In this document: positions 1 through 52,695 of the stretch, piece after piece
How positions within the stretch are numbered: the first letter of the stretch is position 1
Layout of the letters: every line of letters begins with the position of its first letter
Assembly: GCA_021796275.1 (NCBI GenBank)
Contig: JAJYOI010000010.1
Location: forward strand, 1 to 52,695
Reading direction: 5' to 3'
From: Bacteroidota bacterium
GTDB lineage: Bacteria; Bacteroidota; Ignavibacteria; UBA10030; UBA8401
Length of the DNA: 52,695 nucleotides
Made by a program: the position numbers and the translations under genes
The notes under the pieces: model-generated
Told to the model about the DNA's origin: nothing
Databases searched by the model: none
The model's input: only the letters and a program-made list of their open reading frames with translations

Positions 1-1192
1 AATCAAATACAACAAGTATTTTGTTTTTCATGCTGACAAGTTTTGTCAAATATGCCGAGCGCCAGAAAATCCATGTGCTGAAACCGCGTCCTTTGAATTG
101 CGGTAAATCTGCAAGTGCACGACGGCTGCCAATGTATGCAAGCATGCCGCGATGACGGTAGTGAAAATTGTGAACCGGTTTGCCCATTTCCAGGCGGTTC
201 AGATAGCGGGCGAGATACTGTCCGCCTTGCTGTGCCACTTGCGCTGTCGCCAAGAGAGGAAAATTCTCTATCGTTGCACAATCGCCAACTGCAAAAATAT
301 AATCAAATCCTTTTACGCGAAGCTGTTCATCGGTGACGATGCGGGAGGTTCGGTCTTTTTCAAAAGGAAGCGATTGAACGAACTGAGTCGGTGCATTACC
401 GGTGGACCACACAAGCAATCCGTACGGGACTCTGGAGCCGTCTTTCAAAACTAAATGTTCTGCTTCTACCGTAACGACCGGTGTGTGCGTACGAACCGAA
501 ATACGCTGGCGGCGAAACAACTTCATTGCGTAATCTGCAAGTGCGGCATCGAACGAAGTCAGAATATTGTTTGCCGCTTCCAGCAGTGTGATCGTGACAT
601 CCGGAATACAGGAAGGGTAATTGCGCGCAATGTCTTCCGTGAGAAAATCATGAAGTTCGGCGGCAAATTCAACTCCGGTAGGCCCGCCGCCTGCCACAAC
701 AAAGTGAAGCAGCCGTCGCCGCTCGTTGTACGGAATAGATGGCGTGTTTGCACGCTCGAAATTCTCAATAATGCGCTGGCGGATTGCCCGTGCATCGGCG
801 AGCTCTTTCAAATGCAACGCGTATTCTTTTACGCCGGCAATTCCAAATGTGTTGCTGATCGCTCCCACTCCAATGATCAGAATATCAAACGACAGCGAGA
901 ATTTCCTTCCGTCCAATGCGTCTTCGCAGTGAATGATTTTCGTTTCCGTCTCCAGAGCCGTACAATATGCAAGATAGAATTCGATGTTTTTTCTCACAGA
1001 ACGAATTGGTTCAATGATCGAGCGGAATTCAATTGTGCCGACAGTTGTGCTGGGAAGCAGCGGTGTAAAAAGAAAATGATTGCGCGGACTGACGATTTTG
1101 ACATCATACAATTCGGTATCAATATGCTTTACCAGACTAAATGATGCGAAGCCGGTGCCGAGAATAACGAGATGCTTTTTACTGGCATTCAT
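1..1192 (-). CDS. ndh: Type II NADH dehydrogenase (NDH-2), C-terminus beyond window
   Basis: Reading the minus strand from ATG at 1192 gives 397 codons open to the left edge, so the 3' end is missing. The N-terminus HLVILGTGFASFSLVKHI is an FAD-binding Rossmann motif. VVAGGGPTGVEFAAEL near residue 170 is the NADH-binding motif, and YIFAVGDCA near residue 310 is the second flavin-binding motif of pyridine nucleotide-disulfide oxidoreductases. No redox-active CxxxxC is present, which points to the single-subunit, non-proton-pumping NADH:quinone oxidoreductase rather than a disulfide reductase. It would oxidise NADH and reduce quinone on the cytoplasmic face of the inner membrane. The C-terminal membrane-binding part cannot be judged. 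It is divergent from the small exported protein that starts at 1366. Confidence 0.88.
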   Translation of the reverse strand, partial: MNASKKHLVILGTGFASFSLVKHIDTELYDVKIVSPRNHFLFTPLLPSTTVGTIEFRSIIEPIRSVRKNIEFYLAYCTALETETKIIHCEDALDGRKFSLSFDILIIGVGAISNTFGIAGVKEYALHLKELADARAIRQRIIENFERANTPSIPYNERRRLLHFVVAGGGPTGVEFAAELHDFLTEDIARNYPSCIPDVTITLLEAANNILTSFDAALADYAMKLFRRQRISVRTHTPVVTVEAEHLVLKDGSRVPYGLLVWSTGNAPTQFVQSLPFEKDRTSRIVTDEQLRVKGFDYIFAVGDCATIENFPLLATAQVAQQGGQYLARYLNRLEMGKPVHNFHYRHRGMLAYIGSRRALADLPQFKGRGFSTWIFWRSAYLTKLVSMKNKILVVFD

Positions 1193-1365
1193 ATTTTTTA
1201 AGATACGTTTTCATCTTCAAAGCTGAAAGCTAACAGCGTGCGTTGGAAACCACGCAGCAGCAGGTGCGGCAAAACAGTCGCCACGCTTGAATTAAACCTC
1301 GTCATCTTTGCAGTTGTCCTATATTCAACGCAGCAAAATATCAACAATTATTAAAGGATACAGTG

Positions 1366-1767
1366 ATGATGCAACGACAATTTCACCTTTCCAACATTGC
1401 GTTTGCAGTGTTAGTTTCGCTTGTGATGGCATTTTCACAGTCAATGCTGGCGCAAGGTTCACAAGACAGCGCTCGCGCCGCTCGTCGTGCAGCCGCGCTC
1501 AAAGACAGTCTCGGCTTGAACGACAAACAGACCACGAAAATTCAGGCTCTTTTTTTGAAGAGCCAGCAGCAAATGGCAAAAGAGCGGGACGCTCATCAAG
1601 GCGACCGCGAAGAAATGATGAAAGCGATGAGGCAGCACATGCAGGAAATGGACAAGCAAATCAATGCTGTTCTCACGCCGGACCAGCGAAAGAAGTATGA
1701 AGAGCTTATGAAAGAACGACGCGAACGGATGCGTCAAAGAATGCAAAATCGAGACGACAATCAATAA
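1366..1767 (+). CDS. Small exported Spy/CpxP-like protein
   Basis: About 133 residues. The N-terminus has a hydrophobic signal segment (FAVLVSLVMAFSQSMLAQ) with a probable cut after AQ. The mature part is a highly charged helix-rich protein with two LTxxQ-like motifs: LNDKQTTKIQAL and LTPDQRKKYEEL. This spacing and charge resemble the periplasmic Spy/CpxP fold, which binds unfolded proteins or metals in envelope stress. The start is ATG at 1366, not the GTG three bases earlier, because AAAGGA at 1353-1358 then sits seven bases upstream. The next gene follows after 50 bases and is also exported, so the two may be co-transcribed. The family assignment rests on motif resemblance only; the charged tail rich in Arg and Met is otherwise unremarkable. 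Confidence 0.7.
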   Translation: MMQRQFHLSNIAFAVLVSLVMAFSQSMLAQGSQDSARAARRAAALKDSLGLNDKQTTKIQALFLKSQQQMAKERDAHQGDREEMMKAMRQHMQEMDKQINAVLTPDQRKKYEELMKERRERMRQRMQNRDDNQ

Positions 1768-1817
1768 GAACTTTTGAACGCATTTCAGAGTTATTAAAGA
1801 AAAAGAGGAGAAACAAA

Positions 1818-2198
1818 ATGAAATCATTTTTGAAAATCGGGATTATCGGCGCACTGATGATGTTGGCAACGCCGGTGTTTTCTCAAGTCCATATCGGGCT
1901 TGGCATTCGTATCGGTCCGCCGCCGCCCCGGCGGGAAGTGATCGTTGTCCGGCCGTATCGTGACGCAGTATGGATTCCCGGGTACTATCAATGGTTGCCG
2001 CGTCGGCATCACTATGTCTGGATCCACGGATATTGGGTTCGTCGCCCGCACCCGTATGCAGTGTGGGTTCCCGGACGATGGGAACGGCGGCATGACGAAT
2101 GGATATTTTTTGAAGGACGCTGGGATGACGAAGATGCACATGCGAAACCTCAAGAGCACCGTCTCGAGAGAGAGCGCAGGGAAGGAAGCAGGCGCTGA
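1818..2198 (+). CDS. Exported YXWGXW-type repeat protein
   Basis: 126 residues with a signal peptide (IIGALMMLATPVFSQ). The mature part has a proline stretch (GPPPPRR) followed by four aromatic repeats of the pattern V-W-x-P/H-G-Y/R-W: AVWIPGYYQW, YVWIHGYW, AVWVPGRW and WIFFEGRW. These tandem tryptophan and glycine motifs are characteristic of the small 'YXWGXW repeat' envelope proteins, whose function is unknown. The C-terminus is a charged tail (ERERREGSRR). A strong ribosome site (AGAGGAG) lies about nine bases before ATG. It follows the Spy-like gene closely and is probably in the same transcript, ending at the hairpin at 2217-2260. Confidence 0.72.
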   Translation: MKSFLKIGIIGALMMLATPVFSQVHIGLGIRIGPPPPRREVIVVRPYRDAVWIPGYYQWLPRRHHYVWIHGYWVRRPHPYAVWVPGRWERRHDEWIFFEGRWDDEDAHAKPQEHRLERERREGSRR

Positions 2199-2216
2199 GA
2201 AACGGAAAGAGTGAAT

Positions 2217-2260
2217 GCGATCCCGTCGGGTTGATGGCGGGATCGCCTCCACGGTTTTTT
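2217..2260. terminator. Hairpin terminator between convergent genes
   Basis: GCGATCCCG (2217-2225) pairs with CGGGATCGC (2238-2246). A short spacer and a run of six T follow (2255-2260). It lies between the stop of the YXWGXW gene and the stop of the FMN reductase, so it could end the plus-strand transcript. The arm CCCG/CGGG also resembles the palindromic elements seen elsewhere in the window, so origin as a mobile palindrome is possible. Confidence 0.55.
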
Positions 2261-2289
2261 CGTTGCCATGTGTTAAAGAAATTTCTGCT

Positions 2290-2853
2290 TTACTTCTCGC
2301 TCCGTAAACGAAGTGTCCATGCCTGTAATGCTTCAAGCAATTCGTGAACCTGCTTTCGAATCTCTTCATCAAGAAGATTTCCATTCGCGTCAAATTTTTG
2401 GAAAGCGTTCTGCACCATCACTTCCGGTTTATTAATTGGAAACATGTTCGTGAACACCGCGATTTGCCGGAGATGGTATTGCGCGCGCGATGTTCCGCCG
2501 CGAGAACCTGCGCCCATTATTGCGAGCGGCTTGCCGTTTAACGGCGAAGTTTTTGACGGCCGGGATGCCCAATCAATGGCGTTTTTCAGAACACCAGATA
2601 CGGAATAATTATATTCAGGCGTTGCAATAAGCAATGCATCGGCAGCAGCAATCCGCGATTTGAAATGCTGAACAGCTTCCGGAAATCCGGCGGCTTCAAC
2701 ATCTCCGTTATAAAGCGGAATCGGGGAAAGATCGTACAGCTCCAGTGTCATTCCTTCAGGCAGTGATTTTTGTGCTACCTTAAGAAGTGCAGTGTTGTAC
2801 GATCCCTTGCGAAGGCTTCCGGAGATTCCGAGAACGTGTAGTGTGTCTGACAT
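2290..2853 (-). CDS. NAD(P)H-dependent FMN reductase family protein
   Basis: 187 residues from ATG at 2853; the alternative upstream TTG at 2862 is less likely. The flavodoxin-like fold is clear: VLGISGSLRKGSYN is the FMN phosphate-binding loop, and TPEYNYSVSGVLKNAIDW is the hallmark of the NADPH-dependent FMN reductase / azoreductase / chromate reductase family. MGAGSRGGTSRAQYHLR matches the third conserved block. Such enzymes are cytosolic dimers that reduce flavins, quinones, azo dyes or chromate with NAD(P)H, and the physiological substrate cannot be told from sequence. It is followed on the minus strand by no close partner. Its upstream region contains the GGATT hairpin repeat at 2866-2962. 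Confidence 0.85.
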   Translation of the reverse strand: MSDTLHVLGISGSLRKGSYNTALLKVAQKSLPEGMTLELYDLSPIPLYNGDVEAAGFPEAVQHFKSRIAAADALLIATPEYNYSVSGVLKNAIDWASRPSKTSPLNGKPLAIMGAGSRGGTSRAQYHLRQIAVFTNMFPINKPEVMVQNAFQKFDANGNLLDEEIRKQVHELLEALQAWTLRLRSEK

Positions 2854-2865
2854 AAATCTCAAAAC

Positions 2866-2962
2866 GAATGGATAAAGGATTCGTGGATTAGTGGATTATT
2901 GGAATAATGGAAGTTTTCAATTTACTCATCCATCAATCCAATAATCCAACTATCCAACACTC
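2866..2962. repeat. GGATTNNTGG-type intergenic hairpin repeat, copy 1
   Basis: Left arm 2866-2910 is a string of TGGATT/TGGAAT words. Right arm 2926-2962 is the complementary string (CATCCATCAATCC, AATAATCCAACTATCC). The arms can fold into a long imperfect hairpin. Related sequences occur at 12758, 39847, 40384 and 44666, always in gaps between genes. Confidence 0.7.
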
Positions 2963-3015
2963 CGGAGGTATGATTTGTTCTCCCTTAGTACAGTATTCGG
3001 GAGGAGGAAGACATT

Positions 3016-5490
3016 TTACTTCGAGTGTCCCGTTCCCGTTTTTTCGATTCTGTGTTTGATTTTTTCAATCGAAGCCTGCGCTGCTTCTTCCAATGTACTG
3101 TCTTCTTTGTATGATGCCATTTTTTCCAGCGCCGGCAAAACGCTGGCATCGCCAAGATTCCCTAAAGTACGAATGGCGACCCGGCGAATGAACGGTGTTT
3201 TGTCATCAAGCAAATCTGTAAGAGCTTTGAGGACGGCAGGATTATTTTTTCCGTAACGCGAAAGAATATTCAACGCTGCAAATCTTCCTCGCGGCGCCGC
3301 ACCATATCGCACGCGTTCCAGCGCACGATTTACCGCCTGTGAAGAATCGAACGGCGCTAGCGCTTCGAACGCGGCACTCGCGACGACATCAAGGTACGAT
3401 GCTGTGTTGAGAAAAGGAGTGATCACCTCTACCGCGTGTGCAGAATCTGTTTCCGCGTACGCGCGAATTGCGGAAGCGATTACACCATAACTTGAATCTG
3501 TTTCCATGGCATGCCGGAGTTCGGCAAGAACATCATCGCCTTTGTAGTGGCCGAGTTGCGAGACAGCGGCGCTGCGCACTTTTTGATTGTTGTCTTTGCT
3601 TACGGCAAGAAGCGCTTCTTTTATCATCGTTTTTGTTTTTTCACTCGTTACGGGAAAATGAGAAAGAGCATCCACCGCTTCCAGTCGAACGCCATAGAAC
3701 GGATCTGTTTCTGCGGATTTGCAGACAAGTTGAATTATTCCCGCCGTGTCGGATTCCATTGAAAGGTCGTCAAGCGCTCGAATCCGGTCTATCGGATTCT
3801 TTGCAAACTGCGCCTGATACTTCCATTCGTCAAGCGGTTTTTCAAAATGTAGTTCCTTGAGAATTTTATTTCCTTTGTCGAAGATAACGAGCGTTGGTTT
3901 TTCGGCACACGGAATAACGTACGTTGTATCGGCAGTGAGAATTTTTTCGCGCGTCGTCGCTGCGCCTTTCGACGTTGTGACTTCAATATCAACAGGCATT
4001 CTGAACACGCCGGTGAGACTGTCCATCTTTTGTTCTTGCTTCACGGTGAGAAAAACAGCTTTCGCAGAATCGCTCCAGGTGTACGATACATGAAAATCCG
4101 GATAGCCCGCTTTGTACACCCATTCGTCGAAGAACCAGTACAAATTTTGTCCCGTTGCTTCTTCAATGGCAAGTTTCAGGTCGTTCGTTTCGACCGGAGT
4201 AAATTGATTTTTGACGATGTAGTGATGAATTGCGCGCCAAAAAAGCGTATCGCCAAGCACGAAGTGAAGCATGTTCAGCACCGCTGCTCCGCGCGGATAA
4301 ATATTTGCCACGTACGTGCCGGGGCTGACGATCGGTTTCCGTCCGGTAAAATTATCGGAACGAATTCCCGCTTCCTGATCGTGATACATTTCAAGATCGA
4401 ATTCATCTTCGCCGCGCGTGTATTCATGATACAGCGGATCGAAATAGCTGGCGAAACTTTCATTCAGCCAAATGTGGCGCCAATCTTTGCATGTAACGAC
4501 GTCGCCCCACCATTGATGCGCCAGCTCGTGTGCAATAAGACTTGTCGGCGTTGAATAGTCAACGCGGGCACGCGCATCGTACACCGTGCGATTGTCAATG
4601 AGTGTTGTTGCGGAAGCATTTTCCATTCCGCCGTACATGAAATCGGCAATCTCAACTTGTGCGTATTTTTCCCACGCGAACGGGAAACCGATTTTGTCTT
4701 CAAAGAATTGAATCATCTTCGGAGTTTCCGCAAAGCAAACGCGCCCGTCTTTTTCCTGACCTTTGTACACATAATAATAGAGCGGGAGTTTTCCGGCATG
4801 ATCTTCGAGAATGCTGTACTCGCCGACGGCAATCATAATGAGATAGGAAGAGATCGGTTTGTGTTCTTCCCAATGAAACGTTTTTGTGTGATTTTTTTTG
4901 TCTTCTGTCACCCTGAGAAGCTTACCGTTGGAAAGCACCGTGTAGTTGTCGCGCACGGTTGCGACCATTTCGGTTGTCGCTTTGTCGTTCGGGAAATCGT
5001 AGCACGGAAACCAGAAATGGTTGTCCATATCCTCGCCCTGCGACCAGATTTGATGCGGCTTGTCCGGATACGCGGAATCGGGCTGAATGAAGTACAATCC
5101 TTTTTTCGGAATACAGGAATATTCTGTAGTGATGGTAAGTGTATCATTGAAGGAATACGGTTTGTCGAGTTCAATATCCAATTTTTCCGGCTCGACGGTG
5201 AAATGAAGCTCTTTTTTATTCATCGTCACGTGCTTGATTGTCATATCTCCCGCATCGAACTGTACGGTGCGAAGGCTCGGCAGAAAAGGCACAAGCGTTG
5301 TCGTGACCGTGCCGAAGACTTCCTTCTTCGCTTCGTCAAACGACACCTGAATTTTGTAATGCACGACATGATACGTTCGGTCTCGCGCTTCGCCGCTGGT
5401 GTGGTCTTCAAACAACGACTGCGCAAAGCCGAACTGAGCGGCAGCCAGTGCACATATCCCCAGAACAATCCATCTCTCAAAGAACTTCAT
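3016..5490 (-). CDS. M1 family zinc aminopeptidase with C-terminal HEAT repeats
   Basis: 824 residues, exported (signal peptide with LGICALAAAQFGFAQ). The M1 catalytic domain is complete. The exopeptidase motif GGMEN lies at 287-291. The zinc site is HELAH at 321-325 with the third ligand E344 in WLNESFASYF, giving HEXXH-X18-E. It should remove N-terminal residues from peptides in the periplasm or outside the cell. After the catalytic domain and a beta domain, residues from about 570 form HEAT-like helical repeats (for example LDDKTPFIRRVAIRTLGNLGDASVLPALEKM), which replace the usual ERAP-type C-terminal domain. No T9SS sorting domain is present, unlike the next genes upstream. ATG at 5490 is the only start compatible with the signal peptide. 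Confidence 0.92.
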   Translation of the reverse strand: MKFFERWIVLGICALAAAQFGFAQSLFEDHTSGEARDRTYHVVHYKIQVSFDEAKKEVFGTVTTTLVPFLPSLRTVQFDAGDMTIKHVTMNKKELHFTVEPEKLDIELDKPYSFNDTLTITTEYSCIPKKGLYFIQPDSAYPDKPHQIWSQGEDMDNHFWFPCYDFPNDKATTEMVATVRDNYTVLSNGKLLRVTEDKKNHTKTFHWEEHKPISSYLIMIAVGEYSILEDHAGKLPLYYYVYKGQEKDGRVCFAETPKMIQFFEDKIGFPFAWEKYAQVEIADFMYGGMENASATTLIDNRTVYDARARVDYSTPTSLIAHELAHQWWGDVVTCKDWRHIWLNESFASYFDPLYHEYTRGEDEFDLEMYHDQEAGIRSDNFTGRKPIVSPGTYVANIYPRGAAVLNMLHFVLGDTLFWRAIHHYIVKNQFTPVETNDLKLAIEEATGQNLYWFFDEWVYKAGYPDFHVSYTWSDSAKAVFLTVKQEQKMDSLTGVFRMPVDIEVTTSKGAATTREKILTADTTYVIPCAEKPTLVIFDKGNKILKELHFEKPLDEWKYQAQFAKNPIDRIRALDDLSMESDTAGIIQLVCKSAETDPFYGVRLEAVDALSHFPVTSEKTKTMIKEALLAVSKDNNQKVRSAAVSQLGHYKGDDVLAELRHAMETDSSYGVIASAIRAYAETDSAHAVEVITPFLNTASYLDVVASAAFEALAPFDSSQAVNRALERVRYGAAPRGRFAALNILSRYGKNNPAVLKALTDLLDDKTPFIRRVAIRTLGNLGDASVLPALEKMASYKEDSTLEEAAQASIEKIKHRIEKTGTGHSK

Positions 5491-5606
5491 TGTACAATCC
5501 TTCCTTTTGTGAATGCATTATCCTGCTCTTGCGGAATCCATGCACGCCTCGGCGTGATGTTCCACTTACAGAACAGCAAAGTGTACTAAAAAATTTCTAT
5601 AAAATC

Positions 5607-6476
5607 CTATTTGAGAAGCACCATGCGCTTTGTTAAAACAGAACTTCCGGTTTGTAAGCGATAGTAATAAATGCCGCTTGTAAGTGCGCTTCCGTCAAAA
5701 TTCATTTCGTATGTTCCGGGAGATTTTTGGCCGCTCATCAACGTTGCAATTTCTCTTCCAAGCACATCAAACACTTTCAATGTTACAAACCCCGAAGCCG
5801 GAATCTCAAACCTGATTCTTGTTGACGGGTTGAACGGATTGGGATAATTCTGAGACAGACAAATCGTTTGAGGTGGAGAAATTTCATAATTAATAGAAGT
5901 AATCGTACCGTATTGCACCCCATTGATTATTGCCCCCGTCAGAACATAAACATCTGATGGCTCGACTTCTGATTTAATTAAACCAAGCCCAGCAGCCAAA
6001 TGATCTGTACCAATTGTAAACGGCGGATCATTAGGAGAATTATAATATTGAAACCGTATTGCCTTTACAGTTGTGTAAGTGCTTTCACTTACAATTGCCT
6101 GATATATATAAGCTACTGTTGCAAAAACCGGATTAGTGATATTTACGAAACCCGCTTGCCATGAATCTCCGCTGTCTGCGTATAGTTTGTACCGGACATA
6201 TTGAGGTTGCCAATCCGGTGTATATACATTACCTGAAGAATCAATTCTGTAATTGTATTGCCCTCCATTTTCATTGTGACAGAATGCAAAAACATCCTTT
6301 GAAATTGAATCAATAACCACGGAATCAATGTACTCCGTTCTTATAAGTTCGCCAGTAAACTGAGAGTGATATTGCCTTATATCTCCAGCATGAACAGGAA
6401 AATAGTTGAGATAACTTGGCGTTTGTGAAATTGCAAAAGAATTAAGCACAACAAGTAATAAAGCCATTCGAGACAT
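5607..6476 (-). CDS. T9SS-sorted secreted protein of unknown function
   Basis: 289 residues with a weak N-terminal signal (MALLLVVLNSFAISQ). The first 200 residues show no family I recognise; they are beta-rich and threonine/tyrosine-rich (YLNYFPVHAGDIRQYHSQF), as is common in lineage-specific secreted proteins. The last 80 residues are a full type A T9SS C-terminal domain: NYPNPFNPSTRIRFEIP, VTLKVFDVLGREIATL, and GIYYYRL ending in VLLK. The protein is therefore expected to be exported and anchored or released by the type IX system. The sorting-domain DNA is nearly identical to that of the next gene upstream (see the repeats at 5620 and 6545). Confidence 0.82.
   Translation of the reverse strand: MSRMALLLVVLNSFAISQTPSYLNYFPVHAGDIRQYHSQFTGELIRTEYIDSVVIDSISKDVFAFCHNENGGQYNYRIDSSGNVYTPDWQPQYVRYKLYADSGDSWQAGFVNITNPVFATVAYIYQAIVSESTYTTVKAIRFQYYNSPNDPPFTIGTDHLAAGLGLIKSEVEPSDVYVLTGAIINGVQYGTITSINYEISPPQTICLSQNYPNPFNPSTRIRFEIPASGFVTLKVFDVLGREIATLMSGQKSPGTYEMNFDGSALTSGIYYYRLQTGSSVLTKRMVLLK
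5620..5849 (-). repeat. Near-identical T9SS sorting-domain DNA, copy 1
   Basis: This 230-bp stretch matches 6545-6774 in direct orientation, with about six mismatches counted by eye. It begins at ACCATGCGC and stops abruptly at GGGATAATT, where the two genes diverge completely. It encodes the C-terminal domain of both neighbours. Confidence 0.85.
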
Positions 6477-6531
6477 TTGTTTCGAGTTCCTTTTTTGTAT
6501 TGTCCCAGATTTCTATGGAAATTAGACAAGT

Positions 6532-7851
6532 CTACTTTAACAGTACCATGCGCTTTGTTAAAACAGAATTTTCGGTTTGCAAGCGAGAGTAATAAATGCC
6601 GCTTGCAAGTGCGCTTCCGTCAAAATTCATTTCGTATGTTCCGGGAGATTTTTGGCCGCTCATCAACGTTGCAATTTCTTTTCCAAGCACATCAAACACT
6701 TTCAATGTTACAAACCCCGAAGCCGGAATCTCAAACCTGATTCTTGTTGACGGGTTGAACGGATTGGGATAATTGCTCAATACGAAAGCAGTCGGCTGCT
6801 GAGAGGAAATTTTTTCTGCAGAAATTCCCGTGACAGTTGAATTCATTGTTGCCGTCATTGCAACCGTTGCCTGCGTAATGCGTTTCACCAATTCCATGTT
6901 GACCGTTTCAAACGTATCGGACGACGTGTGGTAGTACGGATTCGCTTTGTAGAACGTGCCGTTCACCCACGGCGGCGCATATTCAATCAAACAAATTGCG
7001 GGAAAACCGTTTTCCCAAAACGAAGCGTGGTCGCTCCAGCTTGCGCCGGGATCGACGGCATATTCCGCGTGATTTAATCCAAGGCCGATGTTGAAAGTGT
7101 CGTTCGCCGCAAGAAATGATCTCCACAATGAAACCGACGCTTCGTTTGCGATGATTGATTGATAAAGATACGCATCGTTGTATCCGACCATGTCGAGATT
7201 GACTACGCCGAGAAGAATTGCATTGCCCGCTTTTACGGCCGATGCAAAATGCCGGCTTCCGAAATGATGATCGCTGTATGCCGGTCCCTGTTCTTCCGCG
7301 CCGAATGCAACGAACTTCAACGTGTAATCGCTGTGAAATCCAAACGATGTGTCGCTTAAAATTCGTGCCGCTTCAAGCAGCGCGGCAACGCCGGTGGCGT
7401 TATCGTCTGCGCCGGGTGCGTGCAAAGTTTTCCACTGCGCATTCCAAACGGATGATCCCATTCTGCTCGCAGAGCAGTCGAGGTGTGCGCCGATGACGTA
7501 CATCTTCGAGGCATCCTTTGTTCCGGTGATTGTTGCGACGACATTTGCGAGAGGCTGAGTATTCAGCGGCGGCGTTGCCGACGGAATGAAGAATGTATCG
7601 AGTGCCACAGAATCCAAATGCGGCATTGCGTCGAACGAGCGTTTGATGTACGCCACCGCGCTGTCATTTCCCGGCGTGAAATTGACGCGCGACCAATTGC
7701 CGCCGGCAGCTTGCAGCGTTTCAATATGTGTTGTGAGGTTGGGAAGCGACACGCTGTCAATCATTGATTGAATTGCTGACTGGGAAATTTGCGCCGAAGT
7801 GAGGAAGGGGAGAAGAAAAAGGAGCAAGATTAATTGTCGAAGTTTTTTCAT
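6532..7851 (-). CDS. Secreted M28 family zinc peptidase with T9SS domain
   Basis: 439 residues from ATG at 7851. The open frame continues 53 codons upstream, but the signal peptide KKLRQLILLLFLLPFLTSAQ starts here and the upstream part lies in a repeat element. The M28 metal ligands are visible in order: H in YVIGAHLDC, the bridging D in PGADDNATGV, the catalytic pair in AFGAEEQG, D in VVNLDMVGYND, and H in WSDHASFWE. This family contains aminopeptidases and carboxypeptidases with two zinc ions. The C-terminal 80 residues are a type A T9SS domain (NYPNPFNPSTRIRFEIP to VLLK), so the enzyme is probably displayed on or released from the cell surface to degrade external peptides. Confidence 0.92.
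   Translation of the reverse strand: MKKLRQLILLLFLLPFLTSAQISQSAIQSMIDSVSLPNLTTHIETLQAAGGNWSRVNFTPGNDSAVAYIKRSFDAMPHLDSVALDTFFIPSATPPLNTQPLANVVATITGTKDASKMYVIGAHLDCSASRMGSSVWNAQWKTLHAPGADDNATGVAALLEAARILSDTSFGFHSDYTLKFVAFGAEEQGPAYSDHHFGSRHFASAVKAGNAILLGVVNLDMVGYNDAYLYQSIIANEASVSLWRSFLAANDTFNIGLGLNHAEYAVDPGASWSDHASFWENGFPAICLIEYAPPWVNGTFYKANPYYHTSSDTFETVNMELVKRITQATVAMTATMNSTVTGISAEKISSQQPTAFVLSNYPNPFNPSTRIRFEIPASGFVTLKVFDVLGKEIATLMSGQKSPGTYEMNFDGSALASGIYYSRLQTENSVLTKRMVLLK
6545..6774 (-). repeat. Near-identical T9SS sorting-domain DNA, copy 2
   Basis: Second copy of the 230-bp repeat at 5620-5849, lying at the 3' end of the M28 peptidase gene. The similarity at nucleotide level, including silent sites, points to recent duplication or gene conversion of the sorting module alone. 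Confidence 0.85.
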
Positions 7852-7878
7852 TGTAATATTCTTGAAAATGTTTGTGAC

Positions 7879-7995
7879 TGTCATTCTGAGTTTCGCCGCT
7901 TTTTTAGCGGAACGAAGAATCCATTGCGTTATTACAAAAGGAAAGGCTGGATGCTTCGCTGCGCTCAGCTCCGAAGGAGTCCTTCGGACATGACA
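7879..7995. repeat. TGTCATTCTGAG-type hairpin repeat with nested palindromes
   Basis: The outer arms are TGTCATTCTGAG (7879-7890) with CGAAGAATCC (7913-7922) on the left, and GGATGCTTCG (7949-7958), CTCAG and CATGACA (to 7995) on the right. Two extra palindromes interrupt the arms: CCGCT-TTTT-AGCGG inside the left arm (about 7895-7910) and TCCGAAGGA/TCCTTCGGA (7970-7988) inside the right arm. It fills the gap upstream of the M28 gene. Confidence 0.7.
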
Positions 7996-8031
7996 AAAAT
8001 TGAGTTCCAACGATAGAAATCTACTTTTCTA

Positions 8032-10140
8032 CTATTTGAGAAGTGTCATCATGCGTGACTCGGAAAAGTGTTCGGAGTCAAGCCGGTAAATGTATGTGCC
8101 GCTCGAAAGCATGCTTGCGTCGAAATTCACGTCGTATGTCCCGGGTGTTTTCCGTTCGTTGACAAGCGTCGCAACTTCGCGCCCAAGAATATCGAACACT
8201 TTCAATTGCACAAATCCTGCGTTGGCAATTGTAAATCGTACACGTGTAGCCGGATTGAATGGATTCGGAAAATTCTGCTCGAGTGAGAATTGTTTGGGCG
8301 TAGTTTGGTTTGCACGGCTCACGGTTGTCGGCGTGTCGAAAAATGAGAGAACATGGCTCATCATTGCATTTCGTGCCGAGTCGGGATAAAATGTTTCAAA
8401 CGGAATTCCAAGGTTCACAACTTTGCCTGCCGATGTTCCGCCGGGAAAAATTCCCTCGAAACTTATTCCGGCAGTGCTTGAAGCAACACCGGAATATGCA
8501 AGGCAGTTTATGCCGCCATTGATTCCATTGATGACATCGGGATATTTTACATTGATTGTTCCGTGCGTGCCGTTATCGAAGCTCATCACACCCAAACCGT
8601 CGAAAATTCCGCCGGCAACCAGTGAGGCGTTGTAATACACGCCGACTTGCCCGCCGGGATTGTCGGCAACGAACTGCGCTTTCAGATATTGCGCGTAAAA
8701 AGCTTTATCGGAAGCAGAACCTTTGTAATCCAAATCCCAGCCGATCTCCGAGCCGGAGGCGAATAATTTTCCGCCGTTCTTCAGAAAAGTTTTCACGCTT
8801 TCCTGCTCGGCGCTGCTGAATGTTTCGTCCGCCGTGCTTTCATCTCCCAAAATCCAGTCGGCAATCTGAAACTGAGAAAGAGAAATCAAGCCGTTGACCA
8901 CCGCATCATTCGTAGCAGAAGCAAAGCGGTGGTTGTTTACAAAAAAAGCTGTGCCATGCTGACGGATAAAGTTGTACGTATTGCCGGTTGATGCGCGGTC
9001 GAATCCGTTGACGATGATCGCCGAGGGCGTTTCTGCCGAAGGAATTCCCGCGAGGACTTCGGAAAACAAAGAATATCCACTGGAATTGTGTGCGCGCAAA
9101 CGGATGAAATACAGCGAATCGCTTTGAAGCCCGGTAATCACCGGATTGTTTCTGGAAAGGCCGGCCGAATCGGTAAACGTCAGCCCGTCGCGGCTGAGGT
9201 ACGCAGTGTACTCTGTCGTATCGTTATCATAATTAATGAGAACGCGAAGCGACGAGGAACCCTCATTGATAATGCCGAACGATTTCGGCTGCGGCGGCAT
9301 CGTGATCGTTCCCGACACCGGATATTTTGCGAACGGAATTGTTCCTTCGTCGCTCAGCAGAATTGAAAAAGCAGGGTCGGCAAGAATATCGGTGATTGTT
9401 GTTGAGGTAGTATCAACTTTCATTGCCATTTGCACTAACCGAATGCCGTGACTGTAATCGGCGTAAAAGTCGGCGTGGCCCGTGTAGAGCGGCTGGATCG
9501 GAACTCCATTGAGCTGGTGCCATCCGTAAATTGCAACTTTTCCGGTCGGCGTCGGATTGTTGATCTTGTTTGTAATGACAACATCTTTTTTGTCTCCGCC
9601 CACAAGCGCGCCGAGCGGATGCGCCGTGATCTGAGAATCGCGCTGTGATTTTACCATAAGATTGTGCTGGTAAAAAATCGGGACAGTGATCATCGTGTCG
9701 GTCGGAGGGATGGGCCAGGGGGAAAGCTTGACTGCGGCGGCGGCATAAATCTGGTCAACCATTTTTTTTGTCGGAAGATTGCAGTGAAGCGCTGTTGCCA
9801 CAAGCTGGGCAAGCGTCGGTGTCATCGGCATCAGGAAATAATCGCTGTCGTTACCGATTGCGCAGTAATCGGGAATGACATAGTATGTTGCCGTGTGCGA
9901 CCTGCCGTTGATTATTGCCGTGGATGTAACCGGCACGAGCGTGCGCATAAAATCGGGAACGTTGCCGCTGGTGATCTGCGCGTAAATCTCGTGCTCGCGG
10001 TCGGTCAGCGGAAGCGACCAGATGGTTTGCGCAAAGACACTGCCTGTCGGCGCATTTGCCGGACGCGGGGGAACGTCGAGCGTTTGCGAAAAGAGAGAAA
10101 CAGAAAAAAGAAAGAACAACAACAGAAACGAACATTTCAT
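8032..10140 (-). CDS. Large T9SS-sorted secreted protein with fibronectin III-like part
   Basis: 702 residues with a clear signal peptide (FLLLFFLFSVSLFSQ). Residues 20-270 are unassigned. A stretch near 285-375 (GIINEGSSSLRVLINYD...DSLYFIRLRAHNSSGYSLFSEVLAGIPS) has the look of a fibronectin type III domain. A following alpha/beta-like stretch (AIIVNGFDRASTG, LKNGGKLFASGSEIGWDLD, GIFPGGTSAGKVVNLGIPFETF) resembles the ligand-binding part seen beside FN3 domains in secreted amidases and polysaccharide lyases. I see no catalytic motif. The C-terminus is a type A T9SS domain (NFPNPFNPATRVRFTI, VQLKVFDILGREVATLV, GTYIYRL). The role is unknown, probably binding or scaffolding at the cell surface. 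Confidence 0.8.
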   Translation of the reverse strand: MKCSFLLLFFLFSVSLFSQTLDVPPRPANAPTGSVFAQTIWSLPLTDREHEIYAQITSGNVPDFMRTLVPVTSTAIINGRSHTATYYVIPDYCAIGNDSDYFLMPMTPTLAQLVATALHCNLPTKKMVDQIYAAAAVKLSPWPIPPTDTMITVPIFYQHNLMVKSQRDSQITAHPLGALVGGDKKDVVITNKINNPTPTGKVAIYGWHQLNGVPIQPLYTGHADFYADYSHGIRLVQMAMKVDTTSTTITDILADPAFSILLSDEGTIPFAKYPVSGTITMPPQPKSFGIINEGSSSLRVLINYDNDTTEYTAYLSRDGLTFTDSAGLSRNNPVITGLQSDSLYFIRLRAHNSSGYSLFSEVLAGIPSAETPSAIIVNGFDRASTGNTYNFIRQHGTAFFVNNHRFASATNDAVVNGLISLSQFQIADWILGDESTADETFSSAEQESVKTFLKNGGKLFASGSEIGWDLDYKGSASDKAFYAQYLKAQFVADNPGGQVGVYYNASLVAGGIFDGLGVMSFDNGTHGTINVKYPDVINGINGGINCLAYSGVASSTAGISFEGIFPGGTSAGKVVNLGIPFETFYPDSARNAMMSHVLSFFDTPTTVSRANQTTPKQFSLEQNFPNPFNPATRVRFTIANAGFVQLKVFDILGREVATLVNERKTPGTYDVNFDASMLSSGTYIYRLDSEHFSESRMMTLLK

Positions 10141-10446
10141 ACGCTGATTTCTCCTTGAAGTGATGCGGGAGTTTTGCCTGAGAGGGTTGCAGAATTCAGT
10201 TTTTGTTCAGAGACAATATAAAGGAGTTGGAGAAGAAAATCTATATGCTGAAAGTCACGACACGGTTCAACTATATTTTGCGGACTTGTCGGGTTGCAGT
10301 GTGCACAGATTGAGCTAAAGGTACCGAAATTGAGTCTGTTTATTAAACTATGTCAATTTAATGAAGAACAGGATTTTCAAATAGTTCTGTTTCCACAGCC
10401 AAAGGGATCTCTTTGTAAGGAGGGAATAGGGTGAATATTTTGCCAT
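10141..10446. other. 306-base gap without a gene
   Basis: No open frame, promoter match or strong hairpin was found here. It separates the T9SS gene from the TlpA-like gene, both on the minus strand, and presumably holds the promoter of the former and the end of the latter's transcript. Confidence 0.5.
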
Positions 10447-11778
10447 CTATTTCCTTAAAGTTTTGTCCAAGGTTTGATACAACTTATCCTTGAGCAGGTC
10501 TTTATTTGTTGCAATAATAATTCCTTTGCCATCAACGAGAAATTCTGTTGGTATTCCAAGTACAACTATTTTTTTTAGGTAGATGTTGTTAAGCTCGTCT
10601 GGCGCGAAAACATTTTGCCAAGGCATAGAATACCATTTCTTGCGAAATGTAAGCACCTTGCTCAAATCTTTATCTACTGTTACGCTAATAATTTCCAGTC
10701 CCTTGGCGTGATATTTTTTATACGCAGAATCAATATAAGACATTTGCTCAATACAAGGTTTGCACCATGTAGCCCAAAATGAGAGCAGATATGTTTTTCC
10801 CAGAAGATCTTTGTTTGAAATACTTGAAGAATGATTATTAAGTAGCGGGAATGTGAAATCGGGTAACTTCATTCCGGCTTCAAGCTGAGAACCTCGTAAG
10901 TCATATTCACTCTGAGAATTCTTGCTCGCAAATGTTTTTGCCATTGCCGCCATTTCTGTCCCGTTAAATTCCTCAATTATCTGTTGGGCATAAGCCCTCA
11001 CCCGCAGGGAGTCGCTGCGAGAAACACCCATAGGCAGGTAATAGAGCATCAGCCAGCCTTTCGTCCAACGGTCAGATTGACTGTTGATTACCCGCTCGCA
11101 ATAATCAAATGAATTTGTAGCATCCAGATAGACAAAGAGTGCTGAATTTGCAAATGACCACAACGGGCTTGCTGGCGGAATTATGTTAAATAGCTCTCTG
11201 ATTTTTCCCGAGTCTTCAATACTGAAGTTCCGGAAAAAAGAACAATCCAATATTTGAGACATAAGATATTGCTGGATAAACACAGAATCGGCATTCGCCG
11301 AAATCAAAGAATCATAAACCTGCTTGTAGCTTCTCCAATCGGACTTTTTGTTTTCAGTATTTCTGTTCACATCCAGTTGTTTTTTTAGTTTATCGCCCGC
11401 TCTGTTTATTTTTGAAGTGAATGACGAATCGTTGGCAAACTTTATCACAACATCATTGGACTTTAACGGAGGCATAAAAACTGCAATTGAGCAGTTTTCC
11501 CAGAGAAAGACAGTTTTATAATATTCCTGATTCGACGAAGTTCTAAATACCAAATTGTAGGTGCAATTTTTTTTTAGTGATATGGTAAAACCTCCATTTG
11601 TATCTATTTGGCATGAATCAATATTTTTTCTGTAAGACCAAGGCTGGACAAAAACGGTACCGCTTTTGATTGCTGTTCCATTGGAACTGAAAGCCTTCCC
11701 GGAAAGAGTTACCACGTGATTTGTTTCATTTGAAAGGCAAACTACACTTAACACAAGAAACGCAAGAATGATTTTCAT
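10447..11778 (-). CDS. TlpA/ResA-like thioredoxin-fold protein
   Basis: 443 residues with a signal peptide (IILAFLVLSVVCLSNE). The C-terminal 150 residues are a thioredoxin-like domain of the TlpA/ResA group: MKLPDFTFPLLNN, then SFWATWCKPCIEQM with the redox pair CKPC, then IISVTVDKD and the cis-proline region LGIPTEFLVDGKGII. The N-terminal 250 residues begin with a carboxypeptidase-regulatory-like beta sandwich (VTLSGKAFSSNGTAIKSGTVFV), followed by a helical part without recognised motifs. This layout is frequent in Bacteroidota periplasmic thiol-disulfide oxidoreductases, which reduce disulfides in envelope proteins or during cytochrome c maturation. No cytochrome genes are nearby, so the partner is unknown. 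Confidence 0.85.
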   Translation of the reverse strand: MKIILAFLVLSVVCLSNETNHVVTLSGKAFSSNGTAIKSGTVFVQPWSYRKNIDSCQIDTNGGFTISLKKNCTYNLVFRTSSNQEYYKTVFLWENCSIAVFMPPLKSNDVVIKFANDSSFTSKINRAGDKLKKQLDVNRNTENKKSDWRSYKQVYDSLISANADSVFIQQYLMSQILDCSFFRNFSIEDSGKIRELFNIIPPASPLWSFANSALFVYLDATNSFDYCERVINSQSDRWTKGWLMLYYLPMGVSRSDSLRVRAYAQQIIEEFNGTEMAAMAKTFASKNSQSEYDLRGSQLEAGMKLPDFTFPLLNNHSSSISNKDLLGKTYLLSFWATWCKPCIEQMSYIDSAYKKYHAKGLEIISVTVDKDLSKVLTFRKKWYSMPWQNVFAPDELNNIYLKKIVVLGIPTEFLVDGKGIIIATNKDLLKDKLYQTLDKTLRK

Positions 11779-12009
11779 TGATCACCTCGGTTAAGTTTTG
11801 TGATGCTATAGGCTTACGGAGTCCCTTCTTTCTCGCTCCTAGACCACGGGCTGTAGCGCTATGCTTCTAGAACAACTTCTTTTGGTAAGCGTCGGGTACT
11901 CCTTGACAATTTCCTCTGAAGTGCTGAAATGATTTTACGCAGGAATTGTTTGAATGTCAAGAGGCGATTCAACCTTGCTTCTCCATCGTGTTTTGGGTAA
12001 ATTTTTGAT

Positions 12010-12747
12010 ATGAAAGCACTGATTGTCCTTTTCCTTATCTGCGGAATTTTTTATGACGGTGCTGCGAAAGCGCAGACTCAGGGAATTCCTTTCCCAAATA
12101 TTATGCCGTCGAGCGAAAATTCTACAGCAGTGAAACGCATTGAATCTCAGTTCCGCATTGCGCGGCTGAAATATTCCGGCGGCGGAGACTGGTATAACGA
12201 TCCGACGGAAGAGCCGAACGTGCTGAAGTTTGCGCACGACCATGCCGGCATTGATGTTGATGCTACGTACCAATTCACGGAAATCTCCAGCGACAATTTC
12301 TTTTCATATCCGTTTATCTTTGTAACGGGCCACGGCAACATTTCTTTTTCCGATTATGAAGCGGAGCGGCTTCGCTCATATCTCGAGCACGGCGGCTTTC
12401 TCTACGCCGACGACGATTACGGAATGGACAAATCGTTCCGCCGCGAAATGAAAAAAGTATTTCCCGATCAGGAATTTGCTGAGCTTCCGTTTTCGTACGG
12501 ATTGTACCATTGCCTCTACGATTTTCCAAACGGTGTTCCCAAGACACATAGCTGGGATGAAAACCCGCCGAAGCCGCCGCAAGGATTCGGCATCTTTTAT
12601 AAAGGGCGGCTTGTTGTTTTTTACACTGCCGAATCGAATGTGAGCGACGGCTGGGATGATCCCGAAGTGCATCATGATCCGGAAGCAAAGCGGCAGGAAG
12701 CATTGCGCTTCGGTGTCAATATTCTTGTCTGGGCGCTGACGCAATGA
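12010..12747 (+). CDS. DUF4159 domain protein
   Basis: 245 residues with a signal peptide (LIVLFLICGIFYDGAAKAQ). The rest matches DUF4159 as I know it: RLKYSGGGDWYNDPTEEPN, then FIFVTGHGNISFSDYEAERLRSYLEHGGFLYADDDYG and SYGLYHCLYDFPNG. The fold resembles the class I glutamine amidotransferase-like domains of BatA-type membrane proteins. In other Bacteroidota and Planctomycetes, DUF4159 genes sit with MoxR ATPases, DUF58 and von Willebrand A proteins. Here the next gene, about 135 bases downstream on the same strand, is a DUF4175-like protein, which fits that context, although MoxR and DUF58 are not in the window. Function is unproven; envelope maintenance is the usual guess. Confidence 0.82.
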   Translation: MKALIVLFLICGIFYDGAAKAQTQGIPFPNIMPSSENSTAVKRIESQFRIARLKYSGGGDWYNDPTEEPNVLKFAHDHAGIDVDATYQFTEISSDNFFSYPFIFVTGHGNISFSDYEAERLRSYLEHGGFLYADDDYGMDKSFRREMKKVFPDQEFAELPFSYGLYHCLYDFPNGVPKTHSWDENPPKPPQGFGIFYKGRLVVFYTAESNVSDGWDDPEVHHDPEAKRQEALRFGVNILVWALTQ

Positions 12748-12757
12748 ACTTTTATAT

Positions 12758-12866
12758 CTGGATTAATGGATTGGTGGATGAATGGATGATGGAAAAATGG
12801 AAGATGGGAGAGGTAAAATGAAATGTGAGACAAAATCGAATAATCCAACAATGCATCAATCCAATT
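12758..12866. repeat. GGATTNNTGG-type intergenic hairpin repeat, copy 2
   Basis: Left arm 12758-12805 repeats TGGATTAATGGATTGGTGG-like words. Right arm 12836-12866 is the complement (GAATAATCCAACAATGC, then ATCAATCCAATTC). It fills nearly the whole gap between the DUF4159 gene and the DUF4175-like gene, so the two may still be one transcript with a structured spacer. Confidence 0.68.
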
Positions 12867-12882
12867 CTTTTTCGGTGACTTT

Positions 12883-15800
12883 GTGGTAAAACAGGCAGAA
12901 CATACTTCTTCTTCCACGCCGATTTATCATGAGATGAAACGGCGTCTCGCGCAGGTGCACGCGTTGTATTACCGCGAGAAAATTTTCTTCGGCCTGATCG
13001 TTGTTGCCGGTGCAGTTCTCGGTTATCTTACGCTGACGTCGTTCGCGGAAATGCTCATTCATTTCGGAACGGTATTGCGCACGATATTTTTCTTTCTTGC
13101 AGTTACAGGGTTTGCATTGCTTTCCGGATGGTTCATTGTTGTTCCGTTGTTGGAGAAATTCGGAGCCATCAGGAATCTTTCTGAAAAAGCAGTTGCGGAA
13201 AAAGTCGGCAATGCGTTTCCGCAAATCAAAGACCGGCTGCGGAACATTCTTGAAATTTTTGAAGAACATCAATCCTCGCCGCGCTACTCGCTGGAATTAA
13301 TAGACGCGTCGTTTTCAGATTTGAAGTCGGCTTCGTCGTTGCTCGATTTCCGTCAGACGATTTCTTTTGAAAAACTAAAACATTTTACGCGCTATTTTTT
13401 GTTTGAAGCTGTTACTGCGGTAATTCTTTTTTCAATTCCTCAGCTCGGATTTTCTTCCGCGGCATTCCGCATTGCACATTTCGCTGAAGATTTTCGCCCA
13501 CCCGCGCCATTTGCATTTTTCATTCAGCCGGGCAACACAGAAATCGTCAAAGGCGCCTCTGTGCCGATTCGCATTTCGCTTCAGCCGCTTCAAGCAGCAG
13601 TGATTTCTTCAAATCTTCCGAAAGAAATTCATTTGATGACGCGCGAAGAGGGAATCACGGCGTTTGAAGATATAACACTGCGCGCCGATTCTGTCGGAGG
13701 ATTTTCGTACACGCTTCCTTCGGTCAAACAATCTGTTGCTTATTTTGCTTCGTCACGCGATGTTGAAAGCGATCATTATCTCATTTCAGTTGCCGATCGT
13801 CCGATTGTCAGTTCGCTTCGCATTCACATTACGCCGCCAGCGTATTCCCGGCTTCCTGCGCAATTTCTTGATGAAAATGTCGGCGACGTGTCTGCACTTG
13901 CGGGAACGAGCATCCGTTGGGAAATTTCTGTGAACAAAGAGATGCAGAAAGCGGCGATTGTATTCAGCGACGGCAAAGCGATTGGGCTGAATGAACACAG
14001 TGGAAAATTTTTGACTTCAATGAAGCTTCTCGCGCCGGCTGTCTATCATATTGCTTTGAAAGACCACGACGGAATTTCCAATGACGATCCGATTGATTAC
14101 AAGCTTGACGTGGTGCCCGATCAGGCGCCGACAGTTGCCATCACCGATCCGGGAAGAAATCTCGACGTGACCGACGCCACTCAGTTGCCAATGCAATTTT
14201 CTTTACACGATGATTTTGGTTTTTCGTCGCTCCGCATTGCGTACCGTTTGGTGCAGTCGAAGTATGAAAAGCCGCAGGAAAAATTCAGCTACGTTTCTAT
14301 TCCTTTGCAGCAAGGAAGCGGTTCAGCGGGCGCAGTACTTGATGAAGATATAAATTTTAACTGGAACCTCTCCGCGCTCAGCTTGGTGCCGGAAGATGTT
14401 ATTGAATATCACGCCGAAGTTTTTGACAATGATGCGGTTTCCGGGCCGAAAACGGGAAAAAGCGAAACGTATCTGCTTCGCCTTCCATCGCTGGAGGAAG
14501 TTTTTGCGGATGCTGATAAAGGGCAAAACCAGTCCATTGATAAAATGGATGAATCCCTGAAGCAGGCAGAAGAGTTGAAGAAAAATCTTGATGATCTTTC
14601 GCGGGAGATGAAAGCGAATCAAAATGTTGATTGGCAGAAACAAAAAACTGCGGAAGAACTGGCAAAAAAATATCAGGACTTGCAGAAGAAAGTTGACGAC
14701 GTCAATCAGCGTTTGCAATCGTCAGTTGAACAGCTTCAGAAAAACAATGTGCTTTCGCCCGAGACGCTTCAGAAATATATGGAGCTTCAGAAAATGTTCC
14801 AGCAAATCAATTCGCCGGAATTCCAGCAGGCGCTGAAGCGTATGCAGGACGCGATGCGGAATGTTTCGCCGGAACAATTGCTCCAAGCGATGAAGCAGGT
14901 GCAGTTCTCCGAAGAAATGTTCCGCCAAAGCATTGAGCGGACATTGAATCTGCTGAAGCGCATTCAGATTGAACAAAAAGTTGACGAGATGGTGAAGCGT
15001 GCGGACCAGCTTCAACAGGAACAGGAACAATTGCAGAAAGAAACGTCCAAACTTTCGCCGAATGATAAACAAAAAGCGAACGACATCGCAAAGCGGCAGG
15101 ATGATATCAGCAAGCAGCTTCAGGAATTGCAGAAACAGCTTGCCGAAGTGAGAAAAAAGATGGAAGAATTTCCGCAGGAGATGCCGCTGCAAGAATTGCA
15201 GAAATCGGAACAGGCCGCGAATGATTCTTCGCTGGAGCATTCGATGCAGGAAAGCACGCAGCAGCTTCATTCGATGAACATGCAGCAAGCGATGCAGGCG
15301 CAGCGGCAGGCGAACAAAGGCATTCAGCAGGTGCAAAAAAGTCTTTCGGAAATGCAGCAGCAATTGTTCAACAATCAAATGATGGAAACGACGAATGCGC
15401 TGCGCAAAGCGACGCAGAATTTGCTTCAGCTTTCTGAGCGCGAGGAAAAATTAAAGAATCAGGCACAGTCGCTTGATCCGAACTCGCGGCAGTTCAGGGA
15501 AAATGCGCAGGGGCAGATGAACATCCAGAACGATCTGAATTCTGTGACAAACGCGTTGATGGAGCTTTCGCAAAAATCATTTGCCGTCACGCCGGATATG
15601 GGAAAAGCAATCGGTCAGGCGATGGGAAATATGAATCAAGCGCTCGATGCGTTGGTGCAGCGCAATGGCGCGTATGCGACTCAAAACCAGCAGGACGCGA
15701 TGACGTCTTTAAATAAAGCCGCGTCGCTCACCGAACAATCGTTGGAAGCGATGCAGCAAGGCGGATCGAGCGGCAGCGCCGGTTCACTGCTTCAGCAATT

Positions 15801-16353
15801 GGCACGCCTTGCCGGCGAACAGCAAAGCATCAACATGCAGACAGAACAAATGGGGCAAGGGCAGGGACAAGGATTGACACAGCAGCAAATGGAACAGATC
15901 GGACGGCTTGCCGCGCAGCAGGACGCAGTCCGAAAATCGCTGGAGCAATTGAATAAAGAAGCGGAAGAAAGCGCTCAGCATCAGCGCGTTCTCGGCGATC
16001 TGAACAAGATTGCCAACGATATGCAAGAAGTTGTGAAAGATATGCAGCAAAACAATGTCAATCCAAATACGATTCAGCAGCAGCAGCGCATTCTTTCCCG
16101 CTTGCTCGATGCGCAAAGCTCCATGCGCGAACGGGACTACGAACAGCGCCGCACTTCAACAGCCGGCGTTACCCCGACGAGTCCAAGCCCGCCCGAATTG
16201 CGCAACGAGAATGATATGAATCAAATGCGCAACGATCTTTTGAAAGCGGCGGAAGAAGGATATTCAAAAGATTATCAGGAATTGATTCGAAAATATTACG
16301 AAGCCCTGAGCAAAGCTTCTTCCACAAACGAATCGTCAGGTAAACAACAATAA
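12883..16353 (+). CDS. Giant DUF4175-like membrane protein with long coiled coil
   Basis: 1156 residues. Three membrane segments occupy the first 190 residues (FFGLIVVAGAVLGYLTL, IFFFLAVTGFALLSGWFIVV, FEAVTAVILFSIPQLGF). Beta-rich domains follow up to about residue 540, including an Ig-like DQAPTVAITDPGRN...HDDFGFSSLRIAYRL stretch. The C-terminal 600 residues are glutamine-, methionine- and lysine-rich heptads forming long coiled coils (for example QLQQEQEQLQKETSKL). This matches DUF4175-type proteins. GTG at 12883 is chosen because GGTGA lies five bases upstream; ATG at 12934 is an alternative. No ATPase motif is seen. It is probably a structural envelope protein whose coiled coil projects into the periplasm. 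Its link to DUF4159 is consistent with a shared envelope-integrity role, but this is inference. Confidence 0.78.
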   Translation: MVKQAEHTSSSTPIYHEMKRRLAQVHALYYREKIFFGLIVVAGAVLGYLTLTSFAEMLIHFGTVLRTIFFFLAVTGFALLSGWFIVVPLLEKFGAIRNLSEKAVAEKVGNAFPQIKDRLRNILEIFEEHQSSPRYSLELIDASFSDLKSASSLLDFRQTISFEKLKHFTRYFLFEAVTAVILFSIPQLGFSSAAFRIAHFAEDFRPPAPFAFFIQPGNTEIVKGASVPIRISLQPLQAAVISSNLPKEIHLMTREEGITAFEDITLRADSVGGFSYTLPSVKQSVAYFASSRDVESDHYLISVADRPIVSSLRIHITPPAYSRLPAQFLDENVGDVSALAGTSIRWEISVNKEMQKAAIVFSDGKAIGLNEHSGKFLTSMKLLAPAVYHIALKDHDGISNDDPIDYKLDVVPDQAPTVAITDPGRNLDVTDATQLPMQFSLHDDFGFSSLRIAYRLVQSKYEKPQEKFSYVSIPLQQGSGSAGAVLDEDINFNWNLSALSLVPEDVIEYHAEVFDNDAVSGPKTGKSETYLLRLPSLEEVFADADKGQNQSIDKMDESLKQAEELKKNLDDLSREMKANQNVDWQKQKTAEELAKKYQDLQKKVDDVNQRLQSSVEQLQKNNVLSPETLQKYMELQKMFQQINSPEFQQALKRMQDAMRNVSPEQLLQAMKQVQFSEEMFRQSIERTLNLLKRIQIEQKVDEMVKRADQLQQEQEQLQKETSKLSPNDKQKANDIAKRQDDISKQLQELQKQLAEVRKKMEEFPQEMPLQELQKSEQAANDSSLEHSMQESTQQLHSMNMQQAMQAQRQANKGIQQVQKSLSEMQQQLFNNQMMETTNALRKATQNLLQLSEREEKLKNQAQSLDPNSRQFRENAQGQMNIQNDLNSVTNALMELSQKSFAVTPDMGKAIGQAMGNMNQALDALVQRNGAYATQNQQDAMTSLNKAASLTEQSLEAMQQGGSSGSAGSLLQQLARLAGEQQSINMQTEQMGQGQGQGLTQQQMEQIGRLAAQQDAVRKSLEQLNKEAEESAQHQRVLGDLNKIANDMQEVVKDMQQNNVNPNTIQQQQRILSRLLDAQSSMRERDYEQRRTSTAGVTPTSPSPPELRNENDMNQMRNDLLKAAEEGYSKDYQELIRKYYEALSKASSTNESSGKQQ

Positions 16354-16362
16354 TTTTTTCTC

Positions 16363-16379
16363 AACAACAAGATGTTGTT
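16363..16379 (+). terminator. Weak hairpin after the DUF4175-like gene
   Basis: AACAACA (16363-16369) pairs with TGTTGTT (16373-16379) around AGA, followed by TACTATTTTT. It starts ten bases after the stop codon. The stem is short and AT-rich, so termination efficiency is doubtful. Confidence 0.4.
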
Positions 16380-16610
16380 TACTATTTTTAAGTAAAGCGC
16401 GTTCAATGGAAATGAAATAGCTTTTTTTCTTCCTAAAAAGCTAACCACACGCTTGGCATAAAAGTTGCCCTTTCTCAAATGGCGCGAAGAAATTTATTTT
16501 CCCGTGCCACTCACATCGTCTTCAGTATTGACCATCTTACATTCTCTGTACAATAATTGTGCTTTTTTGTCGAATATTCTATCATTCTGTTTTTTTGAAG
16601 GAGAGTCATC

Positions 16611-17966
16611 ATGCCGAAGATCTCTTTGGGAAAAAAGAAATGGAACAAGGCGCCCCAAGCGACTAAACAACGTACATCAAACTATGCCGCCGAGACGCGC
16701 CTTATTTACGGGCAGCCGTTCACGCCGGTGTGGGATTACAGCCATCATGTAGTACCGCCGCTGTCAAGCTCTGCAACATTCCGCCTCGACAGCACGAAGC
16801 GCGGCGCGAAAGGGTTTGTAGAATTCGCGCATACCGCGGAAGATTTTCAGGTGCACAGCAAAGCACCGATCTATATTTATGACCGGCTGGGTGAACCGAA
16901 CAAAGAAATTCTGGAAGAGAATCTCGCCATTGCCGAACAAGGAGAATGTGCGGCGACATTTACCACGGGAATGGCGGCGATCTCTGCACTGTGCGGAGTT
17001 CTGCTCGGCAGCGGAAGCGAAATTGTTGCGCATCATGTGCTGTACGGATGCACCTATTCTCTTTTCACCAACTGGCTGCCGCGCTACAAAATTAAAGTAA
17101 CATGGGTTGACTTCAATGATGCGAAAGCGCTGGAACGCGCGATTTCTCCGCATACAAAACTTCTCTATTTCGAAACGCCCGTGAACCCGACAATGGAGAT
17201 CATTGACATTCAAAAAATTGTTGCTGTCGCGCGAAAGCATAACGCGCAGAGAAGCAAAGCGCATCGCATGTACACGGCAGTAGACAATACGTTTGCAACG
17301 CCGTTCTGCCAGCGCCCGCTGGAACTCGGCGTTGACTTTGTTGTAGAATCGCTGACGAAGGGCATTTGCGGCTTCGGCACCGATATGGGAGGCGTCATCA
17401 TCGGTCCGCGCTGGAGTTATGATCAAATCGTGTTGTACCGGAAAGATTTTGGCGGCGTGCTTCCGGCGAAAAGCGCGTGGCCAATTCTTGTGTACGGTTT
17501 GCCGTCGCTTGCCGTGAGGTTCCGCCAGCAGATTGAAACGGCGCAGAAAGTTGCCGAGTTTTTGGAAAAAGATAAACGCATTCAGTTTGTGCGGTATCCC
17601 GGATTGGATTCATTTGAACAGCGCACGCTTGCGAAGAAGCAAATGCAAAATTACGACGGAGAATTTTCTCCGGGTACGATTCTGTATTTTGTGCCGAAGG
17701 GAAAAACGCCCGATGAGCGTCACCGGAAGGCGGAGAAAATGGTGAATTTCATTGCGACAAAATCGTACACGATAACGCTCGCTGTGAGCCTGGGAAATAT
17801 CCGAACGCTCATCGAGCACCCGGCATCGATGACGCATTCAAGTATTACAGCCGAGGAGCAGTTGCGCCGCGGCATCGATCCCGGCGGCATCCGTCTTTCC
17901 ATCGGACTTGAAAAAGCGGAGGATATTATTCATGATTTGAAGAAAGCGCTGGAGAAAATTTTGTAG
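16611..17966 (+). CDS. PLP-dependent Cys/Met metabolism lyase (methionine gamma-lyase-like)
   Basis: 451 residues; AAGGAG lies seven bases before ATG. It belongs to the trans-sulfuration PLP family. The substrate/PLP loop YDRLGEPN is near 90, the phosphate-binding TTGMAAIS near 118, the aromatic and ribose contacts are in ETPVNPTMEIID and AVDNTFATP, and the PLP lysine is K250 in ESLTKGICGFGTDMGG. Canonical members have KYxxGHSD after the lysine; here GFGTD replaces GHSD. A basic N-terminal extension of about 25 residues (MPKISLGKKKWNKAPQ) is unusual. Methionine gamma-lyase, cystathionine lyase or O-acetylhomoserine sulfhydrylase remain possible. It is monocistronic, closed by a strong terminator 20 bases after the stop. 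Confidence 0.85.
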   Translation: MPKISLGKKKWNKAPQATKQRTSNYAAETRLIYGQPFTPVWDYSHHVVPPLSSSATFRLDSTKRGAKGFVEFAHTAEDFQVHSKAPIYIYDRLGEPNKEILEENLAIAEQGECAATFTTGMAAISALCGVLLGSGSEIVAHHVLYGCTYSLFTNWLPRYKIKVTWVDFNDAKALERAISPHTKLLYFETPVNPTMEIIDIQKIVAVARKHNAQRSKAHRMYTAVDNTFATPFCQRPLELGVDFVVESLTKGICGFGTDMGGVIIGPRWSYDQIVLYRKDFGGVLPAKSAWPILVYGLPSLAVRFRQQIETAQKVAEFLEKDKRIQFVRYPGLDSFEQRTLAKKQMQNYDGEFSPGTILYFVPKGKTPDERHRKAEKMVNFIATKSYTITLAVSLGNIRTLIEHPASMTHSSITAEEQLRRGIDPGGIRLSIGLEKAEDIIHDLKKALEKIL

Positions 17967-17984
17967 AGGAAGGTTGAGCACGAT

Positions 17985-18026
17985 AAAAAAAATCCCGGTA
18001 CGTTGTTTTGTACCGGGATTTTTTTT
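17985..18026 (+). terminator. Strong rho-independent terminator
   Basis: AAAAAATCCCGGTAC (ending 18001) pairs with GTACCGGGATTTTTT (from 18010) around an eight-base loop, with a T-run continuing to about 18026. It ends the PLP-lyase transcript and, being symmetrical with A-runs on the other side, could also serve the convergent gene at 18089. Confidence 0.9.
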
Positions 18027-18054
18027 CTCTCCACAATCACACTGGTGGTTTATG

Positions 18055-18073
18055 CTCGACCATAAAGGTCGAG
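18055..18073. repeat. Small palindrome CTCGACC/GGTCGAG
   Basis: CTCGACC-ATAAA-GGTCGAG forms a perfect 7-bp stem in the gap between two convergent genes. No T-run follows, so it is more like the palindromic elements of this window than a terminator. Confidence 0.55.
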
Positions 18074-18088
18074 GCTACACAGACGTTT

Positions 18089-18837
18089 TTAGTTCGTCGC
18101 TGTTTTTTCTACGGTTGCAGTCGTGTCATTGCCGCTGCCGGATGGTGCATGGCTTGCAGCAACATCTCTGATCACGCGCGCCGCCTGATATTCAAGGAAG
18201 AAATCAGGGCTCTTTTTCCTGAAGTTCGACATGAATTTATCCAGCGTGCCTTTCAACATAGCATCTGCCTGATCGAAGAGAGAAAAGAGAGCATCGTGCC
18301 CGCCGGTCATCTCCGTTTTTACGGAGCCTCTGTTTTTGAGCGATGCGGTGAATGCCGCAACTGCCTGATGCGCGGCGGCAAGGGTTTCATCCGTAATGCC
18401 GTAGTCGGCAAGGTCTGCCTTATATCCTTCCACAAGTGCCACCAATGCCTCAGCATGTGTTCCGCGCTCTGCTTCGCGCACGTCGTGGATATCGGTTTCG
18501 CTGATGTCTGTCTTTGCCATCAACTCAACATCGTTCTGCGCGCAGGCATACGTATTCAGACAAAAAGATGTCTGATCAGCCTACGGCTGAGAAGCGTATG
18601 AACTAACGGCACCACTGTTTCGACCATGTCGTCTTCTGCTTTATGCTTTGCTTCAGTTGCAGAGGAGGTCCCGCCGCTCAGCTTTTCCATCCTGCTGCCG
18701 ATCTCGTCAACAAGATTCTGGAACGCGGTGACCGCCGCTGCAAATGCCGGAATGGCGGCAATGAGCGACGTATATTTTGTGAGAATTGTAAGAACAAGCT
18801 GATACATGCTGTGTTTGTTTATCTGAACGTTCAACAT
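18089..18837 (-). pseudogene. Small hypothetical protein gene split by a 35-bp palindromic insertion
   Basis: Two minus-strand frames belong together. The first (from ATG 18837 to a stop at 18556) encodes an N-terminal half with NKHSMYQLVLTILTKYTSLIAAIPAF. The second (to 18089) encodes ELMAKTDISETDIHDVREAERG onward, a helical part ending in VEKTATN. They are in different phases. Removing the 35-bp palindromic element at 18556-18590 joins them in frame as ...VVPLVHTL-HTYACAQNDVELMAKTDIS..., giving an uninterrupted protein of about 237 residues. I recall similar helical hypothetical proteins of about 200 residues in Bacteroidota genomes, where the junction region reads like an uninterrupted helix. 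Function unknown. The fragments might still be translated separately from ATG at about 18520. Confidence 0.72.
18556..18590. repeat. 35-bp double-palindrome element interrupting a gene
   Basis: TCAGAC-N8-GTCTGA (18556-18575) abuts TCAGCC-TAC-GGCTGA (18576-18590). The second half is identical in design to the elements at 20309, 36804, 37491 and 50181; the first half matches the element at 28078. Its length, 35, is not a multiple of three and breaks the reading frame of the host gene. Confidence 0.88.
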
Positions 18838-19041
18838 TGTACTTCCCTTTCTTTTTGATTGTTTGAAATCCGCCGTGCTTTATCTTTGGGCGGAGTAATT
18901 AAGTGGGTGTGAGATGGTTGTGGAGAGTGAAGATCTTACGTTTGAAAGTGGTTTTCCTCTGAGCGATAAAGGCTGAAGGAGAAAGGATAATTTTTTTTCA
19001 TACTTTAAGCCCTGAATCTTTTTTCTATTCATTACTGACTG

Positions 19042-19465
19042 AACGCGGCCCGGATTGAATTAGATTTTGTAAGGATTGAAATGCCGAGTGCATTGACTGA
19101 ATTGTAGCGTGCGTGGATTGATGTGAAGGACACAAAGATTGACTTGAAAAGTGCGTTGACCGACCTGCCTACCGGCAGGCAGGCTTGAAATTCGCAATGG
19201 TGAGAATGAAATGTGCATTGGCTGAGTTGAAGTGTGCAAAGTTCCAAAGGAATCCCATGGGAATTGAGTTGAAGGGGACGCAGGTTGAGTTGAAAATGAC
19301 AAGGTGGCAGTTGAAACTGACAAAAATGGTATTGAAATGTTCATGGATTGACTTGAAAAGTGCAAAAGTTGAGTTGAAGATCACAAAGATTAGGTTGAAA
19401 ACGACAAAGATTGACTTGAAATTTACAAAGTACGAGCTAAAAGTGCCCAAAATGAATCAAAAATG
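19042..19465. repeat. Degenerate 21-bp tandem array encoding heptads
   Basis: About 19-20 units with a consensus close to ACAAAGATTGACTTGAAAAGT. Read on the plus strand, each unit encodes a heptad of the type T/A-K-I/V-D/E-L-K-x (for example IDLKSAK, VELKITK, IRLKTTK, IDLKFTK). The 3' part forms an open frame of 93 codons (19185-19466), but upstream units carry a stop and a frameshifting 20-bp insertion, so this looks like the remnant of a heptad-repeat protein gene. The opposite strand is also open in a phenylalanine-rich frame because of the repeat composition. The rest of the 18838-19494 gap shows no gene, and no clear promoter was seen. Confidence 0.75.
19164..19183. repeat. 20-bp palindrome inserted in one array unit
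   Basis: CCTGCCT-ACC-GGCAGG-CAGG splits a 21-bp unit. The unit with it is 41 bp; without these 20 bp it reads GCGTTGACCGA + CTTGAAATTC, exactly 21 bp and in register with its neighbours. The insertion shifts the heptad reading frame. Confidence 0.85.
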
Positions 19466-19494
19466 AAGAAAATGGCTCTGTTCACTTAACTGTG

Positions 19495-20235
19495 TCAATT
19501 GGGAAACAGAGAGAGCAACAGCTCCGATTCATAGAACTCCTTCGCAAGTTTCCCGAAGCTGTTGGCTTGGGGGTTTTTGTGGGGCGGGCGTTTCTCTCCG
19601 CCGAAGGCGAATCCACCTCTGGCGGATTTCATCGGCGCATCATCAGTCACCACACCTGCCGAATAGAGTGTTGCAAGAATGTCTGTTCTGTTATCAATGT
19701 TGATGCCTGCTTCCTTCCATCGGTGACGAACCATTGCAAGGTTAGCGGCAATGTATTTTGTATTCCATGTCGCCTGCGGCGCCATTTTCAATTCGGGTGC
19801 AAGAAGACGATGGACCAACTCTTCGCGCGAGGTGGACAACGGAATAATCTTGCTAAATTTTCTGCCAAGGAAATAAAGACTCGTTGAATCGCTCAATGAT
19901 TTTTCAATCCAGAGCGCTGTGTTAATTTTCACTTGTCCCAAGCCGAGCGAGACATTCAAGCCGTAACCGGCAAGAAGAGGATCAACATCGCGGTCAATCC
20001 ACGTAACATTGAGCGCGTGTTCAACATAAATAACGCTGGCAATCAAGCGAGGAGAAATGTTGAACAGTTTTCCTGCTTCGAGAATTACTGCGCTGTTTTC
20101 TTCAAGCACGTGCAACGCTTGTGCTGAAACTTGAGCTGCACTGTTGGTTGTCCACTGCAACAAGAAGAAAATTGTACCGCAAAGCCGCAACGGCGCAAAG
20201 AATCTTATTGGAAGAAATTTAAAGACTCTCCGCAT
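19495..20235 (-). CDS. Transglycosylase-like exported protein, paralogue A
   Basis: 246 residues from ATG at 20235; longer starts exist up to 20316 but lie in repeat sequence. A hydrophobic segment (LCGTIFFLLQWTTNSAAQ) probably exports it. The core ISPRLIASVIYVEHALN...VSLGLGQVKINTALWIEK resembles the lysozyme-like fold of lytic transglycosylases (the E in YVE and the GLGQVK block match E and GLMQI), so a peptidoglycan-cleaving role is plausible but not shown. Paralogue B at 50910-51560 shares this core. Relative to B, this copy has about 13 extra residues near the C-terminus (MKSARGGFAFGGE, from the 30-bp element at 19597) and about eight near LKMAPQAT. Its N-terminus is embedded in an inverted repeat. 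It follows a T9SS gene on the same strand, as paralogue B does. Confidence 0.65.
   Translation of the reverse strand: MRRVFKFLPIRFFAPLRLCGTIFFLLQWTTNSAAQVSAQALHVLEENSAVILEAGKLFNISPRLIASVIYVEHALNVTWIDRDVDPLLAGYGLNVSLGLGQVKINTALWIEKSLSDSTSLYFLGRKFSKIIPLSTSREELVHRLLAPELKMAPQATWNTKYIAANLAMVRHRWKEAGINIDNRTDILATLYSAGVVTDDAPMKSARGGFAFGGEKRPPHKNPQANSFGKLAKEFYESELLLSLFPN
19597..19626. repeat. 30-bp double-palindrome element inside paralogue A
   Basis: TCCGCC-GAA-GGCGAA abuts TCCACC-TCT-GGCGGA, each a 15-bp palindrome with one mismatch. It is translated in the host gene as part of KSARGGFAFGGE, which is absent from paralogue B. Confidence 0.82.
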
Positions 20236-20253
20236 CTTCGCGGTACAATTTTC
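20166..20253. repeat. CGCAAAG-type inverted repeat over the start of paralogue A
   Basis: Perfect 14-bp outer arms GAAAATTGTACCGC (20166-20179) and GCGGTACAATTTTC (20240-20253). They continue inward as CGCAAAG/CGCAACGGCGCAAAG on the left and CTCCGCATCTTCG on the right. It contains the start codon chosen for paralogue A. A related but diverged inverted repeat lies at 26508-26635. Confidence 0.8.
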
Positions 20254-20308
20254 ATTGCTCACTGTGTCGCCTTTGGCGCCATTTTCAATTAACTGTTCAC
20301 TGGTAATT

Positions 20309-20338
20309 TGCGCCAAAGGCGCATCAGCCTTTGGCTGA
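20309..20338. repeat. 30-bp double-palindrome element, intergenic
   Basis: TGCGCC-AAA-GGCGCA abuts TCAGCC-TTT-GGCTGA, both perfect 15-bp palindromes. It lies nine bases beyond the stop codon of the T9SS gene at 20348. A related TCGCC-TTT-GGCGCC sequence is at 20270, and a near copy of that is at 19772 inside paralogue A, where it is translated as MAPQAT. Confidence 0.88.
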
Positions 20339-20347
20339 GCTCATCGC

Positions 20348-23300
20348 TCACTTTACTAACAAGATTCGCTGCGTGAAGGCCTTGCCCTGCGCTATCAAGC
20401 GAACAAAGTAAATGCCCGACGTAACATTGCTTCCATCAAACTGAGCAGTTTTTACTCCTTCGGTTTGATAGCCGTGAATTAAATCCGCTACCTTGCGTCC
20501 GAGTATGTCGAACACTGCAAGTTCAACCATGCCGGGCTGCAACAAACTATAAGAAATAGTCGTTGCTGGGTTAAATGGGTTCGGATAATTCGGGCGCAAC
20601 GCAGTTTCTGTTGGTATCTCTGTTGTTACGGAGGCAGCAGCTTTTTCCTCTGCTTGTTGTTGTGCGTTGTTGTTTACAGCAGCGCCGCTTGCTCCGAAAT
20701 TTTCAACCATATATTTCATATCTGCGATCAGTTCTGTTACGGGATCGGCAGCGAATTTTGATTGAAGTGCTGACACGCATTGATTGGCATTGTCTTTATC
20801 GCTTGTCCGCCAGTAAAGCTCTGCCAATGCTGCAAGCGAATGTTTCTCTGATTCAGTGTTCGCCCAGCGTTGAGCTATTGTTTTGTGAAGTGTGATTGCC
20901 TGCTGAACGTTTCCTTCATGAGAAGCGTTGATGGCGGCAAGCTCCAGCGCGCTTTGCTCAAGGCGTGTGTTCGCTTTGTCTGTGGAAAGTGTGTTGAAGT
21001 ATTGATAGCCGCTTCTCAAAGTTCCAGTAATTGCTTTGCTCTTCACTGCAGAGTTATAGGCGCGCAGAGCATTATTCATTCTCAACAATGCTGCAACAGC
21101 TTCGTTACTCTCAGAATAATTTCTGATGAGCGTGTCGTAGACTGTAATCGCTTTGTCGTAGAGCTTTGCATACATAAGCTGGTCGGCAAGCGTGAGAAGA
21201 ATCAGTTCGTGTGTGACGACAGGTTGAGAGCTTATCGAAGTGGAAGCAACAGATTTCATCAGTGGCATCGGCTGCGAAGAGACACTGCCTTGTTGAATTG
21301 GAAATGACGCCGTAGGCGACACTGAAAGCGACAATCCCATTGGCTGATCGGTTCCTGAACCTGATCCCACAATTAGCGGATGAGGGCTAAACGACCAGAG
21401 TGCTGGGTCAACCAGTGGATAGGTATTTCCAAAGAGTGTGTTCATGGTTGAAGTTACAAAACCATTCTGGCCATTATCAGGGTTTACACCCCACCAGTTC
21501 TGTTTTGCAAGCACGTATTGTGAAGATGAGTAAACATACAACTGCTTCGTGGAATTAGAATAAATGCTGTTCTCCCCACCATAGACAACACAACTGCCGG
21601 CATCATAATCGCCGAGGAACGGCTGGGTTGTGGATTGTGCGTAGACGCCATAATACACATTGTCTGTAATCTTATTCCAACCCGGCGTGCCTGTTGTGCC
21701 GTTCGGTCCCCCTAAGTTGGGTGCGGCATAATATTCACAACGGACTCCGCTGTGGGAGCCATATTGGATCGTGTTGTATGTCAGGAGCGGCTGAATCCCT
21801 GTGCCGTAAATCCAGAAGCCATCGCGGTAACCATTCGTCCATAGGTTTTTCGTTATCGTGTTGTGGTCCACCGTGGGAGCTGATGATTGAAAAATAACAA
21901 TCCCATCCTCAAGATTATCATTCAGCTGATTGTAGGTAATTCTTTTAACGAAAGAGCTTCCCGTCAGCCTGATCGGATTCAAACAATGTGTGATTGTGTT
22001 GTTGTACACTTCATCGCTTGAGCCGTCAAAACGGGAATTATAAATTGTCATTCCGAATTTGCATTGCGAGATAGTGCAGTTGCGGATGTAGTTTCCATCT
22101 CCGCCCGGGTTGGAATTGGAAATATAAATAGCAGCCCAGTAGTAATTTGGGTCTGTGCTGTTGCTTGTAAATGTTGCGCCATCGGCGTGAATTTTTCCGT
22201 TGATGACGAGTGCACCTTTCGGCGAGCCTTCGGTGTAGACATCTGTGGCAGAGTTGAATTTTAATGCCGCACCGCTGTTCACTACAAGCGTGGCACCGGA
22301 TTGAACAGAGATGTTGGGGACGTTTAACACTGTTGTGTTGCTTGCGATGGTAAGAGTTGCACCTGAATTGACTGTAACGTTTTGCAAGCAAAAATTTTGT
22401 CCGTCAATTGTCGTGTTGCCGGAAATCGTCGAAGGAAGAAAACCAACAGAGTTGGTGTTTACCTTTGAAGAGATATGCGATTGAACATCTACCGCCTCAA
22501 CTTTGTAACGCAAGTACAAAACGACGCCGGAGGGGACGCCGCCCGGAACTGTAAAATTATCCGTATATGAAGTTTCTGTGATTAATGAACTGTTTACTTT
22601 TGTTTCGGAAACTTGCGTTTGCCCGTAATAAAATTCTCTATAAACATTGTAGCCGTTTATGTCCGGCTCAGGATTTGCTGCCCACGTTACTGTTGCTTGG
22701 CTGGACGATGTGTAGGTGGAAGAGACTGATTGCGGGTTAACAGGTGCGGTATCGTACTGACGGTAATTAATGCTCATATCAACGTCAGCCATACGGGTGT
22801 AATATATATCATTTCCAACTGCAATGGGGAATGCATTTATAAATCCTCCCATATCGGACGGCGCTTGATTTGCCGACCACGATGTTCCGTCAAAAATGCG
22901 ATGATAGCATCCTTCCGAAGAGCCGTACTTGTCATAAAATATATGAAGTTTACCATCGGCTGTTGATACAATTTGCGGAGGCCATGCATTGCTGTCGTAA
23001 AAGTCGTCACCAACCCTATCTGTTACCAGCGTCCATATTGTTCCGTCAACGTCTCGTTTGAAATGAGATATTTTATACGGACGAGCGAATGGATCATTTG
23101 CCCTTGCAATCATGTGAACCGTGTTTCCAACAACCGCCGAACTGATTGAATACACCATGAGCGGTGATACCGAAGACCCATTACTTGCCACCCATGTTTG
23201 GGTTTGCCAGTTATAATCTCTGACCTTAAAATACGGTGTATTTTCCTGATAAAAGCCGACATGAACTTTCGAAGCCGAAAGCGCAATGGTTGGATACTTT

Positions 23301-23857
23301 CCGGTCATTCCTGATTCGTCTGTTACTTCTTTGTAGTCATACCATTTCGTGGGATCATCATCGTTAGATAAAGCTCTTGCGTAATACGTTTCATTATTAA
23401 ACGGCGATTGGCTATTAACCTCGGACCACGCAATATGAAATCCGCGGCTGTCAATGTTACTTGTCATCGACGTTACAGAACCTATTGTTAGATTCCTGTA
23501 TTTATAGCCTGTACTCCAGTTCACACCGCCGTCTGTGCTTCGGGCAACTTTCATCTGTCCGGATTGTTCATAGCCGATAAATACTTTTCCATCAAATGCA
23601 GACATTGCAACATAATTCCCGACGTTGCTCAAGACCGAGACATTCTCGCGGATAATATTTCCTTGCGAGTCGAATAGCCCGTATTTCAATGTTGTGCCGT
23701 CTTTATAAAGAACATGAATTCCCTGTTTATCCACGGCAGAAGCTTGAAGAGTTTTAGATCCGCCTGTAAAGATAGTATAATAGACGGAACTCCAAGACTG
23801 AGTATATGCCTGACTGAATACAAACATAACGAGGATAAGACTAAAATACTTTTTCAT
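20348..23857 (-). CDS. Very large T9SS-sorted protein with beta-helix and TPR-like parts
   Basis: 1169 residues from ATG at 23857, chosen because AAGGAG ends six bases before it (the ATG at 23863 abuts it). Signal peptide LILVMFVFSQAYTQ. Residues about 20-370 look like a sialidase/BNR-type beta-propeller (STDGGVNWSTGY, DGKLHIFYDKYG). Residues about 380-470 are an FN3 domain (PVNPQSVSSTYTSSSQATVTW). Residues about 480-800 form a right-handed parallel beta-helix of the NosD/pectate-lyase type (YNNTITHCLNPIRLTGSS, VDHNTITKN, LTYNTIQYGSHSGV). A helical TPR-like part follows (MYAKLYDKAITVYDTLIRNY). The C-terminus is a T9SS domain (NYPNPFNPATTISYSL...GIYFVRL...LLVK). It probably binds or processes polysaccharide outside the cell; no catalytic residues were identified. 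Confidence 0.85.
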   Translation of the reverse strand: MKKYFSLILVMFVFSQAYTQSWSSVYYTIFTGGSKTLQASAVDKQGIHVLYKDGTTLKYGLFDSQGNIIRENVSVLSNVGNYVAMSAFDGKVFIGYEQSGQMKVARSTDGGVNWSTGYKYRNLTIGSVTSMTSNIDSRGFHIAWSEVNSQSPFNNETYYARALSNDDDPTKWYDYKEVTDESGMTGKYPTIALSASKVHVGFYQENTPYFKVRDYNWQTQTWVASNGSSVSPLMVYSISSAVVGNTVHMIARANDPFARPYKISHFKRDVDGTIWTLVTDRVGDDFYDSNAWPPQIVSTADGKLHIFYDKYGSSEGCYHRIFDGTSWSANQAPSDMGGFINAFPIAVGNDIYYTRMADVDMSINYRQYDTAPVNPQSVSSTYTSSSQATVTWAANPEPDINGYNVYREFYYGQTQVSETKVNSSLITETSYTDNFTVPGGVPSGVVLYLRYKVEAVDVQSHISSKVNTNSVGFLPSTISGNTTIDGQNFCLQNVTVNSGATLTIASNTTVLNVPNISVQSGATLVVNSGAALKFNSATDVYTEGSPKGALVINGKIHADGATFTSNSTDPNYYWAAIYISNSNPGGDGNYIRNCTISQCKFGMTIYNSRFDGSSDEVYNNTITHCLNPIRLTGSSFVKRITYNQLNDNLEDGIVIFQSSAPTVDHNTITKNLWTNGYRDGFWIYGTGIQPLLTYNTIQYGSHSGVRCEYYAAPNLGGPNGTTGTPGWNKITDNVYYGVYAQSTTQPFLGDYDAGSCVVYGGENSIYSNSTKQLYVYSSSQYVLAKQNWWGVNPDNGQNGFVTSTMNTLFGNTYPLVDPALWSFSPHPLIVGSGSGTDQPMGLSLSVSPTASFPIQQGSVSSQPMPLMKSVASTSISSQPVVTHELILLTLADQLMYAKLYDKAITVYDTLIRNYSESNEAVAALLRMNNALRAYNSAVKSKAITGTLRSGYQYFNTLSTDKANTRLEQSALELAAINASHEGNVQQAITLHKTIAQRWANTESEKHSLAALAELYWRTSDKDNANQCVSALQSKFAADPVTELIADMKYMVENFGASGAAVNNNAQQQAEEKAAASVTTEIPTETALRPNYPNPFNPATTISYSLLQPGMVELAVFDILGRKVADLIHGYQTEGVKTAQFDGSNVTSGIYFVRLIAQGKAFTQRILLVK

Positions 23858-24046
23858 AACCATCTCCTTATTTCATAAGAATGCGGTTTATTGAGAGAAG
23901 TTTTTCATAGTTTACTTCGTTGTTTTTTGAAACTTCTTTTGATGAATTTTGTGAACGAGATTTCGTTTATTATATTACTGTGTCACGTAGATACACGAAG
24001 CCCTCACAGGACATTCGATCCTGCCAAAAATTCTTCGCAAGAGAAA

Positions 24047-24075
24047 AAATGGTGGTGAGAAGCCGTGGGGGCTTC
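24047..24075 (-). terminator. Possible terminator of the FG-GAP-like gene
   Basis: On the minus strand GAAGCC-CCCAC-GGCTTC (24075 to 24059) is followed by a T-run ending near 24047. It lies about 75 bases after the stop of the gene at 24149. The rest of the gap 23858-24148 shows no gene. Confidence 0.4.
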
Positions 24076-24148
24076 AGTTATTTTCCTCCCTCACAAGGCG
24101 GAGGGCGTTCTTTTACTCTAAGCGTTGAAAGGTTCATTACCAGCCTCC

Positions 24149-25882
24149 TTATCGCACCAACACCATCTTCTTCGTTTCAGTGTAATCGCCCGCTGTAAGC
24201 CGGTAAAAATATATTCCACTCGAGAGATTGCTCCCGTCAAAACTCACTTTATACGTCCCCGGCGATTTCTTCTCATTCACAAGTGTTGTGACCTCGCGCC
24301 CGAGAACATCGTACACTTTCAGTATTACTTTCTGACTACTAGCTACTGAATACTGAATGCCCGTTGCTGGATTAAACGGGTTCGGGTAATTTTGAAAAAG
24401 CTGAAACTGTCTCGGCATATTCGTTTCTTTATTTTCCACGTCAGTCACAATATCGCTCTTATACACCGACGTGAACACAAGCAGCCCTTTTATCGGGTCA
24501 ATAATATCTTGTATCATCAGTATCTCTTTACATCCTTTGCCGTCTAAGTTAGCAGCATAGGCGGAATAGACGACGCTGTTCTGTCCTGCGGCAGCAAGTT
24601 CATTCTCTTTCACATACCAGAGGTAATACCCGCCATTGCCATATTTGAAAATAAGCACATGCTGGTCAATGCAGAGAAACACCTCGTCTTTTCCATCGTT
24701 ATCCATATCCACGACCTGTATGTTCCCTGCATAGAAAGAAAAAATGCCGATAAGGTCTATGTAATAAACAGGTTCATATGTGTTGTCCCCCGTCGTTTCA
24801 TAAATTGTAAAGAGTGTTCTTCCGATACCATTAATGTATGTATCGCCGCCGATCCAGATTTCCGGCTTTCCGTTTCCGTCAAGATCGTTTGTTGTGCAGG
24901 TGAGGTAGGCATTTTTTGTCGGCAGCGTATCAATTAATTGGAACGACCAGTTGTTTCCTCCCTGATATTCATACATAAAGAATCTTCCGTCTATACTGCC
25001 GTTCGTAAAATTCAGTTTTCCATCTAAGTCAAAATCACCGAAAGCGTAGCCTTGCGTGTATATCGGAAGTTTGTGGGAAAAAACGACGTTAAAGCGATGG
25101 GTTGCAGAATTGAAACGGCAGATTTGATTGTATATGCCTTGAGGAAGATCGTCCGAAGAACCTTTTTCTACGCGATATATCAACTCAAAGTTTGGATCAT
25201 TATCAAGGTTTCTTAAACGGGGAATATTTGTTCCCGCATGTTTATACAAAGAATCAATTTCACCGATTTTTTCAGTTGGAAGTGCATTACTTGAAAGCTG
25301 GGAAAAAACTGTCCCTGTATCTGCATCAGAAGAATTTCGGCTTGTAATAAATTCCATCGTGCCATCTTGATCGATGTCTCCAAAAGTTTTTCCTCCAATC
25401 AGTAAAGTATCGGGATATTGATAAATCTTCCGCATCGTAGTAGAATCTTGTCCAGTGCCGAGTTCGTAAATTCCCATTCCTAGCTCTCTGTGCGGGCTCT
25501 CGTAGGTTCGGTTACGCAGCACGACTTCATCTTTGCCATCCTTGTTAAAATCATACGCGACCAACTCAAAATCATCATCCTCCATACCTGCATTAAACGA
25601 AGTGAGATAATGGTATTTCCAGTTATACTCTGCCGTGTCGAGTGTACGCATGTCAATAGTAAGTGTCGGTATCCCTTCTCGTTTATGCAGTGTTGTGTTC
25701 TCAACAGATTTATATATCGTGAACCCGTTGCGTGCGTTTTGAATTTTGATAATGTTTTGATCTACTTTTGTAATGCGGAGGCCGCCCCGCGTTTCAACTA
25801 CATTGGTATTTTGATCGGAGAAGAAAAAAGCGGGGAACAATAGTGCTGCAATGGCTATAACGGCAAAATATTGAGTTTTCAT
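24149..25882 (-). CDS. T9SS-sorted FG-GAP/VCBS-like repeat protein
   Basis: 577 residues with a signal peptide (VIAIAALLFPAFFFSDQ); AAAGGGA precedes the ATG. The body carries repeated calcium-binding-like motifs of the FG-GAP/VCBS type: YDFNKDGKDEVVLRN, FGDIDQDGTMEFITSRN, FGDFDLDGKLNFTNG, NDLDGNGKPEIWIGG, VDMDNDGKDEVFLC and ANLDGKGCKEILMI. These form a beta-propeller. The C-terminus is a type A T9SS domain (NYPNPFNPATGIQYSV, VILKVYDVLGREVTTLV, GIYFYRLTAG). The protein is expected at the cell surface, most likely for adhesion or ligand binding. It stands alone, with gaps of 291 and 814 bases on either side. Confidence 0.87.
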   Translation of the reverse strand: MKTQYFAVIAIAALLFPAFFFSDQNTNVVETRGGLRITKVDQNIIKIQNARNGFTIYKSVENTTLHKREGIPTLTIDMRTLDTAEYNWKYHYLTSFNAGMEDDDFELVAYDFNKDGKDEVVLRNRTYESPHRELGMGIYELGTGQDSTTMRKIYQYPDTLLIGGKTFGDIDQDGTMEFITSRNSSDADTGTVFSQLSSNALPTEKIGEIDSLYKHAGTNIPRLRNLDNDPNFELIYRVEKGSSDDLPQGIYNQICRFNSATHRFNVVFSHKLPIYTQGYAFGDFDLDGKLNFTNGSIDGRFFMYEYQGGNNWSFQLIDTLPTKNAYLTCTTNDLDGNGKPEIWIGGDTYINGIGRTLFTIYETTGDNTYEPVYYIDLIGIFSFYAGNIQVVDMDNDGKDEVFLCIDQHVLIFKYGNGGYYLWYVKENELAAAGQNSVVYSAYAANLDGKGCKEILMIQDIIDPIKGLLVFTSVYKSDIVTDVENKETNMPRQFQLFQNYPNPFNPATGIQYSVASSQKVILKVYDVLGREVTTLVNEKKSPGTYKVSFDGSNLSSGIYFYRLTAGDYTETKKMVLVR

Positions 25883-26024
25883 GATATCCCTTTGAAATGA
25901 AAAAAGGTTTTTTTCAACCTTGAAAACTACGTGGTGCTACGATTCTCGCGCCAGAAAAACACAAAAGCCTCCATTATCCCGTTAAACTGAGATTCTGCAG
26001 GCTCTCTGTTTTTTAAACAAGTTA

Positions 26025-26048
26025 CAACGTTATAGTTCTATAACGTTG
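26025..26048. repeat. 24-bp near-perfect palindrome
   Basis: CAACGTTATAG-TT-CTATAACGTTG has perfect 11-bp arms. It lies 140 bases upstream of the FG-GAP gene start, in a gap with no gene. It could be an operator for a dimeric regulator or another palindromic element; nothing in the sequence decides. Confidence 0.6.
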
Positions 26049-26332
26049 AAATGCGTACTATTGAATGAAAAACACCATCATCTTGTTTCGCCCACAACCC
26101 ATAAGATGAAGTGATGAAGTGATGTTATCAAAAAATAGGTTTAATGTCAAGAAAAATTTTGCTTGTGTAAAATTTTTTTCTCTCACGAAGGAATTGTTTT
26201 AACCCGTTTTGATATGAAGAAGTAACAAGGCAATTTTCTTAAAATCAAGTTCCAGTGTTTTGCGTCCAAAGGGACGAGCCATTGGAATTCAAAGAGAGGC
26301 TTCTGAAAAATTGTTTTTGAGTCGGCAAAAAG

Positions 26333-26358
26333 TCACACTGAGCGTAGTCGAAGTGTGA
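26333..26358. repeat. Small hairpin TCACACT/AGTGTGA
   Basis: TCACACT-GAGCGTAGTCGA-AGTGTGA is an imperfect hairpin of the kind found as dispersed CTGAG/CGAAG repeats; it shares the CTGAG and CGAAG words with the element at 7879. No T-run follows. Confidence 0.5.
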
Positions 26359-26461
26359 AATTTAGAACAGAATTATGGTTTGGCTTCGCTCCATGACTCC
26401 ATCAAGAATTTTTTAAAAGTCTCAAAAAAATAAAAGAATTAGGAAAAAGCTATTTGACATG

Positions 26462-26491
26462 TTGAAAATGTGCGCCAGCGTATTATATTTG
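26462..26491 (+). promoter_or_regulatory. Bacteroidota-type promoter upstream of the GH3 gene
   Basis: TTG (26462-26464), 19 bases, then TATATTTG (26484-26491) fits the Bacteroidota consensus TTG-N19-TAnnTTTG exactly. It leaves a leader of roughly 200 bases before ATG at 26697, within which the inverted repeat 26508-26635 lies. Confidence 0.6.
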
Positions 26492-26507
26492 TAACCGTGT
26501 AACTACT

Positions 26508-26635
26508 CACCGCAATGACGCAAAGTCGCAATGAGTCTTAACGAATCACGGAATTAACGATATTGTATCTTTCGCTTTGCAGTATGTGGAAAGAAAATTT
26601 TAACATTCTCCTTTGCGTCTTAGCGCCTTTGCGGT
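26508..26635. repeat. CGCAAAG-type inverted repeat in the GH3 leader
   Basis: Left arm CACCGCAATGACGCAAAG onward (26508-26534) pairs imperfectly with the right arm CTCCTTTGCGTCTTAGCG onward (26608-26635), enclosing about 73 bases. If the upstream promoter is real, the whole hairpin is transcribed in the 5' leader of the hexosaminidase mRNA. The remaining sequence of the 25883-26696 gap shows no gene. Confidence 0.65.
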
Positions 26636-26696
26636 TTAAAAAAGTTAGCTGAACAGTTACGCAACCACTTGTTGCAGTCGCACGAAAGGTGCTCCA

Positions 26697-27755
26697 ATGG
26701 ATGTCAGTTTAGACATCAAAATCGGCCAGATGATCATGTCGGGATTCCGCGGACTTCGCGCAGAAGACGACCCTGCAACATTAGAGGAAATTCGGAAAGG
26801 AAACGTCGGCAGCATTGTCTTCTTCGAGCGCGATACTATCAATAACAGAGACGCACTAAATGTTAAAAGCCCTTCGCAAGTGCGTGCGTTGACACACAGT
26901 TTGCAGGAGAACGCGAAAGTTCCGTTGCTCATTTCAATCGACCAAGAAGGAGGGAGGATCAATCGCTTAAAAGAAGAACGCGGTTTCCCGCCGTCGGTTT
27001 CTGCAAAATTTCTTGGGGAAAAGAACGATCTTACTTTGACGAAGCATTATGCTGAACTCACGGCGAAAACTCTGAAAGAGATCGGCATCAATCTCAACCT
27101 CGCGCCTGATGTGGACCTTGAACGCAATCCCGATAATCCGATCATCGCAAAACGTGAACGCAGTTATTCTTCCAATCCTGACATTGTTACGCGCCATGCG
27201 ATGGAAGTGATTCGTGCACATCATGCGCATGGCGTTCTGTGCGCACTGAAACATTTTCCCGGGCACGGCAGCTCGTCGCATGATTCGCATTTGGGATTTG
27301 TTGATGTCTCGTCATTGTGGAGCGAAGATGAACTTGTGCCATATCGGAAAATCATCGCCACTGGATTGGCTCAAAAGGATTTACAATGTGATGTGGTGAT
27401 GACCGCACACATTTTTAATTCTCATCTCGACGAACAATACCCGGCAACGCTGTCGCATAATATTATTACAGATATATTGCGCGTTCAACTTGATTACGAC
27501 GGCGTTGTGATGTCGGACGACTTACAAATGAAAGCGATCAGCAGTAATTTCACTTTTGAAGAAACAATCTTGCAGGCAATTCTTGCCGGCGTTGATATTC
27601 TGGCATTTGCCAATAATTTTCTTTATGATCGTGCAGTTGTTCCGAAGGCGATCGCTGTCATCAAGAAGCTTGTTCGTGAAAAGAAAATTACCGCTGAGCG
27701 AATTGATCAGTCATATCAGCGAATTATGAAGTTAAAATCCAAAATAGAGCCTTAA
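26697..27755 (+). CDS. nagZ: Glycoside hydrolase family 3 beta-N-acetylhexosaminidase (NagZ-like)
   Basis: 352 residues, the usual length of single-domain NagZ. The family signatures are present: LISIDQEGGRINRL, NLNLAPDVDL, the KHFPGHGSSSHDSH loop that carries the acid/base histidine of NagZ, and the nucleophile aspartate in DGVVMSDDLQMKAIS. It should release N-acetylglucosamine from 1,6-anhydro-muropeptides in peptidoglycan recycling. There is no signal peptide, so it is cytoplasmic, as expected. It is alone on its transcript, with a plausible promoter at 26462 and a possible terminator hairpin at 27957. The symbol is by family; related bacterial GH3 exo-hexosaminidases have the same motifs. 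Confidence 0.88.
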   Translation: MDVSLDIKIGQMIMSGFRGLRAEDDPATLEEIRKGNVGSIVFFERDTINNRDALNVKSPSQVRALTHSLQENAKVPLLISIDQEGGRINRLKEERGFPPSVSAKFLGEKNDLTLTKHYAELTAKTLKEIGINLNLAPDVDLERNPDNPIIAKRERSYSSNPDIVTRHAMEVIRAHHAHGVLCALKHFPGHGSSSHDSHLGFVDVSSLWSEDELVPYRKIIATGLAQKDLQCDVVMTAHIFNSHLDEQYPATLSHNIITDILRVQLDYDGVVMSDDLQMKAISSNFTFEETILQAILAGVDILAFANNFLYDRAVVPKAIAVIKKLVREKKITAERIDQSYQRIMKLKSKIEP

Positions 27756-27956
27756 TACAACGGATAACAAATGGCGAAGAAGAAAAAAACAGACAAAAGT
27801 TACAAACAAAAGTAGAATTTCTCTTGAAGATTTTCCGCGCTATTGTGATTTTCTCTGCCTCTTTGCTTCGTTTCCGCCTGTCGATGCAGTTGGCGCGTGC
27901 CGAAGAGAGCAAGCGGTGTATTGTTTGTATGTAGAAAAATACAACAATAAAAACAG

Positions 27957-27973
27957 TCCCGCCTTTGGCGGGA
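27957..27973 (+). terminator. Hairpin TCCCGCC/GGCGGGA, possible terminator
   Basis: TCCCGCC-TTT-GGCGGGA is a perfect 7-bp stem followed by TTTAATGTTT. It sits 200 bases after the GH3 stop. The three-base loop and GCC-TTT-GGC core are also those of the palindromic element family, so it may be either. Confidence 0.45.
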
Positions 27974-28077
27974 TTTAATGTTTCACTCAGCTCTGTAAAA
28001 ACCTTTCCGCCATTCCTTCCTCAGGAATTTTTTCCACCGCAACACTGTTCTTGTACTTGTATAACAAACGATTCATT

Positions 28078-28111
28078 TCAGCCAGAGGTTGATCAGACGA
28101 TTGTTGTCTGA
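28078..28111. repeat. 34-bp double-palindrome element
   Basis: TCAGCC-AGA-GGTTGA abuts TCAGAC-N7-GTCTGA. It is the same composite as the element at 18556-18590 (in the opposite orientation), with one arm mismatch, which shows that the GTCTGA half is a recurrent module. Confidence 0.82.
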
Positions 28112-28302
28112 CATTTCTAATCCAGTTTTTACCTTCCTTTTGTAGCGCCGTTTTCAAGTTCGGAAATTACATCGTCGTAAAGAAAAAATTCACTTGTTGT
28201 TGAAAGTGAATGTGCTTCTCCACATCGCATAACGAAATTGACAGTGACAAAGCGAAACGTATTTTTCAATGGCGCTTTCATCGCCATTCTCACTATGTGA
28301 AC

Positions 28303-29217
28303 ATGACTCCTTTGCAGGAAAATATTGTTAAGACGCTCGCGTATTTTGATGTCTTTTCATATCCGTTGTCGGCGGAGCAAGTGTACAGTTCTCTGCAAAC
28401 GAATTCCGTAACTCCAAAAAAGATTGAAGAGGAGTTGAGAGTGCTCAGCCATCGCGCGGTGATCAATGCCGTCGAGCCGTTTTATTTTCTCAAACATCGG
28501 GAGTCCCAGATCGTTGCACATCGTTTGAACGGTGAACACCGTGCACGTAAGCTTTTATCGCGCGCAAAGAATATGACATGGATCATCAAACAATTTCCGT
28601 TTGTCCGCTGTGTTTGTCTATCCGGTGAATTGTCAAAGAATGTTGCCGGAGAAAAGAGCGACATTGATTTCTTTATCATTACCGCACCGCGCCGGTTATG
28701 GATTTGTCGTGCGCTGCTGACGCTCTTCAAGAAAATTTTCCTTCTCAATAAACGGAAATATTTCTGTCTCAATTATCTTCTTGCAGAAGATTCCCTTACT
28801 GTTGAGAACCAGAATTTATTCACTGCCATAGAAACCGCAACACTGAAAGTGATGTGGAATGCGGCGCTCTTCGAGAAATTCATTGCCGCTAACCGGTGGG
28901 TGAATCGGTTTCTTCCGAATTGGAAATTACAGCCGCCGTCTCAAACCACTGTGGCAGAACAACGCTCGCCGTTGCAGAAAGCCGCAGAAACTCTTTTGAA
29001 TTTTCTTCCTCTCGACATTATTGATGAGCGGTTGATGAAAGCGATGAAGCAGGTCTGGAGAAAGCGTTACAGAAATCTTTCGGAAGAAAAACTTAATGAG
29101 CTTTTTCAATCCACACGGAGTGTTTCTACTGCCTACGGACACGATTACCAGAAAATTATCCTTCACGAATATCATCGCCGTTTGAAAATGTACGGCATCG
29201 CAGGTACCGATGGCTGA
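28303..29217 (+). CDS. Nucleotidyltransferase-domain protein
   Basis: 304 residues from ATG at 28303; the frame is open 31 codons further upstream, but MTPLQENIVKTLAYFDVFSYPLS is a natural N-terminus. The first 90 residues form a winged-helix-like part. The polymerase-beta-type nucleotidyltransferase core follows as CLSGELSKNVAGEKSDIDFFIIT, with the metal-binding DID. The C-terminal half is helical (minimal nucleotidyltransferase plus substrate-recognition helices). Its stop overlaps the start of the radical SAM gene by eight bases, so it is translated with it. Substrate unknown; the neighbours suggest that it works on a nucleotide-activated or phosphorylated intermediate of a surface glycan or lipid. 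Confidence 0.72.
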   Translation: MTPLQENIVKTLAYFDVFSYPLSAEQVYSSLQTNSVTPKKIEEELRVLSHRAVINAVEPFYFLKHRESQIVAHRLNGEHRARKLLSRAKNMTWIIKQFPFVRCVCLSGELSKNVAGEKSDIDFFIITAPRRLWICRALLTLFKKIFLLNKRKYFCLNYLLAEDSLTVENQNLFTAIETATLKVMWNAALFEKFIAANRWVNRFLPNWKLQPPSQTTVAEQRSPLQKAAETLLNFLPLDIIDERLMKAMKQVWRKRYRNLSEEKLNELFQSTRSVSTAYGHDYQKIILHEYHRRLKMYGIAGTDG

Positions 29218-30709
29218 CATTCTTCTCACACATTCCTATTTTCTCCGCTTCGATCCGAAACAATTTCGCGCGATGATGCCATACCCGCCGCTCGGAACGC
29301 TCTATGCCGGAGCCGTTTTGCGCGGTAACGGATTTTCTGTCGCGTTGTTCGACAGCATGCTGGCGGAAAGCGAAGAGGAATTGCACGAAGCACTTCGAGT
29401 GCATCAACCGAACATCGTCGCGATCTACGACGATGATTTCAATTATCTCACAAAAATGTGCTTGAGCAGAATGAGAGCTGCCGCATTTCGTCTTTCCGAG
29501 ATTGCAAAGAAATACGGGGCAGTTGTCATTGTGCATGGCTCGGACGCGGCGGATCACGCAGAAGAATATCTTGTCCACGGTGCAGACTACGTTATTGCCG
29601 GCGAAGGGGAACAGACGCTCCTCGAATTATGCCGCGCGCTCAATCGCAATGAGCGTTCAACGATTGATCCGATCAACGGTGTTGTTTATCGTAACGATGG
29701 AATTGTGCACACGCAGAAACGCCGGCTCATTCAAAATCTTGACACGCTTCCGTTTCCGGCGTGGGAGCTTGTCGACATTGAGAAGTATCGCCGCTTATGG
29801 AAAAAACGCCATGGCTATTTTTCGATGAACATGGTGACGACGCGCGGCTGTCCGTTTCATTGCAATTGGTGCGCGAAGCCGATTTATGGTCAAGTCTATA
29901 ATTCCCGTTCACCCGAAAATGTTGCGGAAGAAATGAAATTTCTCCGCTCAGTATTTCAACCGGATCACATTTGGTTTGCTGACGATATTTTCGGATTGAA
30001 GCCGGGGTGGGTGCAAAAGTTCAGTGAAGTTGTACAGCGCGAGAAAATAATTATTCCTTTCAAGTGCCTGTCACGTGTTGATCTTTTGTTGAAGAACAAT
30101 ACGATTTCCGACTTGAAACGCGCTGGCTGCGAGACCGTCTGGATCGGCGCGGAATCGGGTTCACAAAAAATTCTCGATGCGATGGAGAAAGGGACAACGG
30201 TGCAGGAAATTTATCACTCCACCGACCAAATGAAGCGCTATGACATCCGCGTCGGATTTTTCCTCCAATTCGGTTATCCGGGCGAAGAGCGGAACGATAT
30301 TGATGCAACACTGCGGATGGTGCGCGATTGCTCGCCGGACGAGATCGGCATTTCAGTTTCATATCCTCTGCCCGGAACAAAATTCTATAACAGTATTAAA
30401 AAGGAAATGGAGGCAAAACAAAACTGGATTGACAGTGACGATCTTGAAGTGATGTTCGCAGGAAGATACACGCCGGAATTTTACCGTGCGCTGCATGCGT
30501 ACGCACACAAAACATTCCAGACTCGTCGCGCACACGAAATTGCGCTTTCTCTTTTTCGATTGCATGCATTGAACGCTAAAGCCGTACGAACGCTTGTTTT
30601 GTTTCCGTATTATCTCTTTTCTTCTCTGGTGCTGAAGCTTCGTCTTCAAAAATTGGAAGCAAAGCCAAACCCGCGGTATCATGCATTTCACGCTGTACCG
30701 GTTTCTTAA
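29210..30709 (+). CDS. B12-binding radical SAM enzyme 1 (BchE/HpnJ-like)
   Basis: 499 residues. The N-terminal 180 residues are a cobalamin-binding Rossmann-type domain (PPLGTLYAGAVLRGNGFSVALFD, GADYVIAGEGEQTLLEL). It lacks the DxHxxG motif, so cobalamin may bind base-off without the histidine. The radical SAM core has the iron-sulfur cysteines C214, C218 and C221 in TTRGCPFHCNWC, then IWFADDIFG and WIGAESGSQKILDAM. The C-terminus is helical and basic. This group includes methyltransferases and cyclases acting on hopanoids, chlorophyll and phosphonates; the substrate here is unknown. It starts inside the preceding gene, and the methyltransferase starts ten bases after its stop. Confidence 0.85.
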   Translation: MADILLTHSYFLRFDPKQFRAMMPYPPLGTLYAGAVLRGNGFSVALFDSMLAESEEELHEALRVHQPNIVAIYDDDFNYLTKMCLSRMRAAAFRLSEIAKKYGAVVIVHGSDAADHAEEYLVHGADYVIAGEGEQTLLELCRALNRNERSTIDPINGVVYRNDGIVHTQKRRLIQNLDTLPFPAWELVDIEKYRRLWKKRHGYFSMNMVTTRGCPFHCNWCAKPIYGQVYNSRSPENVAEEMKFLRSVFQPDHIWFADDIFGLKPGWVQKFSEVVQREKIIIPFKCLSRVDLLLKNNTISDLKRAGCETVWIGAESGSQKILDAMEKGTTVQEIYHSTDQMKRYDIRVGFFLQFGYPGEERNDIDATLRMVRDCSPDEIGISVSYPLPGTKFYNSIKKEMEAKQNWIDSDDLEVMFAGRYTPEFYRALHAYAHKTFQTRRAHEIALSLFRLHALNAKAVRTLVLFPYYLFSSLVLKLRLQKLEAKPNPRYHAFHAVPVS

Positions 30710-30719
30710 CAGGATAGCA

Positions 30720-31550
30720 ATGTATTTTGATAATGAGACATTCGCCGTAGTTGCCGACGCATTCAGCAAGCAGTCGAAAAATTTTGATGCCTACGAAGAG
30801 CGCAATCCGATTTTGCAATGGATGCGTTCAGTTGTTCATCAGCACACGCTGAAATTTATTCACCCCGGCGATAGACTGTTGGAATTGAATGCCGGCACTG
30901 GAATTGACGCCGTATTTTTTGCTCAACGCGGCGTGCACGTTCACGCAACAGATATTGCTTCCGGGATGATTGAACAGCTTCGTGAAAAAACAGTCCGGTT
31001 AAGTTTACAAAAGTATATTAGAATCGAAGAGCGTTCGTTCGCCGATCTTGAAGGACTTCCTTTGCAATCATTCGATCATATTTTTTCCAATTTCGGCGGA
31101 TTGAATTGTGCTGAAAATCCGGACGTTGTCATTCGGCAGCTTCATCGTTTGCTCAAGCCCGGCGGAACAGTCACGTTTGTCGTCATGCCGCCTGTCTGTC
31201 CTTGGGAAATGGCGTTTATGTTGAAAGGAAATTTCCGTCTCGCATTCCGGCGATTGAAAAGAAATGGTACGCGAGCGAATGTTGAAGGCATTCATTTCAC
31301 CTCGTATTATTTCACTCCGGCACGGCTTGTGAAAATATTTGGAGACAAGTATCGCCTGCTTTCTCTACGTGGACTCGGCTGCGTTGCTCCTCCGCCGTAC
31401 TTTGAAAAATTTCCTGCGCGATTTCCGCAACTGTTTACCATCTTAAAAAAAATTGATCAACGATTCTCCCATCGGTTTCCGTTCAACAGATGGGCGGATC
31501 ATTTCATTCTTACAATGCACTACGCACCCCCACAGGGGTCTTTGACGTGA
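30720..31550 (+). CDS. SAM-dependent methyltransferase (class I)
   Basis: 276 residues from ATG at 30720, with ACAGGAT six bases upstream; an ATG at 30681 would overlap the previous gene by 29 bases. The SAM-binding motifs are LLELNAGTGIDAVFFAQRG and VHATDIASGMI; motif II is HIFSNFGGLNCAENP, and LLKPGGTVTFVVMP follows. The last residues (APPQGSLT) derive from a CCCC-CACA-GGGG palindrome at 31527-31537, so the natural C-terminus may have been altered. It lies between a radical SAM enzyme and a membrane glycosyltransferase and probably methylates a glycan or lipid intermediate. Confidence 0.82.
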   Translation: MYFDNETFAVVADAFSKQSKNFDAYEERNPILQWMRSVVHQHTLKFIHPGDRLLELNAGTGIDAVFFAQRGVHVHATDIASGMIEQLREKTVRLSLQKYIRIEERSFADLEGLPLQSFDHIFSNFGGLNCAENPDVVIRQLHRLLKPGGTVTFVVMPPVCPWEMAFMLKGNFRLAFRRLKRNGTRANVEGIHFTSYYFTPARLVKIFGDKYRLLSLRGLGCVAPPPYFEKFPARFPQLFTILKKIDQRFSHRFPFNRWADHFILTMHYAPPQGSLT

Positions 31551-33337
31551 ATTACCGCAATTTCTTTTCCGGCGAGATGTTGTTTCAATTGTCGCACAAT
31601 CGAATTGGAGCGGCGTTGGTTGGTGTGCTTAGTGCGTTGTTTCTCTACTTCGGATGCTACAAAGCAATAGTTCGACCCGCCGGCGATTTTGCAAATTATT
31701 ATACTGCGTCCCGTCTCGCTCTTTCTGGCAAAGCGGCAGACCTGACGATGTACGACCATTTTTGGTTTCAGAATGAGATTGAAAAATATTTTCCCCCAAG
31801 GGGTTTTCAATACGGAACGCTCGGTTCGTTCATTCCTTTTCCGCCGTCAACCGTGCTTCTCATGATGCCGCTGGCATGGCTTTCTCCAAACGCAGCAAGA
31901 ATTTCTTTCGTGATCGTCAATATGTTATTGACCGCGGGAATTATTCTGATGCTCAGTCAAATTACGAAATTGCCTCTGCGCTTGATCGCAATCTTAGTTC
32001 TTCTCAGCGGCATCAGTTTGTGGAGCAACGTGCGCGAAGGACAGATGTACGAATTGCTTACCCTTGCTATTTCTGCGGCGCTTTTTCTGGAGCAGCGAGT
32101 CAAACATTTTGTTGCCGGTGCTATGCTTGGTGCGATGTTTCCAATTAAGTATTTCACCCTGCTTTTCATTGCCTACTTTTTTGTTCGGAAAAATTTCCGT
32201 TTAGTCGGCGGCGCCATTATCGCCTCCATTGTGATTATCGGCGCAGGGATTTTTTTCACCAGCGCGAAGTTAAACGAGTATTACATTGTTGCAATTTTAC
32301 CGCAGCATCTTGCAGGAAATATTCAAAATCCATTCGCGGCAAATTTTCAGTCGTTTCATTCTTTGCTGAATCGGCTTTTCGTTCCGAATGAAACGCTCAA
32401 TCCTCATCCGCTGGCGAACGTGCCGTTTCTTGCCTCGTTGGTTACAGTAACGATTCCCATTATTTTTTTGGGAATAATTGTTGCGGCAGTTCGTTCAGTT
32501 GCTTGGAAAAGCGGCGTGTATGAAATGTGGTATGCTGTTTCGCTTTTTGTTGTGTACGGACTTGTAACATCGCCCGCGTCGGCAAGTTATCATCTTGTGC
32601 TGCTCGTTATTCCGGTTGTTTTTGTTTCAGCAATTGCGATGGAAAGTGAGCGGACGGAAAAATTGGAATTTATCAAGAGACGGATGGCTTCGCTTGTCGC
32701 GATATTTGCCGTAATGAATTTTTTGCCGCTGTACAAGTTGTACCGATTTGATGGAGGTTCGATCTTAACGCTGCTGGCGTACCTGAGATTAGGATTGCTT
32801 GCGGCTTTTTTTCTACTATTGCTTCCTTCACAGATTTGGCGGACATATTTCTTCCGCCGGACATTGGTCGGCGCAGTTGCTTTGAGTGCCATTCTTACAT
32901 TTGTTCGTTCACAACAAAAAGTAGAAAACGACGGTGCCGTGTGGGCAGGATTCGACGGGCTTATCATTAAGCAGCTCGCTCTACGCGGCAATTCATTTTT
33001 TTATGAACGCGAATCGCCGGCCGGTTTTGTTGCAATGAAAAACCGGTCACTCACAAACGATGATCCGCCCGCACCGCGCAGAATAAGCCGTGATGGCGTG
33101 TTGACGGCATTCGATTCAACCATCGGATTTTCTCAGCAGATATTTCTTCGGAATAATCGTAGCGGCGCCATTGCACAACTGACGCACGCAGGACAACGCA
33201 ATTATGAACCGGTGTGGTCAGACGATGACCGCCGCTTGTACTTTCTTTCAGACCGCGGCCGTGGGATTGATTGCACAACGATTTTTTATTTTCTCTTGGA
33301 CAAAACAAGCCTTTCCCAAAGGGGTTTTCAACCATGA
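31547..33337 (+). CDS. GT87-like polytopic membrane glycosyltransferase (DUF2029)
   Basis: 596 residues from GTG at 31547 (overlapping the previous TGA); ATG at 31577 is also possible. About ten membrane segments are visible. RPAGDFANYYTASRLALSGKAADLTMYD near the N-terminus, with its D in the first extracytoplasmic loop, is the hallmark of GT87/DUF2029 polyprenol-phosphate-mannose-dependent transferases. An unusual C-terminal soluble part ends in a TolB-like motif (IAQLTHAGQRNYEPVWSDDDRRLYFLSDR). Insertion of palindromic elements may have shaped two spots: FPPRGFQYG (31793) and the very end, SLSQRGFQP (33307). The next gene starts within its stop codon (ATGA). It would transfer a sugar from a lipid carrier on the outer face of the inner membrane. 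Confidence 0.8.
   Translation: MNYRNFFSGEMLFQLSHNRIGAALVGVLSALFLYFGCYKAIVRPAGDFANYYTASRLALSGKAADLTMYDHFWFQNEIEKYFPPRGFQYGTLGSFIPFPPSTVLLMMPLAWLSPNAARISFVIVNMLLTAGIILMLSQITKLPLRLIAILVLLSGISLWSNVREGQMYELLTLAISAALFLEQRVKHFVAGAMLGAMFPIKYFTLLFIAYFFVRKNFRLVGGAIIASIVIIGAGIFFTSAKLNEYYIVAILPQHLAGNIQNPFAANFQSFHSLLNRLFVPNETLNPHPLANVPFLASLVTVTIPIIFLGIIVAAVRSVAWKSGVYEMWYAVSLFVVYGLVTSPASASYHLVLLVIPVVFVSAIAMESERTEKLEFIKRRMASLVAIFAVMNFLPLYKLYRFDGGSILTLLAYLRLGLLAAFFLLLLPSQIWRTYFFRRTLVGAVALSAILTFVRSQQKVENDGAVWAGFDGLIIKQLALRGNSFFYERESPAGFVAMKNRSLTNDDPPAPRRISRDGVLTAFDSTIGFSQQIFLRNNRSGAIAQLTHAGQRNYEPVWSDDDRRLYFLSDRGRGIDCTTIFYFLLDKTSLSQRGFQP
31793..31810. repeat. GGGGTTTTCAA-type palindromic element in the GT87 gene
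   Basis: CCCCCAAGGGG followed by TTTTCAA. It shares the GGGGTTTTCAA block with 33307-33333, 51087-51114 and 52064-52100. It is translated as PPRGFQ. Confidence 0.55.
33307..33333. repeat. GGGGTTTTCAACC element at the GT87/GT9 junction
   Basis: CCTTTCCC-AAA-GGGG followed by TTTTCAACC immediately precedes the ATGA overlap that starts the GT9 gene. It encodes the last residues of the GT87 protein. Confidence 0.6.
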
Positions 33338-34509
33338 AAATTTCATTCATGAAATTTTTAGATGAGTATGTCGGCAGGCTCATTGCGTCTGCGCTGACGG
33401 TTTTTTCCCGAACGGCCCGTAACAACGACGAAAAAAATCCGCGGCAGATTTTGGTGATCAAGTTCTGGGGAATTGGCAGCGTTACGTTATCTATTCCACT
33501 GTTGGTTCATCTTAAGAAAAAATATCCGGGAAGTACTGTTCACTATCTTACGCTGGAAAATAATTCTGCGTTGTGCAAAATGATCGGGGAGATTGATTGT
33601 ATTCATGCCGTTTCAACCGAAACACCGCTTTCGTTTTTTTCAACATTCATAAAAATAATTTTCGAGCTTCGCCGTGAACATATTGATGTCGTGTTCGACC
33701 TTGAGTTTTTCACTAATATTTCTTCAATCATCTCGGCGCTTTCGGGGGCGCCGGAGCGCATTGGTTTTGTCAATCGCAGCCGCGCAATGGATGTGAGAAA
33801 GCGGCTGTACTCGCGGCAGGTTGAATTTTGCGATGATAAACACACTGCGGAAAATTTTCTCCGTCTTGCCGATACCGAAGGCTCGCTACAATTTTCTTCA
33901 TTTCGTTTTGGTGAAGCGCCTGGCGAAATTTCATTGTATCCGTTTTCTGTTTTGTTCAACATTAATGCAAGCCCATTGGCGTACGAGCGGCGCTGGGAAA
34001 GAGAAGAATTCTGCCAGCTTGCAGAATTTCTCATCGAAGAGTTCAACGCACATCTGTATCTCACCGGTACGAATGAGGAACGCACCTATGTTCAGGAATT
34101 TTTCAAAAGTCTTCACAGGAATGATGCCGTGACAAATCTTTGCGGTGAGTCAGACGTTCAACAGTTTGTATCTCTTATAAGCCGCTGCCAATTGGTGGTA
34201 ACAAACGACTCGGGACCGCTTCATCTTGCTTCGGCATTGAACATTCCAACGATCGCTTTCTTTGGGCCCGAAACGCCGCTGCGCTACGGAAGTCTCGCTG
34301 ATCTTCATTTAACATTCTACAAAAATTTGTGGTGCAGTCCATGTATGACAATCAGCAATCTGAAAACTGTAAATTGTATTAATGATCGGCAATGCATGAA
34401 GCAAATCCGGTTTTCTGAGATCAAAGAAGCAGTCAACAACTTCGTGCGGTCTTTACCAAACGCCTCACAGGAAACAATTGAAAACACAATTTCTGTTGGT
34501 GGAACATGA
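33334..34509 (+). CDS. Glycosyltransferase family 9 (heptosyltransferase-like)
   Basis: 391 residues from ATG at 33334, overlapping the GT87 stop as ATGA. The GT9 pattern is clear: ILVIKFWGIGSVTLSIPLLVHLKKKYPGSTVHYLT at the N-terminus, and LVVTNDSGPLHLASALNIPTIAFFGPETPLRYG in the nucleotide-sugar-binding C-terminal domain. Three cysteine-rich bits (LWCSPCMTISNLKTVNCINDRQCM) match the family tail. Heptosyltransferases add L-glycero-D-manno-heptose to the inner core of lipopolysaccharide; other GT9 sugars are possible. The kdsB gene 5 kb downstream supports a lipopolysaccharide context. Confidence 0.88.
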   Translation: MKISFMKFLDEYVGRLIASALTVFSRTARNNDEKNPRQILVIKFWGIGSVTLSIPLLVHLKKKYPGSTVHYLTLENNSALCKMIGEIDCIHAVSTETPLSFFSTFIKIIFELRREHIDVVFDLEFFTNISSIISALSGAPERIGFVNRSRAMDVRKRLYSRQVEFCDDKHTAENFLRLADTEGSLQFSSFRFGEAPGEISLYPFSVLFNINASPLAYERRWEREEFCQLAEFLIEEFNAHLYLTGTNEERTYVQEFFKSLHRNDAVTNLCGESDVQQFVSLISRCQLVVTNDSGPLHLASALNIPTIAFFGPETPLRYGSLADLHLTFYKNLWCSPCMTISNLKTVNCINDRQCMKQIRFSEIKEAVNNFVRSLPNASQETIENTISVGGT

Positions 34510-35984
34510 TTCTTCTTTTTAATCCACGAAGCTGCAAAGCAAAATATCGTTTGCCGAATTCACTTCTCTCGCTCGGCTCAGTGCTTGAAGATAAGTACGA
34601 GTATGAAATCGTGGACGGAAATTTTCTTAACGATCCATTTCCGGTTCTTTCGCACCTCATCGGCGAAAAACATGTTGATGTGCTTGGCGTGACTGTTATG
34701 CCGGGACCGCAGCTTCAACAGGCGATTCCATTGTGTAAAAGCTTGAAAGAAAAATTTCCTCATCTCACAATTGTGTGGGGAGGATATTTTCCGTCGAATC
34801 ACACAGATGTTTGCGTGCGTTCGCCATTTGTTGATTATGTTATGCGCGGCCAAGGCGAAGGCGCATTTCCCATCTTTATCAATGCTCTTTACGGCAATGG
34901 AAGAATTTCCGATGTACCGAATCTTTCGTACAAATCCGGCGAAACAATTGTTCATCACGATTCCATGCCGCTGCTTCATCCGAATGATTTGCCGCCGCTG
35001 CCGTATCACAAAGTTGATATCGAGAAATATATCGGGGGAACATGCTTAGGCACAAGAACATTATCGTACCATTCATCGTACGGCTGTCCGTTTGAATGCA
35101 GTTTTTGTGCCATCGTTCCGATTTACAAAGCACGCTGGCTGGGCAGAAATGCTGCCGCAATGGCGGATGATATTGAAAAACTTGTGCTGACGTACGGCGC
35201 AAACGCAATAGAATTTCACGACAATAATTTTTTCACTTCTGAAAAACGCGTTGCTGAATTTGCTGAAGAAGTTTTTCGCCGCAATCTTCGTTTCTCGTGG
35301 TGGGGCGAAGGGAGACCTGACACGCTGCTGAAGTATTCTGAAGAAACGTTCGCGCTCATGAAACGCGCAGGACTAAAAATGGTTTTCATGGGAGCAGAAT
35401 CCGGCGATGATGAAAGACTTTCTGCAATGAACAAAGGGGGAACGCAGACCGGAAACACCATTGCCGAGGTCGTTGAAAAGTTCAGACGCCACGGCATCGT
35501 TCCGGAATGCTCGTTTGTTTTCGGCACGCCTGCGCCGGATGTGAGCGCATCAATCAAAAAAGATATCCGTTTTGTGCGGCGGCTGAAGGAAATAAATCCG
35601 GCGGCGGAAATTATCATCTATATGTATTCTCCGATTCCGCTCGATGGTAGCACGTTGTACCAACACGTGACGCAAAGCGGATTTCGTTATCCTCAAACAT
35701 TGGAAGATTGGCTGAAGCCGGAGTGGGCGTCATTTGATTTGCGCAGAAATCCGCTGACGCCGTGGCTCGTGCCGCGTTATATCAGGCGCGTGAAAAGCTT
35801 TGAGAAAGTTTTGAACGCAGTTTTTCCTACAAACTCCGACATCAAGCTGAAGACATTTCAGCGAGTCATACTGAAAATTGCGGGCTCGTGGCGGTACGCG
35901 CTGCGCGCCTATAAGTTTCCGTATGAGATCCAATTATTGCAGCGGTTGTTCAGATATCGCCAGCCGGAAATAGAAGGGATGTGA
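34506..35984 (+). CDS. B12-binding radical SAM enzyme 2
   Basis: 492 residues, starting as ATGA over the GT9 stop. Cobalamin-type domain first (LLSLGSVLEDKYEYEIVDGNF, VDVLGVTVMPGPQLQQAIPL, FVDYVMRGQGEGAFPIFINAL), then the radical SAM core with C194, C198 and C201 in SYGCPFECSFC, and MVFMGAESGDDERLSAMNKGG. It is a distinct relative of enzyme 1 in the same operon rather than a close duplicate. The likely chemistry is a C-methylation or another radical rearrangement on an unactivated carbon of a lipid or sugar. The next gene starts one base after its stop. Confidence 0.85.
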   Translation: MILLFNPRSCKAKYRLPNSLLSLGSVLEDKYEYEIVDGNFLNDPFPVLSHLIGEKHVDVLGVTVMPGPQLQQAIPLCKSLKEKFPHLTIVWGGYFPSNHTDVCVRSPFVDYVMRGQGEGAFPIFINALYGNGRISDVPNLSYKSGETIVHHDSMPLLHPNDLPPLPYHKVDIEKYIGGTCLGTRTLSYHSSYGCPFECSFCAIVPIYKARWLGRNAAAMADDIEKLVLTYGANAIEFHDNNFFTSEKRVAEFAEEVFRRNLRFSWWGEGRPDTLLKYSEETFALMKRAGLKMVFMGAESGDDERLSAMNKGGTQTGNTIAEVVEKFRRHGIVPECSFVFGTPAPDVSASIKKDIRFVRRLKEINPAAEIIIYMYSPIPLDGSTLYQHVTQSGFRYPQTLEDWLKPEWASFDLRRNPLTPWLVPRYIRRVKSFEKVLNAVFPTNSDIKLKTFQRVILKIAGSWRYALRAYKFPYEIQLLQRLFRYRQPEIEGM

Positions 35985-36746
35985 ATGATTCGTTCACATG
36001 CCATGCCTGCACGCCGGGGTCAGTTTCGGTACGCAGGCGTGCGAAAATCTTTTCGCATCATAGCGAATATTTTTTATCGCCCGTACGTGTTGCGACGCAT
36101 CCGGCAGCCGGAGAAAATTTTATTTTATGGATGCGAAATAGAAACTCATCCCGCCGTGTTTCATCCCGCGTTGTTTCACAGCACGAAAATATTGATTCGC
36201 TCGCTGGTTGAAAATCCCCTCGGGAAAAAAATTCCGCTTGAAGGAAAATCTTTTCTCGATATGGGGACAGGAACGGGCGTTGTAGGAGTCGCCGCCGCGC
36301 GAAAAGGTGCAAAGGTGTTCGCGTGCGATGTGAATCGTACGGCGGTGGAACTGGCGCAGCGCAACGCTGCACGGAATGCTGTCGAAATGGAAGTTATATT
36401 TTCCGATCTCTTTTCGAGTCTAAACGGTACAGGGTCCCAAAGAGATTTTCGATTTGATGTGATCGCGTTCAATATCCCGTTTTATCCAACACCGCCGGGG
36501 AATGAATTCGAAAGAGCGTTCAAAGCAGGGGCATCGTTTGCTGTGATAAAACAATTTGCACGCGAATCGTTTCGCCATCTGAAGAATCAGGGCGTCGTGA
36601 TTATTGTCTTTTCAGAAGATTCGGGGTATGAAACCATCACCGGCATTTTTCTCGCCGAAGGATTCCGCATTCTCAACTCGGAAACTTATTCGAAAATGTT
36701 CGAGAAATTTTATGTTGTTACGTTTACCGGCAAAAGCGATTTCTGA
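35985..36746 (+). CDS. HemK/PrmC-like methyltransferase
   Basis: 253 residues, ATG one base after the preceding stop. The SAM-binding motif is LDMGTGTGVVGVAAARKGAKVFACDVN. The catalytic-type motif is NIPFYP, a variant of the NPPY motif of N5-glutamine and N6-adenine methyltransferases. YGCEIETHPAVFHPALFHSTKIL precedes the fold and resembles the start of PrmC-type small-molecule methyltransferases. It is too short and lacks the PrmC N-terminal domain, so it is not the release-factor enzyme. It probably modifies a pathway intermediate of this operon. Confidence 0.78.
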   Translation: MIRSHAMPARRGQFRYAGVRKSFRIIANIFYRPYVLRRIRQPEKILFYGCEIETHPAVFHPALFHSTKILIRSLVENPLGKKIPLEGKSFLDMGTGTGVVGVAAARKGAKVFACDVNRTAVELAQRNAARNAVEMEVIFSDLFSSLNGTGSQRDFRFDVIAFNIPFYPTPPGNEFERAFKAGASFAVIKQFARESFRHLKNQGVVIIVFSEDSGYETITGIFLAEGFRILNSETYSKMFEKFYVVTFTGKSDF

Positions 36747-36803
36747 GCATCTTCGTTCTCGCCTTGTTTTTCTTCTTCTCTTTTTGTATTATTGAAAAAC
36801 CAC

Positions 36804-36833
36804 TCCGCCACAAGCGGATCAGCCTTTGGCTGA
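36804..36833. repeat. 30-bp double-palindrome element upstream of the M48 gene
   Basis: TCCGC-CACAA-GCGGA abuts TCAGCC-TTT-GGCTGA. It lies between the methyltransferase stop (36746) and the M48 coding region, and its TTG can be read as a spurious upstream start of the M48 frame. Confidence 0.85.
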
Positions 36834-36861
36834 AGAACACCACCTCACGCCGTTGTCATTC

Positions 36862-38082
36862 ATGAAATTGTTTCATGTTGTTGTAGCCGTTCCGCGTTGC
36901 CTCAAGCGCCAACTTCAGTTTGTTGATGAAGGGCAAAAGGGAACGACTCCCTTCGCAACCCCATCTGGTCAGGCAAAACGATACAATAAAATCAAGCTTG
37001 CTGTGTCTCTTTTTGAGACAGTCCTTTCGTTTGCAGTTATCCTTGTTGTTCTTCTTGCAGGGTATTCGACGCGATTGGAAACGTTCTCGTTTTCATTGAC
37101 GACATCCCCATACATTGCTCTGCTGATTTTTGCGGCAGCGCTTGGTCTTATCACCGGCATTATTTCGTTTCCGTTGGGATTTTATTCCGGATTTATTCTT
37201 GAACACAAATATCATCTTTCGAATCAAACGGTGCGGCAATGGTTGTGGGAACACGTCAAAGGAATACTTGTCAGCGTTCCGATAGCCGTGCCGTTGCTGC
37301 TGGTATTCTTCTTTTTTCTTCGTGCTTATCAAACTCAATGGTGGCTTCCTGTTGCGATTGTCATGTTTGTCGTTTCGATTCTTCTTTCGAAAATTGCACC
37401 GGTTGTGATTATGCCGTTGTTCTACAAATTTATTCCGCTTGAAGAAGGCGAACTGAAAGAAAAAATTCTCGCGCTGTGTAGAGAAACGAATCAGCCAGAG
37501 GCTGATCCGCCTCCGGCGGAAATGAATGTCAAAGGAATTTTCACATTCAACCTGAGCAAGACGACAAAAAAAGCGAACGCCGGGTTTACCGGCATAGGCA
37601 AATCGAAGCGGATTATTCTCGGTGACACACTGATGCAGCATTTTTCCAACGACGAAATTGAAACCGTGTTCGCGCATGAGCTTGGACATTACGTTCATGG
37701 ACACATCCGAAAAGGAATTATTGTCGGCACGCTCAGCATTTTTATCGGACTGTATGCAACATCGCTGTTTTATGAAATGTCGCTGCACTGGTTCGGTTTT
37801 ACTTCGCCGGCGCAGCTTGCCGCATTGCCGCTGCTGACGTTATGGCTCGGTGTTTACTCGCTTGTCACGTCGCCGTTGTCGAATATGCTTTCGCGAAAGC
37901 ACGAATTTCAGGCTGACCGATATGCGCTCGAACGCACCGGCAAAACGGAAGCATTCATTTCAACAATGAAGAAACTTGCAGAAATGAATTTAGCCGATAC
38001 AGCGCCGCATCCGCTCGTTGAATTTCTGTTTTACAGTCATCCGTCAATTGAGAAAAGAATTCGTGCGGCGGAAAAATTATGA
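36862..38082 (+). CDS. M48 (Ste24/HtpX-like) membrane zinc peptidase
   Basis: About 406 residues; the start is uncertain. ATG at 36862 is preferred over the element-borne TTG at 36826. Membrane segments: VSLFETVLSFAVILVVLLAGY, YIALLIFAAALGLITGII, ILVSVPIAVPLLLVFFFFL, VAIVMFVVSILL, then two more after the active site. The zinc site is HELGH at about 272-276 in VFAHELGHYVHGH, with the third ligand E in the later KHEFQADRYAL. The family degrades or trims membrane proteins. A 30-bp palindromic element at 37491-37520 adds ten codons (QPEADPPPAE) just before the conserved MNVKGIFTFNLSKTTKKANAG block. KGTTPFATPSG near the N-terminus may be a second insertion. The stop overlaps the next start as ATGA. 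Confidence 0.85.
   Translation: MKLFHVVVAVPRCLKRQLQFVDEGQKGTTPFATPSGQAKRYNKIKLAVSLFETVLSFAVILVVLLAGYSTRLETFSFSLTTSPYIALLIFAAALGLITGIISFPLGFYSGFILEHKYHLSNQTVRQWLWEHVKGILVSVPIAVPLLLVFFFFLRAYQTQWWLPVAIVMFVVSILLSKIAPVVIMPLFYKFIPLEEGELKEKILALCRETNQPEADPPPAEMNVKGIFTFNLSKTTKKANAGFTGIGKSKRIILGDTLMQHFSNDEIETVFAHELGHYVHGHIRKGIIVGTLSIFIGLYATSLFYEMSLHWFGFTSPAQLAALPLLTLWLGVYSLVTSPLSNMLSRKHEFQADRYALERTGKTEAFISTMKKLAEMNLADTAPHPLVEFLFYSHPSIEKRIRAAEKL
37491..37520. repeat. 30-bp double-palindrome element in frame inside the M48 gene
   Basis: TCAGCC-AGA-GGCTGA abuts TCCGCC-TCC-GGCGGA, two perfect 15-bp palindromes of different arm sequence. It adds ten codons without a frameshift; without it the protein reads CRETKMNVKGIFTF, matching the usual spacing of the family. 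Confidence 0.9.
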
Positions 38083-38795
38083 CGCACAAAATTGCAACGC
38101 TGCTCCGCATTTTCGTTATTATCGCCAGCGGTTTTTTTTATTCATCGCTTGCGTTGTTGAGCGCAATGTTTGAAAAAGACGGAAGGTTGTATTTCTATTC
38201 AGGAAAAAAATGGGCGCAGGTCATCATGCGAGTTTGCGGCATTGAAATTCGTGTGCGCGGAGAAAGGCTTGATCAATCAAAAAGCTATATTTATGTCACC
38301 AATCATGCGAGCATGTTCGACATTCCGACGGTTCTTGCCACGTTTCCGCGCGTGAGAATTATGTTCAAAAAAGAATTGTCGTATGTTCCGATTTGGGGAT
38401 GGTCGCTGCGGTGGGGCCATCACATCATGGTTGATCGCGCGAAAGGAAGCGAAGCGATGAAGAGTCTGGAGCGTGCCGCGAACGATATTAAATCCGGCGG
38501 CTCAGTGATTTTATTTGCGGAAGGAACGCGCACGCGCGACGGCAAACTGCTTCCGTTCAAGCGCGGTGCATTTACGCTGGCGGCGAAATCCGGCGTGTCG
38601 ATTGTGCCGATTGCGATCAACGGCAGCTTCAAAATTTTGCCGAAACACTCGCTTGATATTCGCCCATCACCGATTGAACTTATTGTCGGAACGCCGATTG
38701 AAACTAAAAATATAAAAACACGCGAAGATGAAATTGCGCTGATGAACCGTGTCCGCGATATTATCGCGCGGAATTACCGGGAAGATATTGAATAG
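38079..38795 (+). CDS. plsC: 1-acyl-sn-glycerol-3-phosphate acyltransferase (PlsC family)
   Basis: 238 residues. An N-terminal membrane segment (IATLLRIFVIIASGFFYSSLALLSAM) precedes the acyltransferase motifs: NHASMFDIP (the HX4D catalytic motif as H-A-S-M-F-D), MFKKELSYVPIWGW, and LFAEGTRTRDGKLLPFKRGAF (the glycerol-phosphate binding EGTR). It would make phosphatidic acid from lysophosphatidic acid at the inner membrane. It overlaps the M48 gene by ATGA and is followed by gatC after a nine-base gap with GGAGGA. Other PlsC paralogues may exist, so the symbol is by family. Confidence 0.88.
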   Translation: MTHKIATLLRIFVIIASGFFYSSLALLSAMFEKDGRLYFYSGKKWAQVIMRVCGIEIRVRGERLDQSKSYIYVTNHASMFDIPTVLATFPRVRIMFKKELSYVPIWGWSLRWGHHIMVDRAKGSEAMKSLERAANDIKSGGSVILFAEGTRTRDGKLLPFKRGAFTLAAKSGVSIVPIAINGSFKILPKHSLDIRPSPIELIVGTPIETKNIKTREDEIALMNRVRDIIARNYREDIE

Positions 38796-38804
38796 GAGGA
38801 ATAT

Positions 38805-39107
38805 ATGTCGGTTACCATAAAAGATGTTGAACATATTGCGAAACTTGCGCGTCTAGAATTTTCCAAACAAGAAAAAGAAAAGTTCACACATCAATTGAAC
38901 GACATTTTGAAATACGTTGAAAAGCTGAACGAGCTTGATACCTCAAACGTCGAGCCGCTTTCGCATGTGATTGAATTGCAGAATGTCTTCCGTGCCGACG
39001 AAGTGAAACCGTCTGTCCCGACGGAAGATGCGCTGAAAAATGCTCCTGCAAAAACGGAGAAATATTTCAAGGTCCCGAAAGTGATTGGGCAAATTGCTAA
39101 TGGCTAA
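38805..39107 (+). CDS. gatC: Asp/Glu-tRNA amidotransferase subunit C
   Basis: 100 residues, the usual length. KDVEHIAKLARLEFSKQEKEKFTHQLNDILKYVEKLNELDTSNVEPLSHV is the typical GatC sequence, and the end wraps GatA (VFRADEVKPS). It stabilises the GatCAB complex that converts Glu-tRNA(Gln) and Asp-tRNA(Asn) to the amidated forms. A strong AGGAGGA lies five bases before the start codon. gatA and gatB are not in the window. kdsB starts inside its end with an eight-base overlap. Confidence 0.93.
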   Translation: MSVTIKDVEHIAKLARLEFSKQEKEKFTHQLNDILKYVEKLNELDTSNVEPLSHVIELQNVFRADEVKPSVPTEDALKNAPAKTEKYFKVPKVIGQIANG

Positions 39108-39858
39108 CAGCTTAAAAATCATCGGCATCATTCCGTCACGGTACGCATCAACACGGCTTCCGGCAAAATCGCTTGCCGATATTTGCGGCAAGCCGATGGT
39201 GCAACATGTGTATGAGCGCGCCAAGCAATCACACTTGCTTACTGATGTTGTGGTTGCAACCGATGACGAACGCATTGAAAAGGCTGTGAAACAGTTCGGC
39301 GGAAATGTAGTGATGACTCCGGCGGCAATTCAAAGCGGCAGCGACCGCATCGCGTACGCCGCACAGTCAATTTCTGCCGACATCATCGCCAATGTTCAAG
39401 GAGACGAACCGTTGATCGAGCCGCGTATGATTGACGAAGCGGTGCAGATGTTAGTGGACGATAATTCAGCAGTTGCCAGTACGGCGGCGAAAAAAATTAC
39501 GTCGCCGGACGAACTTCATAATCCGAATATTGTGAAAGTTGTTCTCGACAAAAATATGTACGCGTTATACTTCAGCCGCTCAACTATTCCTTTTGTCCGC
39601 GATGCTCGCGCCTCTGCCGAATGGCTGAACCATGCTACATTCTACAAGCATTTCGGAATTTACGTGTATCGTGCAGAATTTCTCAGAAAGTTCTCGTCGT
39701 TCCAGCCAACAATGCTCGAGCAATCTGAAAAGCTGGAGCAACTTCGTATTCTTGAAAATGGTTTTCGCATCAAAGTCGCCGTGACGGAGTTCGATTCAAT
39801 CCCTGTTGATACACAGGAGGATTTGGAAAAAGTCAGAGCGAAGATGGGAATGGATTGA
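39100..39858 (+). CDS. kdsB: 3-deoxy-manno-octulosonate cytidylyltransferase (CMP-KDO synthetase)
   Basis: 252 residues from ATG at 39100 (overlaps gatC by eight bases). IIGIIPSRYASTRLPAKSLADICGKPMVQHVYERA is the nucleotide-binding N-terminus; VVATDDERI, SGSDRIAYAA and NVQGDEPLIEPRMID are the KDO-cytidylyltransferase blocks. It activates KDO as CMP-KDO for lipopolysaccharide core synthesis, which fits the GT9 heptosyltransferase upstream. Its stop codon falls inside a GGATTGATGGATT repeat (39847-39885), so the last residues (KMGMD) may have been set by the repeat. Confidence 0.93.
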   Translation: MANSLKIIGIIPSRYASTRLPAKSLADICGKPMVQHVYERAKQSHLLTDVVVATDDERIEKAVKQFGGNVVMTPAAIQSGSDRIAYAAQSISADIIANVQGDEPLIEPRMIDEAVQMLVDDNSAVASTAAKKITSPDELHNPNIVKVVLDKNMYALYFSRSTIPFVRDARASAEWLNHATFYKHFGIYVYRAEFLRKFSSFQPTMLEQSEKLEQLRILENGFRIKVAVTEFDSIPVDTQEDLEKVRAKMGMD

Positions 39859-39885
39859 TGGATTAGCGGATTGTTGGATTGCTGA
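39847..39885. repeat. GGATTNNTGG-type repeat, copy 3 (one arm)
   Basis: GGAATGGATTGATGG, GATTAGCGGATTGTTGGATT. It has only the left arm and overlaps the stop codon of kdsB. Confidence 0.65.
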
Positions 39886-39944
39886 GTGAATATAAAAGCA
39901 GGTGAGCGAAAAATCATGAGTAAAAAATATATTTAAGAACTGCT

Positions 39945-40382
39945 ATGGCGGAATATACTAAACTTAGAAATCTCAACCGCGGCTATATGAAGTTGGAGGT
40001 ATGGCAGAAAGCAATGGAATTGTACGCATTGGTTTGGAAGATTGTGAGAGACGCAAAGATTGATTTTAAGCTCCGTTCTCAGATTGCAGATGCTGCGCAA
40101 TCAGTATCATCAAATATCTCAGAAGGCTATTCGCGCCGCTCGGTCAAGGAATATATTCAGTTTCTTTACACAAGCCTCGGCTCGCTCTCTGAAACATTGA
40201 CAAGAAGTGTCGGACTTAAAATTACACAGCAGATCAGCGACGATGATTTTAACAAAATTGATGTGCTTCATTATGAGGTTGAAAACAAGCTCCTTCGGCT
40301 TGTTGAAAGTCTACAGAAGAAACAGAATGATGGTACATGGAGTGACCACATAGCAGAAGATTTACCAGAATATAATCCTTGA
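39945..40382 (+). CDS. Four-helix bundle protein (23S rRNA intervening-sequence family)
   Basis: 145 residues. LEVWQKAMELYALVWKIV, LRSQIADAAQSVSSNISEGYSRRSVKEYIQFLYTSLGSLSETLT and the closing helices match the small four-helix-bundle family first seen in intervening sequences of 23S rRNA genes and later as free genes in many Bacteroidota. Its function is unknown. The gene is flanked on both sides by GGATT-type repeats (39847 and 40384) and splits kdsB from pyrG, so it looks like a passenger of repeat sequence. No rRNA is near. Confidence 0.85.
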   Translation: MAEYTKLRNLNRGYMKLEVWQKAMELYALVWKIVRDAKIDFKLRSQIADAAQSVSSNISEGYSRRSVKEYIQFLYTSLGSLSETLTRSVGLKITQQISDDDFNKIDVLHYEVENKLLRLVESLQKKQNDGTWSDHIAEDLPEYNP

Positions 40383-40383
40383 A

Positions 40384-40520
40384 CGGATTGGATTATTGGA
40401 CGAATGGATAGATGGATAAACAGATAAGATAGTTGGATGAGCGGGTAAATGGTTTTCTGGATTAATGAAAAAGCTCTTTGTGCTTGATAATCCATCAATC
40501 CAATAATCCATCAGTCCAAT
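40384..40520. repeat. GGATTNNTGG-type intergenic hairpin repeat, copy 4
   Basis: The left part (from CGGATTGGATTATTGG) and right part (ending ATCCATCAGTCCAATG) are complementary in pattern and frame a 137-base element between the four-helix-bundle gene and pyrG. It leaves about 60 bases for a promoter of pyrG. Confidence 0.68.
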
Positions 40521-40550
40521 GTTTCAATGGTCGGAATTTACGTAACATAA

Positions 40551-42209
<1,659 letters not shown>

Positions 42210-42228
42210 ATGCAATATTTTCATTTTT

Positions 42229-42265
42229 GTTCTCAATTTTCCATTTATGGAGAGAGAACTTTTTT
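42229..42265 (+). terminator. Terminator after pyrG
   Basis: GTTCTC (42229-42234) pairs with GAGAAC (42254-42259), an inner CCA-TTTA-TGG adds a short stem, and six T follow (42260-42265). Confidence 0.6.
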
Positions 42266-42327
42266 GATTGTTAAATTGTCGAAAGTTTATAGTCAAGTGG
42301 CAAGGTAAGTGTAGAGGAGAAAGCGAA

Positions 42328-43005
42328 ATGAAACCAACATTACTGATAGGATTTTTTATTTGTTTATTTTTCACTTCGTGCAACCCAACAATAAGTGTTC
42401 AACTTTCGAACGGATTACCTTGTGCTGCCGATGTACAATTTCAATCGATGGCAGAACAAAAAAAAATTCACCTTATTCTTCCGTCCCATTCGGATTCAAT
42501 TATCCAAATTGAAACAAATAAAGATGCGGAGAGAGAACTCATCGCCATTAAAATCAAGCCTAGTAATTCAGAAAGTTACAATGTTTTACGGTTTTCTTCT
42601 TCTTATCTTGAGTCCAAGGGTTGGAAAATGGAATACCCATTGTTAATTTCAGATACTTTAAGATTCCGAAAACTTGCATTTAAGGATGAGGTTGAAGGAT
42701 TATATAACCATAGCTATTACTTTTTAGATCAGGAGTTATATAATTCTGGAAAATATCCAGATTGTATTGCTGCGTTGGATTCTCTTTCACCTCAAACAGT
42801 CAATCTAATTAATTACGGCGGTCGTTTAAGTGATCTCCGAGTGGATATAAAGGGAATGCTTTTACTTGCTTATTTGAGTGCAGAAAAACTTGGATTACCT
42901 AACAAGGCCCAAAACTATTGGGATATTCTGGAAAAGGGTTCTCCCGCATATACAAAATTTCTTAAAGAAAATGATTTTGAAATATCAAAGTACAATCCGC
43001 GCTAA
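42328..43005 (+). CDS. Putative lipoprotein, function unknown
   Basis: 225 residues from ATG at 42328 (AGAGGAG about ten bases upstream). The N-terminus MKPTLLIGFFICLFFTSCNPT ends in a lipobox-like FTSC, so the cysteine is probably lipidated. The rest has no family I recognise: a beta-rich first half (SVQLSNGLPCAADVQF) and a helical tetratricopeptide-like second half (YFLDQELYNSGKYPDCIAALDSL). The composition is more AT-rich than neighbours, with many AAA, GAT and TTA codons, which may indicate transfer or relaxed constraint. It is isolated between pyrG's terminator and a 216-base gap. Confidence 0.62.
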   Translation: MKPTLLIGFFICLFFTSCNPTISVQLSNGLPCAADVQFQSMAEQKKIHLILPSHSDSIIQIETNKDAERELIAIKIKPSNSESYNVLRFSSSYLESKGWKMEYPLLISDTLRFRKLAFKDEVEGLYNHSYYFLDQELYNSGKYPDCIAALDSLSPQTVNLINYGGRLSDLRVDIKGMLLLAYLSAEKLGLPNKAQNYWDILEKGSPAYTKFLKENDFEISKYNPR

Positions 43006-43221
43006 CAATATTGTTAAGTTGCTTCTTTAGCCGTTGCTGCGCTTATTTGCCTCATTCCCAGTTCTCGATTGGGAACGATTTAGGAACGATTATTGTACGA
43101 AGTTTTTTTCAGCAATCATATCATCAAGAAGCTCTCCTTTTCTTGAAATCCACAACTTGTTTTAGTATACTTTTTCATCCCGACTTTGTCGGGACTGTGT
43201 TCACAACTCACGGAGAAATGT

Positions 43222-44655
43222 ATGCAAATTGAATTCATCGGCGCTACGCGCACTGTTACCGGTTCGATGCACCTGATTCTTGTCAACGGAAAAAAAATTC
43301 TTCTCGACTGCGGTTTGTTTCAAGGCAAGCGCGCCGACACGAACGAACGAAATAAAAATTTCCCATTCCAGCCTTCCGAAATTGACGCGGTCATTCTTTC
43401 TCACGCTCACATTGATCATGCTGGAAATCTCCCCAACTTGGTAAAAAGCGGCTACAGCGGGCCGATTTACTGCACGCCTGCAACTCACGATCTCAGCAAT
43501 ATTATGCTTCTCGACAGTGCCTACATTCAGGAACGTGATGTCGAGTTTGTGAACAAGAAACACAAGAAGAAAAATTTGCCGCCCGTCGAGCCGCTGTATA
43601 CTGTCGAAGATGTTCAACCGGCGTTGAATTTATTTCAAAGCATTTCGTATCACAAATCGTTTTCCGTGGTTGACGGCGTGCAGGCAGAATTTGTGGACGC
43701 CGGACATATTCTCGGTTCATCGTCAATCGTTTTGACAATTGATGAGCGCGAGAAAGGAATCCCGCTTCCGTTGAACGGAAGCGGGACACGCCGCGAAAAA
43801 AAATTCGGCTTCACCGGCGACCTTGGCAGGCCGAATCTTCCCGTTCTCCGCGATCCGGAATTCATGGGGGATGTGGATGCGCTGATCAGCGAAAGCACAT
43901 ACGGCGGACGTTATCACGGCTCTGTTGATGAAATGCCGGAAAAATTTGAAGCGGTGGTTAACCGAACAGTGCAGCGCGGCGGGAAAATTATTATTCCTGC
44001 GTTTAGTGTCGGGCGCACACAAGATGTGGTCTATATGATGCATAAGATGAAAGAGGATGGACATTTCCAAAACGTTCCCGTCTATGTTGACAGTCCGCTT
44101 TCAACAAGCGCAACCGAAGTATTCCGCAAGCATCCTGAATGCTTTGATGAAGAAACACTTGCGTTGCTTCAGCATGAAGACGATCCGTTTGGCTTTCAAC
44201 GGCTGACCTACATTCGCGATGTGGAGGAATCGAAGAAATTGAATGACCGAAAAGAGCCATGCATCATCATTTCATCTTCGGGAATGTGCGAAGCGGGAAG
44301 AATTCGCCATCACATTGCAAACAACATCGGCGATCCGCGCAATACAATTTTAATTGTCGGCTATCAAGCGGAACACACGCTGGGCAGGCGGCTGGTAGAG
44401 CAGGAAACGTCGGTAACGATTTTCGGCGAAGTGTTCGAACGGAAGTGCGAAGTTGTCGTGCTGAATTCGTTCAGCGCGCACGCCGACCGTAATGAACTGC
44501 TTGCATACTTCGATCATTTTCACCGAGAACGAGTGAAGAATGTTTTTCTTGTTCACGGTGATCTCGATCAGGCAGAAAAATTTTCTTCCGGTTTGAAAGA
44601 GCACGGGTTTAAGAACGTTGATATTCCTGTTCGGCTCCAGAAATTCGATGTGTGA
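43222..44655 (+). CDS. Beta-CASP metallo-beta-lactamase (RNase-like)
   Basis: 477 residues from ATG at 43222 (GGAG six bases upstream). The metal site is LSHAHIDHAGNLP (HxHxDH) near residue 66. GDLGRPNLPVLRDPE and the beta-CASP motifs ESTYGGRYH, IPAFSVGRTQDVVYM and ISSSGMCEAGRIRHH are present, with the final SAHADRNEL histidine. This is the family of RNA-processing nucleases related to CPSF-73/YSH1 and bacterial RNase J, often found with an RNA-specificity domain. A perfect 27-bp palindrome at 43760-43786 inserts nine codons (IPLPLNGSG) in the loop before FGFTGDLGR. It probably acts on RNA; the substrate is unknown. Confidence 0.88.
   Translation: MQIEFIGATRTVTGSMHLILVNGKKILLDCGLFQGKRADTNERNKNFPFQPSEIDAVILSHAHIDHAGNLPNLVKSGYSGPIYCTPATHDLSNIMLLDSAYIQERDVEFVNKKHKKKNLPPVEPLYTVEDVQPALNLFQSISYHKSFSVVDGVQAEFVDAGHILGSSSIVLTIDEREKGIPLPLNGSGTRREKKFGFTGDLGRPNLPVLRDPEFMGDVDALISESTYGGRYHGSVDEMPEKFEAVVNRTVQRGGKIIIPAFSVGRTQDVVYMMHKMKEDGHFQNVPVYVDSPLSTSATEVFRKHPECFDEETLALLQHEDDPFGFQRLTYIRDVEESKKLNDRKEPCIIISSSGMCEAGRIRHHIANNIGDPRNTILIVGYQAEHTLGRRLVEQETSVTIFGEVFERKCEVVVLNSFSAHADRNELLAYFDHFHRERVKNVFLVHGDLDQAEKFSSGLKEHGFKNVDIPVRLQKFDV
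43760..43786. repeat. 27-bp perfect palindrome in frame inside the beta-CASP gene
   Basis: TCCCGCTTCCGTT - G - AACGGAAGCGGGA: 13-bp arms with a single-base loop. It is nine codons long. Removing it gives EREKGTRREKKFGFTGDLGR with the reading frame intact. Confidence 0.88.
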
Positions 44656-44665
44656 AAGTATAAAG

Positions 44666-44745
44666 CTGGATTGTTGGATTATTGGATAAATGGAAAACAG
44701 AAAATGGAAGACGGGTACAAAACATTCATCCAATAATCCATTCCA
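44666..44745. repeat. GGATTNNTGG-type intergenic hairpin repeat, copy 5
   Basis: Left arm CTGGATTGTTGGATTATTGG (44666-44685) pairs with TCATCCAATAATCCATTCCA (44727-44746). It fills the gap between the beta-CASP gene and the epimerase gene. Confidence 0.7.
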
Positions 44746-44773
44746 TTAAAGTCGTTACTATGAGGCTTTTGGC

Positions 44774-45625
44774 GTGAAAATTCTTGTCACCGGCGGCAGC
44801 GGGCTTGCAGGCAAGTATGTGGTGGATGAATTGCTTCATCACAATCACGATGTCGGAGTGCTCGATATAAAGCCTCCTGCACAGAATGTGAAGTATCATC
44901 AAGTTGATGTGCTGAAGCTTGATGAAGTTGTCCGTGCCTGCAACGGTTACGACGCGGTTATTCATATGGCGGGAATTCCTCACCCGCTTAACGATCCTGC
45001 TGAGAAAGTTTTTTTTCTTAATGTGAACGGGACGTTTAATATTCTTGAAGCCGCCGCGCGTAACGCCATCAAGAAAGTTGTTTTTACATCGAGTGAATCC
45101 ACGCTTGGATTTGCATTCATGCAAAACCGTGTCGTGCCGGAATATTTCCCGATTGATGAACACCATTCTTTGCGGCCGCAGGACCCGTACGGATTGAGCA
45201 AAGTGTGCGGAGAGCAAATTTGCCGGACGTATTCAGCTCATTACGGCATCCGCACTGTGTGTTTGCGTGAACCGTGGATTTGGGTGCCGGAAAAAAAAGA
45301 GATTGAATTCTACAAAAAACTTGTCGCTGAATACCGGCAATGGTACAAAAATCTTTGGGCGTATGTACACGTCTTTGATGTTGCACGTGCCCACCGTTTG
45401 GCAGTGGAAAACGATTTATCTTCGCAACACGAAGTTTTTTTTATCACAGCGCGCGGGAACTGGACCGGTGTTGAATCAAAACAGCTTATCGCACAATACT
45501 ATCCGGAAGTTTCGCAGATTAAAAATAGCTTTGAGGGAACTGCCTCGCTTATTTCGCACGAGAAAGCACGCCATCTGTTAGATTACGAACCGCAGTTTTC
45601 AGTTGATGATATTTTAAAAACATGA
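44774..45625 (+). CDS. NAD-dependent epimerase/dehydratase family protein
   Basis: 283 residues from GTG at 44774. The Rossmann motif is ILVTGGSGLAGKYVV; the catalytic triad is S in FTSSESTLG and Y-x-x-x-K in DPYGLSKVCGEQI. It belongs to the extended short-chain dehydrogenase group (UDP-sugar epimerases, dehydratases and reductases). The substrate is not evident: there is no sugar-nucleotide tail typical of GalE or RmlB, and it is shorter (283 residues). Its stop overlaps the start of the nucleoside hydrolase as ATGA, so the two are translated together; a role in nucleoside or sugar salvage is possible. Confidence 0.85.
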   Translation: MKILVTGGSGLAGKYVVDELLHHNHDVGVLDIKPPAQNVKYHQVDVLKLDEVVRACNGYDAVIHMAGIPHPLNDPAEKVFFLNVNGTFNILEAAARNAIKKVVFTSSESTLGFAFMQNRVVPEYFPIDEHHSLRPQDPYGLSKVCGEQICRTYSAHYGIRTVCLREPWIWVPEKKEIEFYKKLVAEYRQWYKNLWAYVHVFDVARAHRLAVENDLSSQHEVFFITARGNWTGVESKQLIAQYYPEVSQIKNSFEGTASLISHEKARHLLDYEPQFSVDDILKT

Positions 45626-46641
45626 AAACTCATCCTGTTCTTCTTGACGTAGATGCAGGCGTTGACGATACGCTCGCCATCGCTTTTGCACTTCTATCGC
45701 CGCGGCTCGATGTTAAAGGAATTTCAACCGTCGCTGGAAATGTACCGGTAAGATCCTGCACGCGTAATGCACTACTCACGCTGGAAATTCTTACGCCGGT
45801 GCTTCATTCGCTTCTACCAGAAAGAAAGCGGACAAGTCCGCCAGTCGTTGAAGGAGCGTCGGAACCGCTTCGGGAAAAATTATTCACTGCGAAAGAAGTT
45901 CACGGCGAAGATGGCATTGGCAATGCTTCGAAGTTTTACTCTCGTCTATTACAAAAGCCTCTCAACATTTCCGCACCAGATTTTATTATTCAAACGGTTC
46001 AAAAAAATCCACAGGTAACAATTATCGCTACCGGACCATTGACAAACGTCGCTCTTGCAATAGGAAAGAATGAAAGCGCGATGAAACGCGTACGGGAAAT
46101 TTCTATTATGGGCGGAGCTTTCAACGGATTTCATAATACGGGACCTGTTGCTGAATTCAATTTTTATGTTGATCCGGACGCGGCAGATGTTGTGATGAAA
46201 TCAGGAATTCCGATTCGGCTTCATCCATTGAATGTGACGGAGCAGTGCATCGTAACTCCGCACGACTTACAGGCAGTACGAAACCGCATGCTGCGAGAAT
46301 ATCTTTTGCGCGTCACGAAGTTTTACTTTCAATTTCATCGCCGGACGGAAAGATTTCTCGGCGGCTATTTGCACGATCCGCTTGCTGTTGCCGCTGTGAT
46401 TGATCCATCGCTTTTTGATTATGAGCCAGGTTATGCGCACGTAGAATTTGCGGGAAAATACACAAGAGGTATGTCGGTATTTTTTCCGAAATTGAATCCT
46501 GCAAAAGAAGCAGCGCTGCCGGAGTGGGTTAGCCGTACATTGCGGCGACGAATGAGCGTTCGAGTGGCAACAGGTGTCGATCCAGCCAGAACGAAAAAAT
46601 TATTCTTACAAACACTTTCAGCATACTCCGCCAGAAAGTGA
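45622..46641 (+). CDS. Inosine/uridine-preferring nucleoside hydrolase family protein
   Basis: 339 residues. The calcium-binding DVDAGVDDTLAI (DxDxGxDD) is at the N-terminus. ISTVAGNVPVRSCTRNALL, IIATGPLTNVALAI, ISIMGGAF and AEFNFYVDPDAADVVM are the family blocks, and HDPLAVAAVID carries the C-terminal aspartate. It cleaves N-glycosidic bonds of nucleosides to ribose and base for salvage. Between VLHSLLPER and VVEGASEPL the protein has extra residues (KRTSP) that overlap a GCGGAC-AA-GTCCGC palindrome at 45828-45841, possibly another small insertion. It is cytoplasmic, with no signal peptide. Confidence 0.88.
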   Translation: MKTHPVLLDVDAGVDDTLAIAFALLSPRLDVKGISTVAGNVPVRSCTRNALLTLEILTPVLHSLLPERKRTSPPVVEGASEPLREKLFTAKEVHGEDGIGNASKFYSRLLQKPLNISAPDFIIQTVQKNPQVTIIATGPLTNVALAIGKNESAMKRVREISIMGGAFNGFHNTGPVAEFNFYVDPDAADVVMKSGIPIRLHPLNVTEQCIVTPHDLQAVRNRMLREYLLRVTKFYFQFHRRTERFLGGYLHDPLAVAAVIDPSLFDYEPGYAHVEFAGKYTRGMSVFFPKLNPAKEAALPEWVSRTLRRRMSVRVATGVDPARTKKLFLQTLSAYSARK

Positions 46642-46710
46642 AGAGCGGCGACTTTCAATGAAATACAAAAGCCGATGTTCATGTTGAAAATCCGGTTGGG
46701 GAAGAATATA

Positions 46711-48603
46711 ATGCGATATGTTATGCCGATAGTGTTGTTTTCATCGCCGCTCTTTTCTCAGTCTAATTTTCTTCTTCCATCATTCCCTGTGAGTTCTGAT
46801 TCAAACGGCGCGGCGCTTCGCTTCGAAAGAAACCTTGACACGTACCAATGGAACGCTCTGACCCGGTATCATCAGCAAAGCGATAAGTGGATTATCGGCC
46901 TTTCGGAACAATATAATTTTTCGCTGATTCGTCTTCAACAAAGTTCGCTTCGCGACGAGCAAAATTTTTCTTTCAGCGTTGCGCGGAAGGTTTCGCCGGC
47001 GTTCTCGCTGAAAGCAAAAACAGAGTCATTTATTCTTTCAGATAACCAATCGTTGGGGGTGAGCAATGCAGGCATTCATTCGGGTCTTGCAGGTATTGAG
47101 GTGAGTCCATTTCCCGGCATCACCGCTTCTTCGCTTGCGGGAATTCGTTTTGATAAACAGCAAGAACATGACGATAAAGGCATAGCCTATGAGCTTGCCG
47201 CACGCTCGGACACGCTTGATTATTCCGGATATCAATCGCTTTTTTCGCTCATGATTGATCAAAGTTCAATTGCTCCGCGTTTTTTCCGGAACAATGACGG
47301 GCAGCTGTTGTTCCGGAAAGATTTTGTGGAAGGTTCGTTTGATACGCTGCGGGTTCGCTGGTCAAATACGCGGTGGGATTTTTATCTTCCCGCAGACACA
47401 CTTGTTCAACAACAGTTTGGAGTTACGACAAATATTCAGTCCCGCGGTGAAGAAGTGATGGGCTTTGCCAACACGTTGCAATACGGCATCGTTCGAAATC
47501 TCATCATGGTTTTTCAAATGGCAGGAAATTCGAGAGCAATCAAACGGTCATACCGTTACACATCGCTATCGGATTTGAATTCGATTCTGTATAACACTTC
47601 CGTGCAAGAATCGTATCTTGATGGAGGCATTGATGTAACGTACACCAGCGGGAGCATGCTGTTCGCTTCGTTTGGTATTCATGTGAATGAACGGGACGAA
47701 AAGCATTTGCTCGATCGTATTTCAGGTGTTGATAACAACGCTCAGAATAATCGTGCCGAAAAAGAATCACGTTTGGACAACACGGCGCGGCGCACCCTGC
47801 TTCAAGGAATACTCTCGTCACAACTTTCTGACAATGATAATGCTGCGTTCCAAAGTTCGGCAAGCATTCTTCGGTACGATACGCCGGACAGTCTGAACAC
47901 CGACGACCGCGATGAGTTGTTAATGAATTTTGCTTTACGCGAGACTCACGTGTTTAATCCGATTGTGGCATTATCGTTAACAGCGGGTGCAACCTTGGGA
48001 CATATCGTGTATCTTTTCAAAGACCGGAGCGCCAATAACAACTGGAATAGAATTTTCCGGCTTTCGCCGGAAGTGCAGTATACTCCGTCGCCGGATTTTC
48101 GTATGTTCAATTCGTTCGAAGTGCTGGCGAACTACACGGTGTTTGATTTTGAATCAATCGTTCCATCAGTGCAAAGTTATTCGTACCGACAATTTGCATT
48201 TATGGACTCATCGGCGTATGATATATCTGCCCGGCTGGGGATTGATGTGTATTTTTATCTGCGGTTATACGAACGCGGAGAATTACATTGGCAGGAATTT
48301 ACCGAGCGGCCGCAGCAATATGTCGAAGAGGCAACTTTTTCTCCGCAGTTACGTTATGGAAATCAGAAAGGAATGTATTTTGCTGTAGGATTTCGCTCGT
48401 TTGCGCAGAACCGATACCGCTACGTGGAAACAGCACGCGTCTTTGACGGTAATCTTTTTAGCTATGGTCCGACAATGACGATTGTTTTTTCCTTGTCGCC
48501 GGAGTCTCAGGTGGAATTGCAAGGATGGAAAGAGTTTCAGGAATATGGAACAACGACGCGTGAATTGGCAAATCTCTCAATGCAGGTGAAAATTTTGTTT
48601 TAA
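46711..48603 (+). CDS. Putative outer-membrane beta-barrel protein
   Basis: 630 residues from ATG at 46711, giving signal peptide MRYVMPIVLFSSPLFSQ; ATG at 46675 is an alternative. The mature part is a long series of alternating polar and aromatic strands (for example FSFSVARKVSPAFSLKAKTESFIL, YRQFAFMDSSAYDISARLGIDVYFYLRLYERGELH) ending in a strand LSMQVKILF with a C-terminal phenylalanine, the usual end of outer-membrane barrels. No TonB box, plug or lipoprotein signal is seen. Function unknown, perhaps a pore or surface barrel. It is followed by the RsbW-like gene after 12 bases, which may be co-transcribed. Confidence 0.72.
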   Translation: MRYVMPIVLFSSPLFSQSNFLLPSFPVSSDSNGAALRFERNLDTYQWNALTRYHQQSDKWIIGLSEQYNFSLIRLQQSSLRDEQNFSFSVARKVSPAFSLKAKTESFILSDNQSLGVSNAGIHSGLAGIEVSPFPGITASSLAGIRFDKQQEHDDKGIAYELAARSDTLDYSGYQSLFSLMIDQSSIAPRFFRNNDGQLLFRKDFVEGSFDTLRVRWSNTRWDFYLPADTLVQQQFGVTTNIQSRGEEVMGFANTLQYGIVRNLIMVFQMAGNSRAIKRSYRYTSLSDLNSILYNTSVQESYLDGGIDVTYTSGSMLFASFGIHVNERDEKHLLDRISGVDNNAQNNRAEKESRLDNTARRTLLQGILSSQLSDNDNAAFQSSASILRYDTPDSLNTDDRDELLMNFALRETHVFNPIVALSLTAGATLGHIVYLFKDRSANNNWNRIFRLSPEVQYTPSPDFRMFNSFEVLANYTVFDFESIVPSVQSYSYRQFAFMDSSAYDISARLGIDVYFYLRLYERGELHWQEFTERPQQYVEEATFSPQLRYGNQKGMYFAVGFRSFAQNRYRYVETARVFDGNLFSYGPTMTIVFSLSPESQVELQGWKEFQEYGTTTRELANLSMQVKILF

Positions 48604-48615
48604 GAGGATGAAGAA

Positions 48616-49044
48616 ATGACGGTTGCCGCGAGTTCAAAGAAACATACATTTCGTATGGCAATAGCCAGCGAGCCGAAAAATATTCGCCGCGTTGAAACAT
48701 TCCTGCAAAAAGTAAAACAGGCCGAACGTCTGAACAACGAAAAATATCATACATTGTTGGTCGTCGTTACTGAAGCCGTCAACAACAGCATCAACCATGG
48801 CAACAAGCGGAATCCGGCACGCAAAGTCTACGTTGTGTGTACAACTCAAAGGGGAGTGCTCACCATTAAAGTGCGTGATGAAGGAGAAGGATTTGATCCG
48901 AACACGCTGCCCGATCCGCTTCATCCGGATAATCTTTTACGGGAAAGCGGGCGCGGCGTTTTTTTGATGAAGCAAATGATGGAAAGTGTGGACTACAACA
49001 AAAAGGGGACTGAAGTTACAATGAAAATGCGCTTGAAAAAATAA
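48616..49044 (+). CDS. RsbW-like anti-sigma factor / GHKL ATPase
   Basis: 142 residues, AGAGGA about seven bases upstream. The HATPase motifs are present: the N-box VTEAVNNSINHGNKRNP, the G1 box KVRDEGEGFDP, and G2 GRGVFLMKQMMESVDY. This is the compact Ser/Thr kinase fold of RsbW/SpoIIAB-type anti-sigma factors, which bind a sigma factor or phosphorylate an anti-anti-sigma protein. No partner (STAS protein, sigma or PP2C phosphatase) is adjacent, so its target is elsewhere. It ends 1 base before a shared terminator. Confidence 0.88.
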   Translation: MTVAASSKKHTFRMAIASEPKNIRRVETFLQKVKQAERLNNEKYHTLLVVVTEAVNNSINHGNKRNPARKVYVVCTTQRGVLTIKVRDEGEGFDPNTLPDPLHPDNLLRESGRGVFLMKQMMESVDYNKKGTEVTMKMRLKK

Positions 49045-49083
49045 CAGCCCCGATTTGTTTGCAGCAAACCGGGGCTGTTTTTG
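49043..49083. terminator. Bidirectional terminator between RsbW-like gene and mdh
   Basis: AACAGCCCCG pairs with CGGGGCTGTT, and the stem continues through TTTG/CAAA around a GCAG-containing loop. A runs on the left and T runs on the right (TTTTTG). It serves the plus-strand RsbW-like gene and, in reverse, mdh. Confidence 0.9.
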
Positions 49084-49088
49084 TTCAA

Positions 49089-50180
<1,092 letters not shown>

Positions 50181-50210
50181 TCAGCCAAAGGCTGATCAGC
50201 CTACGGCTGA
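50181..50210. repeat. 30-bp double-palindrome element inserted in the end of rpmA
   Basis: TCAGCC-AAA-GGCTGA (50181-50195) abuts TCAGCC-TAC-GGCTGA (50196-50210); both are perfect. The minus-strand TAG inside the second palindrome is the stop codon used by rpmA. Confidence 0.93.
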
Positions 50211-50452
50211 ATTGAGATTGCCTGACGTGTTTTGCTGAGGCGCTCGAATTTCACAACGCCATCCTTCAAGGCAAACAGCGTATCGTCGCCGCCCTTGCCG
50301 ACATTTTGTCCCGGGTGGAATTTTGTTCCGCGCTGGCGAACAAGAATTGTTCCCGCAAGAACTTTTTGTCCGCTGTATCGTTTTACGCCGAGGCGCTGCG
50401 CGTTACTATCGCGGCCGTTTCGTGAACTTCCGCCGCCTTTCTTATGAGCCAT
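50201..50452 (-). CDS. rpmA: 50S ribosomal protein L27
   Basis: 83 residues. [52 protein letters not shown] is the standard L27 sequence and reaches toward the peptidyl transferase centre. The end is altered: the protein stops as RQAISIQP, with the stop codon inside a palindromic element. If the 30-bp element is removed, the reading continues as RQAISILPA followed by TAA, like the usual VSVLPA ending of L27. It is preceded by rplU with a 14-base gap, the conserved rplU-rpmA order. Confidence 0.97.
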
Positions 50453-50465
50453 ACTTTTTCCTTTC

Positions 50466-50774
50466 CTACGCTATCGAAGTAATTTCAATCTGAGTATACT
50501 GCTGGCGATGCCCGCGTTTCACACGGTACCCTTTTCGTTTTTTCTTTTTGAAGACAATAACCTTGTCGTCTTTGAGGTGAGCCAGCACTTTGGCTTCCAC
50601 AGAAGCGCCGTTGACAACAGGCGCACCGACTTTGATTGCTTTATCGTCGGCAACAAGCAGCACTTTGTCGAATTTTACGCTGCTGCCGATTTCGCTGTTC
50701 AATTTTGGGACATACAGCTTATCCGCCGGATTGACTTTATATTGGCTTCCCGCAATTTCTATTACTGCATACAT
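50466..50774 (-). CDS. rplU: 50S ribosomal protein L21
   Basis: 102 residues from ATG at 50774, with AAAGGA eight bases upstream; the ATG three codons earlier overlaps this ribosome site. [25 protein letters not shown] and [24 protein letters not shown] are typical L21, which binds 23S rRNA. It is first in the rplU-rpmA operon. Confidence 0.97.
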
Positions 50775-50909
50775 CAGGAACATCCTTTTTTGAAAAAAGT
50801 GGACTTTTCTGAATTTGGACTACTAAAATAGCCAAATCTGAAGAAAAAGTCAATGAACGAAGGGAGAAAAGATTGTGTTGGGTGAAAGAGAATAGCAGAG
50901 ATTCTTCTG

Positions 50910-51560
50910 CTAAGGAAACTCCATTCTTAACACAAAGCCATCATAAAACCTTTGCGCCGTTTTCCCGAAATGACTCATCTGAGGATTTGAATGAGGTATC
51001 CTCTCTGTTCCGTCAAACCTGATGGTGCCGAGGGAATAGAGCGTTGCGATAATCCCGGTTTTGTTTCGATCCGACAGAAACGCTCCGGTTGAAAACCCCG
51101 TTGGGGCTTTTTCCCACCGTTGCTCGATCATCGCCGCATACGCGCAACAATAAAGAATGTTAATGCTGTCGTTAAACAAGCGGTGAATCAACTCCGGGCG
51201 TGACGTGCTTCGTGGAAATTTACTCTTCACATCATCACCAAGATAATACAGACTGTTTGGGTTATGGATTTCCTTTTCAATCCAGAACGCCGTTGTCACT
51301 TTGATTTGTGCAAAACCGACAGAACTATTGTAACCGGATTCGGCGAAAAGTCCATCCAGCCAATCATCTTCCAAATTGTAGTTGAGAAAGCGTTCGGCGT
51401 AAATGACACTTGCAACGAGACGCGGAGAAATGCCGAACGCGTTCGCCGAGTTGCGGATGAGTTGTTGATGCTCTGCAATTTCGTTTAAGACACGTTCCTC
51501 GTTATTGGCTGCAAGAGCTGACGTTGTAAATAACAATATTACAGCAAGTAGTCTGTTCAT
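50910..51560 (-). CDS. Transglycosylase-like exported protein, paralogue B
   Basis: 216 residues from ATG at 51560, giving signal peptide MNRLLAVILLFTTSALA. The core ISPRLVASVIYAERFLN...SSVGFAQIKVTTAFWIEK has the E and GFAQIK features of a lysozyme-like fold and matches paralogue A at 19495. Compared with A it has about eight extra residues (PTGFSTGA) that coincide with the CCCC-AAC-GGGG element at 51087, while it lacks the RGGFAFGGE insertion of A. A peptidoglycan role is inferred, not shown. It lies after a T9SS gene on the same strand, the same arrangement as paralogue A. Confidence 0.68.
   Translation of the reverse strand: MNRLLAVILLFTTSALAANNEERVLNEIAEHQQLIRNSANAFGISPRLVASVIYAERFLNYNLEDDWLDGLFAESGYNSSVGFAQIKVTTAFWIEKEIHNPNSLYYLGDDVKSKFPRSTSRPELIHRLFNDSINILYCCAYAAMIEQRWEKAPTGFSTGAFLSDRNKTGIIATLYSLGTIRFDGTERIPHSNPQMSHFGKTAQRFYDGFVLRMEFP
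51087..51114. repeat. CCCC-AAC-GGGG-TTTTCAACC element in paralogue B
   Basis: On the minus strand GCCCC-AAC-GGGG followed by TTTTCAACC. It is translated as APTGFST in frame. The same block occurs in the T9SS gene at 52064 and near 33307. Confidence 0.72.
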
Positions 51561-51569
51561 AATAAACAA

Positions 51570-51607
51570 AACCCTCGAAGCCCCGAAGCGTTGGGACTTC
51601 AAGGGTT
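51570..51607 (-). terminator. Terminator of the T9SS gene
   Basis: On the minus strand AACCCTTGAAGTCCC pairs (with G-U pairs) with GGGGCTTCGAGGGTT, followed by TTGTTTATT. It lies just after the T9SS stop at 51619 and before the start of paralogue B at 51560. Confidence 0.75.
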
Positions 51608-51618
51608 AGCTCCTTCTT

Positions 51619-52695
51619 TTACTTCAACAAAACGAATCGTTTTGTTTCAACATATTCCCCAGCGGTAATCCGGTAAAAATAGACACCGGAAGAAAGTGAA
51701 GACGCATCCAAACGAACGTTGTAACTGCCTGCATCGTAATAGTCGTTCACCAACTCTTTCACTTCCTGCCCAAGCGGATTATAGACTTTTAACACAACAT
51801 GCTGCGGCTCAACAAGATCGAATTGAATTGTTGTGGTCGGGTTAAAAGGATTAGGATAATTTTGATGAAGGGCATACTGTGTCGGAAGCGCCGGCGGTTC
51901 CTCAAAGAACTTCTTCAAGTTCTCATCTTCTTTGCTGAGAATAAGATAATCATTCACAAAAATCGGCTCTGCATTGCCCGCCATTGCAACATCTACATAC
52001 AGGTTTCTTCCTTTTAGTCCGGTCAGCGGAATGTTCATGGTGCGAAATTCGCCGTCTGTTGATGTTGCTCCAACGGGGTTTTCAACTCCAACGGAGTCCT
52101 TCGTGACCTGCGCAAGATGTGAGAGCGGAACGTCCCAGATTTCTTTCACCACTTCATCGGTCGCTGCATCTTTTAACTGAACTTTCAGCATATCTGCTAT
52201 CTCGTTCAATGCTGCTTTTTTCGGAAGCTGTAAACCTTTCGCGTAATACGCTCCGGCGAGCTTCAACTCATCGGCGTTTGCATTGACACTGAAATTTTCT
52301 GAATGCAAATCTCGTTCGTTCTTTTGCATAGCTATAGGAAGTGTGCTGGAAGAAACGGATGCTTTAGAAAGCCTCGCAACTTCAAATGCAATCATGCCTT
52401 TGTATCCTTTTGCTTGCAGTGCAGGAATCGAATCAAGATAGGTAATAACATGCTTGTTTAATCGGTAAGAGACCAGTTTCTCTACGTTACCTGTTTTTTG
52501 GAGGCCGGAACTTGCTACAGCAATATGTCCGTCTGATTTTTTCCACAACTGGAGTAAGCCAAAACCTTCTCTCGTTCTGTTGATAGCGGAGAGAGCGGTT
52601 CCGCCGGAAGATCCTGAGGCAATAATATTGGGTGTAGTCCATGTCGTTCCAAGCCCTCTTGTCGAGTAAATGCTACCGTCTACTTCCCAATAAAC
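51619..52695 (-). CDS. T9SS-sorted secreted protein, N-terminus beyond window
   Basis: Reading on the minus strand is open to the right edge, so the start is missing; 358 codons are seen. The visible part is beta-rich and of unknown family (SYRLNKHVITYLDSIPAL, IPLTGLKGRNLYVDVAMAGNAEPIFVNDYLIL). The C-terminus is a type A T9SS domain (NYPNPFNPTTTIQFDLV, VVLKVYNPLGQEVKELV, GVYFYRITAGEY, ending RFVLLK). It contains an in-frame palindromic element (SVGVENPVGAT, from 52064-52100). It probably sits on the cell surface. Its stop is followed by a strong terminator and then the transglycosylase-like gene. Confidence 0.85.
   Translation of the reverse strand, partial: VYWEVDGSIYSTRGLGTTWTTPNIIASGSSGGTALSAINRTREGFGLLQLWKKSDGHIAVASSGLQKTGNVEKLVSYRLNKHVITYLDSIPALQAKGYKGMIAFEVARLSKASVSSSTLPIAMQKNERDLHSENFSVNANADELKLAGAYYAKGLQLPKKAALNEIADMLKVQLKDAATDEVVKEIWDVPLSHLAQVTKDSVGVENPVGATSTDGEFRTMNIPLTGLKGRNLYVDVAMAGNAEPIFVNDYLILSKEDENLKKFFEEPPALPTQYALHQNYPNPFNPTTTIQFDLVEPQHVVLKVYNPLGQEVKELVNDYYDAGSYNVRLDASSLSSGVYFYRITAGEYVETKRFVLLK
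52064..52100. repeat. Palindromic element in frame inside the T9SS gene
   Basis: CTCC-AAC-GGGG followed by TTTTCAACTCC-AAC-GGAGTCC. It joins the GGGGTTTTCAA block to a CTCC-AAC-GGAG palindrome like the CTCC-GAA-GGAG part of the 7879 repeat. It is translated as SVGVENPVGAT. Confidence 0.65.

Follow-up and report, generated by a model that had tools for sequence, protein, structure and literature searches.

Two Paralogous Genes in the Window

The window, here meaning the whole 52,695-nt stretch of DNA that was analyzed, contains two related genes, A and B (Table 1). Their products match each other at 38% identity (BLASTP, E 8e-47), which makes them paralogues and bears out the original prediction that both share the same core. 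The reading frame of A is open up to position 20316, and the element sequence upstream is in frame with it. A homologue search reached A homologues in 7 out of 100 relatives, and the homologue records with names belong to metagenome-assembled genomes of Bacteroidota and Ignavibacteriales; the viral contigs searched for relatives of A and B encoded none.

The proteins of the A/B family look secreted, and the homologues, which share an invariant Glu and a conserved S-x-G-x-x-Q-x-K stretch, are predicted to be helical. Profile searches weakly matched the Tse3 muramidase, neither A nor B could be confidently assigned to a Pfam or NCBIfam family, and Foldseek returned non-significant matches only, mostly lytic transglycosylases and goose lysozymes. 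A and B are likely a putative lysozyme-like enzyme.

Next to A (20348-23863) and next to B (51619-52695) lie genes for large proteins carrying C-terminal sorting domains of the NPFNP type, giving the two paralogues similar neighborhoods. A long imperfect inverted repeat (GTACCGCGAAGATGCGG...CCGCAACGGCGCAAAG, window 20165-20245) provides A with its likely ATG and a portion of its signal peptide (MRRVFKFLPIRFFAPLRLCG), and degenerate, minisatellite-like repeats of the form ATTGACTTGAAA..TGCAAAG occur downstream of A (window 19040-19460). Rfam covariance models at gathering score had no matches anywhere in the window.

Table 1. Genes, insertions, and hairpin copies located in the window.
Feature	Position	Strand	Basis or remark
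Gene A, secreted, probably lysozyme-like protein	19495-20235	-	ORF list, translation, homologues, weak Tse3 muramidase match
Gene B, paralogue of A	50910-51560	-	ORF list, translation, BLASTP
Net 39-nt (13-residue) insertion in A containing F4	19600-19638	-	codon alignment; borders ambiguous by a few bases
F4 double hairpin TCCGCC-GAA-GGCGAA / TCCACC-TCT-GGCGGA, 30 nt, read SARGGFAFGG on the minus strand	19597-19626	.	family scan, frame
F1 hairpin TTGAAAATGGCGCC-GCA-GGCGACA, read LKMAPQAT, 24 nt net in A	19768-19791	-	family scan, frame, absent in all homologues
F3 hairpin AGCCCC-AAC-GGGGTTTTCAACCGG in B, read KAPTGFSTG	51085-51108	-	18-nt net insert at about 51089-51106
Second F1 copy, 5' extension of A, read IENGAKGDT	20265-20288	-	family scan, frame
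F4 double hairpin TGCGCC-AAA-GGCGCA / TCAGCC-TTT-GGCTGA, 5' extension of A or just upstream of A	20309-20338	.	family scan
F4 double hairpin, single in syntenic G002 DNA (L146)	50181-50210	.	15-nt difference
F4 double hairpin inside ORF 36826-38082, read NQPEADPPPAE	37491-37520	.	family scan, frame
F4 double hairpin, 5' end of ORF 36826-38082	36804-36833	.	family scan
Diverged F1 copy inside neighboring gene 20348-23863 (-)	21298-21321	+	family scan, frame
Diverged F3 copy, C-terminus (..RGFQP*) of ORF 31490-33337	33312-33335	+	family scan, frame
F5 double hairpin, intergenic	19239-19264	+	family scan

Three Extra Stretches and Their Polarity

A codon alignment of A and B with ten homologues from their own and other species contains three extra stretches. 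In A, 8 additional residues (24 nt), the LKMAPQAT block, precede TWN, and another 13 follow GVVTDD; in B, 6 additional residues (18 nt) follow RWEKA. Both A inserts are absent from all 11 other aligned proteins, including the nearest one (L002, 60-70% identical). The B insert is common only to L013, the syntenic orthologue of B in the sister species G002, and is therefore not unique to B; it is missing from the third paralogue of the same genome (L009), from 3 out of 4 G002 homologues, and from the whole A clade. The gene tree meant to date the B insert came out unresolved and does not group B with L013 despite their synteny, a conflict that possibly reflects gene conversion or a second insertion. 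The orthologues could have revealed a derived short form at each of the three places, but they point the opposite way: as the short forms agree on both sides of the A/B split, the longer form is, on the aligned sequences, the derived one at each place.

Most particulars of the original prediction held, some of them with corrections. The 13-residue difference between LYS and NPQ is real, although the counts given for it (34 and 21) include the LYS and NPQ anchors, and the excess in A does hold the proposed 30-bp element, found as TCCGCCGAAGGCGAATCCACCTCTGGCGGA at 19597-19626. Since this insert is 39 nt and not 30 nt, a further small change occurred at the site. The approximately eight additional residues around LKMAPQAT are exactly 8, and the palindrome placed near 19772 (TCGCCTGCGGCGCC, at about 19770) lies inside the F1 copy. 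B is 8 residues longer than A at its own site, as estimated, but only 6 residues longer than its close paralogues, the other two being a clade difference; the palindrome expected near 51087 is CCCCGTTGGGG, at about 51096-51106 within the F3 copy. The proposal that the paralogues serve as mutual empty sites needs refining: A and B are too diverged for breakpoints to be fixed, and clean empty sites were therefore taken from less distant paralogues, from further genes, and from other species. The reading of the stretches as palindromic insertions is supported and can be made sharper, as they are copies of three distinct dispersed hairpin families. Beyond the original prediction, the 5' extension of A contains one further copy each of F1 and F4 (Table 1), and a sister species has the B insert too.

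Hairpin Families in the Genome

Across the 1.77 Mb scanned of this genome (G000), perfect hairpins counted by loop length showed only a weak peak at a loop of 3, so stem length by itself discriminates poorly. Taking the closing bases into account revealed a CC-NNN-GG class, the centers of which have unusually long stems, and clustering of these hairpins by flanking sequence yielded families F1-F5. The consensus sequences are TGGAACATGGCGCC-NNN-GGCGACA for F1, AGCCCC-NNN-GGGGTTTTCAACCGG for F3, and TCMGCC-NNA-GGCKGA followed by TCMGCC-TNN-GGCKGA for F4. With ≤4-5 mismatches, the 1.77 Mb contain about 47 copies of F4, 36 of F1, 36 of F3, 17 of F2, and 13 of F5, compared to 0-1 matches for reversed-pattern controls of F1, F3, and F4 (0-2 over all five families). 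Three near-identical tandem units with 79-bp spacing and the sequence GGCGCC-AGC-GGCGCC, possibly tRNA-like, inflate loose F1 counts (L093, 3803-3984). The palindromes of A and B exceed chance expectation, each belonging to a multi-copy family; placed at random, three copies would fall within A and B with a probability of about 1e-4, a post hoc estimate as the genes were picked for this feature.

The copies also share sequence outside the stems, namely the leader TTGAAAA, an F3 tail (TTTTCAAC), and an F1 leader (TGGAACA); TTGAAAA is 10-fold enriched before CC-NNN-GG stems (p 7.5e-11). The F4 unit is a 15-nt hairpin (stem 6 bp, loop 3 nt), usually paired into 30 nt, and adjacent copies are nearly always inverted. 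Its stems are kept by compensatory changes and its loops vary: 96% of the cells are paired, with 45 double-change cells vs. 12.5 when shuffled (0/500).

The same elements are translated differently from gene to gene. F1 yields MEHGAKGD or WNMAPKAT depending on the gene, F3 yields PTGFSTG, PVENPLGA, QPQGGSQP, or SPKGVFNR, and the exact F3 cores are read in five out of six frames, the sixth containing TGA. The occurrence of one DNA sequence in different frames of unrelated proteins indicates that the DNA, not the peptide, spreads. Based on gene calls from a simple codon-usage caller, 13 out of 16 exact F3 cores are located in called genes (coding fraction 0.86). Under the looser family definition, 25/36 F3 and 21/36 F1 copies are well inside genes, compared to 0.77 for random positions, and F4 (15/47) and F5 (1/13) are depleted there.

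Empty Sites and Distribution Amongst Genomes

Comparison of filled and empty sites gave the net step of each family. For F1 the gain is 24 nt, in A as well as in L121 (vs. G001). F3 adds 18 nt in B, in L053 (a gene with a T9SS-type C-terminal domain, vs. its tandem neighbor), and in L094 and L129 (both vs. G001). The F4 step is 15 nt, seen at 50181, where syntenic G002 DNA has one hairpin in place of two. All net steps are multiples of three, and any target duplication at the empty-site comparisons stayed within about 1 bp. Since other sites are occupied in G000 and G001 alike, the insertions differ in age; none of the sites compared had caught an insertion event in the act. The syntenic G002 locus (L146) also carries an additional GTAG-type hairpin (GTAGCCGCAACCTTTAGATTGC) at a position corresponding to about 50160 of the window, where the present genome is empty.

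Exact F3 cores number 27, 24, and 12 in three members of the genus and 0 in 57 other genomes; F3 is restricted to one genus. F1 is near background outside the genus, and F4-type single hairpins occur in 97 out of 120 genomes, with 64 + 60 matches in the own genome vs. 0 in the control. The exact F3 element was also found on two IMG/VR contigs (L197, 4866-4886; L198, 2450-2470), and F3 may accordingly also ride on viral or proviral DNA. The open-access literature searched contained no description of F1-, F3-, or F4-type families in this bacterial group.

Probable Origin of the Extra Stretches

We consider it highly probable (approximately 0.85) that each of the three stretches arose by its own in-frame insertion of a short mobile DNA hairpin, every time from a different family, moved by a trans-acting enzyme that we infer. 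Three other origins were weighed against this one. The stretches could be ancestral peptides lost elsewhere by precise deletion across the palindromes, which can promote deletion, and the B insert is indeed common to two species. However, this would require exact loss to have happened independently many times, in all other homologues, and explains neither the same DNA in different frames of unrelated genes nor the confinement of F3 to one genus, which makes it very improbable. Local production of the palindromes by template switching (snap-back copying) during replication, with no movement of an element, appears just as improbable. A hairpin whose arms vary around a constant CC-NNN-GG center could seed snap-back extension, and some arm and loop variation may come from it, but the copies share the leaders and tail outside the stem, the family consensus is genus-specific, and the family sequence is missing at empty sites. 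Moreover, none of the insertions examined was wholly copyable from adjacent DNA.

That the recurrent stretches are conserved peptide motifs, with the palindromes a by-product of codon choice, is the least credible origin. It would accommodate the predominant QPKADQPKAE reading of F4 and the preference of F1 for the coding orientation (19/24), but not the reading of the same DNA in different frames and on both strands, the many intergenic copies, or the covariation of F4 stems. A conserved peptide would call for a single frame and for synonymous drift disrupting the stems, which is the opposite of what is seen.

Under insertion of mobile hairpins, the enzyme would work on the single-stranded hairpin, copying or moving units without a long target duplication. 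The hairpins, the paired inverted units, and the lack of a long duplication would fit single-strand (HUH) transposition, and the mover would most plausibly be a REP-associated type (Y1, HUH) transposase, of which the genome encodes four. A search of the flanks of the four Y1 genes for F1, F3, and F4 tied no family to a transposase, one F4 dimer near the gene at L139 being at about chance level by estimate. At L139 (G000:C66), the Y1 transposase lies between hairpins at 1250 and 2180 (GGTAGCCGCAGAC-TTTAC-GTCTGCGG) that have a GTAG tag and are not F1 or F3, and the F4 dimer is about 115 bp from the Y1 domain; this locus is likely a REPtron.

A more tentative proposal, to which we give somewhat less than even odds, is that the hairpins form a new, untagged mobile class in Ignavibacteriales-related bacteria, with steps fixed at 15, 18, or 24 nt, the TTGAAAA leader across several families, F3 insertion into genes at roughly the random-position rate, and an enzyme not yet recognized as the mover. 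If true, this class would be a continuing source of in-frame peptide insertions.

Effect on the Proteins

In the AlphaFold model of A (pTM 0.82), pLDDT drops below 50 in only two places, residues 116-121 and 167-180, and these match the two A inserts in position. The model places the inserts in flexible loops, and most simply they would be tolerated loops. A and B probably gain no benefit from their inserts, and purifying selection would retain only insertions that add harmless surface peptide. Proteins that apparently still work are acquiring new peptides from short mobile DNA, and where proteins of this group are aligned, a short indel specific to one lineage may be mobile DNA and not an adaptation.

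Comparison With Known Systems

Rickettsia is the best-known source of in-frame palindromic insertions. The present case shows similar behavior in seemingly free-living bacteria, where several families coexist, congeners provide clean empty sites, and at least one family is genus-restricted, so that polarity, insertion rate, and target rules can be measured directly. The Rickettsia palindromic elements (RPEs) include the short RPE-4 and RPE-6 of the CGTC type, and no dedicated transposase is known for the short RPEs (PMC3733652, PMC2635572). The likeness to RPEs is one of behavior: insertion is in frame inside coding genes and orthologues have empty sites, whereas the present elements have net insertions of 15-24 nt, stems of 4-6 bp, loops of 3 nt, and seemingly different sequences, in apparently free-living hosts of another phylum.

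REP elements comprise the GTAG and CGTC superfamilies (PMC3733652). The GTAG type has RAYT transposases (PMC2817692, PMC8266576), and the CGTC type is recognized by a CGTC tag, a stem of 8-9 bp, and a loop of 4-5 nt, with no known mover (PMC3733652). The present families resemble both superfamilies as short stem-loops in many copies, with inverted dimers predominant, known intragenic copies, covarying stems, and varying loops. However, the unpaired GTAG tag is lacking (GTAG or CTAC within 8 nt of 0/36 F3, 2/36 F1, and 5/47 F4 copies), and the flanks of the four Y1 genes showed no association with RAYT genes. CGTC or GACG occurs near 4/47 F4 and 5/36 F3 copies, and the tag, stem, and loop differ from those of CGTC REPs, with stems and loops being shorter here; F4 does share with them the predominance of inverted dimers and, in the flank search, the lack of a linked transposase. 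The mainly extragenic location of classical REPs is not that of F3 or F1, which are mostly inside genes, whereas F5 looks extragenic (1/13 inside).

Double-hairpin elements are also known in fungal and algal mitochondrial DNA, e.g., in Allomyces, with no known mechanism. In these dispersed, apparently mobile elements, two small hairpins with loops that vary lie side by side, and F4 resembles them, although they belong to organelle genomes and the likeness is one of resemblance only. The RU sequences of enterobacteria, MITE-like repeats of 103-168 bp that can be translated when intragenic (PMC2759123), are likewise small mobile repeats translatable inside genes, but are several times longer than the hairpins described here. 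By analogy, F1, F3, and F4 appear to work like Rickettsia palindromic elements and REPs, without the GTAG or CGTC tags.
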